From NCBI GenBank assembly GCA_025359185.1, contig JANYHF010000023.1, positions 1 to 64,000 of the forward strand: a DNA stretch of 64,000 nucleotides, written 5' to 3'. A program made the position numbers and the translations under genes. The notes under the pieces were generated by a model, which saw nothing but the letters and a program-made list of their open reading frames with translations, ran no database searches and was not told the origin of the DNA. Below, one piece after another: positions 1 to 64,000 of this stretch (the stretch's first letter is position 1; each line of letters begins with the position of its first letter). The stretch comes from Hyphomicrobiaceae bacterium (GTDB lineage Bacteria > Pseudomonadota > Alphaproteobacteria > Rhizobiales > Hyphomicrobiaceae).

Positions 1-186
1 GCAATCAGCTCAGACTTGTCGAGTGTGCCAAGCGCCCCGGTGTCCATCCCCAGCTTGAATCAGCCCGTTCAAGCCAGATCAAGCCACCGCGCCCGAGTCA
101 GTCCGTCGCACCGAGTGGCAAATCGGGGGTGAGCAATTACATGTTAGGGATGGAAAGAGCGAAACTGTACCCGCGGGTTCCACTTT

Positions 187-222
187 CCCTAATCCCTAAT
201 ATCTAGTCCCTAGTCCCTCTTT
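187..222. repeat. CCCTAAT/CCCTAGT short-unit repeat, copy 1
   Basis: A run of degenerate heptamers (CCCTAAT, CCCTAGT, CCCTCTT) abuts the stop codon of the amidohydrolase gene. Nearly the same run occurs at 11365-11396, where it precedes the aminotransferase gene. Bases 1-186 hold no gene that I can support. The role of the repeat is unknown; it may be a simple-sequence tract or the edge of a dispersed element. Confidence 0.5.
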
Positions 223-1416
223 CTACTGCTTAACTTCAGGCACTGCCGTCGCAGGGGGCGTGTTCCGGCTGCGGCCACTCTTCACCACACCATCGATCAC
301 CGTCATGCCCACCCCTGGCAGATCGCCAAGCGCTATCGAGTGCAGCAGGCTCTTGCCCGCCGAATGCTGTGCCTTGTCGAGGAACACGAAATCGGCCGCA
401 TGCCCCACGTCGATCAACCCGCAATCGAGATTGCGCAGCCGGGCCGTGTTGCCGGTCGCAAAGCAGATCGCCACCTCGGCGGGCACATCGCCCAGCGCCG
501 ACAGCATCGAGATCATCCGCAAAATGCCCAACGGCTGTACGCCTGACCCGGCTGGCGAATCAGTACCCAGAATGACGCGGGCAAGATCACCCATCTCGCG
601 CGCCGTCCGCAGCGCGAACAGCGCCGCCCGCTCGTTGCCGTTATGCACAATCTCCAGCCCACGCTTGCAGCCCTCGCAGATGCAGCGGATTTCACTGTCT
701 GGCAGCGCCGTATGTCCCCCATTAATATGTCCGACCACGTCGGTGTCGGCCTCCAGCACGATGTCAGCCCCGATCAGCCCGGAGCCGGGGATCGACGGCC
801 CGCCAGTATGGATCGTCGAGTTCATGCCGTACTTGCGCGCCCAGGCTACCATGCGTTTGGCCGTTGGGCCGTCCTTCACACCGCCAAGCCCCACTTCACC
901 CAACAGTGTGACGCCCGCCTTCGCGAGCTCCGCGAAATCGCTCTCTTCCATGCCCGGCTCAATGACAGGCGCGCCTGCCAGCACCTTGACGCCGCTCGGC
1001 CGGAACGCCGCGAACGAGCGTTGCGCGGTGATCGCCATCGCCTTCAGCCCGACGATGTCGCGCGGACGCCCCGGCGTATGCACTTCGCCCGCTGAGATCA
1101 TCGTGGTGACGCCGCCATGCAGGCAGCTGTCGATCCAGCCGAGCTGGTTTTGACGCGGCGTCCAATCGCCTGCCACGGGGTGGACGTGCGAATCAATGAG
1201 CCCGGGCGCGAGAGCGGTGCCGTGCGCATCGATGAGGGAGGTCGCGCCCGACGTATCGACATCCTTGGCGCGCCCAATTGCAATGATACGGCCGTTCTCG
1301 ATACGGATCGTGTCGGCATCGAGAATGGGGCGCGTCACGTCGCCCGAGAGCAGCAGCCCAATGTTGCGGATCACGAGAATTGCAGGAGAGACGGATGGGG
1401 CAGAGTCATGCGGCAT
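223..1416 (-). CDS. Amidohydrolase family protein, enamidase-like
   Basis: This 397-residue protein belongs to the metal-dependent amidohydrolase superfamily (cyclic amide hydrolases). An N-terminal beta-sandwich part is followed by the TIM-barrel metal motif DSHVHP near residue 75. Further markers are GEVGLGGVKDG near 174, HTGG near 204, GHINGGHTAL near 229 and GTDSPAGSG near 288, then the returning C-terminal sandwich. The HINGGHTAL and GTDSPAGSG arrangement resembles enamidase, which opens a cyclic enamide during nicotinate fermentation, so a lactam or enamide substrate is possible but not shown. No signal peptide is seen, so it should be cytoplasmic. It is transcribed divergently from xylF, with a 284-base gap in which I see no other gene. 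Family assignment is firm; substrate is inference. Confidence 0.8.
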   Translation of the reverse strand: MPHDSAPSVSPAILVIRNIGLLLSGDVTRPILDADTIRIENGRIIAIGRAKDVDTSGATSLIDAHGTALAPGLIDSHVHPVAGDWTPRQNQLGWIDSCLHGGVTTMISAGEVHTPGRPRDIVGLKAMAITAQRSFAAFRPSGVKVLAGAPVIEPGMEESDFAELAKAGVTLLGEVGLGGVKDGPTAKRMVAWARKYGMNSTIHTGGPSIPGSGLIGADIVLEADTDVVGHINGGHTALPDSEIRCICEGCKRGLEIVHNGNERAALFALRTAREMGDLARVILGTDSPAGSGVQPLGILRMISMLSALGDVPAEVAICFATGNTARLRNLDCGLIDVGHAADFVFLDKAQHSAGKSLLHSIALGDLPGVGMTVIDGVVKSGRSRNTPPATAVPEVKQ

Positions 1417-1700
1417 GGAGCTTGGCCTAGCGAAGTTTCAGCGGTCAAAAAATGGTCTGTTTGCGGCGGCAAGGCATGAATTTGGCGAATTTAGGTTTTC
1501 GGCGTCTTTGCGTGCAAAATCCGCAGATTGACAGTCATTGCAGAATGCCGCAAGGAGTCGCCGGGCTCCATTATTTTGACCCGCAGATAACCCTAAATGG
1601 TGACCGGAAGCTGCTGCAGATGACGCAGCGGCCATGGACGGCGCGGGGACCGAAGGTCAGTATTGGCCCATCGACAGTAGTTTCAGGGAGGACGTTTCTC

Positions 1701-2744
1701 ATGATACGCAATGCACTAATTGCTCTGACCACCGGCGCGCTGCTCGTCAGCGCCTCATCACTGCCCGCCATGGCCGCTGGCAAAACCATCGCTGTCTCTT
1801 GGAAGACCTTCCAGGAAGAGCGTTGGAAAACCGACGCCGCCGCCATCAAGGCCGTGGTTGAGGCCGCTGGCGACAAGTACATCGACAGCGACGCTCAGGG
1901 CTCGGCCCAGAAGCAGGCTGCCGACATCGAAGGCCTGATCGCGCAGAAGCCCGACGTCATCATGGTTGTGGCTTTCGATAGCGACGCCATTCTCCCCTCG
2001 ATCGCAGCCATCAGCAATGCTGGCATCAAGTCGATCGCCTATGACGTGCAGTTCGAGGACCCGAACGCCCTCTACATCACGTTCGACAACGTTGGCGTCG
2101 GCCGCATCATGGCCAAGGAAATCCTGAAGGCCAAGCCGGCTGGCAACTACGCCTTCATCAAGGGCGACAAGGGCGATCCGAACGCCACGTTCCTATTCCA
2201 GGGCCAGATGGAAGTTCTGAAGGAAGCCATGGACAGCGGCAAGGTCAAGAACGTCTGCGAGACCTTCACCGATGGCTGGAAGCCGGACAATGCTCAAAAG
2301 AATATGGAGCAGTGCCTGACGTCGACAGGCAATAAGGTTGACGCTGTTCTGTCCGAGAATGACGGCATGGCGTCAGGCGTTGTGGCTGCTCTGACAGCGC
2401 AAGGCCTTGCTGGCACGGTTCCCGTGTCCGGCCAGGACGGTGACTTGGCCGCGATCAATCGCGTTGCCATGGGTACGCAGACGGTTTCGGTCTGGAAGAA
2501 CTCGGTTGAACTGGGCAAGACGGCAGCCGCCGCGGCTATCGCTCTGGCCAACGGCACTGCTGCCGACAAGATCCCCGGCGTCGCAATGTTCGATGGCGGC
2601 AAGAAGAAGGTCAAGATGAACTCGATCCTTCTGGCCCCAACCCCGATCACCATTGCCAACATCGGCGATGCGATCGCCGCCGGCCACATCACTAAAGACC
2701 AGGCTTGCGCCGGTGTTAAGGGTGACGTGATGGGCTGCAAGTAA
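1701..2744 (+). CDS. xylF: Xylose-type sugar ABC transporter, periplasmic binding protein
   Basis: This 347-residue protein is the periplasmic sugar-binding component of an ABC importer, most like XylF for D-xylose. Residues 1-25 are a signal peptide ending in PAMAAG. The mature part is a type I periplasmic binding fold with the markers KTIAVSWKTFQEERW, AFIKGDKGDPNA and SENDGMASG. The reading frame is open upstream to 1452, but I start at the ATG at 1701 because GGGAGGA lies just upstream and the signal peptide begins there. xylH and xylG follow, so the three form one transport operon; the hairpin at 2779-2811 probably makes this gene the most highly expressed of the three. Sugar specificity is inferred from family resemblance. 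Confidence 0.85.
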   Translation: MIRNALIALTTGALLVSASSLPAMAAGKTIAVSWKTFQEERWKTDAAAIKAVVEAAGDKYIDSDAQGSAQKQAADIEGLIAQKPDVIMVVAFDSDAILPSIAAISNAGIKSIAYDVQFEDPNALYITFDNVGVGRIMAKEILKAKPAGNYAFIKGDKGDPNATFLFQGQMEVLKEAMDSGKVKNVCETFTDGWKPDNAQKNMEQCLTSTGNKVDAVLSENDGMASGVVAALTAQGLAGTVPVSGQDGDLAAINRVAMGTQTVSVWKNSVELGKTAAAAAIALANGTAADKIPGVAMFDGGKKKVKMNSILLAPTPITIANIGDAIAAGHITKDQACAGVKGDVMGCK

Positions 2745-2778
2745 TCTCTTCTCGTTCGTGAGACGCTGACGCGACTTC

Positions 2779-2811
2779 AGCCGCGCCACTCGCTAGGGTG
2801 GCGCGGCTTTT
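2779..2811 (+). terminator. Intercistronic hairpin with T-tract between xylF and xylH
   Basis: An 11-base-pair perfect GC-rich stem (2779-2789 with 2798-2808) with a short loop is followed directly by four T residues. Hairpins after binding-protein genes commonly act as partial terminators and 3' stabilisers, giving excess binding protein over membrane components. The T-run is short, so readthrough into xylH is expected. Confidence 0.75.
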
Positions 2812-2867
2812 CAAAACCAAAAAAGGCGATCAGAAAGAGCGCTCGAAGGTTGGGGGAGACAACGGCC

Positions 2868-4271
2868 ATGGCCAAGCACCACGACGCGAATTCAGAGCCT
2901 GCACGCAGTCGCGAGGGGCTGCTGAAGCAGTTCTTCAACGCCACCGAAATCGACACCCGCATCCTTGGCATGATCGTCGCGCTGTTGCTGGTCTGGTGCA
3001 TCTTCGATGTGTGGAGCGGTTACATCCGCCCGAACGAGGGCCTGTTTGGTGGCTCATTCCTGACGCCCCGTAACTTGTGGACGCTGCTCGTCCAGACCTC
3101 GTCGATCGCCGTCATGTCCACGGGCATGGTGCTGCTGATCGTCCTACGTCAGATTGATTTATCCGTCGGCTCCATGTTGAGCCTTGTCGCCGTCGCGACG
3201 GGCGTCCTTCAGGTTTATCAATTGGGCCCGGCCTTAGGCGTCGGCCATCCCGCTATTTGGATTCTGGGCGTGCTGGCGTGTCTTACCCTTGGCACGGCCA
3301 TTGGCGCCTTCAACGGCTTCCTAACGGCCTATGCCAAGATCCCAGCGTTCATCGTGACCCTTGGCGGGCTCATCGCTTATAGCGGCGTGGCTTTTCTCCT
3401 TGCCAGGGGCGAGACCGTTGCTCCGATGGACCAGAATTTCGGCATCTTTGGCGGTGGTATCGCGAGCAGCTGGCTCGGCCCGTTCTGGAGTTGGGTGCTT
3501 GCGGCCGTGGGCTGCGCAGCCATCGTCCGTGGCATCGTCAATGGCAGACGCCAGCGTCAGCGCTTCGGTTTTCCGTTGCGCCCCGTCTGGGCCGAGGTGT
3601 TTCTGGCCGCCATCGGAAGCCTTGCAACGCTAGGCACGACGTGGGTGATGAACTCCTATCCCTGGCCCCCCGGCGTCATCGAAAAATATGCCAAATCAAA
3701 CAGCATCGCTATTCCGCCAGGGATCGAAAACCGGGACGGCAAAGCCATCTGCATGGCCGCAACACAAGTCGTCCACTGTAACGAAGGCCTGATCTACTAC
3801 ACAGGCTTTTCGCTCCCCGCACTGATCGCCATTGCCGTTTGTATGATTATGACATTTATTGCGACCCGCACGGCCTTTGGCAGGTACATCTACGCCACCG
3901 GCGGTAACCCTGAAGCGGCGGAGCTCGCGGGTATCAACACCCGGGCTTTGACCGTCAAGGCCTTCGCCCTGATGGGGTTTCTGGTCGGCGTCTCGTCCAT
4001 CATCTCTTCGGCCCGCCTCAACGCCGCCACCAACGCGCTTGGCCTGACCAATGAACTCTACGTCATTGCTGCAACCGTAATCGGGGGCACCTCACTAGCC
4101 GGTGGCGTCGGCACGATATATGGCGCGATGGTTGGAGCCCTGATGATGCAATCAATCATTTCCGGCATGTCGCTGCTCAATCTGCCCGCAGCCTACCAGA
4201 ATATGGTCGTGGGCGGCGTGCTTGTGCTGGCGGTTTATCTCGACCAGCTCTATCGCCGCCGTGTGAATTAG
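2868..4271 (+). CDS. xylH: Xylose-type sugar ABC transporter permease
   Basis: This 467-residue inner-membrane permease of the BPD_transp_2 family (xylose/ribose type) has about ten hydrophobic segments. Hallmarks are [18 protein letters not shown] near residue 95, the loop [18 protein letters not shown] near 345, which contacts the ATPase, and the C-terminal [13 protein letters not shown] stretch. A hydrophilic insertion of roughly 100 residues (about 225-315) sits between membrane segments, as in XylH. The ATG at 2868 is chosen because GGGGGAG precedes it by about nine bases; an in-frame TTG lies at 2850. The gene follows xylF across a hairpin and precedes xylG by 11 bases. Confidence 0.87.
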
Positions 4272-4282
4272 GGAGCAGGACC

Positions 4283-5065
4283 ATGGCCGAAGTAAAAACG
4301 CCACTGATCGAAATGCGCGACATTTCAATTGCGTTTGGCGGCATCAAGGCCGTCGATCGCGCCAGCGTCGATCTGTATCCGGGCGAAGTGGTCGGCCTAC
4401 TTGGCCACAACGGCGCGGGCAAATCCACGCTGATCAAGGTGTTGTCGGGCGCCTACAAGCGCGACGAGGGACAGATCCTCATCAATGGCAGCGAAGTCAC
4501 CATCAACAATCCGCGCGACGCCAAGGCACTCGGTATCGAAACCATCTATCAGACGCTCGCGCTCGCCGACAATGTGGATGCTGCCGCCAATCTCTATCTT
4601 GGACGTGAGCTGCGAACGCGCATGGGTACCCTCGACGACGTGGCCATGGAAGCTGAAACCCGCAAGGTGATGAAGCGCCTTAACCCGAATTTCCGCCGCT
4701 TCAAAGAGCCGGTGATGAAATTGTCGGGCGGCCAGCGGCAGTCTGTTGCCATCGCCAGAGCCATCCATTTCAACGCCCGTATTCTGATCATGGACGAGCC
4801 GACCGCCGCGCTCGGCCCACAGGAAACCGCGCAAGTCGGTGAGCTGATCAAGCAGCTGAAGGCGGACGGCATCGGCATTTTCCTCATCAGCCACGACCTG
4901 CATGACGTCTTCGATCTCGCCGACCGGCTAACCGTTATGAAAAACGGCCGCGTCGTCGGCTCGGCGCACGTCAAAGACGTCGACCACGACGGAGTGCTCG
5001 GCATGATCATTGCGGGCAAGGTTCCGCGGGGTGCCACGCCAGGTCCGGGAGCGCTGGTGGGATAG
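4283..5065 (+). CDS. xylG: Sugar ABC transporter ATP-binding protein, single-domain
   Basis: This 260-residue ABC ATPase has Walker [10 protein letters not shown] near residue 42, signature LSGGQRQS near 150, Walker [13 protein letters not shown] near 172 and a switch His in SHDLHD. Classical XylG/RbsA/AraG proteins are tandem duplications of about 500 residues; this one is a single ABC domain, as in the FrcA type, so two copies would be needed per transporter. It closes the xylF-xylH-xylG operon; a GGGAGCAGGA ribosome site precedes its ATG. The gene symbol follows the operon context and is less certain than the function. Confidence 0.85.
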
Positions 5066-5144
5066 CACGCAGGTTGGGTTACGTGTGCCATCGACGATGT
5101 CGTATCTTCCCACCGTCCGTGGACGCGCTAACCCAACTTACGTG
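5066..5144. repeat. Inverted repeat with GGTTGGGTTA arms (family B, copy 1, diverged)
   Basis: Left arm 5066-5085 and right arm 5121-5144 are near-inverse copies built on CACGyArGTTGGGTTA. The element fills the gap between the convergent xylG and EamA genes, and its right arm encodes the last residues of the EamA gene. Its outer arms resemble the better preserved copies at 40932-41077 and 49022-49119. It may serve as a bidirectional terminator. Confidence 0.6.
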
Positions 5145-6022
5145 ACCTCCGCAACCGTCGCCACCGCCCCACCCCGCCACGTCAGCAGCGTGTGCACGAC
5201 TAGCGTCAGAATGACGATGCTGCCGCCGATCCAGGTACTGCTTGTTGGTGCCTCCATCAGCACTAGCCAGACCCAGAACGGCCCGATCAGCGTCTCGACC
5301 AGCGAGATCAGGCTGACTTCGGCGCTGGGGATCAACTTGGCCGCCATCGCGATCAGACCGAAGGAGATCGGATGCAGGACGAACCCCGTCAGACCGAGCA
5401 ACGCTAACTGGCTGCCCGTCAGCGCCCATTGCGGGCCGAGTAGTAGGCCAATCACACCCGAGATCACAGTTCCCAAAATCACCGTCGCCAGCGGATCAAC
5501 GCGCTTGGAAAACCGCAGGCAGTTGAGATTGACGGCCCAACCCGTCGCCGCCACCAAAGCCATACTGCACCCTTGCAGGCTGCCCGTCAGCACGGTGCCG
5601 TGCAGCGTGATCAGAATGCCAATCACGGCGGCAGCGATGGCCAGCCATGTCACCAGCCCGATGCGCTCGCGAAACACCAGCCAGCCGACCAGCGCGGCCA
5701 GCAGCGGTGAGCTCGCTAGCACAACCAGTGCGTCAGCCGTGGGCGCGTTCATGATCGCGGTAATGAAACCGACTTCTGAAGCCGTCTGTGCAAAGACGGC
5801 GACGACCCCCAGCCCATCCATGGAAAACAACTGCCGGAGCTGAGACCGTGGCCGCGTCGCCAACACCCAGAGCAGCAGCGCAACCACCGTCAGCAGCCCG
5901 CGCCAGAACAGGAGCGTGGCGCTGCTCACGGCCGTCAGCCGGAACATCAGCGCATCGGGCGTAAAACAAAGAACGCCGGTTAGGGCGAGCAGCAGGCCGC
6001 GCGTGTGCAGAGACATCGGCAT
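5138..6022 (-). CDS. EamA-family (DMT superfamily) membrane transporter
   Basis: This protein of about 294 residues has ten hydrophobic segments arranged as two five-helix EamA repeats, the usual plan of drug/metabolite exporters in the inner membrane. The segment RGLLTVVALLLWVLATRP near residue 44 and the second-half segment AAKLIPSAEVSLISLVETL with its conserved glutamate are typical. The frame is open to a TTG at 6043, but ATG 6022 (or 6016) fits the start of the first helix. The last codons lie within a repeat arm. The gene is convergent with xylG. Substrate is unknown; amino acids or small metabolites are exported by many relatives. Confidence 0.8.
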   Translation of the reverse strand: MPMSLHTRGLLLALTGVLCFTPDALMFRLTAVSSATLLFWRGLLTVVALLLWVLATRPRSQLRQLFSMDGLGVVAVFAQTASEVGFITAIMNAPTADALVVLASSPLLAALVGWLVFRERIGLVTWLAIAAAVIGILITLHGTVLTGSLQGCSMALVAATGWAVNLNCLRFSKRVDPLATVILGTVISGVIGLLLGPQWALTGSQLALLGLTGFVLHPISFGLIAMAAKLIPSAEVSLISLVETLIGPFWVWLVLMEAPTSSTWIGGSIVILTLVVHTLLTWRGGAVATVAEVT

Positions 6023-6106
6023 GGCGTGGTGTCGAGTGTCCAAAGCACCAAGTCAAGCCGCCGTTGACTGGGGTCAGACCCACTGGGATCTGACCCCATG
6101 TCTCGA

Positions 6107-6661
6107 TCAATACCCCGGCGTCTGGCCATCTTGCTGATAGGCCTGCTGGCGCTGCGGCTGATCCAGCAAATAAGTCTGAATGATAACGCCGGTACAACGG
6201 TCGAGCTTCAACCTGTAAGTGAGCCCGTTCGGCCGCCGCGCTGTCAGCCCGACCACATCGACACCGCGTTGCGGATTGGAGAACTCCCGCCAGCCCTGAC
6301 GGCCCAGCATGGTCTCGATCTGCCGGCCTTGCAGGCAACGCCCGCCCGGCTGGGGCGGCAGCGGTTCCTGGATGTAGACATCCTGCTGTTGTGGGTCGGG
6401 ATAGACCGGCTGCACGTACCCTTGCGTATCGTCCTGGGGCTGGCCGTAGCCCTGGTCGATGTAGCCTGGCTGCGGCGCCAGATACCGCCGCCTGTGCGCA
6501 GCCGGCTGGTAGCCCGTATCGCCCATATCGGACTGCACATAGGGCACCTGCATTCCGTAGCTGTTGTCACCGAGATCGGCGGCTGCCGCCATTCCAGCGG
6601 CCCCGAAGCCAATCGCTACCGCCACTGCGGCCACCATCGAAATCCGTCGTTCAATCAACAT
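6107..6661 (-). CDS. Secreted Tyr/Gln/Pro-rich hypothetical protein
   Basis: I do not recognise a named family for this 184-residue protein. Residues 1-28 look like a signal peptide ending AGMAAAADL. Residues 30-100 are low-complexity, rich in Tyr, Gln, Pro and Asp with repeated YxQPxYxD-like stretches. The C-terminal part (about 105-165) is compact, with RCLQGRQIETMLGRQGW and a second Cys in LDRCTG, which could form one disulfide. Alphaproteobacterial envelope proteins with similar architecture are common. The ATG at 6661 is preceded by GGAGGAG, an excellent ribosome site, which decides the start against longer upstream frames. Confidence 0.7.
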   Translation of the reverse strand: MLIERRISMVAAVAVAIGFGAAGMAAAADLGDNSYGMQVPYVQSDMGDTGYQPAAHRRRYLAPQPGYIDQGYGQPQDDTQGYVQPVYPDPQQQDVYIQEPLPPQPGGRCLQGRQIETMLGRQGWREFSNPQRGVDVVGLTARRPNGLTYRLKLDRCTGVIIQTYLLDQPQRQQAYQQDGQTPGY

Positions 6662-6727
6662 GATAGTCTCCTCCACCCATCTCACCGCCGTAAAGCTGCC
6701 GCAATCTGGATGAACGCAAGCCGACAA

Positions 6728-7263
6728 GTTGGTTCAGCAATCATTCATGTTGCCACGCGCGGCGCTGGACACGCTGGAGGACGCCTCCAACACTCCGCAC
6801 ATGACCAACTACGACGGCTTTCGGAAGCAATCGCACTGTATTAACTTTAACAACAACAGTTTTACTCTAGAATATTTGTTGCTGTATACTACACATATCT
6901 TTACCGGGCGGGACGAGTCGACCGTCGGGCTTGTGGTGAGGATACGGTGGCCGGGTGGATTGTGGGGTGACACCCTCATAAAGCCCGGAGTGCCGGCGGA
7001 TGTGCCCCTGGTGTCTGCGGTGTCAGCAATGGCGTGACGCGGGCCGGTGCCGAAGCGGCTGCACGCGGACGGTTTGGTGCCTTTCGGGGTTCCTGGACCT
7101 ATCCCGTAAGAGCATGTCCCGGTTCTAAATCGCCGTGGTGCAGGTGCCGGAAGATCGCTTCATCACTGCCCAATACCCATAACGCGGTCTCCGGTGCCTG
7201 CACCCCCGCCTGCCGCTTGCTCGTTGGTCACCCCCCGCGGGGCGCATACCTTTAGCCTTTACC
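6728..7263. other. 536-base region without a recognised gene
   Basis: No convincing protein is seen. An AT-rich stretch (about 6836-6905), unusual in this window, holds a promoter-like pair: TTTACT at 6861-6866 and TATACT at 6885-6890 with an 18-base spacer, reading toward the + strand. Downstream, from about 6910, the DNA is GC-rich. At 7138-7203 a long hairpin has 14-base arms (7138-7151 with 7190-7203), interrupted only by a TG/TG internal loop. Short open frames here have no recognisable motifs. The region may encode a non-coding RNA, but I could not match it to tmRNA, RNase P RNA, SRP RNA or 6S RNA. Confidence 0.4.
6861..6890 (+). promoter_or_regulatory. Putative sigma-70-type promoter
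   Basis: TTTACT (6861-6866) and TATACT (6885-6890) are spaced by 18 bases inside an AT-rich island, a good match to the TTGACA/TATAAT pattern. The first recognised gene in that direction is hsp20 about 500 bases downstream, which has its own heat-shock promoter. The product may therefore be an untranslated RNA. Confidence 0.4.
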
Positions 7264-7291
7264 CTTGAATTCCAGACGGTCCATCCCATTT
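7264..7291 (+). promoter_or_regulatory. Sigma-32 (RpoH) heat-shock promoter
   Basis: CTTGAAT (7264-7270) and CCCATTT (7285-7291) are separated by 14 bases. This matches the RpoH consensus CTTGAAA-N13-17-CCCATNT closely. It lies about 100 bases upstream of the hsp20 ATG, which leaves a 5' leader of roughly 90-95 bases containing a thermometer-like hairpin. Confidence 0.8.
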
Positions 7292-7298
7292 CCTGTCT

Positions 7299-7393
7299 TG
7301 TCACGCAGGCCACTGATGGCGGCGCGGCATCCGGCGGTCCGGCCCCACTTGGGCGGACCATTCCACGGGTTGCTTCCCTAGAAGGATCATGTG
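7299..7393 (+). ncRNA. ROSE-like RNA thermometer in the hsp20 leader
   Basis: The leader folds into at least two hairpins. The upstream one pairs 7336-7341 with 7354-7359 and continues with GCCC/GGGC-type pairs. The 3' hairpin pairs 7369-7376 with 7381-7388 around a CCTA loop and buries the AAGGA ribosome site (7382-7386). Its pairs, from outside in, are G-C, U-U, U-A, G-G, C-G, U-A, U-A and C-G. The U(U/C)GCU strand opposite the ribosome site, with a G-G and a U-U mismatch, is the signature of ROSE elements that control rhizobial small heat-shock genes. Length, position and promoter type also agree. Confidence 0.78.
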
Positions 7394-7861
7394 ATGCGAC
7401 ACTTCGATTTTGCCCCTCTCTACCGTTCCACAGTTGGTTTTGACCAGATGGCTGCGCTTCTCGATAGCGTCGCCGGCGGTCAGGCCGATGCCTCAACGTT
7501 CCCGCCCTACAATATCGAGCGGCTGAGCGAAAACAGCTACCGGATCTCGATGGCGGTTGCCGGTTTTGGCCCCGAGGACTTGAAACTGGAGTCCAAGGAA
7601 AGTCTGTTGACCGTGCGCGGCGATAAGGCCGATGACGCCGGTACGCGCGAGTTCCTGCATCGCGGCATCGCTGGCCGCAGCTTCGAGCGCCGCTTCCAGC
7701 TTGCCGACTACGTCGAAGTGACCGGTGCCGACATCAAGGACGGCATGTTGTACATCGACCTCAAGCGCGAAGTGCCTGAGAAGATGAAGCCGCGCACGAT
7801 TGCGATTGGCGGCACGAGCAAGTCGGTCGAGACGATGATCGAGCACAAGCAAGCGGCGTAA
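7394..7861 (+). CDS. Hsp20 family small heat-shock protein
   Basis: This 155-residue protein is an ATP-independent holdase chaperone that binds unfolding proteins as oligomers in the cytoplasm. A variable N-terminus (1-32) begins MRHFDFAPLYRSTVGFDQ, as in IbpA-class proteins. The alpha-crystallin domain spans about residues 35-130, and a C-terminal IAI motif (the I-x-I patch for oligomer contacts) follows in PRTIAIGG. The ATG at 7394 follows AAGGA; an in-frame GTG directly precedes it. Transcription is probably from the RpoH promoter at 7264, and translation is probably gated by the ROSE-like hairpin. A terminator follows at 7889. Confidence 0.92.
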   Translation: MRHFDFAPLYRSTVGFDQMAALLDSVAGGQADASTFPPYNIERLSENSYRISMAVAGFGPEDLKLESKESLLTVRGDKADDAGTREFLHRGIAGRSFERRFQLADYVEVTGADIKDGMLYIDLKREVPEKMKPRTIAIGGTSKSVETMIEHKQAA

Positions 7862-7888
7862 TGGCGTTCTGGTGATCTCAGCTGTCGG

Positions 7889-7914
7889 CGAGGGCGTCCC
7901 TACGGGCGCCCTCG
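7889..7914 (+). terminator. Probable rho-independent terminator after hsp20
   Basis: Perfect 8-base arms CGAGGGCG (7889-7896) and CGCCCTCG (7907-7914) flank a 10-base loop 28 bases after the hsp20 stop. The downstream T-tract is poor (TTGCAT), so efficiency is uncertain. Confidence 0.6.
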
Positions 7915-8083
7915 TTGCATCAGCACAACGCTGTTCAGATCACATTCATGTCGGCTGGACTACAGTCAAGTTCAGGAGGGCAGTCCGGAGCCGGTGTTCC
8001 CAGGCTGCAAACTTCGGGGACACACCCGGTCTGCCTTCCCCCCCAACTAGGGGCCCGCAATTGAGAGCCGAAGCAGGACGATT

Positions 8084-8308
8084 ATGAGCACGACACGGCG
8101 CTGGATAGTTTTAGCGATTCTCGGCACCGCTCTGGCCGCAATGGCTGGCGTGTCTCTGCTGAACACCGCCTCGACGGTCGCCCATGCCGACGATAAATGC
8201 GCGGCCACCTGCAACGCCACCCACGATCAGTGCATGGCGAGTACCCATGACAGTTACACCTGCGACAACCAGCGCAACCAATGCCTGAAGACGTGCAGTG
8301 GCGGGTGA
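8084..8308 (+). CDS. Small secreted cysteine-rich protein
   Basis: This 74-residue protein is not a member of a family I can name. Residues 1-36 form a signal peptide or signal anchor ending TVAHADD. The remaining 38 residues carry six cysteines in a regular pattern (C-x3-C, C-x8-C, C-x6-C, C-x3-C types), which suggests three disulfides in the periplasm or outside the cell. The ATG at 8084 follows AGCAGGAC. It is a single-gene unit between hsp20 and the convergent sigma-factor gene. Codon use looks normal. Metal-binding or envelope-stress roles are possible but unsupported. Confidence 0.65.
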   Translation: MSTTRRWIVLAILGTALAAMAGVSLLNTASTVAHADDKCAATCNATHDQCMASTHDSYTCDNQRNQCLKTCSGG

Positions 8309-8359
8309 CGATTTTCCCAAAGGGGACTGATGCTGAGACGAGGCAGGCCGATCCGCATT

Positions 8360-9610
8360 TCAGTGGCGGAGGGCCTGCCTTTTGCGTTGCAAAAACCGGC
8401 GCACCGCGGGGTCCGGCTCAAGGCCGATGGCGATGTCATAGGCCTCGATGGCTTCGTGGGGCTGGCCCGCCGCCGAGAGTAAACGTGCCCGCGCCGCCCA
8501 ATAGGGCTGATACTGCAAAAGCAGAGTGGCCGTTTCAGGCGATGGCAGGGCGGACAGGCCTGCCTCAGACCCATGCACCTCGCCAATCGCGACGGCGCGG
8601 TTGATGGCGACCACTGGCGAGCCCGTCAGCAGATGCAGCGCCTCATAAAGGCCATCAATGGCCACCCAGTCGATTTTGCCGGTGATGCGCCGCGCCGCAT
8701 GTACCGATTGCACAGCGGCTTGCAACTGGTAGCGCCCTAGCCGCCGCTTCGTGCTTGCTCCGTGGAGCAAAGCCTCGGCCTGCTGAACAAGTGGCAAGGT
8801 CCACGCGGCAGGATCCTGCTCCGACAAAGGCACATAGTCGCCATGGACATCTCGCCGGGCCGGACGCCGCGCCTCGGCGTGCAGCATCAGCGACAACAAG
8901 CCCAGTACTTCTGGCTCATCAGGCAGCAGCGTCACCAAAAGCTGGCCCAGCCAGATTGCCTCCTCCGCAAGATTGCGGCGTTTTGATTCGGTGCCGTCCG
9001 CATCGGTCCAGCCCTCGGAAAACGCCGCATAGACCGCATCGAGCACAGGCTCCAGCCGGTCTGCCAATTCCTCGGCCTCCGGGATCTTGAACGCTATGCC
9101 CGCCTGTTTGATCTTGGTTTTCGCGCGCACCAGCCGTTGCCCCATGCTTGCTGGGGACACCAGAAAGGCTGATCCGATGGCGGCCGCGTCCAAACCCAAA
9201 ATAGTTTGCAGAATGAGCGGTGCCCGGATCGCCTCGTCGATGGCAGGATGCGCGCAGGCAAACATCAGGGCGAGCCGCCGGTCGGGTATGGACATCGCGT
9301 CCTCAGCAGCGGCGGCTAGTTCGTCGGTCAAGAGAGAGAGGTGCGGTTCGGCCGCTGCGCCGGCCTTGCGCCGCCGGGCCGCATCGATCAGTTTTCGCCG
9401 CGCTGCGGTCAGTAGCCAGGCCTCGGGGTTGTTGGGAGTGCCCGTGACAGGCCATTGCGCCAGCGCTGCCGCGAAGGCCTCAGCCAGGGCATCCTCTGCC
9501 GAAGCGACATCGCGGTTGCGCGCAGCGAGAAAGGCGACAAGCTTGCCGTAACTCTGCCGGGCGGCGTTTTCGGCCGCCCGGTGCGCCTCCGTGTTGCTGG
9601 TTTTCGCCAC
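8360..9610 (-). CDS. ECF-like RNA polymerase sigma factor with C-terminal DUF6596-type domain
   Basis: This protein of about 416 residues begins with sigma region 2 (about 10-75, ending NNPEAWLLTAARRKLIDAARR). Sigma region 4 follows (about 100-165, with ILGLDAAAIGSAFLVSPASMGQRLVRAK). The long alpha-helical C-terminal domain contains AFSEGWTDADG, AIWLGQLLVTLLPDEPEVLGLLSLM and TPR-like helices (PYWAARARLLSAAGQPHEAIEAY). This is the ECF subgroup encoded beside YCII/DGPF proteins. I start at GTG 9610, because the frame open to 9718 overlaps the YCII gene and has no ATG-type start with a ribosome site in between. The partner YCII gene ends 23 bases upstream, so the two are co-transcribed. Confidence 0.85.
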   Translation of the reverse strand: MAKTSNTEAHRAAENAARQSYGKLVAFLAARNRDVASAEDALAEAFAAALAQWPVTGTPNNPEAWLLTAARRKLIDAARRRKAGAAAEPHLSLLTDELAAAAEDAMSIPDRRLALMFACAHPAIDEAIRAPLILQTILGLDAAAIGSAFLVSPASMGQRLVRAKTKIKQAGIAFKIPEAEELADRLEPVLDAVYAAFSEGWTDADGTESKRRNLAEEAIWLGQLLVTLLPDEPEVLGLLSLMLHAEARRPARRDVHGDYVPLSEQDPAAWTLPLVQQAEALLHGASTKRRLGRYQLQAAVQSVHAARRITGKIDWVAIDGLYEALHLLTGSPVVAINRAVAIGEVHGSEAGLSALPSPETATLLLQYQPYWAARARLLSAAGQPHEAIEAYDIAIGLEPDPAVRRFLQRKRQALRH

Positions 9611-9633
9611 GGCCTGCCTCGTCCGCTCAAAGA

Positions 9634-10011
9634 CTATTTGCGGTAGTCTAGCTTGGCGGTCGATTCGCTCGGCCAGATCGCCCGCACTTCGACACTGCCA
9701 TGATGCGCTCCGGGACATTTAGCGGCCCATTTCAACGCCGCATCGAGATCAGGCACGTCGATGATGTAGTAGCCGCCCAGTTCTTCCTTGCTCTCGGCAA
9801 AGGGTCCGTCCTGCACTTTGGTCTTGCCTTCAGTGACTTTCACGGTGCTGGCCGTAGACGTAGACTTCAAACGCTCGCCGGCAACATAGACCTTGGCGGC
9901 CTTCAACGCGTCGTTGTAGGCGAAATAGCCGCCCATGGCCCGCTCCACTTCCTCGGGCTTCAACCGTGCGAATCCGGCAGGATCGGCGTAAATCATCAGC
10001 ATGTACTGCAT
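9634..10011 (-). CDS. YCII/DGPF-domain protein
   Basis: This 125-residue protein of the YCII-related family has a ferredoxin-like dimeric alpha/beta-barrel fold. It starts MQYMLMIYAD, carries the defining DGPF stretch (about residues 68-71) followed by KEELGGYYIIDV, and is nearly full-length domain. Such proteins are routinely encoded next to the ECF sigma factor found immediately downstream here. The biochemical role is unknown; the partnership suggests a signalling or sensory function. The ATG at 10011 fits the family N-terminus exactly. Confidence 0.88.
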   Translation of the reverse strand: MQYMLMIYADPAGFARLKPEEVERAMGGYFAYNDALKAAKVYVAGERLKSTSTASTVKVTEGKTKVQDGPFAESKEELGGYYIIDVPDLDAALKWAAKCPGAHHGSVEVRAIWPSESTAKLDYRK

Positions 10012-10151
10012 GGAACACTCCCGTGAAGTCAGGGCAGGGCGTCAGGCCCTGTCCTGACAATGACGCGCCGCACATGGCGATTTCGACAGTTTGGCAACGA
10101 AAATTTTCGGCGAGCGCTTCGCCAAGAGGCACAGCGCCACCCTACGGTTCA

Positions 10152-11258
10152 TCAACCCACGCTCAGCACCGGCTCGCCCAGCGCCTCGCGGATCAGTTCT
10201 ACCCCCAGACCCGGTCTGTCTGCCGCCGTCATGAACCCGTCCTTGTCCCGCTTGGGGGCGCCCTTAGCGATGTCTTTGGTGCCATAGCTATTGAAGTCAG
10301 TCGCCGCGAACAGGAATTCTGCGGGCGTCGACTGCGCCAGATGCGCAATGGCGGCGGTGACGATATCGCCGCCCCAGGTATCCTCGATGATCATGGCAAG
10401 GCCCGCCTCCACCGCCACATCACGGATAAGACGCGCCTTGGTGAGGCCGCCAACTTTGGAGATTTTCAGGTTGATGGCGTCCATCGCTCCGTCGCTGATA
10501 GCGCGCAAGAGGATGGGCAGCCCATCGATGTTTTCGTCGAGAATGAACGGCAGCGCGGTCCGGCGGCGCACCGTCAGGCATTCCTCATAGGTCCGGCAGG
10601 GCTGCTCGATATAAACATCCACATCGCGCACACCGTTCACCACCCGGGCCGCCTCATGCATGGTCCAGCCGGTGTTGGCGTCGGCGTCCATGACATCGCC
10701 AGGGCCGAGCACCTTGGCGCAGGCTTTGATACGCGCAATGTCCGCGTCAGCCTCGCCGCCCACCTTGAGTTGAAACTTCGTATACCCCTCTTTGCGGTAG
10801 GCGGTAACCTTGGCCGCCATCTCTTCTGGTGATTGTTGCGATACAGCTCTATAAAGATGAACGCGCCGCATCTGCGCACCGCCGAGCAACCGGTAGACGG
10901 GCAGCCCGGCCGCTTTCCCTAAAATGTCCCAGCAGGCGACATCGATGGGGGCCTTAACGTAGGGATGGCCCCTCAGGGCGGCGTCCATCGCTGCGTTGAG
11001 CGTGCCGAGATCGCGCGGATCAAGACCGATCAACTTTGGCGCCAGCTCTCGCAGCCCCGCCCGCACCCCCGCCGCGTAGGCCGGCAGATAGGCCGGGCCA
11101 AGCGGAGTACACTCCCCAAATCCAGTGATTCCCGCATCGGTCTCCACTTCCACGACGGTCGCATCAAAAGTCTCAACAAAATTGCCGTTGGACCAGGAGT
11201 AGCGTCCCTCTTTTAGCGGCAGATCAACCTGATAGGCAGAAATATTCGTGATGCGCAT
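10152..11258 (-). CDS. Mandelate racemase/muconate lactonizing enzyme family protein
   Basis: This 368-residue enolase-superfamily enzyme has an N-terminal capping domain (1-115) and a TIM barrel. Expected catalytic and Mg ligands are visible: K165 in QLKVGG, D193 in MDADANTG, E218 in YIEQP, D241 in LDENIDG and K265/K268 in NLKISKVGG. The K-x-K/KxGG pair with both barrel lysines resembles cis-3-hydroxy-L-proline dehydratases and hydroxyproline-betaine epimerases, so a proline-derived substrate is the best guess. The ATG at 11258 has GAGGA eight bases upstream, so I reject the longer frame to 11333. The aminotransferase gene lies upstream in divergent orientation. Confidence 0.82.
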
Positions 11259-11364
11259 GGCGGCGGTCCTCAAGAGGCAAGCGATGCAACCATTCGCTCT
11301 CCTCCCCGAACAAAGGTCAAGCCCGGTTGACACCGCCCGCCCCGCCGATGCTCTTATCTTCTTG

Positions 11365-11396
11365 CCCTAATCCCTAATCCCTAGTCCCTCTGTCTA
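11365..11396. repeat. CCCTAAT/CCCTAGT short-unit repeat, copy 2
   Basis: CCCTAATCCCTAATCCCTAG followed by TCCCTCTGTCTAC nearly duplicates the tract at 187-225, including the trailing CTAC. It lies 17 bases before the aminotransferase ATG in the divergent promoter region. Confidence 0.5.
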
Positions 11397-11412
11397 CTTC
11401 CCTCAGGTCCCC

Positions 11413-12585
11413 ATGCCCGCCCCCCTCAATCAGAACCTCCTCGACACCAGCACCCCACCTATCCCGGAGGCCTACGCCTGGACCTCGCGCTATCACGGCG
11501 GCGCTGGCCCATTGATGAACATGGCACAAGCGGCCCCCGGTAGCCCGCCCCCGCCCGAACTTCTGGCACGCCTCGGCGCGGGGGCCGCCGATCCTTTGGG
11601 CGCGCGATACGGCGCCATCTCAGGCGACGAAGCCTTGCGCAAAGCCTTCGCTGTCGAGCAATCCTCCGTCTACGGTGCAGAAATCGGTGCGGGCGAGGTG
11701 ATCATCACGCCGGGCTGCAATCTCGCGTTCTTCGTTGCGATGCTGGCCATTGCCAAGGCGGGCGACAATGTGCTCCTGCCCGCGCCCTGGTACTTCAACC
11801 ATCACATGGCCTTGCAGATGCTCGGCATCGAGGCGCGCGTGCTACCGATGCGCGCCGAGGATGGCTTCGTGCCGGACCCATCTGTGGCGGAACAGCTCAT
11901 CGACGCGCGCACTCGCGCCATCGTGCTGGTGACGCCGAATAACCCCACCGGCGCGATCTACCCTGCCGCCACCATTGCCCGTTTCGCCGACCTCACCGAA
12001 GCGCGGCCCATCTGGCTGGTGATGGACGAGACCTATCGCGACTTCTTACCTGAAACCCACGGCCGCCCGCACGAGCTGTTCCGCCGCCCCAAATGGCGCA
12101 ATCAAATCCTGCAACTCTACAGCTTCTCGAAAGCCTACTGCATTCCCGGCCATCGTCTCGGCGCTATCACCGCAGGCGGCTCGATTGTCCCGGAGCTGGA
12201 AAAGGCGCTTGATACGATGATCATTAATCCGCCGCGCCCGGCCCAGTCCGCCATCGCTTGGGGCATCGGGGCCCTTGCAGCCTGGCGAGCAGAAAACCGC
12301 GAGGAAATTATTCGCCGGGGTGCAGCTTGCCATACGGCGCTCACGGGCCTCAACGACTGGCGTGTGTCGTCGCTTGGCGCCTATTTCGCCTATGTGCGGC
12401 ATCCGTTTCCGGGCAAATCCTCGATCGCTGTTGCCGAAGCCCTCGCCACCAAGCGCGGCGTCTTGGCGCTGCCCGGTACCTACTTTGGGCCGGGCCAGGA
12501 CGACCACATCCGCATCGCTTTCGCCAATGCCGATACCGGCGTGATAGCCCAGCTTCCTGAGCGCCTGCGGGGTTTGCAGATCTGA
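11413..12585 (+). CDS. Pyridoxal-phosphate aminotransferase, class I/II
   Basis: This 390-residue fold-type I aminotransferase shows the substrate and PLP markers in order: YGAISGDEALRKAFA, ITPGCNLAFFVAMLA, the VTPNNPTGAIYP loop near residue 175, the VMDETYRDF aspartate near 203 and the Schiff-base lysine in SFSKAYCIPGHRLG near 240. A C-terminal arginine region (HIRIAFANAD) binds the substrate carboxylate. It acts in the cytoplasm. Exact amino acid specificity cannot be read; the family includes aspartate-, aromatic- and alanine-type enzymes. The ATG at 11413 is used; the gene is monocistronic as far as seen, divergent from the enolase-superfamily gene. Confidence 0.87.
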   Translation: MPAPLNQNLLDTSTPPIPEAYAWTSRYHGGAGPLMNMAQAAPGSPPPPELLARLGAGAADPLGARYGAISGDEALRKAFAVEQSSVYGAEIGAGEVIITPGCNLAFFVAMLAIAKAGDNVLLPAPWYFNHHMALQMLGIEARVLPMRAEDGFVPDPSVAEQLIDARTRAIVLVTPNNPTGAIYPAATIARFADLTEARPIWLVMDETYRDFLPETHGRPHELFRRPKWRNQILQLYSFSKAYCIPGHRLGAITAGGSIVPELEKALDTMIINPPRPAQSAIAWGIGALAAWRAENREEIIRRGAACHTALTGLNDWRVSSLGAYFAYVRHPFPGKSSIAVAEALATKRGVLALPGTYFGPGQDDHIRIAFANADTGVIAQLPERLRGLQI

Positions 12586-12757
12586 GAACTGTTGTGGACC
12601 GCAGCAAGGTTCCGGTTGCACTGGCCACCCGACTACGGCTAAGACTGCCGCTAATGTTGCAGCGCAGCATGGCCACGAAAAGCACCGTCAAGACTGTCAC
12701 CGGGCGACCAGGATACACTCCAGGCCGCCTGAGTTGCTTTGAACCACGGGACCGCCG

Positions 12758-15670
12758 ATGATTCACCGGATTGAGGTCGCGCCGAAGACAGGCAGTCGTG
12801 ATGCGCGCGGTGAGCGATTGTCGCGCCAGATCGGCGAACTCGGGCTGACGGGCGCGGGGCAGGTTGCCGTCAGCGACCTGTACTTCATTGAGGGTGATCT
12901 TTCGGTTTCCGACCTGCACCGGCTGGTCGCAGAGCTGTTGGTTGACGACATTTTGGAAGCCGCGCGGTTCGAAACCGTCAAGGTTCATGGCCATGCTATC
13001 GAGGTCACGCTGCGGCCCGGCGTTACCGATAGTGCGGCGGAGAATCTGAAGGCATGCGCCGATGTGATCGGCATTCACGGGTTGACGCAGTTCGCAGTGG
13101 GCCAGCGTTATGTGCTGAGAGGCAGTTTTGACGATGCCCAGGCCCGCTTGATCGCCGAAAAACTATTGATCAACGATGTCGTCCAGACCTCCAGCCACAA
13201 TGCGCCCATCGTGGCTCCGTTTGTCACCGCTCGGGCCAACACCGAAATCATCGTCGAAACCATAGCCCTGCGCGACGTCAGCGACGATGGCCTGCTCGCC
13301 ATCAGCCGCCAGCGCAGGTTGGCTTTGGATCTTGCCGAAATGCGAGCCATCCAGCTGTATTTCCGCAAAGAGGGACGTGACCCGACCGACGCCGAAATCG
13401 AGATGCTGGCGCAGACCTGGTCCGAACACTGCGTCCACAAGACGTTCCGCGCCAAGATCACGTACACTGAGGGTAATGCCAAACCCCGCATCATCGATGG
13501 CCTGCTGAAGTCCTACATCCGCGCTGCCACTGAAACCATCAACAAACCCTGGGTGCGCTCGGCCTTCGTCGACAATGCCGGCGTCATCGCCTTCGATGAC
13601 ACTTACGACCTTGCCTTCAAGGTCGAGACCCACAATCATCCGTCCGCACTCGAACCGTTCGGCGGCGCCAACACCGGCGTCGGCGGCGTGGTGCGCGACA
13701 TCATCGGCGTCAGCGCGCGGCCGATTGCCAATACGGATGTGCTGTGCTTTGGCCCGCAAGACTCGGACCCGGCGAAACTGCCCGCGGGGGTGTTGCATCC
13801 GCGCCGGATATTCGACGGTGTCACTCACGGCATCGAGGACTACGGCAACAAGATGGGCATCCCCACCGTCAATGGCGCCCTTTGTTTTGACGAGGGGTAC
13901 ACAGCTAATCCGCTGGTGTTCTGCGGTTGCTTAGGGCTCGTGCCTATCGGCGCGCATCCACGAGCGGCCAACCCCGGCGACCTCGTTGTGGTCATCGGCG
14001 GCCGCACTGGCCGCGACGGCATCGGCGGGGCGACGTTCTCGTCTATGGAAATGGGCGTCGAGACGGCGTTGATTGCCGGGAGTTCCGTGCAGATCGGCCA
14101 TCCGATCCACGAGAAGCAGACACTGGAAGCCATCCTCATTGCCCGTGACGAAAAGCTGTACACGGCCATCACCGATTGCGGCGCGGGCGGATTGTCGTCG
14201 TCCATTGGCGAGATGGCGGCAGAACTGGGCGCGTTGGTGCATCTAGAGCGCGTGCCGCTGAAATATGCCGGGTTGCAGCCCTGGGAAGTGTGGTTGAGCG
14301 AAGCGCAGGAGCGCATGGTGTTGGCGGTGCCGCCTGCCAACTGGCCGCGCGTGAAAGCAATCTGCGATGGCCTCGACATCGAGGCGACGGCGCTCGGCGA
14401 GTTTACGGGCGATAGGCGTATCCGGCTGCTGTGGGATGAGCGAACGGTAGGCAATCTGTCCACGGCGTTCCTCAACGATGGCATTCCCCGCATGGAATTG
14501 GCGGCCGAGTGGGCACAAGCGGCTCCTGCGTCCCTTCTCCCGTGGGGAGAAGGACAGGATGAGGGGTTGCTCTCTGCCGCTGACCTCACATCCACACTGC
14601 TCGCCGTGCTTGCTCGCCCTGGGACACGATCCAACGAGGACGTCGTCCGCCGGTACGACCACGAGGTGCAAGGAGGCAGCGTCGTGAAACCGTTCGTCGG
14701 CGTTGGCGGCAAAGGCCCCGGCGATGCCGCCGTCATCTGCCCGCAAGATGTGTGGCGGGCGGGCCAAGGCAGAAACAAGCCGATCCCCGGCGTCGCGCTC
14801 TCAGTCGGCATGAACCCAGCCCTTGGCAAAATCGATCCCTATGCGATGGCCTGGGCGGCCGTCGACGAAGCCATACGCAACTGTGTCGCCGTCGGTGCCG
14901 ATCCCGACCGCATCGCGATCCTCGACAATTTCTGCTGGGGCAATCCCCGGCTCCCGGATCGTCTGGGGTCGCTGGTCCGCTGCTGCGAAGGTTGCCACGA
15001 CGCGGCCGTCGCCTATGGCACGCCGTTCGTGTCGGGCAAGGACAGCCTCAACAACGAATTCCTCGGCGCGGACGGCAAGAAGCACGCCATCCCTGGCACT
15101 CTGATCATCTCAGCCATGGGTATTGTGCCGGATGTGACGAAGACGGTCACGAGCGATTTCAAACGGGCTGGCAGCCCGATTTATGTCATCGGGTCCACAC
15201 GCGATGAAATGGCGGCTTCGGCCTATCAACAGTTGCACGGACAGTCAGGCGGCAAGGTTCCCGTTGCTGCGCCAAACGCGCTCGCTGTCTACCGCGCCGT
15301 ACATGCTGCAATCAACAAAGATCTCGTAAGATCCTGTCACGATTGCTCCGAGGGCGGCATAGCGCTTGCTGTCGCTGAAATGGCCTTTGGAGGCGGGCTT
15401 GGCGCGACCGTCGCCCTAGATCGGACCTCAAATCTACCGGTTGAAGTCACCGCTTTCAGCGAGTCGCTTGGACGGCTGATCGTGGAAGTGTCGGAGGAAA
15501 ACGCCCGCGCCTTTGAAGCGGCATTGTCAGGCCATCCGTGCACCCGTATTGGCGAGGTGACGAACGACGGCGTGATCTCAATGACGGGCAAGGCTGGCGT
15601 GGACGTCGTTAGCACAACCATCCGCCACATCGAACACGCCTTTCGCGGCCACTTGACGGAGGCGGCTTGA
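12758..15670 (+). CDS. purL: Phosphoribosylformylglycinamidine synthase, PurS-PurS-PurL fusion
   Basis: This 970-residue enzyme makes FGAM from FGAR, ATP and ammonia in purine synthesis, using ammonia from the PurQ glutaminase encoded next. Residues 1-70 and 80-150 are two PurS-like units (compare IEVAPKTGSRDA with IEVTLRPGVTDS), mimicking a PurS dimer. The PurL body follows, with FKVETHNHPSALEPFGGANT, GGRTGRDGIGGATFSS, DCGAGGLSSSIGEMA, DHEVQGGSVVKPFVG and FVSGKDSLNNEF. No glutaminase domain is attached. Free-standing small PurS plus a PurL of about 740 residues is the norm in alphaproteobacteria, so the fusion is unusual here. Residues about 592-606 are encoded by a palindromic repeat inserted in frame. 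This is the first gene of the pur operon. Confidence 0.93.
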   Translation: MIHRIEVAPKTGSRDARGERLSRQIGELGLTGAGQVAVSDLYFIEGDLSVSDLHRLVAELLVDDILEAARFETVKVHGHAIEVTLRPGVTDSAAENLKACADVIGIHGLTQFAVGQRYVLRGSFDDAQARLIAEKLLINDVVQTSSHNAPIVAPFVTARANTEIIVETIALRDVSDDGLLAISRQRRLALDLAEMRAIQLYFRKEGRDPTDAEIEMLAQTWSEHCVHKTFRAKITYTEGNAKPRIIDGLLKSYIRAATETINKPWVRSAFVDNAGVIAFDDTYDLAFKVETHNHPSALEPFGGANTGVGGVVRDIIGVSARPIANTDVLCFGPQDSDPAKLPAGVLHPRRIFDGVTHGIEDYGNKMGIPTVNGALCFDEGYTANPLVFCGCLGLVPIGAHPRAANPGDLVVVIGGRTGRDGIGGATFSSMEMGVETALIAGSSVQIGHPIHEKQTLEAILIARDEKLYTAITDCGAGGLSSSIGEMAAELGALVHLERVPLKYAGLQPWEVWLSEAQERMVLAVPPANWPRVKAICDGLDIEATALGEFTGDRRIRLLWDERTVGNLSTAFLNDGIPRMELAAEWAQAAPASLLPWGEGQDEGLLSAADLTSTLLAVLARPGTRSNEDVVRRYDHEVQGGSVVKPFVGVGGKGPGDAAVICPQDVWRAGQGRNKPIPGVALSVGMNPALGKIDPYAMAWAAVDEAIRNCVAVGADPDRIAILDNFCWGNPRLPDRLGSLVRCCEGCHDAAVAYGTPFVSGKDSLNNEFLGADGKKHAIPGTLIISAMGIVPDVTKTVTSDFKRAGSPIYVIGSTRDEMAASAYQQLHGQSGGKVPVAAPNALAVYRAVHAAINKDLVRSCHDCSEGGIALAVAEMAFGGGLGATVALDRTSNLPVEVTAFSESLGRLIVEVSEENARAFEAALSGHPCTRIGEVTNDGVISMTGKAGVDVVSTTIRHIEHAFRGHLTEAA
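14531..14575 (+). repeat. Palindromic repeat (family A) inserted in frame within purL
   Basis: A 9-base-pair perfect hairpin (14533-14541 with 14545-14553) is followed by the tail at 14554-14573. That 20-base tail matches exactly, in inverse orientation, bases 46230-46249, and matches 46325-46344 with one mismatch. All copies carry a similar TTCTCCC-type hairpin beside the tail. In purL it contributes residues reading SLLPWGEGQDEGLLS, placed between the first and second catalytic halves just before the segment leading to YDHEVQGG. Confidence 0.85.
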
Positions 15671-15672
15671 GT

Positions 15673-16440
15673 ATGACCGCCAAACCCAAAATCCTCATCC
15701 TCCACGCCACCGGCTCCAACCGTGACCGCGATGCGGCCTGGGCCTGCGAGCTCGCTGGCGGCGCGCCCGAGATCGTGCATATCAATCAGCTCACGTCGGG
15801 TGACCGTGCGCTCTTCAACTACCAGATGCTCGTCCTACCCGGCGGGTTCTCCTATGGCGACGATCTTGGCGCCGGAAAGCTCTGGGCCGTGACGATCAAG
15901 CATCGTCTTGGCGAAGCGCTGGCCGCGTTCGTGGCCGAAAAGAAACCCGTGCTCGGTATCTGCAACGGTTTTCAGGCACTTGTGAAATCCGGCCTGTTGC
16001 CCGGCGATGAGAAAGCGACCCTCACCCGCAATGAACGCGCCCATTTCGAATGCCGCTGGGTGCATTTGGAAGCGAACCCCACAAGCCCTTGCGTCTTCAC
16101 GAAGGGCCTCGAAGAGCCCATCCACTGCCCAGTCGCGCACGGCGAAGGCCAGTTCGTCGCCCGCGATGCCGCCACTCTGAGCGCCATAGAAGAGCGCGGC
16201 GGCGTTGCCCTGCGCTATACCGATGCTAGCGGCGCGCCAGCCGGCTATCCGCACAATCCCAATGGTTCTATCGGCAATATCGCGGGCATTACGAATCGGT
16301 CCGGCACCATCCTCGGCCTGATGCCCCATCCTGAAAACCACATCCGGCCCCAGCAGCACCCGCAATTCCATCGCGGTGCTATCGGACGGTCCGGCCTTCC
16401 CCTGTTCCAGAACGGCATTCGTTATGCCAGTCAGCTGTAG
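15673..16440 (+). CDS. purQ: Phosphoribosylformylglycinamidine synthase glutaminase subunit
   Basis: This 255-residue class I glutamine amidotransferase supplies ammonia to the PurSL enzyme encoded just upstream. The nucleophile Cys lies in LGICNGFQAL near residue 97, and the His/Glu pair lies in LMPHPENH near 220. At 255 residues it is the longer PurQ type, resembling the C-terminal domain of the fused enterobacterial enzyme, which fits its pairing with a PurS-PurL fusion. The ATG at 15673 starts two bases after the purL stop with GGAGG upstream; a TTG two codons earlier is less likely. Translationally coupled member of the purine operon. Confidence 0.93.
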   Translation: MTAKPKILILHATGSNRDRDAAWACELAGGAPEIVHINQLTSGDRALFNYQMLVLPGGFSYGDDLGAGKLWAVTIKHRLGEALAAFVAEKKPVLGICNGFQALVKSGLLPGDEKATLTRNERAHFECRWVHLEANPTSPCVFTKGLEEPIHCPVAHGEGQFVARDAATLSAIEERGGVALRYTDASGAPAGYPHNPNGSIGNIAGITNRSGTILGLMPHPENHIRPQQHPQFHRGAIGRSGLPLFQNGIRYASQL

Positions 16441-16452
16441 CGAGAGTCCTTG

Positions 16453-17415
16453 ATGCTGACACCCGCCGACCTCGCCGCCTCGCTGCCCGATGTGCTCACC
16501 CGCGTCGATGTGCCGAACCTCGGCCCGCGGTATGCGGGCAAGGTGCGAGACAGTTACGTCGTGGGCAACCGGCGGGTGCTGATCACCACCGACCGTATCT
16601 CGGCTTTCGACCGGGTCGTCGGTGCCATCCCGTTCAAGGGCCAGGTGCTCAACCAGCTCAGCGCCTGGTGGTTCAACGAGTTGAAGGATGTGGTGGCGAG
16701 CCACCTGATCTCGGTGCCCGACCCCAATGTCACCATCGCCCGCGAGGCCGAAGCGCTGCCCGTCGAGGTCGTCGTGCGCGGACACATTACGGGCATTACC
16801 TCAACCAGTTTGTGGACGCTGTATAGCCAAGGTGTGGACCGGCCCTACGGCCTCGATCTGCCCCGAGGCATGCGCAAGAACGACGCCCTGCCCGCCCCAG
16901 CCATTACGCCCACAACTAAGGCTGCCGCTGGCCACCGCGACGAACGCCTCACCGAGGCCGAGGTCGTCGAGCGCGGTTTGGTGGCGCCACATATCTGGCG
17001 GCAGGTGCGCAGCGCGGCCCTCGCCGCCTTTCAACGGGGACAGAGACGGGCGGCGGCGTCGGGCCTGATGCTCGTCGATACCAAGTACGAATTTGGGTTG
17101 ATCGATGGTGAGATTGCCCTAATCGACGAGGTGCACACACCCGATTGCAGCCGCTACTGGAGCCGCTTCGGCTTTGAGGCTGCGCGCGAGACCGGAGCTG
17201 AACCCGACAGTTTCGACAAAGAGCATCTGCGCCTTTGGTTCGTGCGCCAAGGCTACAAAGGCGACGGCATGCCGCCTGCGCTCCCGCCCGATTTTGCCGG
17301 TGACCTCGCATCGCGGTATGTTTCGGTCTATGAGCGGATCACGGGATTGCCGTTCCAACCGGCCGCGAGCCCAGCCGGGCCGCGCATCTGCAAGGCGCTG
17401 GAGACGTTCCGATGA
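16453..17415 (+). CDS. purC: SAICAR synthetase
   Basis: This 320-residue phosphoribosylaminoimidazole-succinocarboxamide synthase condenses CAIR with aspartate using ATP. Markers are YAGKVRDSY near residue 28, TTDRISAFDRV, the VVVRGHITGIT segment near 100, LMLVDTKYEFGL near 200 and IDEVHTPDCSRYW near 220. It belongs to the long form of PurC (about 300 residues) rather than the 240-residue bacterial form. Start is the ATG at 16453, 12 bases after purQ; an in-frame TTG immediately precedes it. Its stop overlaps the purF start (ATGA). Confidence 0.92.
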   Translation: MLTPADLAASLPDVLTRVDVPNLGPRYAGKVRDSYVVGNRRVLITTDRISAFDRVVGAIPFKGQVLNQLSAWWFNELKDVVASHLISVPDPNVTIAREAEALPVEVVVRGHITGITSTSLWTLYSQGVDRPYGLDLPRGMRKNDALPAPAITPTTKAAAGHRDERLTEAEVVERGLVAPHIWRQVRSAALAAFQRGQRRAAASGLMLVDTKYEFGLIDGEIALIDEVHTPDCSRYWSRFGFEAARETGAEPDSFDKEHLRLWFVRQGYKGDGMPPALPPDFAGDLASRYVSVYERITGLPFQPAASPAGPRICKALETFR

Positions 17416-18908
17416 GCACGGATTTTCTCGCCGACGACTTGGATAGACCGCGCGAAGCCTGCGGCGTGTTCGGTATCTATGCCCCCGGGATGGACGTCGC
17501 CCGGCAGACATTCTTTGCATTGTATGCCCTCCAGCATCGCGGCCAGGAGAGCGCGGGCATCGCCACCAGCGATGGCCGCTCGGCCTATCTGCATAAGGGC
17601 ATGGGGTTGGTTGCGCAGGTGTTCACGGAGGAGCGCCTGAAGCCGCTGAAGGGCCACCTCGCCCTTGGCCACAACCGCTATTCGACGACCGGCTCGTCGC
17701 ATTTGCGCAACGCGCAACCCTACCTTATCGAGAGCATCTACGGCCCGCTCGGTGTCGGCCACAATGGCAACCTCACCAACGCCGGAAAACTGCGCAAGCA
17801 GCTGCTCGAACGCGGCGTTGGCCTCTCGTCTTCCAGCGATAGCGAAGTCATTGTACAGATGCTAGCGGCACCGCCGGTCTCGCCCGCTTCACTCAAACCG
17901 GACTGGGAAGACCGCATCCGATCCTTCATGCACCAAGCCGAAGGTGCGTACTCGCTGGTGATTCTCACCCGTGACGCCATTTTCGCGGCGCGTGACCCGC
18001 TGGGCCTAAGGCCGCTCTGCCTTGGGGAAGTGACGTCGAAGGATGGCCGCAAGGGATTCGTGATTGCTTCAGAATCCTGCGCCCTTGCAACCATCGGCGG
18101 AACGTTTATCCGCGAAGTCAGCCCCGGCGAAATGATCCGCCTAGACCGTAATGGAATGACCAGCCTCGTTGGTGTTGAACCCAAACGCGCCACGGCCCTC
18201 TGTGTATTCGAGTACGTTTATTTCGCAAGGCCCGACACACTGCTTGAGGGCCAGGTGATCCACAGCGTGCGTCAGCGTCTTGGAGCCATGCTAGCACAGC
18301 AATCCCCGGTTTCCGCCGATGTCGTGATCGGCGTGCCGGATAGTGCGACACCCGCCGCCATCGGCTATGCGCAGGCCTCGGGCATCCCCTTCAGCGAGGG
18401 TCTGACCAAGAACCGCTATATCGGCCGCACGTTCATTCAGCCTGATGATCAGTTGCGCAAAGCGGGCATCCACCTCAAATTCAATCCGCTGACGGCCAAT
18501 CTAACGGGCAAGCGCGTTGTGCTGATCGATGATTCGATCGTGCGCGGCAACACCATGGGGCCAATCGTGAAGCTGATCCGCGAAGGCGGCGCGGCCGAGG
18601 TCCATGTGCGGATTTCGTCGCCGCCCGTCCGCCACCCCTGCTTCATGGGTATCGACATGGCCAATCAGAGCGAGCTCGCGGCCCACGATATGTCGATCGA
18701 TCAAATTCGACTGCATATTGGCGCAGACAGTTTGGCGTATCTCTCTCACGACGGCATGATGCGGGCGGTGGCCGGTGTGAGACGGCCCGGCGCCGGCCAT
18801 TGCAGCGCCTGCTTCACGGGCAAATATCCGCTCGGACTTGATGTCGCGGCGCTGGCGGGTGAAACGGAAAAACACTCGTTCGAGAGCATGTGGGGGCAGG
18901 AGGCGTGA
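17412..18908 (+). CDS. purF: Amidophosphoribosyltransferase
   Basis: This 498-residue enzyme catalyses the committed step of purine synthesis, PRPP plus glutamine to phosphoribosylamine. After a 16-residue propeptide, Cys17 (REACGVFGIY) is the glutaminase nucleophile exposed by self-cleavage. The N-terminal Ntn domain is followed by the phosphoribosyltransferase domain with the PRPP motif VVLIDDSIVRGNT. All four cysteines that bind the oxygen-labile 4Fe-4S cluster of the Bacillus-type enzyme are present: in ALCVFEYVYF, HPCFMG and GHCSACFTG. Overlaps purC by ATGA and purD by GTGA. Confidence 0.95.
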   Translation: MSTDFLADDLDRPREACGVFGIYAPGMDVARQTFFALYALQHRGQESAGIATSDGRSAYLHKGMGLVAQVFTEERLKPLKGHLALGHNRYSTTGSSHLRNAQPYLIESIYGPLGVGHNGNLTNAGKLRKQLLERGVGLSSSSDSEVIVQMLAAPPVSPASLKPDWEDRIRSFMHQAEGAYSLVILTRDAIFAARDPLGLRPLCLGEVTSKDGRKGFVIASESCALATIGGTFIREVSPGEMIRLDRNGMTSLVGVEPKRATALCVFEYVYFARPDTLLEGQVIHSVRQRLGAMLAQQSPVSADVVIGVPDSATPAAIGYAQASGIPFSEGLTKNRYIGRTFIQPDDQLRKAGIHLKFNPLTANLTGKRVVLIDDSIVRGNTMGPIVKLIREGGAAEVHVRISSPPVRHPCFMGIDMANQSELAAHDMSIDQIRLHIGADSLAYLSHDGMMRAVAGVRRPGAGHCSACFTGKYPLGLDVAALAGETEKHSFESMWGQEA

Positions 18909-20212
18909 CCGCGGCGGCCGTGACCCTTGATCCGTCACACATTCTGATCGTCGGCCGGGGCGGGCGCGAACACGCGCTGGCCTGGTCATTGGCAAAATCG
19001 CCCACTGTCACTCGAATTTGGGTCGCGCCGGGCAATGGCGGCATCGCGGTCATGGGCGGCGTGGCCGGCACCGTTGCTCTGCAAGAAGACGATTTCCCTG
19101 GCCTGACAGCTTTTGCCCAGAACAACAGGATCGGGCTTGCCGTCATTGGGCCGGAAGCGCCGTTGGCGGCCGGCCTTGCCGACGCGTTTGCCGCAGCAGG
19201 CATCCCCTGCTTTGGCCCCTCCAAGGACGCGGCACAGCTCGAAGGCTCCAAGGCTTTTGCCAAGGACTTCATGCTGCGCCATGCCATTCCTACGGCCAGG
19301 CACGCCGTATTCCGCGACCTTGCGAGCGCCATCGACCATGTCCGCAAAGCCGATCACCCGATCGTCATCAAGGCCTCGGGCTTAGCGGCGGGCAAGGGTG
19401 TCGTGCTGCCGGAAACCACGGCCGAGGCCGAACTGGCCTTGCGCCAGATGCTCACGGCGCGGATTTTTGGCGCAGCGGGGGATGAAGTGCTCATTGAGGA
19501 GCGCCTGGTTGGCCCCGAAGCCTCCGTGCTCGCCTTTTGCGATGGCCAGACCTTCAGCCTGATGCCCATCGCACAGGACCACAAGCGGGTGTTCGACGAT
19601 GACAAGGGGCCGAACACAGGCGGCATGGGCGCCTATGCACCGGCACCCGTCGTTGGCCGTGCTCTGCTGGCCGAAATCCGCCAAACCATTATGGCGCCGG
19701 CTTTGAAAGGCATGGCTGCCGAGGGCATGCCATTCGTAGGCGTCCTTTATGCGGGGCTGATGCTGACCAAGACGGGTCCACGCGTGATCGAATTCAATTG
19801 CCGGTTTGGCGATCCGGAAACGCAAGTGATCCTGCCGTTACTGAAAAGCGACCTCGCCACCGTGCTGCGCGCATGTGCTGTTGGTGCCTTGGAGTCGACC
19901 GAGGTCGCCTGGCTGCCTGGCTCGGCCGTTTCGGTGGTGGCCGCGTCGGGCGGTTACCCGGGAGATTATGCCAAGGGCTGCCGCATCACCGGTCTGGACG
20001 ATGCCGCAGCTCTTGCCGGCACCCATGTGTTCCATGCTGGCACACGCCAAGATGCCGACGGCCATGTTCTCACTGACGGTGGCCGCGTGTTGAGCGTCAC
20101 CGGCATTGGCGAAACCGTCGCCGAGGCCAGCGCCCGCGCTTATGCCGGCATCGAGGCCATTGCCTTCGACTGCCTCCACTACCGCCGCGACATCGGAGCC
20201 AAAACCTTATGA
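18905..20212 (+). CDS. purD: Phosphoribosylamine-glycine ligase
   Basis: This protein of about 435 residues is an ATP-grasp enzyme that joins glycine to phosphoribosylamine. Markers are [17 protein letters not shown] near the N-terminus, [58 protein letters not shown] and [12 protein letters not shown]. The start is the GTG at 18905, which overlaps the purF TGA and has AGGAGG just upstream; a GTG at 18890 is also in frame. The C-terminus overlaps purM by ATGA. Part of the purine operon. Confidence 0.94.
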
Positions 20213-21237
20213 CATCCTCGACCTATCGTGATGCGGGCGTTGATATCGAGGCCGGAAATCGCGCTGTGCAGTTAATGAAGCGCGCCGTGCAATCGACCTA
20301 CGGCCGGGATGTGCTGGCTGGCATCGGCGCGTTCGGCGGGTTGTTCGACGCGGGCGCGCTGAAGGCCATGGATGCGCCCGTTCTTGTGGCGTCTACGGAT
20401 GGCGTTGGCACTAAGACCAAGATTGCCGCCACGCTTGGGCGTTATGACACGATCGGCCACGACATCGTCGGCCATTGCGTCAATGACATCTTGGTGCAGG
20501 GTGCCCGGCCTCTCTTTTTTCTGGATTATGTGGCTTTCAACAGAATCGTCCCCGAGCGCGTGGCGGCCATCGTCACCGGCATTGCCGAAGCGTGTAAAAC
20601 CGTAGGCTGCGCATTGCTTGGGGGCGAAACCGCCGAGATGCCGGGTGTCTATGCCGAGGGCGAGTTCGACATTGTCGGGACGATTATCGGTGCTGTGGAC
20701 CGGGCGCGTATCGTCGATGGCAGCAGTATCGTGCCGGGCGATGCCATTATCGGCATTGCGTCGAATGGGCTGCACACAAATGGATTCTCACTGGCCCGGC
20801 GCATTCTGGCCGGCCGCGATTTGTCCGCGCGCATACCCGAATTGGGCGCCACGTTAGGCGCCGCCTTGCTTGCTCCGCATCGCCCCTATCTTGCGGAGCT
20901 GGAGCGCCTGTGGGCGGCGGGCGTCACCGTCAAGGGCATGGCCCACATCACTGGCGGCGGCCTCATTGAGAACCCGCCTCGCATCCTGCCCGATGGGATC
21001 GCTGCGCGCATTGACAGGGGCGCCTGGCCGATGCCCGCACTATTCCGGCTGATCGAGGAGGACGGCAACATCGCGCCGGAGGAGATGGCGCGTGTGTTCA
21101 ATTGCGGGCTTGGAATGCTGCTGTTTGTGCCGAAGTCCGAAGCGGGCCGGGCGCTGGGGTTGCTGGGAACGGACGCCTGGATCGTTGGCGAGGCGATTAC
21201 TCGGACCGGCGAGCCTGTTGAGCTGACCGGGCCATGA
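20209..21237 (+). CDS. purM: Phosphoribosylformylglycinamidine cyclo-ligase
   Basis: This 342-residue AIR synthetase closes the imidazole ring using ATP. Family markers occur in order: [15 protein letters not shown] at the N-terminus, [15 protein letters not shown] near residue 62, [18 protein letters not shown] near 87, [13 protein letters not shown] near 135, [16 protein letters not shown] near 185 and [13 protein letters not shown] near 247. PurM is related in fold to PurL. It overlaps purD upstream and purN downstream by ATGA each, so expression is probably tightly coupled. Confidence 0.95.
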
Positions 21238-21821
21238 AGCGCCTCGTTGTTCTGATCTCGGGCGGCGGCTCAAACCTGCAGGCCCTGTTGGACGCCATTG
21301 AGAACGGCACGCTGTCAGCCGACATCGCTCTCGTCGTGTCAAACAGCGCCGGTGCTTTTGGCTTGGAGCGAGCAAAGCGTGCGGGCCTGCCTACGCTATC
21401 CCTAGTGCTTGATCGTACAATCAGTTCGCGGATAGACTATGACAGTGAGTTGGCCCAGCACATAGCGGCGGTCGAGCCCGATTTGATCGTGCTGGCCGGT
21501 TGGATGCATGTGCTAAGCCCAAACTTCCTTGATAGGTTCCCTGGCAAAGTCATCAATTTGCACCCGGCGCTTCCGGGGGTATTCCCCGGCACGCACGCCA
21601 TAGAGCGGGCGCTGGATGCGTTTAAGCGCGGCGACATTGCGAGTACGGGTGTGATGGTGCACGAGGTTATCGCCGAGATCGACGCGGGGCCGGTGTTAGG
21701 AACTCGGGTGGTGCCCATTGCAGCTGCGGATACGATCAGCACACTTTCTGTCCGTATGCATTCAGCCGAACATGAGCTGCTGGTCGATGTGGTGCGTGGG
21801 CTGACTGCCCGTGGGCGGTAG
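21234..21821 (+). CDS. purN: Phosphoribosylglycinamide formyltransferase (folate-dependent)
   Basis: This 195-residue enzyme transfers a formyl group from 10-formyl-tetrahydrofolate to GAR. The N-terminal [16 protein letters not shown] phosphate loop, the NLHPALPG stretch with catalytic Asn and His (near residue 108), and the Asp in EIDAGPVLG complete the Asn-His-Asp triad. It is the last gene of the purine operon and overlaps purM. The final gene, dgoA, is convergent 36 bases away, so the intervening stretch probably contains termination signals, although no strong hairpin is obvious. No purH, purB, purE or purK lies in the window. Confidence 0.94.
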
Positions 21822-21857
21822 GCGGTGCAATACGGCTCGAAAGTGTCCTATTGCGCC

Positions 21858-22493
21858 CTACACCGCTAACGCCTTCGCCTTGACCCAGGCAGCCACCAGC
21901 GTCGTCGCCTTGGCGTTGACATCGGCTGCAGCATCGCCCGGTTTGTATAAACTCGATCCAATGCCGAAGCCAGCCGCACCAGCCTCCAGCCAATCGCGCA
22001 TGTTGCCTGCCGAGACCCCACCAACCGGCAGCACCCGCACGGTGCCCGGCAGCACAGCGCGCCAAGCCTTCAGCACAACCGGACTTGCGGCCTCCGCAGG
22101 AAACAGCTTGAGTGTTGTCGCGCCAGCGCGAATGGCCGCAAACGCTTCAGTGGGTGTAAAAACACCGGGTAGCGGGATCAGGCCGAGTTTCACCGCCCGG
22201 CTGATCACCTCGGGATTGCAATCGGGCGAAACACTCAGCGTGCCTTGAGCGGCGTGCAGGAGTTCCACTTGCTCCGGCTTCAGCACCGTGCCCGCGCCAA
22301 CCAGAAACCGCCCGTTGGCTGATTTGGCCAGTGCCGCAATCGAGGCAAAGGGATCAGGCGAATTCAGTGGCACTTCGAGGATACGGATACCCGCACTAAA
22401 GAGCGCTTCGCCGACCGCCACAGCCTCGCCAACCGTGACGCCCCGCAAGATCGCTACCAATCCACAGCTGGCCAAAGCGTCATCAAAGGTCAT
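21858..22493 (-). CDS. dgoA: 2-dehydro-3-deoxy-6-phosphogalactonate aldolase
   Basis: This 211-residue class I aldolase of the KDPG/KDPGal family cleaves the phosphorylated 2-keto-3-deoxy sugar acid to pyruvate and glyceraldehyde-3-phosphate. Catalytic Glu lies in RILEVPLNSPD near residue 40 and the Schiff-base Lys in TLKLFPAE near 128; GAGTVL and LPVGGVSAGN are phosphate and substrate loops. The first ATG overlaps the dgoK stop by four bases, so the pair forms a translationally coupled operon and supports galactonate rather than gluconate chemistry. Dehydratase and transporter partners are not adjacent. Confidence 0.9.
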   Translation of the reverse strand: MTFDDALASCGLVAILRGVTVGEAVAVGEALFSAGIRILEVPLNSPDPFASIAALAKSANGRFLVGAGTVLKPEQVELLHAAQGTLSVSPDCNPEVISRAVKLGLIPLPGVFTPTEAFAAIRAGATTLKLFPAEAASPVVLKAWRAVLPGTVRVLPVGGVSAGNMRDWLEAGAAGFGIGSSLYKPGDAAADVNAKATTLVAAWVKAKALAV

Positions 22494-23398
22494 GTGATCA
22501 ATCCTGCTTGATTCCGGATTTTCCCCAGCCCGCGCACGGCGGCGTCCGGACGACCAAGTCTCCCGGTGATCCCGGCGAAACCCAACGCTTTCATATAGGG
22601 ATCGGCAAGCATGGACCCACCAATCACCGTCACACCCACTGCGCCCGGCTGAAACAACTTTGTGGCTCCAGCGATTTCCGTGCCGATCAGAAGGCCAGAC
22701 AGATAGGCCGCCAGCTGATCCCCCGGCAAGTCACCGAACAAACCCAACGTACGCACACTGAAGAGGTCATGCAGCAGCCCGGCTCCACCCTGTCGCTGCG
22801 CCAAGCCCGTCCGCACACCGCGCTCGAATCCGGGGCCATCCTCGGCCTCACCCGTCATCAGCCGTCCCAATATCGTATGCGCCTTAAGCGCACCGAACAT
22901 CTCGCCGGTCATGAAGGTCGCGAACCGGGCAATGCGTCCCGCCTCGACCGCGACCCACTTGCAATGCGTACCGCGCATGACGAACAGCCCATTGCCACCG
23001 TCAAGCGCTCCAAATATCTGGGTTTCTTCGCCACGCATCACGTCGGGCACGCCGTCCCCGGCATGCCAGGACACACCCGGCACAAAGACGAGTTTGCGGC
23101 CATTGCTGGTCTGAAACTGGGACAAGCCTTTTGCGAGATCGGTCAGTCCGGCCGGCGCCTGCACGTAAGGCACCTCGCGCCAGCCTTGCCGGCTGCTTAT
23201 CATGCCCGACGCCAGAACGGGCAGCTGCGTATCCCAACCGGCGACATGCCGTTCGAAGACCGGCTCGAACGCCCCGTTCTTCACCGACAGAATCCCGTCA
23301 CCGTGCGCCCGCGTTTCAATAACGGCTCCGTCAGGGGCAACCAGATAAGCGCGGAACGACGACGTGCCCCAATCCAGAGCGATGAAACCTTGGCTCAT
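22490..23398 (-). CDS. dgoK: 2-dehydro-3-deoxygalactonokinase
   Basis: This 302-residue kinase phosphorylates 2-keto-3-deoxygalactonate for the aldolase encoded downstream. Family markers are FIALDWGTSSFRAYLV at the N-terminus (phosphate-1 loop of the ASKHA fold), PVLASGMISSRQGW, GVPDVMRGEETQIFGA near residue 120, MRGTHCKWV near 142 and VIGGSMLADPYMKAL near 265. ATG 23398 follows AAGGTGA; a GTG two codons earlier (23404) is also open. Its promoter lies in the 169-base gap shared divergently with the adhesin gene. Confidence 0.92.
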   Translation of the reverse strand: MSQGFIALDWGTSSFRAYLVAPDGAVIETRAHGDGILSVKNGAFEPVFERHVAGWDTQLPVLASGMISSRQGWREVPYVQAPAGLTDLAKGLSQFQTSNGRKLVFVPGVSWHAGDGVPDVMRGEETQIFGALDGGNGLFVMRGTHCKWVAVEAGRIARFATFMTGEMFGALKAHTILGRLMTGEAEDGPGFERGVRTGLAQRQGGAGLLHDLFSVRTLGLFGDLPGDQLAAYLSGLLIGTEIAGATKLFQPGAVGVTVIGGSMLADPYMKALGFAGITGRLGRPDAAVRGLGKIRNQAGLIT

Positions 23399-23567
23399 GT
23401 TCACCTTCGTCCACTTCGCTTTAAGGCCGGATATTTATCTAGCACGACGCCCGCTCCTTGGAACATCACGGGCGCGCATTCGCTCCGTTAATCCAACCTT
23501 AACCAGAAACATGCAATCTGTAGTTGTATTCTCCTTTTCAATGTCCCGCGTAACGGAGTGACCTTTC

Positions 23568-25427
23568 ATGTTGCGTTTTCACTTTCTGACGGCGGCCATT
23601 GCGGCCGGCGTATTGATGCTGACTGCGCCCAGTTCGGCAATGGCCCAGGCCTGTGCGGCCGGAACTGGCACCAGTTCCACCAAATGCGGGCTCAACGCGT
23701 CGGCGTCGGGCCTCCAATCGACAGGCGTTGGCAACAATGCCAAGGCCAATGGCCTCGATGCCACGGCACTCGGCCAATCCAGCAATGCCAGCAATCCGCT
23801 CACGACGGCGATCGGCCAGAATGCCCAGGCCGTCGGCGACAATGCGACGGCGCTAGGCGAAGGCTCACAAGCCAGCAGCACCAGCACGACGGCGCTCGGC
23901 CAAAGCGCGCTCGCGACCGGCGCTGCGGGTACAGCTACGGGCGCTGGCAGCAACGCCTCGGGTAATCTCTCGACAGCCATAGGTCAGGCGGCTCAGGCCA
24001 ACGCCGACAACAGCACGGCACTTGGCCAGGGGGCCCAGGCCACCGGCAGCAATGCCGTTTCGGCGGGTCAGGGCTCGAAGGCCACCGGCTCGTCGTCTAC
24101 GGCGGCCGGTGCAGGTTCGGCCGCAACGGCTGATCTGGCGACGACTTTTGGCATGGCGGCGCAGGCCAGCGGTGTCAGTTCCCTGGCGCTCGGCCAAGGC
24201 GCGCAGTCGGCAGGTACGCAATCGATTGCAGTGGGTCAGGGCGCCAAGGCCCTTGGCAGTAACGCCATCAGTACCGGTGTTGGCTCAGCTGCGAGTTACG
24301 ACAACAGCATCGCCATCGGCACAGGCGTGAAAACCACAGCGGCAAACCAGGTGCTGATCGGCGACGCGGCGTCAACTTATTCGATGCCGGGGGCGGTCAG
24401 TGCCGCCAGCAAAAGCGCCCAGTCCGGCGGGCTGCAAGTGCTGACAACCGATGCCAACGGCAATGTGGCGTCCGACGGGGGTAAGATTTTCAACAACATT
24501 GATGCGCTCAATGTGACCGTCGCGACACACACCACTCAGATTGCAAAAAACACGACCGACATAACCAATATCGACGCGCGGACGACCCAGAACACCACAA
24601 TCATCACAACGCACACTGCACAATTCACTCAGCATACGAAGTATATTACCGCTCTGCAGGTCCAAACTGCCGATCACGAGACCCGCATTACTAAGAACAC
24701 GAGCGACATCATCAATATCGATGCGCGCACCACCCAGAATGCAAGCAACATCACCAACCTGACCACCACCGTCAACACCCACACCACTCAAATCACTCAA
24801 CACGGCAAGGACATCGCCACGCTACAATCGCAATCAGCGGATCACGAGACCCGCATTAACAAAAACAGTTCCGACATCGTCAATATCGATGCGCGCACCA
24901 CCCAGAATACAAACAACATCACCAACCTGACCAGCACCGTCAACACTCACACTACTCAAATCACTCAGCACGGCAAGGACATCGCCACGTTGCAATCGCA
25001 ATCGGCCGATCACGAGACCCGGATTACCAAGAACAGTTCCGACATCGCCAATATCGATCAGCGTACGACCCAGAATACGCAGAACATCACATCCCTGAGC
25101 AATACGGTGAACGGCTTCAGCGGTCAGATTGCATCGGCCAAAGCCGATGTGGCCGAAGTCAAAGCCGACATGGCACAAGTGAAACAGCAGACCCAGAGCA
25201 ACACCCAGGGCGTTGCCATGGCTTTTGCAATGGCTGGCACGGCGGCCCTGCCGTCTGACAAAATGGCGGCTGTGTCCGCGAATTGGGGGTATTTCGACGG
25301 GCAAAACGCCCTGGCGCTTGGTATAGCCGGGCGTTTGACGCCCAATGCCTACGTGTCCGGAGGTGTCGCCGTTGGTGCTGACGGTGGCGACTTTGGCGCC
25401 CGTGCCGGCCTTACGGTTGCGTGGTGA
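23568..25427 (+). CDS. Trimeric autotransporter adhesin (YadA-like)
   Basis: This 619-residue surface adhesin has the full type Vc layout. Residues 1-26 are a signal peptide ending SAMAQA. Residues about 35-270 are the head, with some 14-residue left-handed parallel-roll repeats of the form ATALGQSSNAS. A neck and a coiled-coil stalk follow (about 300-535) with 56-residue repeats of the type DIxNIDxRTTQNxxNIT. Next come a short alanine/valine-rich coiled coil and a C-terminal four-strand YadA anchor (about 545-619) ending LTVAW, with a terminal aromatic residue. Three chains should form the barrel and stalk in the outer membrane. GGAG precedes the ATG. The protein is short for the family. Ligand unknown; biofilm or surface attachment is likely. 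Confidence 0.9.
   Translation: MLRFHFLTAAIAAGVLMLTAPSSAMAQACAAGTGTSSTKCGLNASASGLQSTGVGNNAKANGLDATALGQSSNASNPLTTAIGQNAQAVGDNATALGEGSQASSTSTTALGQSALATGAAGTATGAGSNASGNLSTAIGQAAQANADNSTALGQGAQATGSNAVSAGQGSKATGSSSTAAGAGSAATADLATTFGMAAQASGVSSLALGQGAQSAGTQSIAVGQGAKALGSNAISTGVGSAASYDNSIAIGTGVKTTAANQVLIGDAASTYSMPGAVSAASKSAQSGGLQVLTTDANGNVASDGGKIFNNIDALNVTVATHTTQIAKNTTDITNIDARTTQNTTIITTHTAQFTQHTKYITALQVQTADHETRITKNTSDIINIDARTTQNASNITNLTTTVNTHTTQITQHGKDIATLQSQSADHETRINKNSSDIVNIDARTTQNTNNITNLTSTVNTHTTQITQHGKDIATLQSQSADHETRITKNSSDIANIDQRTTQNTQNITSLSNTVNGFSGQIASAKADVAEVKADMAQVKQQTQSNTQGVAMAFAMAGTAALPSDKMAAVSANWGYFDGQNALALGIAGRLTPNAYVSGGVAVGADGGDFGARAGLTVAW
24673..25090 (+). repeat. 168-base tandem repeat encoding adhesin stalk
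   Basis: Copies begin at 24673, 24841 and 25009 (spacing exactly 168 bases, 56 codons). The third is truncated near 25090 and a diverged copy precedes from about 24520. Each unit starts ATCACGAGACCCG and encodes DHETRI, a DIxNID helix and a KDIATLQSQSA segment. High identity between copies at the nucleotide level suggests recent duplication and makes copy-number variation by slippage or recombination plausible. Confidence 0.85.
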
Positions 25428-25441
25428 ATGGAGCTATGACC

Positions 25442-25918
25442 ATGACCAACCCCGCACAATTGTGTTCCCGGTTCCGCAATTTCGGTTTCGCCGCCTCGCT
25501 CACGGCTGCTCTTTGGCTCGGGCCTGCTGAGGTCAGAGCGGCCAACACCACAGTGCCCGATGGCTACCAGCTCTCACTGCTGATCTATGCAACGCTGACC
25601 GCCCTCGATCAGGCCAACACCACCGGCAACTACACCGTCCTTCGCAGCCTTGCCGCACCAGAGTTCCAGCGCCTCAATCCGCCCGCCACGCTCGCCAGCG
25701 TATTCGCCAAATACCGCGAGCGGCATGTGGGGCTGGCACCCATCATGCTGTTTCAGCCCAAACTCTTGGAAGAACCCACAATTGACGGTGACGGCCTACT
25801 ACACTTGAAAGGTTTTTTCCCAACCCAGCCCTTACGGATCGGCTTTGAACTGGCGTTCCAGTTGATCGGTGGCAGTTGGCGGCTGATGACTCTTGCGGTG
25901 GCACCGAGCCAGGCATGA
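25442..25918 (+). CDS. Secreted hypothetical protein, possibly NTF2-like
   Basis: I do not recognise a named family for this 158-residue protein. Residues 1-33 are a signal peptide ending EVRAAN. The mature part reads like a compact alpha+beta domain: a helix LSLLIYATLTALDQANTTGN, a FQRLNP and VFAKYRE helix, then beta strands ending FQLIGGSWRLMTLAVAP. This order (helices, then a curved sheet with a GG-W-R strand) resembles NTF2/SnoaL-like folds. GGAG eight bases upstream favours ATG 25442 over the ATG at 25436. It starts 14 bases after the adhesin gene, so it may be co-expressed and assist or process the adhesin; that is inference. Confidence 0.65.
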   Translation: MTNPAQLCSRFRNFGFAASLTAALWLGPAEVRAANTTVPDGYQLSLLIYATLTALDQANTTGNYTVLRSLAAPEFQRLNPPATLASVFAKYRERHVGLAPIMLFQPKLLEEPTIDGDGLLHLKGFFPTQPLRIGFELAFQLIGGSWRLMTLAVAPSQA

Positions 25919-25984
25919 GAGGTACTGGCCTAAAAAGGCACCGACGGATATCGTGCTCCTGATCTGCCGCAAGAGGACACTCCG

Positions 25985-27247
25985 ATGCCCACCCAGAACC
26001 TAATCATCGATCCCCAAAAGCTGTGGGACGCCATCATGGAGACCGCCAAATTTGGCGCCACGCCCAAGGGGGGCATCAAGCGGCTGACCCTGTCGGACGA
26101 CGACAAGCGGGTGCGCGATTGGTTCAAGGCGGCGTGCGAGGCGTTGGGATGCACCGTGTCGGTGGACGCGGTGGGAAATATGTTTGCGGTGCGGCCGGGA
26201 AAGCGGGCAGATCTTCTCCCCATCGCCCTCGGCTCACATCTCGATACGCAGCCGACGGGCGGAAAATTCGATGGCGTTTTGGGCGTGCTCGGCGCGCTCG
26301 AAGCCTTGCGCACCCTGGAGGCCACCGGCTACGAGACCAACGCGCCCATCATGCTGGTCAACTGGACCAATGAGGAGGGCTCAAGGTTCGCCCCCGCCAT
26401 GCTGTGCTCGGGTGTTTATGCTGGTGTGTTCACTCCGGACTACGCCTATGCGCGCACAGACCGCGACGGCAAAACGCTCGGGGAGGAACTGGCGCGCATT
26501 GGCTACCGGGGCAGCGCCCCCGTGGGCTCCCACCAGTTTCAGGCGCTATTCGAGTTGCATATCGAGCAAGGGCCGATCCTGGAGGCTGAGGCCAAGGAGA
26601 TTGGTGTCGTTACGGGCGTACAAGGAATGCGCTGGTACGAAGTTACAGTCAGCGGGCAGGAGGCGCACACGGGCGCAACGCCGATGAAACTGCGCAAGAA
26701 CGCGCTGTTGGGCGCGGCGCGGATGATCCAAGCCATCGACAAAGTCGGCATGGATTATCTTCCCGGCGTCGCCAGCGTGGGCCTGATCGAAAACCGGCCC
26801 AACAGCCGCAATGTGGTCCCGGGTGAAGTGTTCTTCACGGTCGATCTGCGGCATCCGGATGAAGCGATTCTCGACAGGATGGAAGCAGCATTCCGCAAAG
26901 CGCTGCCTGATTGTGCGGCGGGGCAGGACCTTGGCTTTGAGGAAAAGCGGATCTGGAACTCGCCGGCCGTGGCGTTCAACACTGATCTGATCGCGTGTGT
27001 GCGGAGGGGCGCTGAGAAAGCGGGCTATTCGACGCGACACATGGCGTCTGGCGCTGGGCACGATGCCGCCTATATCGCTCGCGTCGCCCCAACGACGATG
27101 ATCTTCGTGCCTTGCCTCGGTGGCCTCTCCCACAACGAAACTGAATCTACGACGCTGGACGAGTGCGGTCGCGGCGCGCAGGTGCTGCTCAATGCCGTGC
27201 TGGAATATGACCGCCAGCTGGGCGACAGGCCGCAGCCTATTTGCTAG
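25985..27247 (+). CDS. M20-family amidase/hydrolase (allantoate or N-carbamoyl amino acid type)
   Basis: This 420-residue dinuclear-metal hydrolase of the M20/M28 fold resembles N-carbamoyl-L-amino acid hydrolases and allantoate amidohydrolases. Metal ligands are visible: His in GSHLDTQPTGGKFDG near residue 83, Asp in the same loop, Glu pair in NWTNEEGSRF near 128, His in ELHIEQGP near 192 and His in LSHNETE near 390. The dimerisation domain carries GQEAHTGATPM with the substrate-clamping His. It is followed by an SDR and a P450 in close order, so the operon probably degrades an N-carbamoyl or amide compound. The exact substrate cannot be stated. Confidence 0.87.
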   Translation: MPTQNLIIDPQKLWDAIMETAKFGATPKGGIKRLTLSDDDKRVRDWFKAACEALGCTVSVDAVGNMFAVRPGKRADLLPIALGSHLDTQPTGGKFDGVLGVLGALEALRTLEATGYETNAPIMLVNWTNEEGSRFAPAMLCSGVYAGVFTPDYAYARTDRDGKTLGEELARIGYRGSAPVGSHQFQALFELHIEQGPILEAEAKEIGVVTGVQGMRWYEVTVSGQEAHTGATPMKLRKNALLGAARMIQAIDKVGMDYLPGVASVGLIENRPNSRNVVPGEVFFTVDLRHPDEAILDRMEAAFRKALPDCAAGQDLGFEEKRIWNSPAVAFNTDLIACVRRGAEKAGYSTRHMASGAGHDAAYIARVAPTTMIFVPCLGGLSHNETESTTLDECGRGAQVLLNAVLEYDRQLGDRPQPIC

Positions 27248-27283
27248 CGTGCGAACTATCGATAGACATCCGGGAGTTTTCGA

Positions 27284-28042
27284 ATGATCACCACTAGCAA
27301 AGTCGCCCTTGTCACGGGCGCGGGCAGCGGCATCGGTAGGGCTGTGGCGCTGGCGTTACAGGCCGAGGGCTACGATGTCGCGCTGGCCGGGCGGACCTTG
27401 GATAAGCTCAACGCGACCGCCAAACTCGCGTCCAAGGGCGGCGGGCGGATGGTGGCGCTTGTGGCGGACATAGGTGATCCAAAGTCGGTGGCGGCGCTCT
27501 TTATTGAGACAGGTAAACACTTCAGCCGCCTCGATCTTTTGTTCAACAATGCCGGCTCGGGAGCGCCTGCCGTTGCGATGGAAGACATCACCTACGAGCA
27601 ATGGCGAACGGTGCTGGACGCCAATCTGACAGGCGCGTTTTTGTGCTCACAGCAGGCCATCCGGATGTTCAAGGCGCAGACGCCAAAGGGCGGCCGCATC
27701 ATCAACAACGGCTCGATCTCGGCCCATGTTCCCCGGCCCATGTCGGCGCCCTACACCGCCACCAAACACGCCATCACGGGTCTTACACGCTCGATCACTC
27801 TCGACGGCCGCGCCGATAATATCGTCTGTGGCCAAATTGATATCGGCAATGCGGGTACGGACATGACCAGCCGCATGAGCACCGGCGTGCGTCAGGCGAA
27901 CGGCGAGATAAAGTCAGAGCCGACCATGGATGTGGGCCACGTCGCCAAGGCGGTGCTGTACATGGCAAGCCTGCCTTTGGACGCCAATGTCCTCTTCATG
28001 ACGGTCATGGCAAACGGGATGCCGTTTGTCGGCCGTGGCTGA
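27284..28042 (+). CDS. Short-chain dehydrogenase/reductase
   Basis: This 252-residue classical SDR has a Rossmann nucleotide motif [10 protein letters not shown] at residues 10-19, an NNAG motif near 86 and the catalytic triad Ser in [12 protein letters not shown] near 142 with YTATK near 155. The region AGRTLDKL after strand 2 (Arg at the tip) suggests NADP preference. It lies between the M20 hydrolase and the P450, with only five bases to the latter, so it should act in the same pathway, oxidising or reducing an alcohol/ketone. Substrate unknown. Confidence 0.88.
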
Positions 28043-28047
28043 CGCCG

Positions 28048-29256
28048 ATGGTTGCCGACATCGATCAGGATCCGCGCGGGCTGGACTTCGTACAAGATCC
28101 GTATCCATTCTATCATAAGGTCCGCGCAGGCGGTCCGGTGTTCCGTTGGCAGCAATATGGCCATCTGTGTGCCGCCGGTTATGACGACGTCAACCGCCTA
28201 CTGCGCGACCGCCGCTTTGGCCGCCAGGTGCTGCATGTGGCCAGCCGGGCAGCGCTGGGCTGGCCGGACCCCGATCCGGCGCTGGCGGACTTCCACGCCG
28301 TCGAGCGGCTGTCGTTGTTGGAGCTGGAGCCACCAGACCATACCCGGCTGCGCGGGCTGATCACGCGCGCGTTCGTATCGCGGCAAGTGGAGCGGCTGCG
28401 GCCTCGCATCGAGGTGCTGGCGGCGGAGCTGATCGACGGCTTTGGCGGTGGCGAGGTTGATCTGCTGACGGCCTTTGCCACGCCGATCCCGGTCCAGGTA
28501 ATCGCCGATCTGCTTGGCATTGACGCCACTATGGCCCCTCAGCTGCTCGACTGGTCTCACCGGATGGTCGCCATGTACCAGTTCCGGCGCTCGGCAGCGG
28601 AGGAGACGTCGGCGACTATCGCGGCGCGGGAGTTTGCTGCGTTCATCCGGTCCGAGATCGACAAGTCCCGCAAGTCACCACGTGAAGACCTGCTATCACA
28701 GATGGTCAGTGGCGCGAGTGATGGCGCGCGCATGACGGAGGCCGAGATTGTCTCGACGGCGATCCTGTTGTTGAACGCCGGACATGAGGCGAGCGTGCAC
28801 GCCATCGGCAACGGCGTGAAGGCTATTTTGGAGTCGGGGCTTGATCCGGTGGTGCTGTTTGCAACACCCGCCTCGACAGTTGCCACGATCGAGGAAACGC
28901 TGCGCTTCGATCCGCCGCTGCATATGTTCACGCGCTATGCGCTTGAAGATTTGGAGATTGGCGGTGTGCCGATGAAAGTGGGTGACACCATCGGCCTGAT
29001 GCTGGCCGCCGCCAATCGCGACCCAGCGCGCTACCCGGACCCGGACCGCTTCGATCCCACCCGCGACGCCAGTGGCCACACCTCCTTTGGCGCCGGCATT
29101 CACTTCTGCCTCGGCGCTCCGCTCGCCCGCCTCGAATTCGAAATTGCGATGCCAATGCTGTTCGCACGACTGCCGCAACTCAGGCTGGCCGAGCCGCCCG
29201 TCTATCGCGATACGTATCATTTCCACGGGCTGGAACGGCTGCTCGTGCGGGTGTGA
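28048..29256 (+). CDS. Cytochrome P450
   Basis: This 402-residue soluble bacterial P450 has the heme-binding loop FGAGIHFCLGAPLAR with proximal Cys354, the K-helix EETLR, the PDRFDPTR meander and an I-helix reading LLLNAGHEASVHAIGNG. In the I-helix the usual acid-Thr pair for oxygen activation appears as His-Glu-Ala-Ser, so Ser would replace Thr one position later than consensus. No membrane anchor is present, so it is cytoplasmic and needs ferredoxin partners, which are not in the window. It ends the M20-SDR-P450 operon; its stop codon lies at the edge of a long inverted repeat. Confidence 0.92.
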   Translation: MVADIDQDPRGLDFVQDPYPFYHKVRAGGPVFRWQQYGHLCAAGYDDVNRLLRDRRFGRQVLHVASRAALGWPDPDPALADFHAVERLSLLELEPPDHTRLRGLITRAFVSRQVERLRPRIEVLAAELIDGFGGGEVDLLTAFATPIPVQVIADLLGIDATMAPQLLDWSHRMVAMYQFRRSAAEETSATIAAREFAAFIRSEIDKSRKSPREDLLSQMVSGASDGARMTEAEIVSTAILLLNAGHEASVHAIGNGVKAILESGLDPVVLFATPASTVATIEETLRFDPPLHMFTRYALEDLEIGGVPMKVGDTIGLMLAAANRDPARYPDPDRFDPTRDASGHTSFGAGIHFCLGAPLARLEFEIAMPMLFARLPQLRLAEPPVYRDTYHFHGLERLLVRV

Positions 29257-29697
29257 GTCACGCCGTCGATCAGAAATACCAGCCCGTCATCCCGCGCGCG
29301 ATGCAGCGCCGCTTCGGCGGTGCGACGCAGACGCGGGATCTTGCCAGCCGGACAGGTGCAAGAGCCGCATGTAAGAACCCGGACCAGCGCCGCAGCATAA
29401 AGGATGCAGCAGCACATCCGGGTCGACGTCCCTGGAACGTGAGTTGGCTGGAATCATGGGTCGTTTGTTTTGATCGACGGTGTTATGCCGACGAGCGAAT
29501 ATACCGACCTATCAAGTTCGGTCATCCCGGATGCGCTGCAGCATTCTTCATGGTGCTGCGCTGCTCCGGGATCTTGTTCGCGGCTCTAGCCACTGTTCGA
29601 ACCCCGAGATCCCGCGTCTGCGGTGCACCGATGAAGTATCGCTGCGCCGCGCTCGGGATGACGGGTTTGTATTTTTGATCGACGGTATTACGCCACG
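29257..29697. repeat. Long inverted repeat cluster (family C) after the P450 gene
   Basis: Arms of about 90 bases (29257-29345 and 29605-29697) are diverged inverse copies. Both contain CCCGTCATCCCG at the same relative place and AGACGCGGGATCT at the inner end. A further palindromic unit, CATCCCGGATGCGCTGCAG, lies at about 29522-29581, and a partial GATCGACGGTGTTATG copy at 29470. The right arm supplies the TAA stop of the downstream minus-strand gene. The interval otherwise holds no gene. Confidence 0.75.
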
Positions 29698-30683
29698 CTC
29701 TCAAGTAGCCTGTTCAATGCCGGATCTATCTTCGGGCTGTTGTGTTTGATGAAGCCCAGCAGGGCGCGTTCGGCGTCGCTGATGCGGCCATCGCGCGCAA
29801 TGCGGTCTGCGAGCCATTTGGCTTCGGGGGCGGTGATCTCTTCGCTGACCAGCATGGCGCGGGTCTCGGCTTCGACGCGGGCTAGGGCGATGTCTTCAAG
29901 GCTCGGCGTGCGGCAGGCGGCCCAGATGCCCGTCAATCCAAAATGCACCATGTCGCCCAGGAACCCGCCAAGGTCGGGCTCGGCCTCAAGCCAGGCTTCT
30001 TGCCGCAGGGCTTCCTCGCGTGGTGGCGGGATGTGTCCCGCTGCGGCCATCAGGTGGTTGGCAATCGCTTTGGTGTAGAGATCAATCCACGAAGGGTCGC
30101 TGAGGCTTTCATCTGCCGCATCGCCGATATCCATCAGCACTTCGGCTTCGGCGCGCGTGACAGCGATATTTCCATCACCGCCGCCCGCATAGAGAATCCG
30201 CCGCAGCTGAACCACATCGTTGGCCGTTACGACGCCGGCAGACGGCTTGGACGCCCCGAGGCGAAGCGGGCCTGTACCTTCGGTGATGCCATCGCGCACC
30301 TGCCCAAGGGCCAGAGCCGACAACGATCCCGGCGCCCAGCGCGCCTCTTCGAGCACCTTCACCAGTAGATTGAATTCATTGCGGGTCTCAACCTTGCCAG
30401 CCGATGCAATGCGCTCGGTGAGCCGAGCGGCATTGTCTGCCGTCAGGTAGCCTGCGGGCTTGACCTGATGAACAAGGTATTCGGCCAGAGCCTCAACGAA
30501 CAACACGCCCCACTCGGGCGGCTGCGTGCGGCAGTTCTGTTCCAGCGCAAACAAGGCATCGGCCTCACCCTCACCGATGAGACCATCTTTGTAATAGCCG
30601 CGCCGGATAACCGCGACATCCGCGCTGCTCAGCGTGCCGCGGGCGCAGATCGCGCCGGGGTCGATATCGTCCGCATCCGCCAT
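29688..30683 (-). CDS. Hypothetical protein with internal duplication
   Basis: No named family is recognised for this protein of about 331 residues. It is acidic, mostly helical and lacks a signal peptide or membrane segments. Two halves appear duplicated: DVAVIRRGYYKDGLIGEGEA near residue 14 aligns with DVVQLRRILYAGGGDGNIAV near 160, each followed by a WGVLFVEALAEYLVHQ or WIDLYTKAIANHLMAA helix. A third fragment near the C-terminus (ITAPEAKWLADRIARDGRIS) looks like another half unit. Glycine/Asp-rich loops recall EF-hand-like turns without a full calcium motif. ATG 30683 follows GGCAGGGA. The stop codon lies in a repeat arm. Confidence 0.7.
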   Translation of the reverse strand: MADADDIDPGAICARGTLSSADVAVIRRGYYKDGLIGEGEADALFALEQNCRTQPPEWGVLFVEALAEYLVHQVKPAGYLTADNAARLTERIASAGKVETRNEFNLLVKVLEEARWAPGSLSALALGQVRDGITEGTGPLRLGASKPSAGVVTANDVVQLRRILYAGGGDGNIAVTRAEAEVLMDIGDAADESLSDPSWIDLYTKAIANHLMAAAGHIPPPREEALRQEAWLEAEPDLGGFLGDMVHFGLTGIWAACRTPSLEDIALARVEAETRAMLVSEEITAPEAKWLADRIARDGRISDAERALLGFIKHNSPKIDPALNRLLESVA

Positions 30684-30768
30684 GGAGTATCCCTGCCGCT
30701 TTCCGGTGACCACAGGGAGCCTAGGCGCAAAGCGGTTACCAAAAGACTAAGGCGTGTACCGTTTGAGC

Positions 30769-32313
30769 TCACACGCCTCTTGGACCTGCGTAGCGCACCA
30801 CACCTTGTGGCGAGAGCGTTGCGTTTGCCAGTGCGCGTTCGGCGTGCAGCATCCGATGGCTGAGCAGTTTGCCCGCATAACGGGCAATCACGGAGGCCAA
30901 TGCGGGCTTGCCGGCCAGGTTGACCAGTTCACCGGGATCCCGTTGCATATCGTACAACAGGGGCGGTTGGGCCGTGAAGTGGACGTATTTGTAGGCGTGA
31001 TCGCGCAGAATGTTCATCGTGCACTGATCCGAGGTGAGCCCGAAATGCTGCTCCATCCGCTGTGTGTGCGGGGTTCGGAAGTCGAACTCCCAGAACACGG
31101 CGTCGCGCCAACTTACCGGTGCTTTACCGGCCAGGAACGGCGACAGTGACAAGCCGTTGGCTTCGTTGGGCACATTGCGGCCAAGCCAGCCGAGAATGGT
31201 CGGGACCAGATCGACGCTCTCGGTGAAGGCCTCCACACGTTGGCCCCGCGCACCGTTGGGCGCCAGCGGGTCACGGATGATCAACGGAATATGGTTCGAG
31301 GCTTCGAACCAGCCAGCTTTGCCCCAGCACCAATGATCCCCCAGCATCTCACCATGGTCGCTGGTGAAAATGATCAGCGTTTCGTCGAGTTCGCCGGTCT
31401 TTTCGAGATGCGCGAAGATTCGGCCAAGTTGCGCATCCACCTCGGCAATCAGTCCGAAATAGACGGCGCGCATTTCGGCAAGATCGCTCTCGGGGAGTGC
31501 CTGCACATCCACTTGACTTTCGAAGTAGGCGGAGTCGGCTTGCAGCATCAGCCAAGCATCGAGGAACGGGTGCACCGCGCGTTCCACTTGCCGGTCGGGG
31601 TTGCGGACGGGCGCGGGCACCTTGGCGACGTCGATCATTGTGTTGTAGGGCGCCGGCGCGATCAGCGGCGGATGCGGGCGCAGGAAAACGGCGTGGATAA
31701 ACCAGTCTTCCTTGCGGCGCAGGCGGAGGTAGTCGAGCACCTTATCGGCGATATAGGCGGTATCACTGTCCTCGGCCTTATACACCGCAGGGCCACGGTC
31801 AAAGCGCTCCAGCACTTTGGGCGTGTCCGGATGTTGGTAGATATCCAGTAGGCGCTCTGGAATCTCATAGCCCTTCTTGGCCAGTTCCGACATCCAGCCG
31901 GTGAGGCAGGCTTCGTTGAGGCTCGCCTCCAGGCGGAAGCCGGGCAGCACCCCCTCATAGGTTTTCAACTGCGGATCCGCGGGCGCCATCACAGCGGGAT
32001 CGGCGGAGCTATCGGTGTAGCCGAACAACACGGGATCATAGCCCGCCTTGCGCGCTTCCAGTGCGATGTTGGTATGCCGCCGGTCGAGCGGCGCGCCGTT
32101 GCGGATGCTGCGATGCAGAAATGGATAGAGCCCGGTTAACAGGCTGGTACGCGCCGGGCCGCAGGGCGTTGCGACAGTGTAATGGCGTGTGAAGGTCGTT
32201 CCGTCGTGCGCGAGCCGGTCCAAATGCGGGGTGCGGGCGGCGGGGTGGCCCAGCAGCGACAGCGCATCGCCCCGCCACTGGTCGCCGGTGATGAGGAGGA
32301 CTTTGCGGGGCAT
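30769..32313 (-). CDS. Phosphonate monoester hydrolase / phosphodiesterase, sulfatase superfamily
   Basis: This 514-residue enzyme of the alkaline phosphatase superfamily uses a formylglycine made from Cys51 in the motif TPCGPARTS (C-x-P-x-R). Metal and active-site residues match rhizobial PMH: D11-Q12 at the N-terminus, N72, Y99 in FGYT, H214 in LRPHPPL, D319-H320 in TSDHGE and K332. The C-terminal LSHRMLHAERALAN stretch also matches that family more than arylsulfatases. Expected reaction is hydrolysis of phosphonate or phosphate diesters, with promiscuous sulfatase activity possible. No signal peptide is seen. Formylglycine-generating enzyme is not encoded in the window. Monocistronic, with Kup divergent. 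Confidence 0.88.
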   Translation of the reverse strand: MPRKVLLITGDQWRGDALSLLGHPAARTPHLDRLAHDGTTFTRHYTVATPCGPARTSLLTGLYPFLHRSIRNGAPLDRRHTNIALEARKAGYDPVLFGYTDSSADPAVMAPADPQLKTYEGVLPGFRLEASLNEACLTGWMSELAKKGYEIPERLLDIYQHPDTPKVLERFDRGPAVYKAEDSDTAYIADKVLDYLRLRRKEDWFIHAVFLRPHPPLIAPAPYNTMIDVAKVPAPVRNPDRQVERAVHPFLDAWLMLQADSAYFESQVDVQALPESDLAEMRAVYFGLIAEVDAQLGRIFAHLEKTGELDETLIIFTSDHGEMLGDHWCWGKAGWFEASNHIPLIIRDPLAPNGARGQRVEAFTESVDLVPTILGWLGRNVPNEANGLSLSPFLAGKAPVSWRDAVFWEFDFRTPHTQRMEQHFGLTSDQCTMNILRDHAYKYVHFTAQPPLLYDMQRDPGELVNLAGKPALASVIARYAGKLLSHRMLHAERALANATLSPQGVVRYAGPRGV

Positions 32314-32718
32314 GGAGTGACGCGGCCTCTCGGAGGTGTTGGCTGGCGGCTGCTAATAGAGCCAAGAGAACTCAGTAACGCGTCATCATCTTTAGATCGA
32401 GGCGCGGAATGACTACACTGATCTTGAACATCCCTGTGCGAGGATGACGCAGGCGACAGCTTAGCGGTGACCAAAATCCTGCAGAGGACTGGATAATCGG
32501 ACCCTCACGCGCGGACGCCAAGTATAACCTGTTACCCTGCCGCACTGGTGATATTGCACTGCATCATGGACGGGCCTATATCCGGCTCCGTTCGGTGGCT
32601 GTAAGCGCTCGACGTATTGTCGAGGCTCATGGCCATTGCCGTAGACCCTCTCCCGGCATCACGCTGGCCCAGGGCCATGCCCCGGTTGAGTAAGGGTTTT
32701 CGCAAGGAACGTCTTCGC
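32314..32718. other. 405-base divergent intergenic region before kup
   Basis: This gap separates the divergent hydrolase and kup genes. I see no coding sequence with recognisable motifs; an in-frame extension of kup to 32617 lacks a good ribosome site and would precede the conserved N-terminus. There is no recognisable riboswitch or strong terminator. It presumably holds two promoters. Confidence 0.4.
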
Positions 32719-34635
32719 ATGGCGACCACCACTTCTGCGCCTTCGGGCGTCCAGGAGAATTTGACTCGTTCGGCCCCTCACAGCGGAATGGCAATGCTGA
32801 TGATGGGTTGCCTCGGCGTCGTCTACGGAGACATCGGTACGAGTCCGCTCTATGCACTTCAAGTGTCAATCGCCAATGTCGCGCCGGGCCTTCAGATGCG
32901 CGCCGACATCATCGGCATCATTTCGCTGCTGATATGGGCGCTGATCTTCACCGTCACTGTCAAATACGTCATGTTCGTCATGCGCATGGACAATAATGGC
33001 GAGGGCGGCACGCTGTCGCTGATGGCCTTGGCGCAAAAGGCCGTCGGCCGCCGCACCACATATTTGTTCCTGCTCGGCATTGCGGGCGCGGCCTTGTTCT
33101 ACGGCGATGCGATCCTGACGCCGGCAATCTCGGTGCTGTCGGCCGTCGAGGGTTTGAAACACGTTCTGCCCGGTTCTGAGTTCTATGTGGTGCCCCTGGC
33201 GGTCATCATCCTGTTGGTATTGTTCGTCGCCCAATCCTGGGGGACTGAGCGGGTGGCGGCGTTTTTTGGCCCGGTTATGCTGGTTTGGTTCGCAGTTCTG
33301 GCAATTGCCGGGCTGGTCCACATCCCCGACGATTGGAGCATACTGGCCGCTTTCAATCCGCTTGCTGGATTGAACTATTTCCTGCGCCACGGGCTTGGGA
33401 GCATCCTCGTTCTGGGTGCCGTCTTTCTTGCTGTCACGGGTGGTGAAGCCCTCTATGCCGACATGGGGCATTTCGGCCGCAAGCCGATTAGCCGGGCCTG
33501 GCTGTTCTTGGTGCTACCGGCGCTGCTGCTCAACTATCTCGGCCAGGGAGCGATGGTGCTCGCGCGGCCCGAAACGGCGTCCGATCCCTTCTATCTCATG
33601 ATGCCGCAATCGCCCGTGTCGCTGATACCGATGATCCTGCTTGCAACCATGGCAACCGTGATTGCCAGTCAGGCTGTCATCAGTGGGGCCTTCTCGATGA
33701 CTCAGCAGGCGATCCAACTCGGCCTGTTGCCCCGGTTGCAGATCTTGCACACATCCGAGAGCCAATTCGGGCAAGTGTTTTTGCCGCGCGTCAACACTAT
33801 GCTGCTGGTCGGTGTGATTATTCTGGTCCTGGCGTTCCGGTCATCGAGCTCGCTGGCTTCCGCTTATGGCATCGCCGTCAGCGGCACCATGCTGATCACA
33901 ACGCCACTCGCCTTTGTTGTCGCCTGGCGCGCCTGGAAGTGGCCGCTTCAATGGGCCCTGGCCGTGTGCGCGCCATTCGCACTGGTTGATATCGCGTTCT
34001 TTGTCGCCAACGCCTTCAAGTTCCTCGACGGCGGCTATATTCCCATCGCGGTGGCGGCGATACTGATGCTGATCATGTGGACCTGGGCGCGCGGCGTGCG
34101 GCTGGTCAACGAAAAGCAGCGGCGCGAGTCGGTGCCGCTGGAAAGCCTGATGAAGAGTCTTGAGCGCAGCAAGCCGCTGCGAGTGCCCGGTACGGCCATC
34201 TTTCTAACCACCACACCAGATAGCGCCCCCGCAGCCCTGCTACATCATTTGAAACATTCGAAGGTACTACACGAAAAGAATGTTGTCATGCGCATCAAGT
34301 CAGCGACCGTGCCGCGCGTGCCGATTGAAGAGCAACTAGAAGTTGAGCAGGTGAGCCCGTCGATGGTGCGCATCACAGCGACGGTAGGTTACATGCAAAA
34401 CCCCGACGTGCCGCGCATGCTGCTTGCCGCCCGCCGGTTCGGGCTGACATTCGATATTATGCAGACGTCGTTTTTCATGTCGCGTTTCAACCTCAAATCG
34501 GTGTCACACAATCCATTGGCCGCATGGCAGAACTCGTTGTTCATCGCCTTGACGCGCACAGCCAATGACGCAACCGACTTCCTGCGCATTCCACCCGGCC
34601 GCGTGGTGTGGTTAGGTGGGCAACTGACGATTTGA
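32719..34635 (+). CDS. kup: KUP-family low-affinity potassium uptake transporter
   Basis: This 638-residue inner-membrane protein imports potassium with protons. About twelve hydrophobic segments span residues 20-430 and a cytoplasmic C-terminal domain follows. Signature stretches are GVVYGDIGTSPLYA near residue 33, MRMDNNGEGGTLSLMAL near 92, FYGDAILTPAISVLSA near 127, GGEALYADMGHFGR near 245 and ALLLNYLGQGAMVL near 273. The ATG at 32719 follows AAGGAA and gives the usual family length; the 34-residue extension upstream has no family resemblance. The next gene begins 35 bases downstream. Confidence 0.93.
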   Translation: MATTTSAPSGVQENLTRSAPHSGMAMLMMGCLGVVYGDIGTSPLYALQVSIANVAPGLQMRADIIGIISLLIWALIFTVTVKYVMFVMRMDNNGEGGTLSLMALAQKAVGRRTTYLFLLGIAGAALFYGDAILTPAISVLSAVEGLKHVLPGSEFYVVPLAVIILLVLFVAQSWGTERVAAFFGPVMLVWFAVLAIAGLVHIPDDWSILAAFNPLAGLNYFLRHGLGSILVLGAVFLAVTGGEALYADMGHFGRKPISRAWLFLVLPALLLNYLGQGAMVLARPETASDPFYLMMPQSPVSLIPMILLATMATVIASQAVISGAFSMTQQAIQLGLLPRLQILHTSESQFGQVFLPRVNTMLLVGVIILVLAFRSSSSLASAYGIAVSGTMLITTPLAFVVAWRAWKWPLQWALAVCAPFALVDIAFFVANAFKFLDGGYIPIAVAAILMLIMWTWARGVRLVNEKQRRESVPLESLMKSLERSKPLRVPGTAIFLTTTPDSAPAALLHHLKHSKVLHEKNVVMRIKSATVPRVPIEEQLEVEQVSPSMVRITATVGYMQNPDVPRMLLAARRFGLTFDIMQTSFFMSRFNLKSVSHNPLAAWQNSLFIALTRTANDATDFLRIPPGRVVWLGGQLTI

Positions 34636-34670
34636 AGCTGCTTTTCGACGGCGCAGGCATAGGAAACAGC

Positions 34671-35324
34671 ATGAAGATGCCCTGCGGGATGAGTTTGCTG
34701 GCAGGTCTTCTCGGGGCCATTCAACTCGAAACCAGGGCGGCCCTGGCTGACACCATTCTCGCAGATCCCTCACGGATGATGACTACGGCCAAGCGGATGG
34801 ACTTTGTGGGCCGCAGTAGCATGAGCGTGGTGCAGACACCCTCGGGTCCGTGCCTGCGAAGTACACCGCATCAGTCGGCATCCGGGCTGTATCAGGCCGT
34901 CGACACTGGCGCGGCCCAGTTGAAGCACGTGAGCTGGACTTGGCGCGTCGATCAACTGCAAGCCTCGGCCGATTTGCGTAAGCTGGAGACGGAGGATTCC
35001 GCCGCCACGCTGTTCTTCATCTTTGGCGAGCCGTCGCTGTTCAATCGCGATGTGCCAACGCTGGCCTATGTGTGGTCGGGTACGCCCGTTGCTGACGGCA
35101 CAGTCTTCAAGTCGGCACGCTTCAGAAGTTTGCATTACATTCAGCTGCATGGGGCCAAGGCGGCGGGCACTTGGCAGACGGACACCCGCGATATCGCGGC
35201 CGATTACCGGGCCATCTTTCATGCCGAACCCGGCCCGCTGAAATTCATTTCGCTGTTCAACGACAATGATCAGACCGGCGAACCCACCTCGGCGATGTTT
35301 TGCCCAGTCCGAGATGAGCAATAG
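34671..35324 (+). CDS. DUF3047-type secreted protein
   Basis: This 217-residue protein begins MKMPCGMSLLAGLLGAIQ and carries a signal peptide (about 1-26, ending AALAD). The mature part resembles DUF3047: VSWTWRVDQLQASADLRKLE followed by ATLFFIFGEPSL, LAYVWSGTPVADGTVFKSA and a C-terminal HAEPGPLKFISLFNDNDQTG. The family function is unknown; proteins of this type are exported and resemble carbohydrate-binding jelly-roll modules in predicted fold. The frame is open to 34608 inside kup, but AGGAAAC before 34671 and the signal peptide fix the start. Confidence 0.72.
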   Translation: MKMPCGMSLLAGLLGAIQLETRAALADTILADPSRMMTTAKRMDFVGRSSMSVVQTPSGPCLRSTPHQSASGLYQAVDTGAAQLKHVSWTWRVDQLQASADLRKLETEDSAATLFFIFGEPSLFNRDVPTLAYVWSGTPVADGTVFKSARFRSLHYIQLHGAKAAGTWQTDTRDIAADYRAIFHAEPGPLKFISLFNDNDQTGEPTSAMFCPVRDEQ

Positions 35325-35394
35325 CCCCTCAGCTTTCGGCCGCAATCGCTGAGTACCAAGGGCCAACTGCAACGCTTTTTCAACGAGCTCACCC

Positions 35395-36102
35395 ATGCGC
35401 CTTCTCGCTGCCCTGCTCATGTCTGCCGCCCTGCTCGTACCCGCCGCCGCCCATGCCGAAGGAGACAAGATGCCGACGCAACGCCAGATCAGCATCTCGG
35501 CCTCAGGGTCCGTTTCGGTCAAGCCGGATCAGGTCGCGATCTCCATCGGGGTCGTGCGCACGGCCAAAACGGCCAAGTCCGCACTGGAGGCAAACTCCGC
35601 TGCCATGCGGCCAATCATCGAGACGCTGAAAGCCTCGGGCATTGAGGCGCGCGATATCCAAACCTCGAATTTCTCAGTGCAGGCGGCCTATGACGAACCG
35701 CAAAATGGCAAGCCGGCCAAAATCATCGGTTATCAGGTGGCCAACTCGGTACAGGTGCGGCTGCGCGCCATCGAGAAGCTCGGCGACGTGCTCGACCGCG
35801 TCGTCGACCAGGGCTCGAACCAGATCAATAGCATCCAGTTTATCGTCAGCAAGGAAGCTGAATTGAAAGATGCGGCCCGTAAAGCCGCTGTCGCCAATGC
35901 CCAGCGCATGGCAAAGACCTATGCCGATGCGGCCGGGGTGACCCTCGGCGACGTGCTGATGATCAGTGAGGGAGAGGTCAATAGTGCGCGCGGCCCCTTC
36001 ATGGCCCAAGCCGCGATGAAGGACCGCGCGAACTCCGCCCCGATTGAAGCGGGCGAGCAGCAGTTGGACGTACAGGTCAACATGATCTGGGCAATCAAGT
36101 AA
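35395..36102 (+). CDS. SIMPL-domain (DUF541) periplasmic protein
   Basis: This 235-residue protein has a signal peptide (1-21, LVPAAAHAEG) and one SIMPL domain (about 32-233). Markers are ISISASGSVSVKPDQVAISIGV near residue 32, ARDIQTSNFSVQAAYDE near 84, the IGYQVANSVQVRLR strand near 107, DQGSNQINSIQFIVS near 140 and the C-terminal DVQVNMIWAI. SIMPL proteins, including YggE-like members, are linked to oxidative-stress tolerance and form ring-like oligomers in the periplasm or on the outside of the cell. It follows DUF3047 by 70 bases and is convergent with the TadG-like gene. Confidence 0.88.
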   Translation: MRLLAALLMSAALLVPAAAHAEGDKMPTQRQISISASGSVSVKPDQVAISIGVVRTAKTAKSALEANSAAMRPIIETLKASGIEARDIQTSNFSVQAAYDEPQNGKPAKIIGYQVANSVQVRLRAIEKLGDVLDRVVDQGSNQINSIQFIVSKEAELKDAARKAAVANAQRMAKTYADAAGVTLGDVLMISEGEVNSARGPFMAQAAMKDRANSAPIEAGEQQLDVQVNMIWAIK

Positions 36103-36121
36103 CCGCCCTTCCGTCTCCGAC

Positions 36122-37702
36122 TCAGCGCGACAGCCGCAAGCCTGACAATTTCATCCCGATACTGCGGAACGATGATTGCAGCCCGTCCAGTGTCAGGCTC
36201 TCGTAGAAGTGCGAGATATCAGTGCCGCAATGCTGCAAGGTTGCCCTAGCAATCGCTTGCTCGCTTGCAGGCAGCTCAGTGAGGGCAAAGCCGACCGTAA
36301 AAATCTCGATTTGCTGGGCCTTCATGTTATCGCACAGGTCCATCGCATGGTTCGAAACCATCTGCTGATCCTGCCCCTTGCTGGCGAGCAGGGTGTTGTA
36401 GCCGCTATCCGTCATCATGATGGCAACTTTGCGCAGTTTGGGTGCGCCATTAGAATTGGTCTCATGCAGGTCGGCATAGGGGGCGGGGGTGCTGCCACCT
36501 ATCCAGACAGAGCTCCAGTTTGGCGACAGCATGTACCAGCTCCAGGCCGTGCCCAGTGCGCCGGAAGTAGCTCCGAACGCTTCCAGCCCGTTGATTCGTG
36601 CGAACAGATCTGTTTTGTTAGACGTTAGCGGCGTGATTTCGTTGCCGGGTAAAATATCGGCGCACACACCATCCGCCGTGTAGTTCCAGTTCCCTGTGGG
36701 ATCACCGGGTGCACCGGTTTGGCTGAGCAGAGGCGTATCAGAGCTATCAAGGCTCATGATGGCGCGGGTTCCGTCATGGGCATTCAGCCATGTACCGGCA
36801 CCGGGCGCATCATCGGTGGCATCGAACCCCGTGGCCGTGAAGAAACGGTCGGTGACGCAGGGCATCACCTTCCAGTCGGTGACGGGAGTAGGAACATAGG
36901 TGGTGCAAGTCCATGGGATGCTCGACTCACTGCCACCGCCGCCGGTGCCATCGGTGCACATGTTGTAGACGTAACTCTGAAGCGGGTTGAGATTGGTGAG
37001 CGCCTGCATCAAGGAACCGCCGCCGCCATCGGGACCAACCCGGACGCGCGTCGAGAACGGCACCAGAGCGACTTTGGTGGTGTGCTCTGTTTGGTCATCC
37101 CGGACGACGATATTGACGAGATCAGTGGCGGCGGCCTTGAGGGCAGCCATCTTGGGATCATTGGTGCACGGGCCAGCACCATCGGCACACATTGAGCCCG
37201 TCACGTCGAGCATGACTGACACTTCCAGATTGCTGCCGCCGGGGCCGCCGGGCGAAACAATGGAACGGACCGAGTTCGACGCCGTCGCAGTCACCAAACC
37301 AAGATGATCGATACCCACCACGCTAAGTACCGTGGTCCTCATTTCCGCCGTCCCAAGGGCGACGACCGTCTGACTGGGGCCGTCGACTAAGAAATGCAGC
37401 GAATCCGAGTTCATGGGGAGGCGGTTTGCAGTGTTGGCGAGATAAGCCGACGTGGCCGCCTCGATGGCAGCTTGCGTGTTCTGCGGGTTTAGTTGCAGCG
37501 AACGTCCGCCCGCCAGCACGCCGGCATCGAGGGCGCTGTTGGTCATCGCCTGGGCCTGATGCCAACGGACCATATCGACACTGACGCCAATGCACAGCAT
37601 CAGGACGCTTAGCGACAAAGCTATGATCACAGCGATTGTGCCGTGCGGGTCCTGGCCGAAATCCTGCACCGGATTGCGTGTGCCGCTTGGACGAATTCGC
37701 AT
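36122..37702 (-). CDS. TadG-like protein with TadE N-terminus and von Willebrand A domain
   Basis: This protein of about 526 residues has one N-terminal membrane segment (about 20-44, TIAVIIALSLSVLMLCIGVS) in a TadE-like prepilin-type region ending HQAQAMTNSALDAG. A von Willebrand factor A domain starts near residue 160 with the MIDAS motif MLDVTGSM and contains several paired cysteines. The domain continues through VAIMMTDSGYNTLL to the C-terminus. TadG proteins belong to tight-adherence (Flp pilus) systems and are exposed in the envelope. No other tad genes lie nearby, so a stand-alone envelope protein is also possible. ATG 37702 follows AGGGGCC; earlier in-frame starts reach 37903 but overlap the CBS gene end. 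Confidence 0.82.
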   Translation of the reverse strand: MRIRPSGTRNPVQDFGQDPHGTIAVIIALSLSVLMLCIGVSVDMVRWHQAQAMTNSALDAGVLAGGRSLQLNPQNTQAAIEAATSAYLANTANRLPMNSDSLHFLVDGPSQTVVALGTAEMRTTVLSVVGIDHLGLVTATASNSVRSIVSPGGPGGSNLEVSVMLDVTGSMCADGAGPCTNDPKMAALKAAATDLVNIVVRDDQTEHTTKVALVPFSTRVRVGPDGGGGSLMQALTNLNPLQSYVYNMCTDGTGGGGSESSIPWTCTTYVPTPVTDWKVMPCVTDRFFTATGFDATDDAPGAGTWLNAHDGTRAIMSLDSSDTPLLSQTGAPGDPTGNWNYTADGVCADILPGNEITPLTSNKTDLFARINGLEAFGATSGALGTAWSWYMLSPNWSSVWIGGSTPAPYADLHETNSNGAPKLRKVAIMMTDSGYNTLLASKGQDQQMVSNHAMDLCDNMKAQQIEIFTVGFALTELPASEQAIARATLQHCGTDISHFYESLTLDGLQSSFRSIGMKLSGLRLSR

Positions 37703-37847
37703 ACTGGCCCCTGGCATTGAAGACATCGCAACTGTCAGGTAAATTTGCCCCAAAAAGCTCAATATCGTGTGTACACACATGCTTAAGAAACCGTGACGCA
37801 GCGTCCACGGCCGTCGTCCGTTTTGCATTGCCGGGAGCGCGCGCGCT

Positions 37848-38279
37848 CTACCCGGCCGTGATGTAGGCGCGCATGGCTTGTGTCTCCATCTCGGCTTCGG
37901 CAATGCGCAGCTTGACCACGTCGCCGATTGACACCAGTCCGATCATCTCGCCATTCTCGACCACCGGGATGTGCCGGAACCGGCGCGTGGTCATGTCTGC
38001 CATCAGCTGATCGATACTGTCCGTCAACGAACAGGTATGCACCGGCTTGGTCATGCAATCGGCGACTTTGGCCTGAAGCCGCGCTGCCCCGCCCCGTGCA
38101 ATCTCGCGCACGATATCGCGTTCCGAAAGAATGCCCGAAAGACGCCCCCCGCGTTCCATGACTACAAGACAGCCGACGCCGCGCGCGGAGAGCTGCTGGG
38201 CAGCTTCCTCCAACGTCGCATCCGGACGAATTGACTGGACGTCCCGGCCCTTGGCTTTGAGAATGGTCGCTGCGTTCAT
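37848..38279 (-). CDS. CBS-domain pair protein
   Basis: This 143-residue protein is a Bateman module: two CBS domains at about 8-63 and 75-130. Typical turns are VGCLVVMERGGRLSGILSERDIV in the first and FRHIPVVENGEMIGLVSIGDVVK in the second. Such stand-alone proteins bind adenine nucleotides and regulate partner proteins. It is cytoplasmic. GGAGAA five bases before ATG 38279 fixes the start. The C-terminal tail EAEMETQAMRAYITAG is common in alphaproteobacterial members. The partner is not evident; the neighbouring TadG-like gene follows in the same direction. Confidence 0.9.
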   Translation of the reverse strand: MNAATILKAKGRDVQSIRPDATLEEAAQQLSARGVGCLVVMERGGRLSGILSERDIVREIARGGAARLQAKVADCMTKPVHTCSLTDSIDQLMADMTTRRFRHIPVVENGEMIGLVSIGDVVKLRIAEAEMETQAMRAYITAG

Positions 38280-38546
38280 GGTTGTTCTCCGCTGCGTTGC
38301 ACGAGCGGGGCCAGCACGTCGTCCCGCCATGCGGCTTCAACAAACGAGAAGTACGCTAGCATGGACCCATGCCGGCGCCTGCGTAAACCCTTAACTTCAA
38401 CCATTGTGACGAACAGCGCCCCATCCAGGTTAGCGAACAGCCGCATCTGGCACGGCATCTGCTGGTTGAATGGGCAGATGCCGCCTGGAGACTGCCGGGC
38501 GGGACTGCCTTGTTGGCCAACCAGATATCGGGTTAAGGGTTCTGCA

Positions 38547-39203
38547 ATGAAAGTTAAGACGAGCCAGCAACTCTTTGCCTATTGGAACGAGTTGCGCGGC
38601 GGGCGCCTTGCCCCACGCCGCTTCGAGGTCGAGCCCTCAGCTATCGCAGCGATCTTGCCCGACACCTTCATTCTCGAACGTGAGGACCGGCACGACTACA
38701 TGTTCCGGCTCGCCGGCACCCGCATCTGCGAGTATTTTGGCCGGGAGTTCCGCGGCCGCAACCTGCTCGATCTGTGGACGGCCGAAGAGCGCGAAGTGGT
38801 GATCCGTGTCCTCGAAAGCGTGACGCGCGATGGCGGCGTGGGCGTCATCGGCTTCATGGCCAATAGCTCTGGGAGCGGGGCGGCGGCCTATGAGATGCTG
38901 TTGCTGCCGTTGGTGCATACCGGGCAAACCATCAGCCGCGTGCTCGGCTCGATCGCGCCCTTATCACCATCTGCGCACTACACCCAAGACCCTATCGGCA
39001 GTATCGAACTGGAGGCATTCGACGTGATCTGGCCCGATGGCCGTCCGCACGCACTCCTGGCACGCACCACCACGCCGTCGCCGTTCCTGCGCGACACCGG
39101 CACCTCGCGTGTCGTGCGTTCCGAGCGCCGTTCGTTCCGCGTCTACGATGGTGGCCGCAAGGATGAGACGCTTCCGGACTTCCGCCCGCTTGGGTCAAAA
39201 TGA
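38547..39203 (+). CDS. PAS_5-type (DUF1488-like) PAS-domain protein
   Basis: This 218-residue cytoplasmic protein consists largely of a PAS_5 domain as found in many alphaproteobacteria. Characteristic stretches are LFAYWNELRGGRLAPRR near residue 9, ILPDTFILERED near 36, YMFRLAGTRICEYFGREF near 51 and NLLDLWTAEERE near 72. No kinase, cyclase or DNA-binding output domain is attached, so it must act on another protein. Start at ATG 38547 with AAGGG upstream; the frame to 38361 is rejected for want of a ribosome site and conserved sequence. It precedes the PilZ gene by 82 bases in the same direction. The domain family is likely PF07310; the alternative name in the call reflects naming uncertainty. 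Confidence 0.82.
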   Translation: MKVKTSQQLFAYWNELRGGRLAPRRFEVEPSAIAAILPDTFILEREDRHDYMFRLAGTRICEYFGREFRGRNLLDLWTAEEREVVIRVLESVTRDGGVGVIGFMANSSGSGAAAYEMLLLPLVHTGQTISRVLGSIAPLSPSAHYTQDPIGSIELEAFDVIWPDGRPHALLARTTTPSPFLRDTGTSRVVRSERRSFRVYDGGRKDETLPDFRPLGSK

Positions 39204-39285
39204 TGCAAGTCGAATATCCCATTTAGGAGTTTGTTAAAGGCGCACCCGCATAGTTCCAACTGTAAACCACTAGCGAGCCGCGCCC

Positions 39286-39924
39286 ATGAATGCGTTCGAC
39301 GATGCTTTTGCCGATTTCCGTGATCATGGTGTCAGCGCTTCAGACCATATTGGGCCGGACCGGCGCAGGCACAAGCGGGTCGAGTTGTTCTGCCTTGGCC
39401 GCTTTATGCGCGCCGACAAGGCCGAATATCCATGCAAGCTGCAGGATGTGTCCGTTGGCGGCAGCTGCATCCTGACGCCGCAAAGCGTGCAGGTCGGCGA
39501 GCATGTCATCGCTTATTTTGACGAGATCGGGCGCATCGACGGCCCCGTTGTTCGGTTGCTGAGCGGCGGATTTGCCATGCAAATCGTCGCCACGCAGCAT
39601 CGCCGGGAGAAACTTGCCGCGCAGCTGACCTGGCTGATCAACCGCAAGATGTTGGGCATCCCTGAAGCCCGCCGCCATGACCGTATCGTGCCCAAGCAGA
39701 TGAATTCGATGCTGCAATTGGCCGATGGCAGCCAGATCGAAGTCAACGTGCTCGATGTGTCGATCAGCGGCGCTTCGGTGGCCATGGAGAGCGGCCCGCC
39801 GGTTGGTACCGAAGTGATGCTGGGCCGTCTGCGCGCCCGCGTCGCCCGCTCGCACGAAGCCGGTATCGCGCTACAATTCATCGACATTCAGAACCCGATG
39901 GCCCTGCGCAAGCATTTCGGCTGA
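39286..39924 (+). CDS. Tandem PilZ-domain protein, c-di-GMP effector candidate
   Basis: This 212-residue cytoplasmic protein has two PilZ-like domains. The first (about 25-100) has the c-di-GMP contact motif RRRHKRVELF followed by DVSVGGSCI (the D/N-x-S-x-x-G box). The second (about 128-205) begins RRHDRIVPK and contains DVSISGASV, a less standard R-x-x-R. At least the first should bind c-di-GMP. Located between a PAS protein and a LapG-like protease, it fits a surface-attachment control group. The ATG at 39286 is the first start in a short intergenic space. Confidence 0.88.
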   Translation: MNAFDDAFADFRDHGVSASDHIGPDRRRHKRVELFCLGRFMRADKAEYPCKLQDVSVGGSCILTPQSVQVGEHVIAYFDEIGRIDGPVVRLLSGGFAMQIVATQHRREKLAAQLTWLINRKMLGIPEARRHDRIVPKQMNSMLQLADGSQIEVNVLDVSISGASVAMESGPPVGTEVMLGRLRARVARSHEAGIALQFIDIQNPMALRKHFG

Positions 39925-40055
39925 TACCGAGGTTGCTAAACTTTCCAAACCGGTTTGATAAGACTTTAATCATCCTCGGTTCAAATTCTAACGCTGAGAT
40001 TGTCTAATCTTCAGCGGTATTGTGTCAGTGTACCCTGCGTATCGAGGGGCTTGTT

Positions 40056-40703
40056 ATGTTGCGTCGTGTCTGCGTCACCATTTTGGCCATGGCAATGTCC
40101 ATAGGCTGCGCCAGCGCCAAGGGCCCCGCGCCTGAACCGCACTTGCCAGCGGCCGCAACAATCATGCATGTCAGCGCCGAAACGGCGGCCCCGTCAGCTT
40201 TCATCGATTTTTGCCGCCGCACCGGGTTCGAATGCGAGCCCGACATGTCCGCCCGTGGCCGCGTCGAGCTGACGCCGCAGCGCTGGAGCGAACTCAGTGA
40301 AGTCAACGACACGATCAACCGCACCGTCATCGCACGCAGTGACATCTCCGCTTACGGTATAACCGACTACTGGACGCTCGCTGGCAAATTCGGCGATTGC
40401 GAAGACTACGCGCTCACCAAACAGCTGCTGCTGCGCCAGCGCGGCTGGCCGATGTCGGCGCTGCTGATGACGGTCGTGCGCGACGAGAACGGCGAGGGCC
40501 ACGCCATCCTCACGGTGCGCACGTCACGCGGCGACTATGTGCTCGACAACCGCCAGGCCCAGATCGTCGGTTGGTCGGCAACGCCCTATCAATACGTCAA
40601 GCGGCAATCATCCTTCAGCCCGCGCGTCTGGATGGCTCTCGAAACGCGGGCTGATCGTCCCGGCGAGGCGTCCGTCGCCGCACTGCCGGTCAGCAAGCGG
40701 TAG
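40056..40703 (+). CDS. BTLCP-family transglutaminase-like cysteine protease (LapG-like)
   Basis: This 215-residue periplasmic protein has a signal peptide (1-22, with Cys18 in SIGCASA, so a lipoprotein is conceivable) and a DUF920/BTLCP domain. The catalytic triad is visible: C115 in GDCEDYALTK, H149 in GEGHAIL and D164 in YVLDNRQ. LapG of this family clips large adhesins from the cell surface under c-di-GMP control through LapD. Neither LapD nor a LapA-type adhesin is encoded in the window, and the trimeric adhesin at 23568 lacks the LapG cleavage motif TAAG-type retention module. ATG 40056 follows GAGGGG. A strong terminator follows. Confidence 0.88.
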   Translation: MLRRVCVTILAMAMSIGCASAKGPAPEPHLPAAATIMHVSAETAAPSAFIDFCRRTGFECEPDMSARGRVELTPQRWSELSEVNDTINRTVIARSDISAYGITDYWTLAGKFGDCEDYALTKQLLLRQRGWPMSALLMTVVRDENGEGHAILTVRTSRGDYVLDNRQAQIVGWSATPYQYVKRQSSFSPRVWMALETRADRPGEASVAALPVSKR

Positions 40704-40806
40704 GTTAGGCACGCATCAGTTTTCAGGCGCGCGAGCGCCCCAAGTTTACAGGTCCGGTATCACTCCCCCTGCCATCCCCGACCCCGATACCGGGTCTGTC
40801 ACTAAG

Positions 40807-40841
40807 GCCGGCACTCTCCCCCGAGTGCCGGCTTTTTTTTT
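40807..40841 (+). terminator. Strong rho-independent terminator
   Basis: A perfect 10-base-pair stem (40807-40816 with 40823-40832) with a six-base loop is followed by nine T residues (40833-40841). It terminates the + strand transcription unit of the LapG-like gene about 100 bases after its stop. Confidence 0.92.
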
Positions 40842-40931
40842 GGAAGAGTCTTTGTTCGCGCCAGGCGACTCCCGTTCCGGGATCCCGCCGCCAGGCGCGA
40901 AGAGGTGATACAAGATGGAAACTGTACGCCT

Positions 40932-41077
40932 GCTTGGGTCAAGCCTTCGCGCGACCCAACAACTCAGCAACAAATGCAACTCTCGCAGTGCACGCACATT
41001 GCTACAGGATTATGAACTAGACAATTAGCCTGTGCGGCATAGATGTTGGGTCGCGCGAAGGCTTGATCCAACCTACG
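40932..41077. repeat. Inverted repeat (family B, copy 2)
   Basis: Left arm 40932-40962 and right arm 41043-41077 are near-perfect inverse copies carrying TTGGGTCAAGCCTTCGCGCG and its reverse. The same arms occur at 49022-49119. The internal 80 bases are more AT-rich and differ from those of the other copy. The right arm provides the TAG stop of the gamma-carbonic anhydrase gene at 41073. It resembles a MITE without any coding capacity. Confidence 0.82.
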
Positions 41078-41588
41078 CGAGCGTACGCAGATACCGCCGC
41101 CAGTTGTCAACGTAGTGCTGAGCTGACGCCGTCAATCCGGCAATTTCCGCAGCCGTCAGCTGACGCACGACTTTGCCGGGCGCACCCATCACAAGTGAAC
41201 CATCCGGGATCGTCTTGCCCTCGGTGATCAGGGCTTTGGCGCCGATCAGGCAGTTTTGGCCGATCCGCGCACCGTTCAGCACCACGGCGCCGATGCCAAT
41301 CAGGCTGTTGCGGCCAATCGTACAGCCGTGCAGCATGGCCAGATGACCGATGGTGCAGTCGTCGCCGATATCGAGCGGATACCCCTTGTCCGTATGCAGC
41401 ACACTACCGTCCTGCACATTCGAACGGTTGCCGACCGTGATCCATTCGATGTCGCCGCGCAGCACCGCGCCGAACCAGACGCTGGCCGCCGGTAACAGCC
41501 GCACACGGCCGATCAGCGCCGCATCGGGTGCGGCCCAGCTATCGGCATCGCAGTCAGGTTGTATGCCCTCTAGGCGGTGCAAGGTCAT
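41073..41588 (-). CDS. Gamma-class carbonic anhydrase family protein
   Basis: This 171-residue protein is a left-handed beta-helix of hexapeptide repeats. The conserved [22 protein letters not shown] block near residue 45, [16 protein letters not shown] near 70 and the [13 protein letters not shown] turns identify the gamma-CA family. The three Zn-binding histidines expected of the family are present in VLH, GHLA and LHGC. A trimer with hydration activity is possible; many members instead have unknown roles. ATG 41588 is preferred over an upstream TTG. The small membrane-protein gene upstream ends eight bases before it, and a repeat arm supplies the stop. Confidence 0.88.
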
Positions 41589-41595
41589 GGCAGAG

Positions 41596-41901
41596 TCAGA
41601 GTTGACCAAGCGACGTCATCAGCAGCGCGCCGCTGCCCAGGCTCCAGCAGGCCGCGATACTTACGCCCGCAACCACCAATCCGAAGCTGTCATCTTCCAT
41701 GGTGAACACGTTGTGTACGAGGATGGCCGGCCCCGCGATCAACCGCAGCATAAGATGTAAAGGCACCGTCCAGACCGGCCCCGGCGTCAGCGCGAAACCC
41801 AGCGGCTTGCCCGTGACCAAGAAAAACCCGCTCATCAGCACCCCGCCGGCGGCAAAGCCAATCGCCGCCATCATCACATACGTCAAGAACGCCGGATCCA
41901 T
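41596..41901 (-). CDS. Small integral membrane protein, hypothetical
   Basis: This 101-residue protein is not assigned to a family with known function. It has three hydrophobic segments (about 5-30, 42-62 and 72-96), with [13 protein letters not shown] between the first and second, and MEDDS between the second and third. Similar short membrane proteins (DUF6949-like) occur next to gamma-carbonic anhydrase genes in alphaproteobacteria. Its stop is seven bases before the gamma-CA start, so the pair is co-transcribed, which suggests a bicarbonate or membrane-linked role, but that is inference. Confidence 0.7.
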
Positions 41902-42064
41902 ACACTACCCACCAATACGCGTTACGTTTGCCTCTGCACTGGCAAGGAGCGCGCCATGGCAGGGCTGCGCCTCACGAGGACTTAATACGCAGTTAATGGG
42001 GGAGAGCAAGCGCGAATGGGTTAACGCGAGGGGCGGCCACAGCAAGCGGCAGGATCTGGCCAAC

Positions 42065-44356
42065 TTAGGCCGTCTCAAACACGACCATCAGCGGCTCAGG
42101 TTGAACGCCGGTTGCGGCCAGGGTCAGCCGTAGGCAGTTTTCGGTCGCCGCCGCAGGAATGTCCCGGCCCGCCTGCCGGGCGGCCACCAAGCGCGGCTGG
42201 CCTCTGACATAAAGCGTTATCCCGGCACCTGCTTGCAGTCCCGGCGGTACCTGGGCGGTTAGCATTCCAGGATGAATTCGAAGATTTGTCAGTTGACCCC
42301 GCAAGGCCGCCGAAAGCACCCGATTGCCATGCTGGCTAAGCGTCATGACACCATCGTTGATTGCAAAATGCGCCGAACCGATCGGAGTGTTCACCGGGCC
42401 AAACGCCAGGTCCTTGCCGTCATTGCGCAGTGTCCAGCCGGTCCAGGCGCTGACATCCATCACTTCGGCGAGCGCCAGAGCCGGCATCAGCGCGCCCCAG
42501 CTGTAGAAGCCATCCGTATCCGGCTGATCTAGCACCTCGCCGGTGTCGGCGTTGTAATTCTCGGCGCAGTGGCGGTCCTTGTCCCAGGCGCGCGAGAACA
42601 GCGCCCAGCTCTTGGCAGCAAGTTTGGTGGCGGCGGCATCGAAACCGTAACGTTTCAGGCCCTGCCAGACGGTCCAGTTCAAAGGTGGCCAGATGCGTCC
42701 GCGCCAGTAGATATTGTCCTTGAACGCTGGATCGTCGCGGCTGACCGATGGCAGTCCCCAAGCGCCGCCAAAGCTCTTAGGGTCGTCCAAATGGTGCAGT
42801 AGCCGCTTGGCCTGTGCCTCGGACGCCGCCCCGCAGAGCAGCGGCCAGAAGCTGGTGGGCGTGACGCTACGGGCGAATTTGCCGGTCCACAGCTTGTTGG
42901 CAAAGATGCCGCGCGCCTCGTCCCAGAATTCAGTCTGAATGCGGGTCTTCAGCGTTGCCGCTTCCGCCTCCAGACGATCCGCCGCCACCGTCTGGCCCAG
43001 CTCGCGTGCCATTTGCGCCAGCATTTCGGCATCCAATGCCAGCATGGAATTTAGGCCCACATCCCACTGATTGAGCGTGCCCGTCGCGTTGTCCACGCGC
43101 GCGCCATCGTGCATTGGAGAATTGTCCATGCTGCTCTCGTCGCGCGCGCCAATGTTGGTGCCGCGGTAGAGGCCAGTGCCAACGGGCGAGTTCCCGAAGG
43201 AGACGAGGCCAGTTTTATTGCCATCCCTGTGCCGCACCCACCAGTCATGGTTGTCGAGCAACGTGGCATAGGCCAGCTCGAGCATAGGGCGTGAGCCGTT
43301 ACGCAAGAACATCAGCCAGCTGAGGAAGGAGCCGATGGGGAGTTGGCTGCGATCGACCCAGGCGTCTTTGGCGGTGAGCAAGCAAGGCAGATTGCGGTCT
43401 GGCGTTTGCCCGGCGATCACAACGTTGAGATTTTCATGCGCCTGCTCTGTGTCCAGCATATCCACCAAATAGGTCGAATACTGCTGATCATTCAGCCAGA
43501 CGCCAAAACCACCGAACTTCTCCTGGTTCCAGTTGCGGCTAAGTGAGATGTAGGAGCGCCGGTTGATACGGTCAAAGACGGTGTTCCAGCCCATGACGTC
43601 GCGGATGGCGGCAAGCGCATTCTGGGCGTCTGACGGTGGTTCAATTGACCTCTCTCCCTGGACCTCTCGCCAAGGCAGAGGGGTTGCTCTTTGCACTGCG
43701 CTAACTGCCAGTATCGCCGCCGCCCGTTGCCGCGCGGCCGTGGCATCATCGCGGATCGCCACCGCGATCGTTAGCTCCGGCATTTCCTCAAGATGATAGC
43801 GAAAGGCCATCACGGTTCCCGCCGTTGCCCGCGAGGCGAGGTGCCAATAGCCGTGCTCTTCGTATTCGGCGGCGAGGCCCGCAAGGCTCGCATGTGCCGT
43901 CACCATCAGCGGGCCTTGCGAACTCTTGACCGCCACGTGCCGGTGGCCGAAGTTGGTGGAGAGCGTCTCCGTCGCCCGATCATAGGTCCAGGCCACGCCA
44001 TCTTCCGACGACAGCGCCATCACCATCCAGAACCGCAGGCCCCACTCGCCGAGCTTTTTCGTCTGCCAACGCCCGGTCAGATCGAACGGTCCAATCTTTT
44101 GCCAAACAAAATCGAGCTCCGTCCCAGCATGAGCGAGTTGCATCTCCACCTGCGAGGCATCCACCGCCCTCGCGCCAAATCTCAACCCCTCACCCGGCTT
44201 GAAGAACGTCGCGCGCTTGGTGCTGGCGGCATAGGCCATTGGCGTGACCCGCAGGCCCAAAGGCAAAAACACCATCTCGGCGGGCCGTTCGCCATCCCAG
44301 GTGTTCCAGGCGCGGGCGAGCGCAATGGTCGTGTGCTTCAGCGGGTTTTGAGACAT
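42065..44356 (-). CDS. GH63-like glycoside hydrolase
   Basis: This 763-residue protein has an N-terminal beta-sandwich domain (about 1-240) and an (alpha/alpha)6 toroid (about 250-640). GH63/trehalase-like markers are LSRNWNQEKFGGFGVWLNDQQ near 280, SPMHDGARVDN near 420 and DNIYWRGRIWPPLNWTVWQGL near 575, with a C-terminal beta-sandwich tail. Such enzymes hydrolyse alpha-linked glycosides, including glucosyl- and mannosylglycerate. No signal peptide is seen, so the substrate must be imported, presumably by the ABC transporter encoded just upstream (44364-47324). Residues about 222-237 (TPLPWREVQGERSIEPP) come from a palindromic repeat. Start ATG 44356 lies seven bases after the ATPase gene stop. 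Confidence 0.83.
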   Translation of the reverse strand: MSQNPLKHTTIALARAWNTWDGERPAEMVFLPLGLRVTPMAYAASTKRATFFKPGEGLRFGARAVDASQVEMQLAHAGTELDFVWQKIGPFDLTGRWQTKKLGEWGLRFWMVMALSSEDGVAWTYDRATETLSTNFGHRHVAVKSSQGPLMVTAHASLAGLAAEYEEHGYWHLASRATAGTVMAFRYHLEEMPELTIAVAIRDDATAARQRAAAILAVSAVQRATPLPWREVQGERSIEPPSDAQNALAAIRDVMGWNTVFDRINRRSYISLSRNWNQEKFGGFGVWLNDQQYSTYLVDMLDTEQAHENLNVVIAGQTPDRNLPCLLTAKDAWVDRSQLPIGSFLSWLMFLRNGSRPMLELAYATLLDNHDWWVRHRDGNKTGLVSFGNSPVGTGLYRGTNIGARDESSMDNSPMHDGARVDNATGTLNQWDVGLNSMLALDAEMLAQMARELGQTVAADRLEAEAATLKTRIQTEFWDEARGIFANKLWTGKFARSVTPTSFWPLLCGAASEAQAKRLLHHLDDPKSFGGAWGLPSVSRDDPAFKDNIYWRGRIWPPLNWTVWQGLKRYGFDAAATKLAAKSWALFSRAWDKDRHCAENYNADTGEVLDQPDTDGFYSWGALMPALALAEVMDVSAWTGWTLRNDGKDLAFGPVNTPIGSAHFAINDGVMTLSQHGNRVLSAALRGQLTNLRIHPGMLTAQVPPGLQAGAGITLYVRGQPRLVAARQAGRDIPAAATENCLRLTLAATGVQPEPLMVVFETA
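43645..43692. repeat. Palindromic repeat (family A) inserted in frame within the GH63-like gene
   Basis: The tail GAGGGGTTGCTCT at 43678-43690 is identical to the family A tail in purL and at 46332-46344. The adjacent hairpin (CCTCT at 43663-43667 with AGAGG at 43677-43681) is diverged. The insertion encodes a Pro/Trp/Glu/Arg-rich stretch between the N-terminal sandwich and the toroid, a linker region where extra residues are tolerated. Confidence 0.7.
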
Positions 44357-44363
44357 CGGTGGA

Positions 44364-45416
44364 TCAATCTTGCAGCGGAATGGTTTGCGAGGCGGCCCAG
44401 GCTAGGGTCACGGGCGTCTTGGGCGCCAAGAGTTCGCCCGAGCGGTTCTGTACGAAGGCAAGCAGAGTTTCGGGACCGGCCGAAGGACAGGCGATGTGGT
44501 AGGTGACGCTGTTGCCGCTATAGACGGCTTGCACGATGGTGCCAGCGAGCCGGTTGATGAGTTCGCCTGAGAGTTTGTCGCCATCGGCTGCAACGATTAT
44601 TTTTTCGGGCCGCACCGCCACCCGGGCCGTGGCACCCGCGCAGGTGATCCGTATTCCATCGGTGAGCGTCACGCCCTGACCATCCGGCTTACCCGCAAGA
44701 ATATTTGCGTCTCCCAGGAACTGCGCCGCAAACCCCGTCGCGGGCCGTTCGTACACGTCCTGCGGCGCGCCCACCTGGACGATGCGGCCCTTATCCAGTA
44801 TGGCGATCCGGTCGCTGAGCGTCAGCGCCTCTTCCTGGTCGTGGGTGACGAAAATCGCTGTGATACCCACACTGCGCTGGATCTGGCGCAGTTCCACCTG
44901 CATAACCTGGCGCAGCCGCCGGTCCAGTGCGCCCAAGGGCTCATCCAACAGCAGCACTTTTGGCCGTGTCACCAGCGCCCGCGCCAGCGCCACCCGCTGC
45001 TGCTGGCCACCCGACAGTTCTCGCGGTTTTCGCGCGCCGTAGCCTGGCAACTGCACCAGCTCCAGCATTTCGGCCACTTTGCGGTCGGCCTCGGCCCGCG
45101 AGCCACCCTTCGCCTCGACACCAAACGCAATGTTGTCGCGCACCGTCATATGCGGGAACAGCGCGTAATTTTGGAAGACCATGCCGATGTCGCGCTTGTT
45201 GACGGGCACGTCGTCCACACGCTCGCCGGCGATCCGTATGCTCCCGGAATCCGGAATAACGAACCCCGCGATGGCGCGCAACAATGTGGTCTTGCCGCTG
45301 CCGCTCGGCCCCAGCAGGCAAAACATCTCGCCGTCAGCAAACGCCATCGACACATCGTCCAGTGCCACGACGGTGCCGTAGCGCTTGCTTACATGCTCGG
45401 CTTCGACAGCTGTCAC
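44364..45416 (-). CDS. ABC transporter ATP-binding protein (spermidine/putrescine or sugar type)
   Basis: This 350-residue ABC ATPase has Walker A GPSGSGKTTLLRA near residue 38, Q-loop MVFQNYALFPHMT, signature LSGGQQQRVALARALV near 138, Walker B VLLLDEPLGALD near 158 and the switch THDQEEAL near 192. A C-terminal TOBE domain (from about 270) completes the PotA/UgpC-like architecture. GTG 45416 overlaps the upstream permease stop (GTGA). With two permeases and the GH63-like gene it forms one operon. Substrate not known; a glycoside osmolyte would fit the neighbouring hydrolase. Confidence 0.88.
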   Translation of the reverse strand: MTAVEAEHVSKRYGTVVALDDVSMAFADGEMFCLLGPSGSGKTTLLRAIAGFVIPDSGSIRIAGERVDDVPVNKRDIGMVFQNYALFPHMTVRDNIAFGVEAKGGSRAEADRKVAEMLELVQLPGYGARKPRELSGGQQQRVALARALVTRPKVLLLDEPLGALDRRLRQVMQVELRQIQRSVGITAIFVTHDQEEALTLSDRIAILDKGRIVQVGAPQDVYERPATGFAAQFLGDANILAGKPDGQGVTLTDGIRITCAGATARVAVRPEKIIVAADGDKLSGELINRLAGTIVQAVYSGNSVTYHIACPSAGPETLLAFVQNRSGELLAPKTPVTLAWAASQTIPLQD

Positions 45417-46204
45417 CGCTCGCCTCCAAAGCGATAGAAGCGCGCCACCAGAAGGAACAGCGCACTTGAGATGAGAATGAGGATGGTAGCGATGGCGTTA
45501 ATCTCGGGCGTGAAGCCTTTTCGAATGGCCGTATAGATCTCGACGGGCAAAGTCTGGAAGCCGGGCGAGGCCAGGAAGTAGGAGACGACGAACTGGTCGA
45601 GCGAAATCGCAAAGGCAAAGAGTGCCGCCGCAATGATGCCGGGTGCGATTTGAGGGAAGGTGACGCGGCGGAACGTCATCCAAGCGCCAGCACCGAGTGT
45701 GGCAGCCGCTTCTTCTAATTGAACACCATGACCGGCAAGCCGCGCGCCCACTACGATCATCACATAGGGCAGCGACAGCGCCACATGCCCGAGCAGCAGC
45801 GTGTGCAGTCCGCGCCCCAGGCCCAGCCAGAAGAACATCACCAGCATGGACGTGCCCAGAATCAGCCACGGCACCGCCATAGGGGGGAGCAGCAGCCCGC
45901 GCAGAATGGATTTGCCCGGAAAATCATTGCGCGCGAGACCCATCGCCGCGAGCGTGCCGATGGTGGTCGCGACGCTCGTGTTGGCGAGCGCCAGCCATAG
46001 GCTGTTGGTGCTGGCCCGGATCAGCCGCTCATTGTTCCATAGCGCCGCAAACCACTTGGTGCTCCAGGTGATAGGCAGTGCATACAGCTCGCTCTGGTTG
46101 AATGCCATCACGCACATGACGATGACAGGCAGATAAAGAAACAGCAGCACGAGGCCAATATAGGAGCCGCCGATATAGGGGAGGGCGCGGATCATAGAGT
46201 ACAC
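45413..46204 (-). CDS. ABC transporter permease (PotC-like)
   Basis: This 263-residue inner-membrane protein has six hydrophobic segments and the cytoplasmic EAA loop in the form LEEAAATLGAGAWMTFRRVTFPQIAPG near residue 175, which docks to the ATPase. The start is taken at GTG 46204, which has AGGA six bases upstream; ATG 46195 is possible. It is separated from the first permease by a pair of family A palindromes (46222-46345). It overlaps the ATPase gene by four bases. Confidence 0.85.
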   Translation of the reverse strand: MYSMIRALPYIGGSYIGLVLLFLYLPVIVMCVMAFNQSELYALPITWSTKWFAALWNNERLIRASTNSLWLALANTSVATTIGTLAAMGLARNDFPGKSILRGLLLPPMAVPWLILGTSMLVMFFWLGLGRGLHTLLLGHVALSLPYVMIVVGARLAGHGVQLEEAAATLGAGAWMTFRRVTFPQIAPGIIAAALFAFAISLDQFVVSYFLASPGFQTLPVEIYTAIRKGFTPEINAIATILILISSALFLLVARFYRFGGER

Positions 46205-46221
46205 CGAACGTCCTGATATGA

Positions 46222-46345
46222 CAGAGCATAGAGCAACCCCTCATCCTGTCCTTCTCCCCACGTGAGAAGGGACGAAGTCACCACGATTTTTGAGCCCAGC
46301 GTCCCCTCTCCCTTGGGGTGAGGGACAGGGTGAGGGGTTGCTCTG
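46222..46345. repeat. Inverted pair of family A palindromes between permease genes
   Basis: Two copies in opposite orientation. The first has its tail AGAGCAACCCCTCATCCTGT at 46230-46249 and a hairpin at 46250-46270. The second has a hairpin near 46303-46324 and its tail at 46325-46344. Placed between two co-directed permease genes, they may form a large mRNA structure that affects the ratio of downstream gene products. Confidence 0.8.
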
Positions 46346-46361
46346 TACACAGCTCTCTCCA

Positions 46362-47324
46362 TCATCCCTCCCCCAGCCGGCCGCGCACCAGCGGATAGGC
46401 GGCCAGCAGGATGACCAGCACCAGCCCGAGGAGAATGAACGACAGCGCCGAGCCGAGCGGCCAGTTGAACACGGCGACGAACTGATCTTCGATGACCGTG
46501 CCGATCATGGTGCCTTGCGAGCCGCCGAGAATGCGCGGCTCCATGAATGAGCCGACTACAGGCACGAAGATGAGGATCACACCTGCTGCCACGCCTGGGA
46601 GCGACAGCGGTACGATCACCTTCCAGAAAATTCGCGCCCAACTGCCGCCAAGGCTGCGGCCTGCTTCCAAAAGGCTCTGGTCGATGGCTTGCAAGCTCAG
46701 GTAACAGGTTAGGATCATATAGGGCAGATAAGCGTGCACGATGCCGATGACGATGGCGGGGTAGGTGTAGAGCACGTTCATGACTGGCGCTCCGGGCACC
46801 ATCCAATGGATGGCCTGATCGAGGAGGCCGTTGCCGCGCAAAACGATGGTCCAGGAGAACGTCCGCACCAGCGCGTTGGTCCAAAACGGGAGAATGACCA
46901 GCAGGAACAGCGCCTCGCGCACGCGGCCGGTGATCATGCGGGCGAGTACCCAGGCGGCCGGGTAGCCGATCAAGAGGCACAGCGCCGTCACATGCACGCC
47001 CATCCATAGCGAGCGCCACATCAGCGTGCGGTAGAATTCCTGCCGGAAGAACGAGCCGTAGTTGGCGAGCGTCCATTCCGGCACATGGCCGCCCATCGGG
47101 GCAACGGTGAGAAAGCTGAAATAGAAGAGGGCAAGCAGCGGCAGGAAGACGGTGAGCAGCAGCCAAAGATAGGCGGGGCCAATCAGGCCCGCGGCGTTCA
47201 GCACGCGGCGGCGTTGGGCGGTGAGGGTTATAGCTTGTTCCACGCGCGCGAAGCCCCGGTTTGCCAACCATATGGTGCACCATGACTGCATCATCGTCCT
47301 GCCCCGCGCAAGCATCTCTGCCAT
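46362..47324 (-). CDS. ABC transporter permease (PotB-like)
   Basis: This 320-residue inner-membrane protein has six or seven hydrophobic segments and an EAA loop in the form LLEAGRSLGGSWARIFWKVIVPLSLPG near residue 215. The N-terminus is longer than usual (hydrophilic 40 residues starting MAEMLARGRTMMQSW); internal ATGs at 47294 and 47291 could be true starts. ATG 47324 has AGGA six bases upstream, and that AGGA lies in the arm of a repeat. It begins an operon of two permeases, an ATPase and a GH63-like hydrolase; no binding-protein gene is adjacent. Confidence 0.83.
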   Translation of the reverse strand: MAEMLARGRTMMQSWCTIWLANRGFARVEQAITLTAQRRRVLNAAGLIGPAYLWLLLTVFLPLLALFYFSFLTVAPMGGHVPEWTLANYGSFFRQEFYRTLMWRSLWMGVHVTALCLLIGYPAAWVLARMITGRVREALFLLVILPFWTNALVRTFSWTIVLRGNGLLDQAIHWMVPGAPVMNVLYTYPAIVIGIVHAYLPYMILTCYLSLQAIDQSLLEAGRSLGGSWARIFWKVIVPLSLPGVAAGVILIFVPVVGSFMEPRILGGSQGTMIGTVIEDQFVAVFNWPLGSALSFILLGLVLVILLAAYPLVRGRLGEG

Positions 47325-47325
47325 T

Positions 47326-47458
47326 GTTATCCTGGGCCTTGTGCCCAGAACTCATGATGCAGCGAACGGTCCGGCCAGTGTGGTGCTGCAAGATTTGGAA
47401 CACGCAAAACCTTCACCCCCGCTGAGGGATGGGTCCTGGGCACAAGGCCCAGGATGAC
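47326..47458. repeat. Inverted repeat with ATCCTGGGC arms (family D)
   Basis: Left arm (47330-47348) and right arm (47433-47454) are inverse copies of ATCCTGGGCCTTGTGCCCAG, each itself partly palindromic. The element lies in the divergent region between the permease gene and ureD, 57 bases before the ureD ATG, so the two promoters must lie within or around it. This unit belongs to a dispersed repeat type known in Rhizobiales. Confidence 0.78.
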
Positions 47459-47514
47459 AGCGGCGGGTTGATCGGCAGTTGGGGGCTTCGTCGAAATTGC
47501 AGTAGGGTTGCGCA

Positions 47515-48339
47515 ATGCAGAACGCCATTGATCCGAATCCGCTGGCGCTGAACCGCGCCGACGCTGGCGTGCGCCTCGCCTATAGCGCGGGCGAGCCGGT
47601 CTCGCGATTGCAGTCGCTGACAGAGTGGGGCGGTTACCGAGCCAAGTTCCCAACCACTGACGCCCGCGCCGAAGCCGTACTCATCAACACCGGCGGCGGC
47701 GTCGCGGGCGGGGACAAGTTGCAGATCGAAGTCGCGCTGGAGGCAGGCGCGGCGCTCACCATCACCACGCAATCGGCCGAACGCATCTACCGGTCGCTGG
47801 GTGACGACGCGCGCATCACAACTCAGCTCGACGTGGCCGCCGGGGCTGACCTCGCTTTTGTGCCGCAAGAGACCATCCTGTTCTCACGCGCCCGGCTCGC
47901 CCGCACGATTGACGCGGATATGGCTCTGGACGCCCGTTTGCTGCTGGCCGAGATGACCGTGTTCGGCCGCGCGGCGATGGGCGAACGCGTGACCGGCGGC
48001 AGCTGGCGCGATCGCTGGCGCATCCGGCGGATCGGCACACTGGTTTATGCCGACGATGTGCGTATCGAGGGGAACATTCACGAACTCCTCGCGCACGCTG
48101 CCATCGGTCACGGCGTCAGCGCGTTGGCTACTGTCCTCTATGTTGCCCCAGACGCGGCAGAACGGTTGAAGCAGGTGCGCGCAGGCTTGGCGTCCGCGAC
48201 CTGCCGCGCCGCCGCCAGCAGCTGGAATGGTCTCCTCTCGGTCCGCGTCCTCGGTAACCCGCAAGCCGTGCGCAGCATTATGGCCTCGACCATCACCACC
48301 CTTTCGCGTCGCCCGCTCCCGCGTGTATGGTGTATGTGA
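47515..48339 (+). CDS. ureD: Urease accessory protein UreD
   Basis: This 274-residue accessory protein with UreF and UreG forms the apourease activation complex. Markers are YSAGEPVSRLQSLTEWGGYRAKFP near the N-terminus, TGGGVAGGDKLQIEVAL near residue 60, AERIYRSLGDDARI near 88, FVPQETILFSRARLART near 115 and GRAAMGERV near 150. The gene opens the urease operon ureDAB. A weak ribosome site (GTAGGG) precedes ATG 47515. The end TLSRRPLPRVWCM is slightly longer than usual. ureA follows by 18 bases. Confidence 0.92.
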   Translation: MQNAIDPNPLALNRADAGVRLAYSAGEPVSRLQSLTEWGGYRAKFPTTDARAEAVLINTGGGVAGGDKLQIEVALEAGAALTITTQSAERIYRSLGDDARITTQLDVAAGADLAFVPQETILFSRARLARTIDADMALDARLLLAEMTVFGRAAMGERVTGGSWRDRWRIRRIGTLVYADDVRIEGNIHELLAHAAIGHGVSALATVLYVAPDAAERLKQVRAGLASATCRAAASSWNGLLSVRVLGNPQAVRSIMASTITTLSRRPLPRVWCM

Positions 48340-48357
48340 TCCTGGAGCCCTGACCGC

Positions 48358-48660
48358 ATGAACCTGACCCCCCGAGAAAAAGACAAACTGCTGATCTCCA
48401 TGGCCGCCATGGTCGCGCGCCGCCGTCTCGAACGCGGCGTCAAGCTCAACCATCCCGAAGCCATCGCGCTGATTTCCGACTTCGTAGTCGAGGGCGCGCG
48501 GGACGGCCGCACTGTCTCCGAACTGATGCGCGACGGCGCCACCGTCGTCACCCGCGCCCAGGTGATGCCCGGCATCGCCGAGATGATCCACGACGTGCAG
48601 GTGGAGGCGACCTTCCCCGACGGCACGAAGCTTGTCACCGTGCATGAGCCCATCCGATGA
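48358..48660 (+). CDS. ureA: Urease gamma subunit
   Basis: This 100-residue structural subunit assembles with UreB and UreC into the urease trimer. It matches the family along its length: [23 protein letters not shown] at the N-terminus, [19 protein letters not shown] near residue 22, [18 protein letters not shown] near 50, and [18 protein letters not shown] near 79. The stop overlaps the ureB start (ATGA), as in many urease operons. Confidence 0.96.
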
Positions 48661-48989
48661 GCAAGGCCATCGTGAAGAACGCCATGATCCCGGGCGAGAT
48701 TTTCCCCAGGGCGGGCGATATCGAGTTGAATGCGGGGCGTCCGGTTACCACGCTCACAGTATCCAACACCGGCGACCGGCCGATCCAGGTCGGCAGCCAC
48801 TATCATTTCTTTGAGACCAATCCGGCGCTCGATTTCGACCGGGCCAAGGCACGGGGAATGCGGCTGGATATTGCGGCGGGAACGGCGGTGCGCTTCGAGC
48901 CTGGCCAGACCCGCGAAGTGCGGCTGATCCCCGTCGTGGGCAAACGGACCATACACGGGTTCCGGCAGGGTGTGATGGGGAAGTTGTGA
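48657..48989 (+). CDS. ureB: Urease beta subunit
   Basis: This 110-residue urease beta subunit carries [18 protein letters not shown] near residue 8, the diagnostic [19 protein letters not shown] near 37, and [18 protein letters not shown] near 80, ending FRQGVMGKL. Start ATG 48657 overlaps ureA. After the stop the operon is interrupted by a repeat element (49022-49119) and the RNA ligase gene before ureC, which normally follows directly. Confidence 0.96.
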
Positions 48990-49021
48990 GTTGGCACAAC
49001 GTTTTGAGCGCGGCGTTAAAC

Positions 49022-49119
49022 CACGTAGGTTGGGTCAAGCCTTCGCGCGGCCCAGCATCTAGGCCACAAACGCCTTTGCCAACGCGTTGGGTCGCGCGAA
49101 GGCCTTGACCCATCCTACA
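49022..49119. repeat. Inverted repeat (family B, copy 3) between ureB and RNA ligase
   Basis: Left arm from 49024 carries GTAGGTTGGGTCAAGCCTTC and the right arm (49084-49118) the inverse with GTCGCGCGAAGGCCTTGACC. The same arms form the repeat at 40932-41077. It lies 32 bases after the ureB stop and 32 before the RNA ligase ATG, within the urease operon. Confidence 0.83.
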
Positions 49120-49150
49120 AAGCCGCAAACCAATACCAACCGAAAAGCCG

Positions 49151-50278
49151 ATGACCCGCCACATCGCCCACTTGATGCCATTCGCCGATCTCGCTGCTGG
49201 CTTGCGTGCCGCGCGCGACGCGCGGCTGGTCTATGAGCGGCAGGGGCCGGATGGGTTGACCCTCTACGCGTACACGGAGCGCTGCGTGTTCGAGTCGGCC
49301 TGGACGCCGATCACCAAGTCCGCACGCGGATTGATCATCGACCACGCGGAGAAGCGAATCGTCGCAACGCCGTTCGCCAAATTCTTCAATGTCGGCGAAC
49401 TGGGCGAGCCAGTACCAGACCTTCCGTTCGAAGCGACGGACAAACTCGATGGCAGCCTGATCATCATTTTTCATCATGCGGGGCGCTGGCGGTCCGTGAC
49501 CAAGGGATCATTCGAGTCCACCCAAGCGCTGTGGGCGCAGGCGCGGCTGGACAAGATGGACCTTGCGCCGCTCAGCATCGGCACAACCTATCTCGCCGAA
49601 GCCACGTACCCGGAGAACCGGATCGTCGTGCGGCACACGGAGGAGGCGCTCAGGCTGCTGGCGGCCTATGCGGCGGACGGGACGGAACTTGCCTTTGCCG
49701 ATGTGATCGCGGCGGGCACGTCCATCGGCCTCGACACCGTCGCCCGCGTGGCCTTCGCCACCATTCCCGAGTTGCTGATCCGCGCCAAGCACCTGCCCAA
49801 AAGCAGCGAGGGCTATGTCATCCGGTTCAGCAACAGCCACCGGCTGAAGGTGAAGGGCGACGAATACCGGCGCATTCACGCGCTGATCTCGGGCCTGAGC
49901 CCGCTGTCGGTCTGGCAGGCCATGCAAGCGGGCGACGACATGATCGCGATCCGGCGTGACTTGCCCGAGGAATTCTGGGACGATTTCGACAGTATCCAGA
50001 GATTGCTGGCTGCGCAGGTGTCTGCGTTTGTCGAACGCGCCGAGGCGACAGCCGCAACCGTCGCCACCCTCACCGACAAGGAGGTCGGCCTGCGGCTAAC
50101 ATCCTTTGACGAAGACATCCGTGGCCTGCTGTTCGATCTTCGCAAAACCGGCGCAGGCTGGACCACCGGCCGCGCCCGGCAAAAACTGTTCCGCCTGATC
50201 CGGCCGGAGGCCAATGTCTTGCCCGGCTATACGCCGTCGTCAATCCTCATCCGTGCTGTTGAAGAAGCCCAAGGTTAG
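49151..50278 (+). CDS. T4 Rnl1-like RNA ligase
   Basis: This 375-residue nucleotidyltransferase-type ligase seals RNA 3'-OH and 5'-phosphate ends using ATP. Motif I is DKLDGSL with nucleophile K98; a characteristic ARGLIID stretch lies at residues 58-64. A motif III-like segment YLAEATYPENRIVV surrounds E150. Motif IV is EGYVIRF (E220) and motif V is LKVKGDEY (K233, K235). An all-helical C-terminal domain (about 245-375) follows. It lacks a kinase or phosphatase domain. The gene sits between ureB and ureC in the same direction, 6 bases before ureC, flanked by a family B repeat, a location I do not know from other urease operons. Its likely role is RNA repair; no relation to urease is evident. 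Confidence 0.85.
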   Translation: MTRHIAHLMPFADLAAGLRAARDARLVYERQGPDGLTLYAYTERCVFESAWTPITKSARGLIIDHAEKRIVATPFAKFFNVGELGEPVPDLPFEATDKLDGSLIIIFHHAGRWRSVTKGSFESTQALWAQARLDKMDLAPLSIGTTYLAEATYPENRIVVRHTEEALRLLAAYAADGTELAFADVIAAGTSIGLDTVARVAFATIPELLIRAKHLPKSSEGYVIRFSNSHRLKVKGDEYRRIHALISGLSPLSVWQAMQAGDDMIAIRRDLPEEFWDDFDSIQRLLAAQVSAFVERAEATAATVATLTDKEVGLRLTSFDEDIRGLLFDLRKTGAGWTTGRARQKLFRLIRPEANVLPGYTPSSILIRAVEEAQG

Positions 50279-50284
50279 CACCCC

Positions 50285-52000
50285 ATGCCCCTCAAAATCC
50301 CGCGTTCTGCTTACGCGCAGATGTATGGCCCGACCACCGGCGACAAGGTGCGGCTCGCCGATACCGACCTCATCATCGAGGTGGAGAAGGATCTCACCAC
50401 CTATGGCGAGGAGGTAAAATTCGGCGGCGGCAAAGTGATCCGCGACGGCATGGGGCAGTCGCAGGTGACAAATGCGAAGGGCGCAGTGGATACGGTCATC
50501 ACCAACGCGCTGATCCTCGATCATTGGGGCATCGTGAAAGCGGATGTCGGGTTGAAGGACGGCCGCATCAAGGCCATTGGCAAGGCCGGTAATCCCGATA
50601 TCCAGCCCGGCGTCGATATCATCGTTGGTCCGGGCACGGAGGTGATTGCGGGCGAGGGCAAGATCCTCACGGCTGGCGGTTTCGACACCCACATCCATTT
50701 CATCTGCCCACAGCAGATCGAGGAGGCGCTGATGTCCGGCGTCACGTCCATGCTGGGCGGCGGCACCGGCCCTGCGCACGGCACGTTCGCAACGACGTGC
50801 ACGCCCGGCCCATGGCACCTTGCGCGGATGATCCAGGCCGCCGACGCCTTCCCGATGAACTTGGGTTTTGCGGGCAAGGGCAATGCGTCACGGCCCGAAG
50901 CCCTCATTGAAATGGTCGAAGCGGGCGCCTGCGCGCTGAAGCTGCATGAGGACTGGGGGACCACACCCGCCGCCATCGACAACTGCCTGAAGGTCGCCGA
51001 CGACTACGACGTGCAAGTCATGATCCACACAGACACGCTCAACGAGAGCGGCTTTGTCGAGGACACGATCAAGGCCTTCAAGGGGCGCACCATCCACGCT
51101 TTCCACACCGAAGGGGCGGGTGGCGGGCATGCGCCCGATATCATGCGGGTGACGGGGCTGCCGAACGTCTTGCCGAGTTCGACCAACCCGACACGGCCGT
51201 TCACGCGCAACACCATCGATGAACATCTCGACATGCTGATGGTCTGCCACCATCTCTCGTCGTCGATCCCCGAGGATCTCGCCTTCGCCGAAAGCCGCAT
51301 ACGGAAAGAAACTATCGCCGCTGAGGACATCCTCCATGATCTCGGCGCGCTCTCGATGATGAGTTCGGACAGCCAAGCCATGGGCCGCGTCGGCGAAGTG
51401 ATTATCCGCACCTGGCAAACCGCGCATAAGATGAAGACCCAACGGGGGCCGCTGCCGCAAGACAAAGGGGCGGGCAACGACAATTTCCGCGCCAAGCGCT
51501 ATGTGGCGAAATACACAATCAATCCGGCCATCTCGCATGGTGTGTCGAAGGAGATCGGTTCAGTGGAAGCGGGCAAACTCGCCGACCTGGTGCTTTGGAG
51601 CCCGGCGTTTTTCGGCGTGAAGCCCGATTGTATCATCAAGGGCGGCATGATCGCCGCCGCGCCCATGGGCGATGCCAACGCCTCGATCCCGACGCCGCAG
51701 CCCGTCCACTACCGCCCGATGTTCGGCGCCTTTGGCGGCGGCCCGACGGCAACGTCGTTGATCTTCACCAGTGCGGCGGCCATGACAGGCAAATTGCGGA
51801 AAACTCTGGGCACGTCGAAACAGATGGTCGCGGTAGAGAACACCCGCGGCGGCATCGGCAAGAAGGACATGATCCACAACGGCGCCACACCCAAACTGGA
51901 GATCGACCCCGAGACCTACGAAGTCCGCGCCGACGGCGAATTGCTCACCTGCGAGCCCGCCACCGAGCTGCCGATGGCACAGCGGTATTTTCTGTTTTAA
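50285..52000 (+). CDS. ureC: Urease alpha subunit (catalytic)
   Basis: This 571-residue subunit hydrolyses urea to ammonia and carbamate at a dinuclear nickel site. Ligands are visible: H136 and H138 in THIHF, carbamylated K219 in [10 protein letters not shown]248 in MIHTD, H274 in AFHTEG and D362 in SSDSQAMGR, with C321/H322-H323 of the mobile flap in [11 protein letters not shown]. Numbering is offset by two from the Klebsiella enzyme. The N-terminus [20 protein letters not shown] is canonical. The RNA ligase gene ends six bases upstream; DUF29 follows. Confidence 0.97.
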
Positions 52001-52100
52001 ACTCTTGGCCAAACCGCTCATGGAGCCACCCTCATGACTAAGTTCGCCAGAAAATCCGCCGGCCAACCCCCTCTACGAGAAGGATTTCCACGATTGGGCC

Positions 52101-52556
52101 ATGGAACAGGCCGTTTTGCTGCGCGCCAAGCGATGGCAAGATCTGGACCTTGAAACTCTGGCGGAGGAGGGCGAAGACATGGCCAGATCACAAAAGAAGG
52201 AAATCCGCGGCAGGCTCGAAGTCCTGATCATGCATTTGTTGAAGTGGAAGTATCAACCTGGCCGCCGGACTCCAAGTCGGAAGAATACAGTTTTCAACCA
52301 ACGGCAAGACCTCGTTGAGTTGATAGCCGATATGCCGAGCGAAAGGCCCTACTTGCGCGAAGCCTTTCCAAACCGGTACAACGCAACGCGGCTTTCCTCC
52401 GAGGCGGAAACGGGCATTGCTTTCGTTTTGTTTCCTGACGAATGCCCTTTCACCTTGGAACAGGTTATGGACATTGAATTCTATCCAGATGAGCCCGGCA
52501 TGTATCACCGGCGAACAAACTCCCATGAACATTATATAGCTGGGCACCATCCATGA
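52101..52556 (+). CDS. DUF29 family protein, probably 5'-frameshifted
   Basis: The 151-residue product matches DUF29: ALLRAKRWQDLDLETLAEEG in its N-terminal part, EIRGRLEVLIMHLLKWKYQP near residue 34, a long helix, and the C-terminal FTLEQVMDIEFYPD. Family members normally begin with LYExDFxxWA upstream of this point. Exactly such residues (PLYEKDFHDWAMEQA) are encoded from 52068 in this frame, but no start codon precedes them before the TGA at 52035; the natural ATG (52034) lies in another frame. A one-base change near 52040-52065 probably explains this. Function unknown. It is coupled (ATGA) to the monooxygenase gene downstream. Confidence 0.75.
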   Translation: MEQAVLLRAKRWQDLDLETLAEEGEDMARSQKKEIRGRLEVLIMHLLKWKYQPGRRTPSRKNTVFNQRQDLVELIADMPSERPYLREAFPNRYNATRLSSEAETGIAFVLFPDECPFTLEQVMDIEFYPDEPGMYHRRTNSHEHYIAGHHP

Positions 52557-52849
52557 TCTACGTCCTCGCCACCATCAAGACCAAACCGGGCATGGCCCAA
52601 GCGCTGATCGCAGGTGCCGCCCCTTGCATCGCGGCGACGAGGAGCGAGGAGGGGTGCATCTCATACGACCATGTGCAGGACACGTCTGATCCCGATACTT
52701 TGCTCGTGGTCGAACGCTGGATCAGCCGCGAAACGCTTGAGGCGCACATGCACACGGCCCATCTCGCCGCATGGCGGGTGGAGCGCAAGCCACTCGTCAT
52801 CAGCACCAAGGTCGAGATCATCCATGCCGCTAAGGTCGAGACGTTGTGA
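52553..52849 (+). CDS. Antibiotic biosynthesis monooxygenase (ABM)-domain protein
   Basis: This 98-residue dimeric alpha/beta-barrel protein has the ABM/YgiN pattern: [33 protein letters not shown] near residue 32, [21 protein letters not shown] near 50 and a final strand [14 protein letters not shown]. Relatives are cofactor-free quinol or polyketide monooxygenases; the residues do not fix a substrate. It starts at an ATGA overlap with DUF29 and its stop overlaps the ureE GTG, so it is translationally integrated into the urease operon. Confidence 0.85.
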
Positions 52850-53319
52850 GCGTTGCGATGCTGCGCGCCACGGCCGTCGAGACTTTTAGCGTTGCGCCGG
52901 CCGCCGGCCGGGTTCTACTTGATTTCGATGCCCGTTACCGGCGGCGCACGGCCATGCGGACGGAGGACGGCCTCGATTTCCTGCTCGACCTCGAACGTGC
53001 GCAGCGGCTCCGCCACGGCGACCGGCTGGTGCTGGAGGATGGCCGCCGCATCGCCGTCGAAGCCGCGCCCGAAGACTTGGCCGAGATCCGCGCGCCCGCG
53101 CCCGGCGAACTCATGCGCATCGCGTGGCATCTCGGCAACCGCCACCTGCCGGTGATGCTGGCGCCGGGCAACATCCGTATCCGCCGCGATCACGTCATCG
53201 AGGCCATGGTGATCGGCCTCGGCGGCACCGTCGCGCACATCTACGCCGCCTTTGACCCGGAGCGCGGCGCCTATGCCGGCGGCAACGCCCACAGCCACGG
53301 CGGCGATGATGGCGCGTGA
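52846..53319 (+). CDS. ureE: Urease accessory nickel chaperone UreE
   Basis: This protein of about 157 residues delivers nickel to the urease assembly complex. The N-terminal domain includes [25 protein letters not shown]; the metal-binding C-terminal domain includes [38 protein letters not shown] with the conserved His cluster. The tail [15 protein letters not shown] is only mildly His-rich. GTG 52846 overlaps the ABM stop; ATG 52858 is an alternative. ureF follows, overlapping or after a palindromic repeat. Confidence 0.92.
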
Positions 53320-53361
53320 TTTGAAAATCTCGCCACCGGGGCGAAGCCACGACACTAGCGT

Positions 53362-53483
53362 CTCTTCCCCCCTTGTGGGGGAGGAACAAGGTGGGGGGTC
53401 AAAGGCGCAGGACGCGCGAAAGACTCTTTGTTTGCGACCCCCACCAGGCGCTCTTGCGCCAGCCTCCCCACAAGGGGGAGACG
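53362..53483. repeat. Palindromic repeat at the start of ureF
   Basis: Nested inverted arms: the outer pair CCCCCTTGTGGGGGAGG (about 53368-53384) with CCTCCCCACAAGGGGGAG (53463-53480), and an inner pair GTGGGGGGTC (53391-53400) with GACCCCCACC (53436-53445). It separates the end of ureE from the conserved part of ureF. The right arm's GGGGGAG lies five bases before an in-frame GTG at 53486 and may serve as its ribosome site. Confidence 0.8.
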
Positions 53484-53485
53484 GA

Positions 53486-54196
53486 GTGATTGGTTTTGGT
53501 GCACAACACTCTTTCAACGCCGGGCGTGCGGCGCCCAACCCAGCATTGCTGCTTCAAATCTGGTTCTCGCCGTCGTTCCCGGTTGGGGCGTTTGCGTACA
53601 GCCATGGCCTGGAACGCGCTGTCGAGGCTGGCTTCATTCGCGACCGGGGCAGCCTCACGGTTTGGCTGGCTGATCTGTTCGCACACGGATCGATCCGCAA
53701 CGACTTGATCCTGGCCGCTGCCGCCTGGCGCGCCGCCACTGCAAACGACACGCAAGCCTTGTGGGACGTCGCCGAACTGGCGGCGGCCCTTCACCCTGCG
53801 GCCGAACGACGGTTGGAGTCCCTCACCCAGGGCAGTTCATTCGTGGTCGCCGTCAAAGCCGCCTGGCCTACGTCCGCGCTCGCGGCACTTATGGACGAAA
53901 CGACCTACTCCGTCGCCGTCGCCGCCACCGCCGCTGGCCACGGCATCGCGCTTCTGCCACTCCTCGAAGCCTACGCCGCCGCTTTCGTTGCCAACCTCAC
54001 TTCGGCCGCCATTCGCCTCAGCGTCATCGGCCAGACCGACGCGCAGCGTATCCTCGCTGACCTCCTCCCCACCTTGTCATTGGCCGCGCGCGCCGCCGCT
54101 ACCTCTACCCTCGACGATCTCGGCAGTGCAACCTGGTCGGCCGATCTGTGTGCCCTCGAACACGAAACTCAATACACGAGGCTCTTTCGCTCATGA
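53486..54196 (+). CDS. ureF: Urease accessory protein UreF
   Basis: This 236-residue accessory protein works with UreD and UreG in nickel insertion. The conserved segments are [33 protein letters not shown] in its N-terminal part, [21 protein letters not shown] near residue 55 and AAVWLxxG-type helices to the C-terminal [11 protein letters not shown]. The open frame extends to 53252, where ATGs at 53306 and 53309 would add about 60 residues encoded by a palindromic repeat. I prefer GTG 53486 because it gives the usual family length and has GGGGGAG upstream, but the longer product cannot be excluded. The stop overlaps ureG (ATGA). Confidence 0.85.
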
Positions 54197-54810
54197 CCCC
54201 TTCACGCAACGGCCCTCTCCGCGTCGGCATCGGCGGCCCGGTCGGTTCCGGCAAGACGACGCTCACGGAACAGTTGTGCAAGCACTTCCGCGCGACCATC
54301 GACCTCTGCGTCATCACCAATGATATCTACACCAAGGAAGACGCCGAGATCCTGATGCGCGCGCAGGCGCTGCCGTTGGAGCGCATCATGGGCGTGGAAA
54401 CCGGCGGCTGTCCGCATACGGCCATCCGCGAGGACTGCTCGATTAACCTCGCCGCCATAGCGACGATGCGCGCCAAATTCCCCAAACTCGATCTGATCCT
54501 GATCGAGAGCGGGGGCGACAATCTTGCCGCCACCTTCTCGCCGGAGCTCGCAGACCTCACCCTCTACGTGATTGACGTTGCCCAGGGGGAGAAAATCCCC
54601 CGCAAGGGCGGGCCTGGCATCACGCGGTCGGACCTGCTCATCATCAACAAGATCGACCTGGCGCCCCATGTGGGCGCCGATCTCACTGTCATGGAGCAGG
54701 ACGCCAAAAAGATGCGTGGAGACCGTCCCTTCGTTTTCACGAACATGCGGACGGGTGTAGGGTTGGCAGCGATCACGGGGTTCATCCGCCGAGTGGGCGG
54801 AATTGGATAA
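54193..54810 (+). CDS. ureG: Urease accessory GTPase UreG
   Basis: This 205-residue SIMIBI-class GTPase powers nickel insertion. It has P-loop [13 protein letters not shown] near residue 12, [11 protein letters not shown] near 42, the nickel-binding CPH motif in [14 protein letters not shown] near 69, [16 protein letters not shown] near 98, [16 protein letters not shown] near 125 and the NKID base motif near 150. ATG 54193 overlaps the ureF stop and is the usual family start; frames open to 54148 are ignored. It ends the operon; no nickel or urea transporter gene follows. Confidence 0.95.
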
Positions 54811-55066
54811 GGCTCTGATCGGACGCGCTAATGCCTCGGGGATCAAGAGCCGTCACAAGCACGTGTCAGCCAGCGGGTCGCGAGCAATTTCATTCATCGG
54901 CTGTTAAGCCTATTACCGTTAACTGATCTTTAGCTGTGTTTTGTGGTTGCGCCGTTGAACCTGTCTGGACGGCCGCGCGACCCACCTATGATGGCTTCAA
55001 CCCACACCCTGGTCCGGCCCATCCCTGGGCCCCGATCAATGTCTCTGAAAGGACGCCGGTTTCATC

Positions 55067-55423
55067 GTGTCACTGCAAATGAATTACGAACAATGGGGGT
55101 ATGGCCCGCCACATCCTGGCGAGATTCTGCGCGACCAGATCCTGCCGCGCCTTAACCTCAGCCGGACCGAACTTGCCAAACGGCTCGGTGTTCGTCTGTC
55201 GCAGCTCTCCGATGTCCTCAACCAACGCCGTCCGGTGTCGCTCGATATGGCCCGCCGGCTTGGCAAGGCCTTTGGCAATGGCGCCCGCTATTGGCTCGCC
55301 CTGCAGATGCAGCACGACGTGTGGAACGCCGAGCGAGACGACACGATGGACGTGAAGCCGATTATGGTCTCAGCTCACGCTCTGGCAGTGAAGAGCCGCG
55401 TGAACGCGGATGCGCGTCAATAA
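55067..55423 (+). CDS. HigA-type addiction-module antitoxin / XRE regulator
   Basis: This protein of about 118 residues has a HigA-like helix-turn-helix. Markers are PPHPGEILRDQILPRLNLSRTELAKRLGV near residue 14, LSQLSDVLNQRRPVSLDMARRLGKAFG near 45 and YWLALQMQHDVWNAE. Such proteins repress their own operon and neutralise a HigB RNase toxin. No HigB gene is found on either side, so it is an orphan antitoxin or a stand-alone regulator. The start is GTG 55067 or ATG 55079; an A-GGACG site lies at 55050. Its 3' end overlaps the convergent hydrolase gene by 62 bases. Confidence 0.82.
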   Translation: MSLQMNYEQWGYGPPHPGEILRDQILPRLNLSRTELAKRLGVRLSQLSDVLNQRRPVSLDMARRLGKAFGNGARYWLALQMQHDVWNAERDDTMDVKPIMVSAHALAVKSRVNADARQ

Positions 55424-56210
55424 AGTCGCGCACGATCTCCAATGAGCCGAATTTCGCGTGCAGGATGTGTTGCGCGCCGGGGAAGGTGGCCATGCGTTTG
55501 GGCTCGTTGGCGGCATCAAACAGTTCGCGTCCCATGGCGAGCGGAACCACCACGTCGGCCTCTCCATGCAAAACCAGCAGTGGCAGGTGAAGCCCTGCCA
55601 TGCGGCTCTTGCTGTCGTAACGGTCGCTAACCAGGGTCCGCACTGGCAGCCAGGGATAATGGTAGGCGGCGGCGTCAACCAGGCTCGTGTAAGGCGAATC
55701 CAACACCAGAACCCGGGCCTCGCGTTGTGTCGCCACTTGCACAGCCACTCCAGTCCCCAGTGATTCACCGAACAGAACGATATCGCCAGACGCGACGCCC
55801 GACTTTCGCAAATAGTCGTAGGCCAGAACTGCATCGGCGACATTGGCGCTTTCGGACGGATTTCCGCTGCTGCCTGAAAAGCCCCGATAGGCCAACATCA
55901 GCAGGCCGATTCCCGATTTCTGGAAAAACTCGAACCGTCCGGCGCGCTCGGACAGATGACCGGCGTTGCCATGAAAATAGAGGATGGTCGGGCGGCCGGG
56001 CGCCGCTTTGGCCCACCAGGCGATCAGGTGCTCCCCATCGGGGGTGGGCAGAACCATTTCCAAGACCTCGTGCAAACCGGCGGCCACGGGGGCGGAGCGT
56101 TCGGTGTTCGTTCGGTAAATCAGGTCGCGCTGCCGCCAGTACATCAGACCAACAATACTGCCGTACAAGGCCGCAAAGGCGATGATTAGCCTCAGACCAA
56201 TCGTTAGCAT
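55362..56210 (-). CDS. Alpha/beta hydrolase, BEM46/serine aminopeptidase type
   Basis: This 282-residue protein has an N-terminal membrane anchor (about 3-24, IGLRLIIAFAALYGSIVGL) and an alpha/beta hydrolase domain. The oxyanion region is YFHGNAGHLSER near residue 79, the nucleophile elbow GESLGTG near 150, with Asp in LHGEADVVVP near 218 and His in GAQHILHAKF near 247. It resembles the BEM46/ABHD13 group. The ATG at 56210 is preferred to upstream starts at 56309. The catalytic domain may face the periplasm or cytoplasm; substrate is unknown. Convergent overlap with the HigA-like gene. Confidence 0.85.
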   Translation of the reverse strand: MLTIGLRLIIAFAALYGSIVGLMYWRQRDLIYRTNTERSAPVAAGLHEVLEMVLPTPDGEHLIAWWAKAAPGRPTILYFHGNAGHLSERAGRFEFFQKSGIGLLMLAYRGFSGSSGNPSESANVADAVLAYDYLRKSGVASGDIVLFGESLGTGVAVQVATQREARVLVLDSPYTSLVDAAAYHYPWLPVRTLVSDRYDSKSRMAGLHLPLLVLHGEADVVVPLAMGRELFDAANEPKRMATFPGAQHILHAKFGSLEIVRDFIDAHPRSRGSSLPERELRP

Positions 56211-56244
56211 CTCAATAGTGCCCCATGACCAGTTCAACCCCTTG

Positions 56245-57519
56245 TCAGCTCGCAACCGCGAGCGCCCGCGATTCCGGCACGGCGACTTCTGCCAGATCCG
56301 CCGTTTCAATACGGCGTCCGCGCTGCGTTATCTTGTCGACCGACGTCATAACCTTCTCTACGTCCTTGGCCGCCAGCGTAAAGTGGCGCTCCAGCTCCCT
56401 TACCCGCTCTGCCAGCTTGCCCACGTCGCCCATCAGCAAGCCGACTTCGCGTTGTATGAGCCCTGCCTGTTCGCGCATCCGCACGTCCTTCAGAATGGCC
56501 AGCATGGTCTGCACCGCCAGCATCAGCATGTTGGGGGATACGATCAAAACATGGGACCGGTGCGCCAACTGCACGGATTCGTGAAAGTGCTCGTTGATGT
56601 CGCCGTAGATTGACTCCGAGGGGACAAACATCAGCGCCATGTCCTGTGTTTCGCCGGGGATCAGGTACTTCTCTGCGATATCCTCGATATGGCGGCCGAT
56701 GGCGATCCGGATGTCGGCGCGTGCCTTCTGGAGGCTGTCGGCGTCATGGGCCAGCCGCAAGGCCTCAAACCCCTCCAGCGGAAATTTGGCGTCGATTACC
56801 AGCGGTGCTGGCGCCGAGGGCAGCCTCACGAGGCAATCTGGCCGCTTTCCATTGCTGAGCGTCGATTGAAACTCATAGGTGCCGCGCGGCAGTCCATCCT
56901 CGATGATCGCTTCCATACGCCCCTGGCCGAAAGCGCCGCGAGCCTGCTTGTTGGCCAACACATCGCGCAGTCCGACAACTTGCTCCGAGAGTTCGGCTAT
57001 GTTCGATTGTGCCCGGTCGAGCACCGCCAGCCGCTCGCCCAGCGCCGACAGCGTTTCGGCCGTCCGCCGGTTGGCATCGCTGAGCGAACCACCCAGCCGC
57101 TGACCAGTCTCGCTCAGCCCCCTGCCAAGCCGCTCGCTGACCGCTTCGAGCGAACCGCTCAGCCGGTCCGACACCGAATCGAGCCGCTGATTGAGCCCAG
57201 CCGCAAGGTCCGCCTGCCGGATCGCCGTCATTTCGGCAATGGCGGCCAACCGCCCGCGCAATTCGGCGATCCCGGCCTCGCTGGCTTCGGCCGCTGCCCG
57301 CGCTGCTCCCAGCAACCGGGCTTCGCTTTCGGCCCGCGCCGCCTTCTCGGCAGCAAGATCCCAGGTGCGGCGGCGGCCCCGCGCCATCGCGAACAACACC
57401 ACCAAAAGGCACAACACCGCCGAAGCCGCCAGGGCCGTGACGGTGGCTTCCGATTGGTTGCCAAAGGCCACGCCCATGCGCCGGACCCAGGCAATCATGT
57501 CATCCAGAAAAAGTTGCAT
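56245..57519 (-). CDS. rmuC: RmuC-family DNA recombination protein
   Basis: This 424-residue protein has a membrane segment (about 25-46), a long coiled coil (about 55-185) and the RmuC nuclease-like domain (about 200-370). The domain includes EAIIEDGLPRGTYEFQSTL, CLVRLPSAPAPLVIDAKFPLEGFEAL near residue 235 and the DMALMFVPSESIYGDI stretch near 300. RmuC limits recombination between inverted repeats, which is of interest in a genome section rich in inverted repeats. It precedes the alpha/beta hydrolase gene in the same direction by 34 bases and diverges from def. Confidence 0.9.
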   Translation of the reverse strand: MQLFLDDMIAWVRRMGVAFGNQSEATVTALAASAVLCLLVVLFAMARGRRRTWDLAAEKAARAESEARLLGAARAAAEASEAGIAELRGRLAAIAEMTAIRQADLAAGLNQRLDSVSDRLSGSLEAVSERLGRGLSETGQRLGGSLSDANRRTAETLSALGERLAVLDRAQSNIAELSEQVVGLRDVLANKQARGAFGQGRMEAIIEDGLPRGTYEFQSTLSNGKRPDCLVRLPSAPAPLVIDAKFPLEGFEALRLAHDADSLQKARADIRIAIGRHIEDIAEKYLIPGETQDMALMFVPSESIYGDINEHFHESVQLAHRSHVLIVSPNMLMLAVQTMLAILKDVRMREQAGLIQREVGLLMGDVGKLAERVRELERHFTLAAKDVEKVMTSVDKITQRGRRIETADLAEVAVPESRALAVAS

Positions 57520-57620
57520 GACACGCTAATAGCTGATTCGTATGGCGAACCCGCGATCCGTGCACGGCGTGGCAATTGGCGGCCGTTGACCGCGTGCGAC
57601 GCATTGCTTATCTGAAAACC

Positions 57621-58148
57621 ATGGCCATCCTGGACATCATCAAGGTTCCCGACCCCCTGCTTCGCCGCCCGAGTGCGCCCATTGAGCGCGTGGATGGGGC
57701 GCTGGAGCGGCTGGTCAGGGATATGTTCTCGACCATGTATACCGCGCCCGGCGTAGGGCTGGCGGCCGTACAGGTGGCCGTGCCGCGCCGCCTGCTGGTG
57801 ATGGATATCGTCAAAGCCGAGGATGAGGCGAAGCGGCCGATTGCGATGCTCAACCCGGAGATTGTCGAGATCGTCGGCGATGAGGTCCGGGTCTATGAAG
57901 AGGGCTGCCTGTCCATCCCCGACGTGTTCGCCGACGTGGAGCGGCCAGCGACGGTGCGTGTGCGCTTTACGGATATGGCGGGCAAACCGGCCGAGATGCT
58001 GTGCGAGGGTATGCTGGCGACGGTGGTCCAGCATGAAATCGACCATCTCAACGGCAAGCTCTTCATCGACTACCTGTCGAAGCTGAAGCGCAACATCATC
58101 ATCAAAAAGATGGTCAAGGCTAAGCGCGACGATGCCACGGTCGACTAA
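57621..58148 (+). CDS. def: Peptide deformylase
   Basis: This 175-residue metalloenzyme removes the N-formyl group from nascent proteins. All three family motifs are present: GVGLAAVQV near residue 45, EGCLSIP near 92 (Cys metal ligand) and QHEIDHLNGKLFIDYLS near 135 (two His and catalytic Glu). It starts at ATG 57621, giving the typical MAILDIIKVPDPLLRRPS N-terminus. fmt, two genes on, completes the formylation/deformylation pair. Confidence 0.95.
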   Translation: MAILDIIKVPDPLLRRPSAPIERVDGALERLVRDMFSTMYTAPGVGLAAVQVAVPRRLLVMDIVKAEDEAKRPIAMLNPEIVEIVGDEVRVYEEGCLSIPDVFADVERPATVRVRFTDMAGKPAEMLCEGMLATVVQHEIDHLNGKLFIDYLSKLKRNIIIKKMVKAKRDDATVD

Positions 58149-58250
58149 TCGTTAAAATTCTCGCAATTTTCGCCAGCCTTCCGAAACCGGGTGCGCTTAG
58201 TCTGCACACACCAGCGGTGCGTTTCACCTGGTCCTGCGTGGAGGCGTCAG

Positions 58251-58688
58251 ATGGATTGCGTCAAGAGTGCGAGGCCCGCCAGCGGGTCTGGTAAGGTCAT
58301 TCAAAAGGTTGTGCTCTACAGCGGCTTTGCTAGCGGTATTGTTCTGACCGTGATGCTGGGTGCCGTCGCCTGGCTGGCGCCGGGCCATTACCGCCCGCTG
58401 CTGCTGGTGATGATCGTGGGTAACATCTTCATGATGGTGCCTTGGCACCGGTGGACCATGCCGCAGTGGTTCAATGCGGGCCTCGCCATCGCCCGTGGCT
58501 TCCACTGGGTGGTCAATCTCATTTTTGCGTCGCTGGGCCTCTTACTGCTGACCCATGCCGGGCATCCAAAACGGGCGCTGGCCTTTGGCGCGCTGGCATT
58601 GATGTTCGTGCTCTGGGCCGGAGCGGCGCGGCGGCTGACCTATCGCGGCTATCCGCCCGATGCAGAGCTTGCCACAACCGGGGCCTGA
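58251..58688 (+). CDS. Small integral membrane protein, hypothetical
   Basis: This 145-residue protein has four hydrophobic segments (about 24-46, 50-62, 84-104 and 110-125). An Arg/Trp-rich loop, VPWHRWTMPQWFN, lies between the second and third, and the tail RRLTYRGYPPDAELATTG is hydrophilic. I cannot name a family. GGAGGC precedes ATG 58251. It lies between def and fmt in the same direction, which suggests co-transcription with them without a clear functional link. Confidence 0.7.
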   Translation: MDCVKSARPASGSGKVIQKVVLYSGFASGIVLTVMLGAVAWLAPGHYRPLLLVMIVGNIFMMVPWHRWTMPQWFNAGLAIARGFHWVVNLIFASLGLLLLTHAGHPKRALAFGALALMFVLWAGAARRLTYRGYPPDAELATTGA

Positions 58689-58727
58689 TGGCATCGCTAG
58701 TCCTTTCGGACAGCTCCGGTGCCCAAC

Positions 58728-59660
58728 ATGCCGCTTCGTCTCATTTTCATGGGAACGCCCGATTTCGCCGTTCCAACCCTGGCTGCACTTCTTGGCAGCT
58801 GCCACGAGATTCTTGCGGTCTATTGCCAGCCACCCCGGCCCGCAGGACGCGGCATGGAGCCACAGAAATCGCCGGTTCAGGACTTCGCCGAGGCCACAGG
58901 GTTGACCGTGCAGTCTCCCATCTCGCTGCGCAGCCCGGAGGCCACGGCTGTCTTTTCCGCCTATCAGCCCGATGTAGCCGTCGTTGTGGCCTATGGATTG
59001 CTGCTGCCACCCGCGATTCTGGCGGCAGCGGCTTTGGGCTGCCTGAACCTGCATCCCTCAAAACTTCCACGATGGCGCGGGGCCGCGCCGATCCAGCGGA
59101 CGTTGATGGCGGGCGATAGCGAAACCGCCGTGTCGATCATGCAGATGGAGGCCGGTCTTGACTCCGGTCCGGTATGCCTCGCTGAGATTGTCCCACTGAC
59201 CGTCGATATGACGGCAGGCCAGCTTCACGATCTCGCGGCTAGCCGGGGAGCGGATCTGATGGTGCGGGCATTGGGCGCGTTGGAGCGGGGCAGTCTCATT
59301 TGCACGCCGCAACGGGCCGAGGGCGTGACTTATGCGGCCAAGATAGACAAGGCCGAAGCCCGCATCGACTGGCGCAAGCCCGCGAAATTTGTGCACGATC
59401 ATATCCGTGGCTTGTCGCCCTTCCCTGGCTCCTGGTTTGAACTTGGCACTGGTGCGCAAACCGAACGGATCAAGGTGTTGCGCTCCGAGCTGGCGCCGGG
59501 CACCGGAGACCCCGGCCGCTGTCTCGATGGCGCCCTAACCGTAGCCTGCCAGGACGGCGCCGTCCGGCTGCTCCAGTTGCAGCGGCCGGGCAAAAAACCG
59601 ATGGCGGCAGAAAACGTTCTGCGCGGCTTGCCGGTCCCGCCCGGCAGCCAGCTGCGCTAA
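58728..59660 (+). CDS. fmt: Methionyl-tRNA formyltransferase
   Basis: This 310-residue enzyme formylates initiator Met-tRNA using 10-formyl-THF. Markers are [17 protein letters not shown] at the N-terminus, [11 protein letters not shown], the catalytic [21 protein letters not shown] near residue 107 (Asn-His-Asp system, with Asp in [10 protein letters not shown]) and the C-terminal domain with [14 protein letters not shown] and [20 protein letters not shown]. The usual SLLPRWRG reads SKLPRWRG here, a Leu to Lys change in the active-site loop. ATG 58728 is chosen over GTG 58719. Confidence 0.94.
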
Positions 59661-59929
59661 TCCAATTCCGATATTATCGGCATAAATTCTTACCCGTCAT
59701 CAGCTTGGCGGCTCTCACGCCTAAGACCCGCTGATCATTCATATCGAGCGCACACCGTCGCTGGAACGATCACCCAGACGCGCTGCGCTCTGGGCGGGGG
59801 CGGCGAACGCACCAAGACCTGCACCTCATCGACGTTGACCCGTTAACCGTTGGTGCATTGTCTTGTCCCGTTCGATGCCAGCAGAGCCTAAGGTGCCACC
59901 CGTCATCATCCTTGTACGGTAGGTCCGCC

Positions 59930-60379
59930 ATGATCCGCAGATATGTCCTCGGCAGCGCCATTGGCGTTGCGCTCGCTTTGGTTGCTCCCGCCGACACTTT
60001 TGCCAGCGCCAAGATTATCCACGTTGCATCGGTGCTGGCCAAAGAAGTCCGGCCCAATCCGCCCAGCAGCGAGGATGAAGCGGCGCGCTGGCACGGCCGC
60101 ACTGGGTCGCGGCCTATGGTGTTGCGATTGCAGCAACCGGCCACACCCGCGGCCGCAGATCCGCGCGTCATCACTTATTGTCCGCAGGCTACACTAGCCC
60201 CGGATGTTTCGTACGATGGCAGCAGCGGCACCGTGACCGCCGGAACGTTTTACTTACCGTCAGACCAGATGTTTGGAAGCCGCATATTTTACCAGAAACC
60301 CGCCTGGGACAGCGACCGCTTCCGGCAGCCGACAGGTTGGGTCGGGCCGCCAACCCTTTGGGCCAGTCACATGCGGTAG
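59930..60379 (+). CDS. Secreted hypothetical protein
   Basis: No family is recognised for this 149-residue protein. It has a signal peptide (1-26, ending ADTFASA). The mature part is rich in Pro, Ser and aromatic residues, with VITYCPQATLAPDVSYDGSSG near residue 78 (a single Cys) and a C-terminal SDRFRQPTGWVGPPTLWASH. No membrane segment or repeats. The 269-base gap before it holds no gene that I can support. It is followed by the M20 peptidase gene in the same direction. Confidence 0.6.
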   Translation: MIRRYVLGSAIGVALALVAPADTFASAKIIHVASVLAKEVRPNPPSSEDEAARWHGRTGSRPMVLRLQQPATPAAADPRVITYCPQATLAPDVSYDGSSGTVTAGTFYLPSDQMFGSRIFYQKPAWDSDRFRQPTGWVGPPTLWASHMR

Positions 60380-60469
60380 TCCACGTACGATAGTCCACTC
60401 TTGCCGGGCTGGCGCTGGACCCGCTAGGTTCATGGGGACGAACCAAACGGGGCAAGCGATGGAGACGGC

Positions 60470-61861
60470 ATGAGCCAGGATGTGATAGTGGCGCTGGCGA
60501 ACCTTGCCGCCAACCGTGAGAGCGCTTTGACGCGCCTTTTTGAGCTGCTGCGCATTCCCAGCATCTCAACTGATCCGGCCAGTTTCGCCGAGTGCGAACG
60601 GGCGGCGGCTTGGTGCGCGGGAGATTTGAGCTCAATGGGTTATGCGGCGAGCGTCCGCAAGACTGCGGGCCGCCCGATGGTCGTCGGCACACGCCGGACC
60701 AAGCAGGCGAACCGGCCGCATGTTCTGTTCTACGGCCATTACGATGTGCAGCCGGTCGATCCGCTGGCGCTGTGGACCAGCCCTCCGTTCGAGCCGAGGC
60801 TGGCTGACGACAAAGCCAACGGCCAGATCATCGTTGCGCGCGGCGCGTCGGATGACAAAGGCCAGCTGATGACTTTTCTGGAGGCCTGCCGCGCCTGGAT
60901 CGCTGCAACGGGCGATCTGCCGGTTTCGGTAACGGTGTTGTTGGAAGGCGAGGAAGAGTCGGGCAGTCCCAGTCTGGAGTCATTTCTGAAGGCGAACGCC
61001 AAAGAACTGACGCACGATCTGGCGCTCGTGTGCGACACCGGCCAATGGGACCGCACAACGCCCGCCATCACCACGATGCTGCGGGGCAATGCCTTTAGCG
61101 AAATCACGATCAAGGGGCCGTCTCGCGATCTGCATTCGGGCATCTATGGCGGTGCGGCGCTCAACCCGATCCGGGCACTCGCCCATGTACTGGCAGGCCT
61201 GCACGACAGCAAAGGCCGTGTGCAGATCCCAGGGTTCTATGACGACGTTATGCAATTGCCCTCAGCCCAACGCGAGCAATGGGAAGCGCTCGGTTTCGAT
61301 GCCCCTAAATTTCTCGGCGATGTGGGCCTGACGGAAGGGGCAGGCGAAGCTGGCCGCTCCGTGCTTGAAATGCTGTGGGCGCGGCCAACCGCCGAGGTAA
61401 ATGGTATTTGGGGCGGCTATCAGGGGCCAGGCTCAAAAACCGTTATTCCTTCCGAAGCCGCGGCCAAACTTACGTTCCGCCTGGTTGCCAATCAGGACCC
61501 GGACAAAATTATCAAGGGCTTCGAGGCGTTCGTGACCAGCCGCCTGTTGCCTGATGCCAAAGCCACCTTCAAAGGCGGACGCGGCAGCCCAGCGACCAAA
61601 TTTGATACTGGGTCCAAACCGTTCGTGGCAACGGCTAAGGCGTTGCAGGACGAATGGGGTAAATCCGCTGCCATGATCGGCTGCGGCGGATCAATTCCGA
61701 TTGTCGGGCACTTCAAATCCATGCTGGGCATGGACTCGCTGCTGATCGGCTTTGCGCTCGAAGATGACCGCATACATTCGCCCAATGAGAAGTATAACCT
61801 TTCCAGCTTCGAGGGCGGCGCGCGCAGCTGGGTGCGCATCCTCGGCGCTCTAGCCGGTTGA
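60470..61861 (+). CDS. M20-family dipeptidase
   Basis: This 463-residue metallopeptidase of the M20 (carnosinase-like) group has metal-ligand motifs in order. They are His and Asp in LFYGHYDVQP near residue 88, Asp in GASDDKGQLM near 122, Glu-Glu in EGEEESGSPS near 160, Asp in LALVCDTGQ near 185 and His in EDDRIHSPNE near 433. The dimerisation domain includes GPSRDLHSGIYGGAALNP with the substrate His. It is cytoplasmic, without a signal peptide, and releases amino acids from dipeptides. The ATG at 60470 gives the standard N-terminus. Confidence 0.9.
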   Translation: MSQDVIVALANLAANRESALTRLFELLRIPSISTDPASFAECERAAAWCAGDLSSMGYAASVRKTAGRPMVVGTRRTKQANRPHVLFYGHYDVQPVDPLALWTSPPFEPRLADDKANGQIIVARGASDDKGQLMTFLEACRAWIAATGDLPVSVTVLLEGEEESGSPSLESFLKANAKELTHDLALVCDTGQWDRTTPAITTMLRGNAFSEITIKGPSRDLHSGIYGGAALNPIRALAHVLAGLHDSKGRVQIPGFYDDVMQLPSAQREQWEALGFDAPKFLGDVGLTEGAGEAGRSVLEMLWARPTAEVNGIWGGYQGPGSKTVIPSEAAAKLTFRLVANQDPDKIIKGFEAFVTSRLLPDAKATFKGGRGSPATKFDTGSKPFVATAKALQDEWGKSAAMIGCGGSIPIVGHFKSMLGMDSLLIGFALEDDRIHSPNEKYNLSSFEGGARSWVRILGALAG

Positions 61862-61879
61862 TCGACCAAGGAGACGTCA

Positions 61880-62653
61880 GTGCCTTTCCGCCGTTTGACA
61901 CTTGCCGCCGCGTTTCTGTGCCTGCTGGGGTTCGCCCCTGCCAACGCCGGTTTCGCCGACCGGCCCGGCGATTTCGACTACTACGCCATGGTGCTGAGCT
62001 GGTCGCCGAGCTTTTGCCTCGACAATAACGGTGCCCACGCCAACGACCAGCAATGCACGGCCTCGCGGCCCTATGCCTTCGTGCTGCATGGCCTCTGGCC
62101 GCAATTCGATAAAGGCTGGCCGGAATCCTGCGATGTTGGCCAGCGTCCCTGGGTGCCTCGGCCGGTCATCAACTCGATGCTCGACATCATGCCAAGTGAC
62201 AAGCTGGTCATCCACGAATACGCCAAACACGGCACCTGCTCGGGCATGGACGCCCAAGGCTATTTTGGCCTCGCGCGAAAGCTGTTCGCCAAGGTGACGG
62301 TGCCGCCAAAGTATACCGGGCTTGGCAAGGAGCTGAACGAGTCTGTCGATCAGCTGATCACGGACTTCAAGATGGCAAATCCTGCCATCACGCCGGGAAG
62401 TATCGCTGTGGATTGCAGCCGTGGCGGACGCATCCGTGAAGTTCACATCTGCTTCACCAAGGACGGAGCATTCACCCGCTGCGGCAAGAACGAGGACCAG
62501 AATCGCATCTGCCGATCGGCATCGATCTCAATCCCGCCGGTCCGGGGCGATGGAAGCAACAGCCGGACAGTTGTAGACAGCCCTGATGCCAAGGGCAACC
62601 CCTTGAGCGAATCGCTGCGCAAGTGGCTCTATCGCAAAGGCATCGGGCGGTAG
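61880..62653 (+). CDS. Ribonuclease T2 family protein
   Basis: This 257-residue periplasmic ribonuclease has a signal peptide (1-23, FAPANAGF). Both active-site boxes are complete: CAS I in FVLHGLWPQF near residue 67 and CAS II in HEYAKHGTCSG near 112, each with the catalytic His, plus Glu-x2-Lys. Cysteines in FCLDN, QQCTA, ESCDV, GTCSG, VDCSR and ICFTK fit the disulfides of the family. RNase T2 leaves 2',3'-cyclic phosphate ends. The start is a GTG at 61880 with an excellent AAGGAG site eight bases upstream. Confidence 0.92.
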   Translation: MPFRRLTLAAAFLCLLGFAPANAGFADRPGDFDYYAMVLSWSPSFCLDNNGAHANDQQCTASRPYAFVLHGLWPQFDKGWPESCDVGQRPWVPRPVINSMLDIMPSDKLVIHEYAKHGTCSGMDAQGYFGLARKLFAKVTVPPKYTGLGKELNESVDQLITDFKMANPAITPGSIAVDCSRGGRIREVHICFTKDGAFTRCGKNEDQNRICRSASISIPPVRGDGSNSRTVVDSPDAKGNPLSESLRKWLYRKGIGR

Positions 62654-62661
62654 GCTGCCAC

Positions 62662-64000
62662 ATGGCGCGTGATCCCAGATACGACATTCTGTTCGAGCCG
62701 GTGAAGATCGGGCCGGTGGCGGCGCGGAACAGGTTTTACCAGGTGCCGCATTGCAACGGCATGGGGTATCGATACCCCATGTCGCTGGCCGCCATGCGTG
62801 GGGTGAAAGCCGAGGGCGGCTGGGCGGTGATCTCGACCGAAGAGACTGAAATCCATCATACCACGGACATCGCGCCCTATCTTGAGGGCCGGATCTGGGA
62901 CGACCAGGATCTGCCAGCCTTGCAGAAAATGACTGAGGCTGTGCATGAGCATCACAGCCTCGCCGCCATCGAGCTTTGCTACAACGGCCACTACGCCGCC
63001 AACAACTATTCGCGCGAGGTGGGCCTCGCCCCGTCCCATCAGGCCCATGCCTATGGCGAACCCACGAGCGCCCGCGCCCTGGACAAAGCGGACCTCGGCA
63101 ATTTGCGGCGCTGGCATCGCAATGCGGCGATCCGGTCCAAGCGAGCCGGGTTCGACATCGTTTATGTCTATGCCGGCCACGATCTCGGTATTTTTCAGCA
63201 CTTTCTGTCGCGCCGGCACAATCATCGCACGGACGAGTATGGCGGCAGCCTGGAAAACCGCGTGCGCCTACTGCGCGAGGTCATCGAGGACACCAAAGAG
63301 GCCATCGGCGACCGCTGCGGTATCGCCGTGCGGCTGGCTGTCGACGAGCTGCTGGGCACCGATGGCATCGAGCATCAGGGCGAAGGCCACGACGTCATCG
63401 CCATGCTGGCGGAACTGCCCGATCTTTGGGACGTCAACGTCTCAGCCTGGCCCAACGACAGCGCCACGGCACGCTTTTGCGAAGAGGGCTTCCAGGAGCC
63501 CTACATCAAATTCGTGAAGTCGCTGACCACCAAGCCCGTCGTGGGCGTCGGCCGCTACACCTCGCCCGACAGCATGGTGCGGGTCATCAAATCCGGCATC
63601 ATGGACATGATCGGCGCCGCGCGCCCGTCCATCGCTGATCCGTTCCTGCCCAAAAAGATCGAGGAGGGACGGCCCGACGACATCCGCGAATGCATCGGCT
63701 GCAATATCTGCGTCTCGGGCGACTACTCAATGGTGCCGATGCGCTGCACGCAAAACCCAACCATGGGCGAAGAGTGGCGGCGCGGCTGGCATCCGGAGAC
63801 GATCGCAGCCAAGGCGTCGCAAGAGCGTGTGCTAATCGTTGGTGCGGGGCCGGCAGGCTTGGAGGCGGCGCGTGCGCTGGGCCAGCGCGGTTACGAGGTG
63901 TCACTGTCCGATGCCAACCGGGAGCCTGGCGGGCGTGTCACCTTGGAGGCCCGATTACCCGGTCTTACCACTTGGGGACGGGTCCGCGATTGGCGGCTGG
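62662..64000 (+). CDS. Trimethylamine dehydrogenase-like iron-sulfur flavoprotein (partial)
   Basis: About 446 residues are present and the frame runs off the window end. The N-terminal half is an old-yellow-enzyme-type barrel beginning RDPRYDILFEPVKIGP. C31 in FYQVPHCNGMG matches the Cys that binds FMN covalently in trimethylamine dehydrogenase (TMADH). A 4Fe-4S site follows with C344, C347, C350 (CIGCNIC) and C362, and then a nucleotide-binding domain VLIVGAGPAGLEAARALG. This order matches TMADH/dimethylamine dehydrogenase, enzymes that demethylate amines in methylotrophs. A histamine or other amine substrate is possible. ATG 62662 starts nine bases after the RNase T2 stop. Confidence 0.9.
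   Translation, partial: MARDPRYDILFEPVKIGPVAARNRFYQVPHCNGMGYRYPMSLAAMRGVKAEGGWAVISTEETEIHHTTDIAPYLEGRIWDDQDLPALQKMTEAVHEHHSLAAIELCYNGHYAANNYSREVGLAPSHQAHAYGEPTSARALDKADLGNLRRWHRNAAIRSKRAGFDIVYVYAGHDLGIFQHFLSRRHNHRTDEYGGSLENRVRLLREVIEDTKEAIGDRCGIAVRLAVDELLGTDGIEHQGEGHDVIAMLAELPDLWDVNVSAWPNDSATARFCEEGFQEPYIKFVKSLTTKPVVGVGRYTSPDSMVRVIKSGIMDMIGAARPSIADPFLPKKIEEGRPDDIRECIGCNICVSGDYSMVPMRCTQNPTMGEEWRRGWHPETIAAKASQERVLIVGAGPAGLEAARALGQRGYEVSLSDANREPGGRVTLEARLPGLTTWGRVRDWRL

What the first reader, a model, noticed from the sequence alone, without database searches (positions are those of the whole stretch)
49151..50278. RNA ligase gene embedded in the urease operon
A complete T4 Rnl1-like RNA ligase (motifs I, III, IV and V intact) lies between ureB and ureC, in the same orientation, six bases from ureC, with a family B inverted repeat just upstream. 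ureB and ureC are normally adjacent. Its RNA-repair chemistry has no known link to nickel enzymes, so it is either a recent capture stabilised by co-transcription or a coupling between repair and nitrogen supply. The lone ligase lacks the end-healing kinase-phosphatase usually paired with it.
Basis: partly seen in the sequence, partly recalled or inferred. Interest (0 to 1): 0.72.

Follow-up and report, generated by a model that had tools for sequence, protein, structure and literature searches.

The report
RNA ligase cargo in urease operon
An intact RNA-sealing enzyme gene sits inside the urease operon, and related bacteria repeatedly carry RNA-cutting toxin pairs or RNA ligases in that same gap, so it is best read as cargo at a recurrent insertion site rather than as part of urease itself.

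Summary
A complete 375-aa T4 Rnl1-type RNA ligase (49151-50278) lies between ureB and ureC, in the same orientation, 6 nt before ureC. The arrangement is recurrent. The same ligase subfamily (A) lies between ureB and ureC in G097, another genus of the family. In G1305, another family, it lies directly before ureC (ureB side unresolved). A second Rnl1 subfamily (B) lies antisense between ureB and ureC in G313 and G1187.

The ureB-ureC gap is an insertion hot spot in this order. Of 106 gaps, 40 are at least 300 nt long; 17 hold a sense PIN toxin gene (usually with AbrB-type antitoxin), while none of 213 other ure gaps does. The three ligase-A ureases are not one ureC clade (p-AU 0.0002), and the closest urease to the window's has an empty 32-nt gap.

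Elsewhere the ligase follows a HAD-phosphatase/kinase (Planctomycetes, a viral contig, subfamily B) or neighbours rtcR/rtcB (Rhizobium). Best explanation: a mobile RNA-repair ligase that landed in a preferred, co-transcribed slot. It probably seals broken RNA and is probably not needed for urease. A functional link between RNA damage or repair and urease expression is not excluded. Sealing activity and co-transcription are untested.

The parts
47515..48339 (+). ureD (urease accessory)
   Evidence: Pfam UreD 5.8e-53
48358..48660 (+). ureA (gamma subunit)
   Evidence: Pfam Urease_gamma 1.1e-46
48657..48989 (+). ureB (beta subunit)
   Evidence: Pfam Urease_beta 8.3e-46
49151..50278 (+). T4 Rnl1-type RNA ligase (subfamily A)
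50285..52000 (+). ureC (alpha subunit); a Shine-Dalgarno-like AAGG (50271-50274) lies inside the end of the ligase gene
   Evidence: NCBIfam urease_alph 7e-296; sequence
52101..52556 (+). DUF29 cargo between ureC and ureE
   Evidence: Pfam DUF29 1.1e-35; three copies at the same place in G313
52553..52849 (+). ABM-domain monooxygenase-like cargo between ureC and ureE
   Evidence: Pfam ABM 1.6e-19; also in this gap in three other genomes
52846..53319 (+). ureE
   Evidence: Pfam UreE_C 5.7e-26
53252..54196 (+). ureF (ORF as listed; the Pfam match starts at residue 129, so the true start is probably downstream)
   Evidence: Pfam UreF 1.3e-32
54148..54810 (+). ureG
   Evidence: Pfam cobW (CobW/HypB/UreG) 4.9e-41

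Best explanation
The gene encodes a working stand-alone 5'-3' RNA ligase of the T4 Rnl1 kind. It belongs to a sporadic, horizontally spread bacterial subfamily whose usual setting is RNA repair. Here it is cargo at a preferred insertion site, the ureB-ureC junction, and is most likely expressed as a passenger on the ure transcript. Its likely job is to seal broken RNA, probably tRNA, that carries 5'-phosphate and 3'-OH ends, made directly or after end healing by another protein; it is probably not needed to make urease. Shown: intact gene and motifs, fold, position, recurrence, hot-spot statistics and RNA-repair neighbours elsewhere. Inferred: co-transcription, substrate and physiological role.
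For: Motifs and fold. Relatives are sporadic: 4 of 103 family genomes at E<=1e-3, and at E<=1e-20 5 of 397 (order), 3 of 385 (class) and 4 of 398 (phylum). They reach Planctomycetes, Bradyrhizobium, Rhizobium plasmids and viral contigs. Repair context: directly after HAD_PNKP + AAA_33 kinase genes in L006, L007 and L049, beside rtcR and rtcB in Rhizobium; subfamily B follows a similar gene in G1250. Hot spot: 40/106 ureB-ureC gaps >=300 nt; PIN genes in 17/106 there but 0/40 ureC-ureE, 0/99 ureA-ureB, 0/74 ureD-ureA; 9 PIN clusters at 50% identity suggest repeated arrival. Ligases in that slot: window, G097, G313, G1187, and next to ureC in G1305. Ligase-A ureases not one clade; empty 32-nt site in the closest urease, and G313/G1333 flanks align up to ureB+4 and from ureC-19.
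Against: No transcript or activity data. The ligase tree neither shows nor rejects a single urease-associated clade (p-AU 0.25; window + G097 68/84), so one old capture with many losses and operon transfer is possible. Two ligase subfamilies choosing the same junction is more than a generic hot spot predicts. G097 has an antisense DUF433/DUF5615 pair between ligase and ureC, which would hinder simple read-through. In G1305 the ureB side is not on the contig.
Confidence: 0.7

Rival explanations
1. Functional coupling: RNA repair and urease (nitrogen or urea stress) are co-regulated because the ligase is wanted when urease is made, for example to restore tRNAs cut by endoribonuclease toxins during nitrogen stress, or to act on the ure mRNA itself.
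For: Three of the four subfamily-A genomes found in the order samples have the ligase at or beside this junction, in the sense orientation and 6-50 nt before ureC in two of them. RNA-cutting PIN toxin genes are the commonest cargo in the same gap.
Against: Most urease operons lack it; subfamily B is antisense; the ureases do not form one clade; the same subfamily lies elsewhere in Rhizobium and Planctomycetes. No paper was found in the library linking RNA ligase with a urease operon.
Confidence: 0.15
2. Neutral hitchhiker: a recently captured ligase with no selected role in this host, tolerated because it does not interrupt ure expression.
For: The closest urease operon has an empty gap; no closely related genome carries the gene.
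Against: Full-length frame with all catalytic motifs at 46-61% identity to relatives; codon usage matched to the host; recurrence in several genera.
Confidence: 0.1
3. Ancestral component: an Rnl1 ligase entered the ureB-ureC slot once, spread with the operon, and was lost or replaced by toxin-antitoxin pairs in most lineages.
For: A single clade of urease-associated ligase A is not rejected (p-AU 0.25).
Against: The three ureases are scattered among ligase-free ones, so many losses are needed; subfamily B must be a separate event.
Confidence: 0.15

Closest known systems
T4 RNA ligase 1 (Rnl1, gp63; PF09511, TIGR02308, phrog_562)
   Same: Motifs I, III, IV and V; fold (2c5u is the top Foldseek match); size
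   Different: About 20% identity; below the TIGR02308 equivalog cut-off (46.9 against 242); chromosomal, no adjacent Pnkp, in a metabolic operon
T4-type Pnkp + Rnl1 end-healing and sealing pair (tRNA restriction repair, PMC3400036)
   Same: Planctomycete, viral-contig and G1250 relatives of this ligase follow a HAD phosphatase + kinase gene
   Different: No such gene beside the window ligase, and none detected in this genome (no positive control)
Bacterial Pnkp1-Rnl-Hen1 RNA repair cassette (PMC4411300)
   Same: Bacterial ATP-dependent RNA sealing with dedicated healing partners
   Different: Different ligase and partners; no Hen1 or Pnkp1 here
RtcR-regulated rtcBA RNA repair operon (PMC7790460)
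   Same: Rhizobium copies of this ligase lie beside rtcR and rtcB
   Different: RtcB is an unrelated 3'-5' ligase; the window genome's one RtcB-family gene is on another contig
Accessory genes inside alphaproteobacterial urease operons (e.g. ureJ/HupE between ureA and ureB)
   Same: Insertions between structural ure genes are common in these families
   Different: Known insertions such as ureJ serve nickel or urease; the ureB-ureC cargo seen here is often RNA-acting (PIN toxins, ligases)

Membership tests
T4 Rnl1 RNA ligase family (PF09511) | Covalent nucleotidyltransferase motifs I (KxDG), III, IV and V | tested here: met
   K98-L-D-G-S, E150, E220-G221, K233/K235 invariant in 11 sequences and aligned to T4 Rnl1
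T4 Rnl1 RNA ligase family (PF09511) | Score above the Pfam gathering cut-off | tested here: met
   54.9 against 28.3 bits
T4 Rnl1 RNA ligase family (PF09511) | Rnl1 fold | tested here: met
   AF2 pLDDT 87.7; best PDB match 2c5u, E 3.7e-16
T4 Rnl1 RNA ligase family (PF09511) | All-helical C-terminal domain as in T4 Rnl1 | tested here: inconclusive
   Residues 237-375 are almost wholly helical in the model, but whole-chain TM is 0.53 with rmsd 14.6
T4 Rnl1 RNA ligase family (PF09511) | ATP-dependent 5'-P/3'-OH RNA sealing | not testable with these tools
   needs a biochemical assay
T4 RnlA equivalog (TIGR02308) | Score above the equivalog cut-off | tested here: not met
   46.9 against 242.25
Pnkp + Rnl1 healing and sealing operon | Adjacent HAD phosphatase/kinase gene | tested here: not met
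   Neighbours are ureB and ureC; present beside L006, L007 and L049 relatives
Pnkp1-Rnl-Hen1 cassette | Hen1 and Pnkp1 genes next to the ligase | tested here: not met
   gene-by-gene annotation of the operon
ureB-ureC insertion hot spot (described here) | Cargo between ureB and ureC while close urease relatives have an empty gap | tested here: met
   L083 gap 32 nt with 88% identical UreC; 40 of 106 gaps occupied
Essential urease component | Conserved with ureC across relatives | tested here: not met
   Ligase in 4 of 103 family genomes (2 of those at the ure locus) against ureC in 35 of 103

The most novel reading that the evidence does not exclude
The ureB-ureC junction of these urease operons is a dedicated slot for RNA-damage and RNA-repair genes. 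PIN/AbrB toxin pairs and Rnl1 ligases of two subfamilies are alternative occupants, tying urease expression to the state of RNA damage in the cell, for example through addiction to the operon or repair during nitrogen stress.
Probability: 0.15. Interest if true: 0.8.

Novelty: new variant of a known kind. Interest (0 to 1): 0.55.

Why it matters
It shows that one junction inside a conserved metabolic operon repeatedly takes up genes that act on RNA (PIN-type toxin-antitoxin pairs and RNA ligases of two families), while neighbouring junctions do not. That makes operon-internal insertion hot spots, and the question of whether such cargo is selfish, protective or regulatory, directly testable. 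It also adds an uncharacterised bacterial Rnl1 subfamily with healing-enzyme and rtc-operon neighbours, whose substrates are unknown.

Tried and rejected
Unique chance insertion: rejected, since G097, G313, G1187 and G1305 repeat it.
Assembly artefact: unlikely; the window contig is 75.6 kb and independent genomes repeat the order.
Phage remnant in the window: not supported. The phage relatives found are at most about 36% identical and none covers 80% of the query; codon usage is host-like; no phage genes are seen in the operon.
The neat idea that a lone Rnl1 is matched to PIN/VapC cuts (5'-P/3'-OH) is left as a weak inference. One paper treats VapC ends as 5'-OH (PMC6459853) and another says either end is possible (PMC10945364).
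Anti-phage defence filing: no PADLOC match.
Monophyly of urease-associated ligase A: unresolved.
PNKP in this genome: no hit, but the search had no positive control.
RtcB in this genome: one divergent family member at C9:14348, not in a recognisable repair operon.
Remnants of ligases in other ureB-ureC gaps: none convincing.
Paper searches for ligase + urease operon: nothing. A half-remembered 1994 Rhizobium meliloti paper on urease genes interrupted by other ORFs was not in the library, so it is not used as evidence. A DOI guessed from memory led to an unrelated paper.
The query (T4 Rnl1) was typed partly from the alignment and partly from memory, which the instructions advise against for virus sequences. 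It served only to find the public record, which replaced it.

Full report
What is there. The ORF at 49151-50278 is a complete 375-codon gene. It matches the T4 RNA ligase 1 family in Pfam (1.5e-14, above the gathering score), PHROGs (1.9e-46) and the PDB (2c5u, 2.9e-7), but falls well below the TIGR02308 cut-off for true T4 RnlA equivalents. All catalytic residues are invariant among 11 relatives. The AlphaFold2 model (pLDDT 87.7) finds T4 Rnl1 as its best solved neighbour. The gene order is ureD-ureA-ureB-ligase-ureC-DUF29-ABM-ureE-ureF-ureG, all on the + strand. The ligase stops 6 nt before ureC, and a Shine-Dalgarno-like AAGG for ureC lies within the last codons of the ligase.

Recurrence. 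In the same family, G097 (another genus) has ureD-ureA-ureB-ligase-ureC, with 37 nt between ureB and the ligase. Between its ligase and ureC lies an antisense DUF433/DUF5615 pair. In a second family, G1305 has the closest relative found of the window's ligase (61% identity), 50 nt before ureC; its contig ends before ureB. Two further genomes of that second family, G313 and G1187, have a different Rnl1 subfamily (about 32% identical to the window's) in the same gap but antisense. G313 also has three DUF29 genes between ureC and ureE, where the window has one.

A hot spot. I measured gaps in ure operons from both families. Between ureB and ureC, 40 of 106 gaps are 300 nt or longer. Of these, 17 hold a PIN-domain gene on the sense strand, usually with an AbrB/MazE-type antitoxin gene; 4 hold an Rnl1 ligase (the window among them); 3 a SnoaL-like gene; 16 other ORFs. 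None of the 40 ureC-ureE, 99 ureA-ureB or 74 ureD-ureA gaps holds a PIN or ligase gene; ureA-ureB holds almost only ureJ/HupE. The PIN proteins fall into 9 clusters at 50% identity, which suggests repeated arrival. The loci were taken best-match first and then by hand across genera, so the percentages describe this sample, not the order as a whole.

Gain or loss. A ureC tree rejects one clade for the three ligase-A ureases (p-AU 0.00024); each groups with ligase-free ureases. The closest urease to the window's (G1177, 88%) has a 32-nt gap. G313 and G1333 (97% identical UreC) align up to 4 nt past ureB and again from 19 nt before ureC, with unrelated DNA between. The ligase tree cannot settle whether the urease-associated ligases form one group (p-AU 0.25). 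Repeated gain is the simplest reading.

What the ligase does elsewhere. In Zavarzinella and another planctomycete, and in a viral contig, the same subfamily directly follows a polynucleotide phosphatase-kinase gene. In Rhizobium phaseoli and Rhizobium sp. BT03 plasmids it lies beside rtcR and rtcB. Subfamily B follows a similar phosphatase-kinase-like gene in G1250 (not profiled). This supports an RNA-repair role and gives no hint of a role in urease. It is rare everywhere sampled.

The inverted repeat. The hairpin at 49025-49118 belongs to an interspersed palindromic repeat family (32 half-sites here, 68 in G073), with a second cluster at 40934-41077 in the window. The same repeat stands alone between ureB and ureC in G073, so it is not specific to the ligase. 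It folds strongly (z -6.4) but has no T-run, and no terminator or sigma-70-like promoter was called between ureB and ureC on the + strand.

Mechanism, with status of each step. Shown: intact gene, motifs, fold, position, recurrence, hot spot. Inferred: expression as part of the ure transcript; sealing of 5'-phosphate/3'-OH RNA; a repair role after endoribonuclease damage. This genome has 10 PIN-family genes, so substrates are conceivable, but published VapC end chemistry is mixed and I give that link little weight.

Taxonomy. The order is inferred to be Hyphomicrobiales because G124, in the same order, has a ligase nearly identical to that of Rhizobium.

Noticed in passing
L042 (G097) 6911-7412: An antisense DUF433/DUF5615 pair (a putative PIN-like toxin-antitoxin pair) lies between the ligase and ureC in G097.
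   Followed up: partly
L021, L036, L084, L086, L097, L099, L103, L118, L140, L143, L152, L162, L164, L166, L167, L169: AbrB/PIN (vapBC-like) pairs in the sense orientation between ureB and ureC in many genera: an operon-internal toxin-antitoxin hot spot that deserves its own study.
   Followed up: partly
window 50440-50726 (-): Rfam 5_ureB_sRNA (a Helicobacter antisense RNA) scores 114 bits antisense to ureC; this may only reflect conservation of the ureC coding sequence.
   Followed up: no
window 52101-52849: DUF29 and ABM genes between ureC and ureE have lower GC (0.56) and atypical codon usage (r = 0.72), more foreign-looking than the ligase.
   Followed up: partly
L053 and L056 (Rhizobium plasmids): The same ligase subfamily sits beside rtcR and rtcB, and downstream of a sarcosine oxidase operon; two ligase chemistries side by side.
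   Followed up: no
L007 9252-10833: Downstream of the planctomycete kinase-phosphatase + ligase pair are an HD-domain-like protein and a nucleotidyltransferase-like protein (judged by eye), perhaps a larger RNA repair island.
   Followed up: no
window 40934-41077: A second cluster of the palindromic repeat family found upstream of the ligase.
   Followed up: partly
window 53320-53420: The ureF ORF runs upstream into repeat-like sequence between ureE and ureF, so the listed start is probably wrong.
   Followed up: no
window 55067-55423: A HigA/VapI-like HTH protein downstream of ureG without an evident toxin partner.
   Followed up: no
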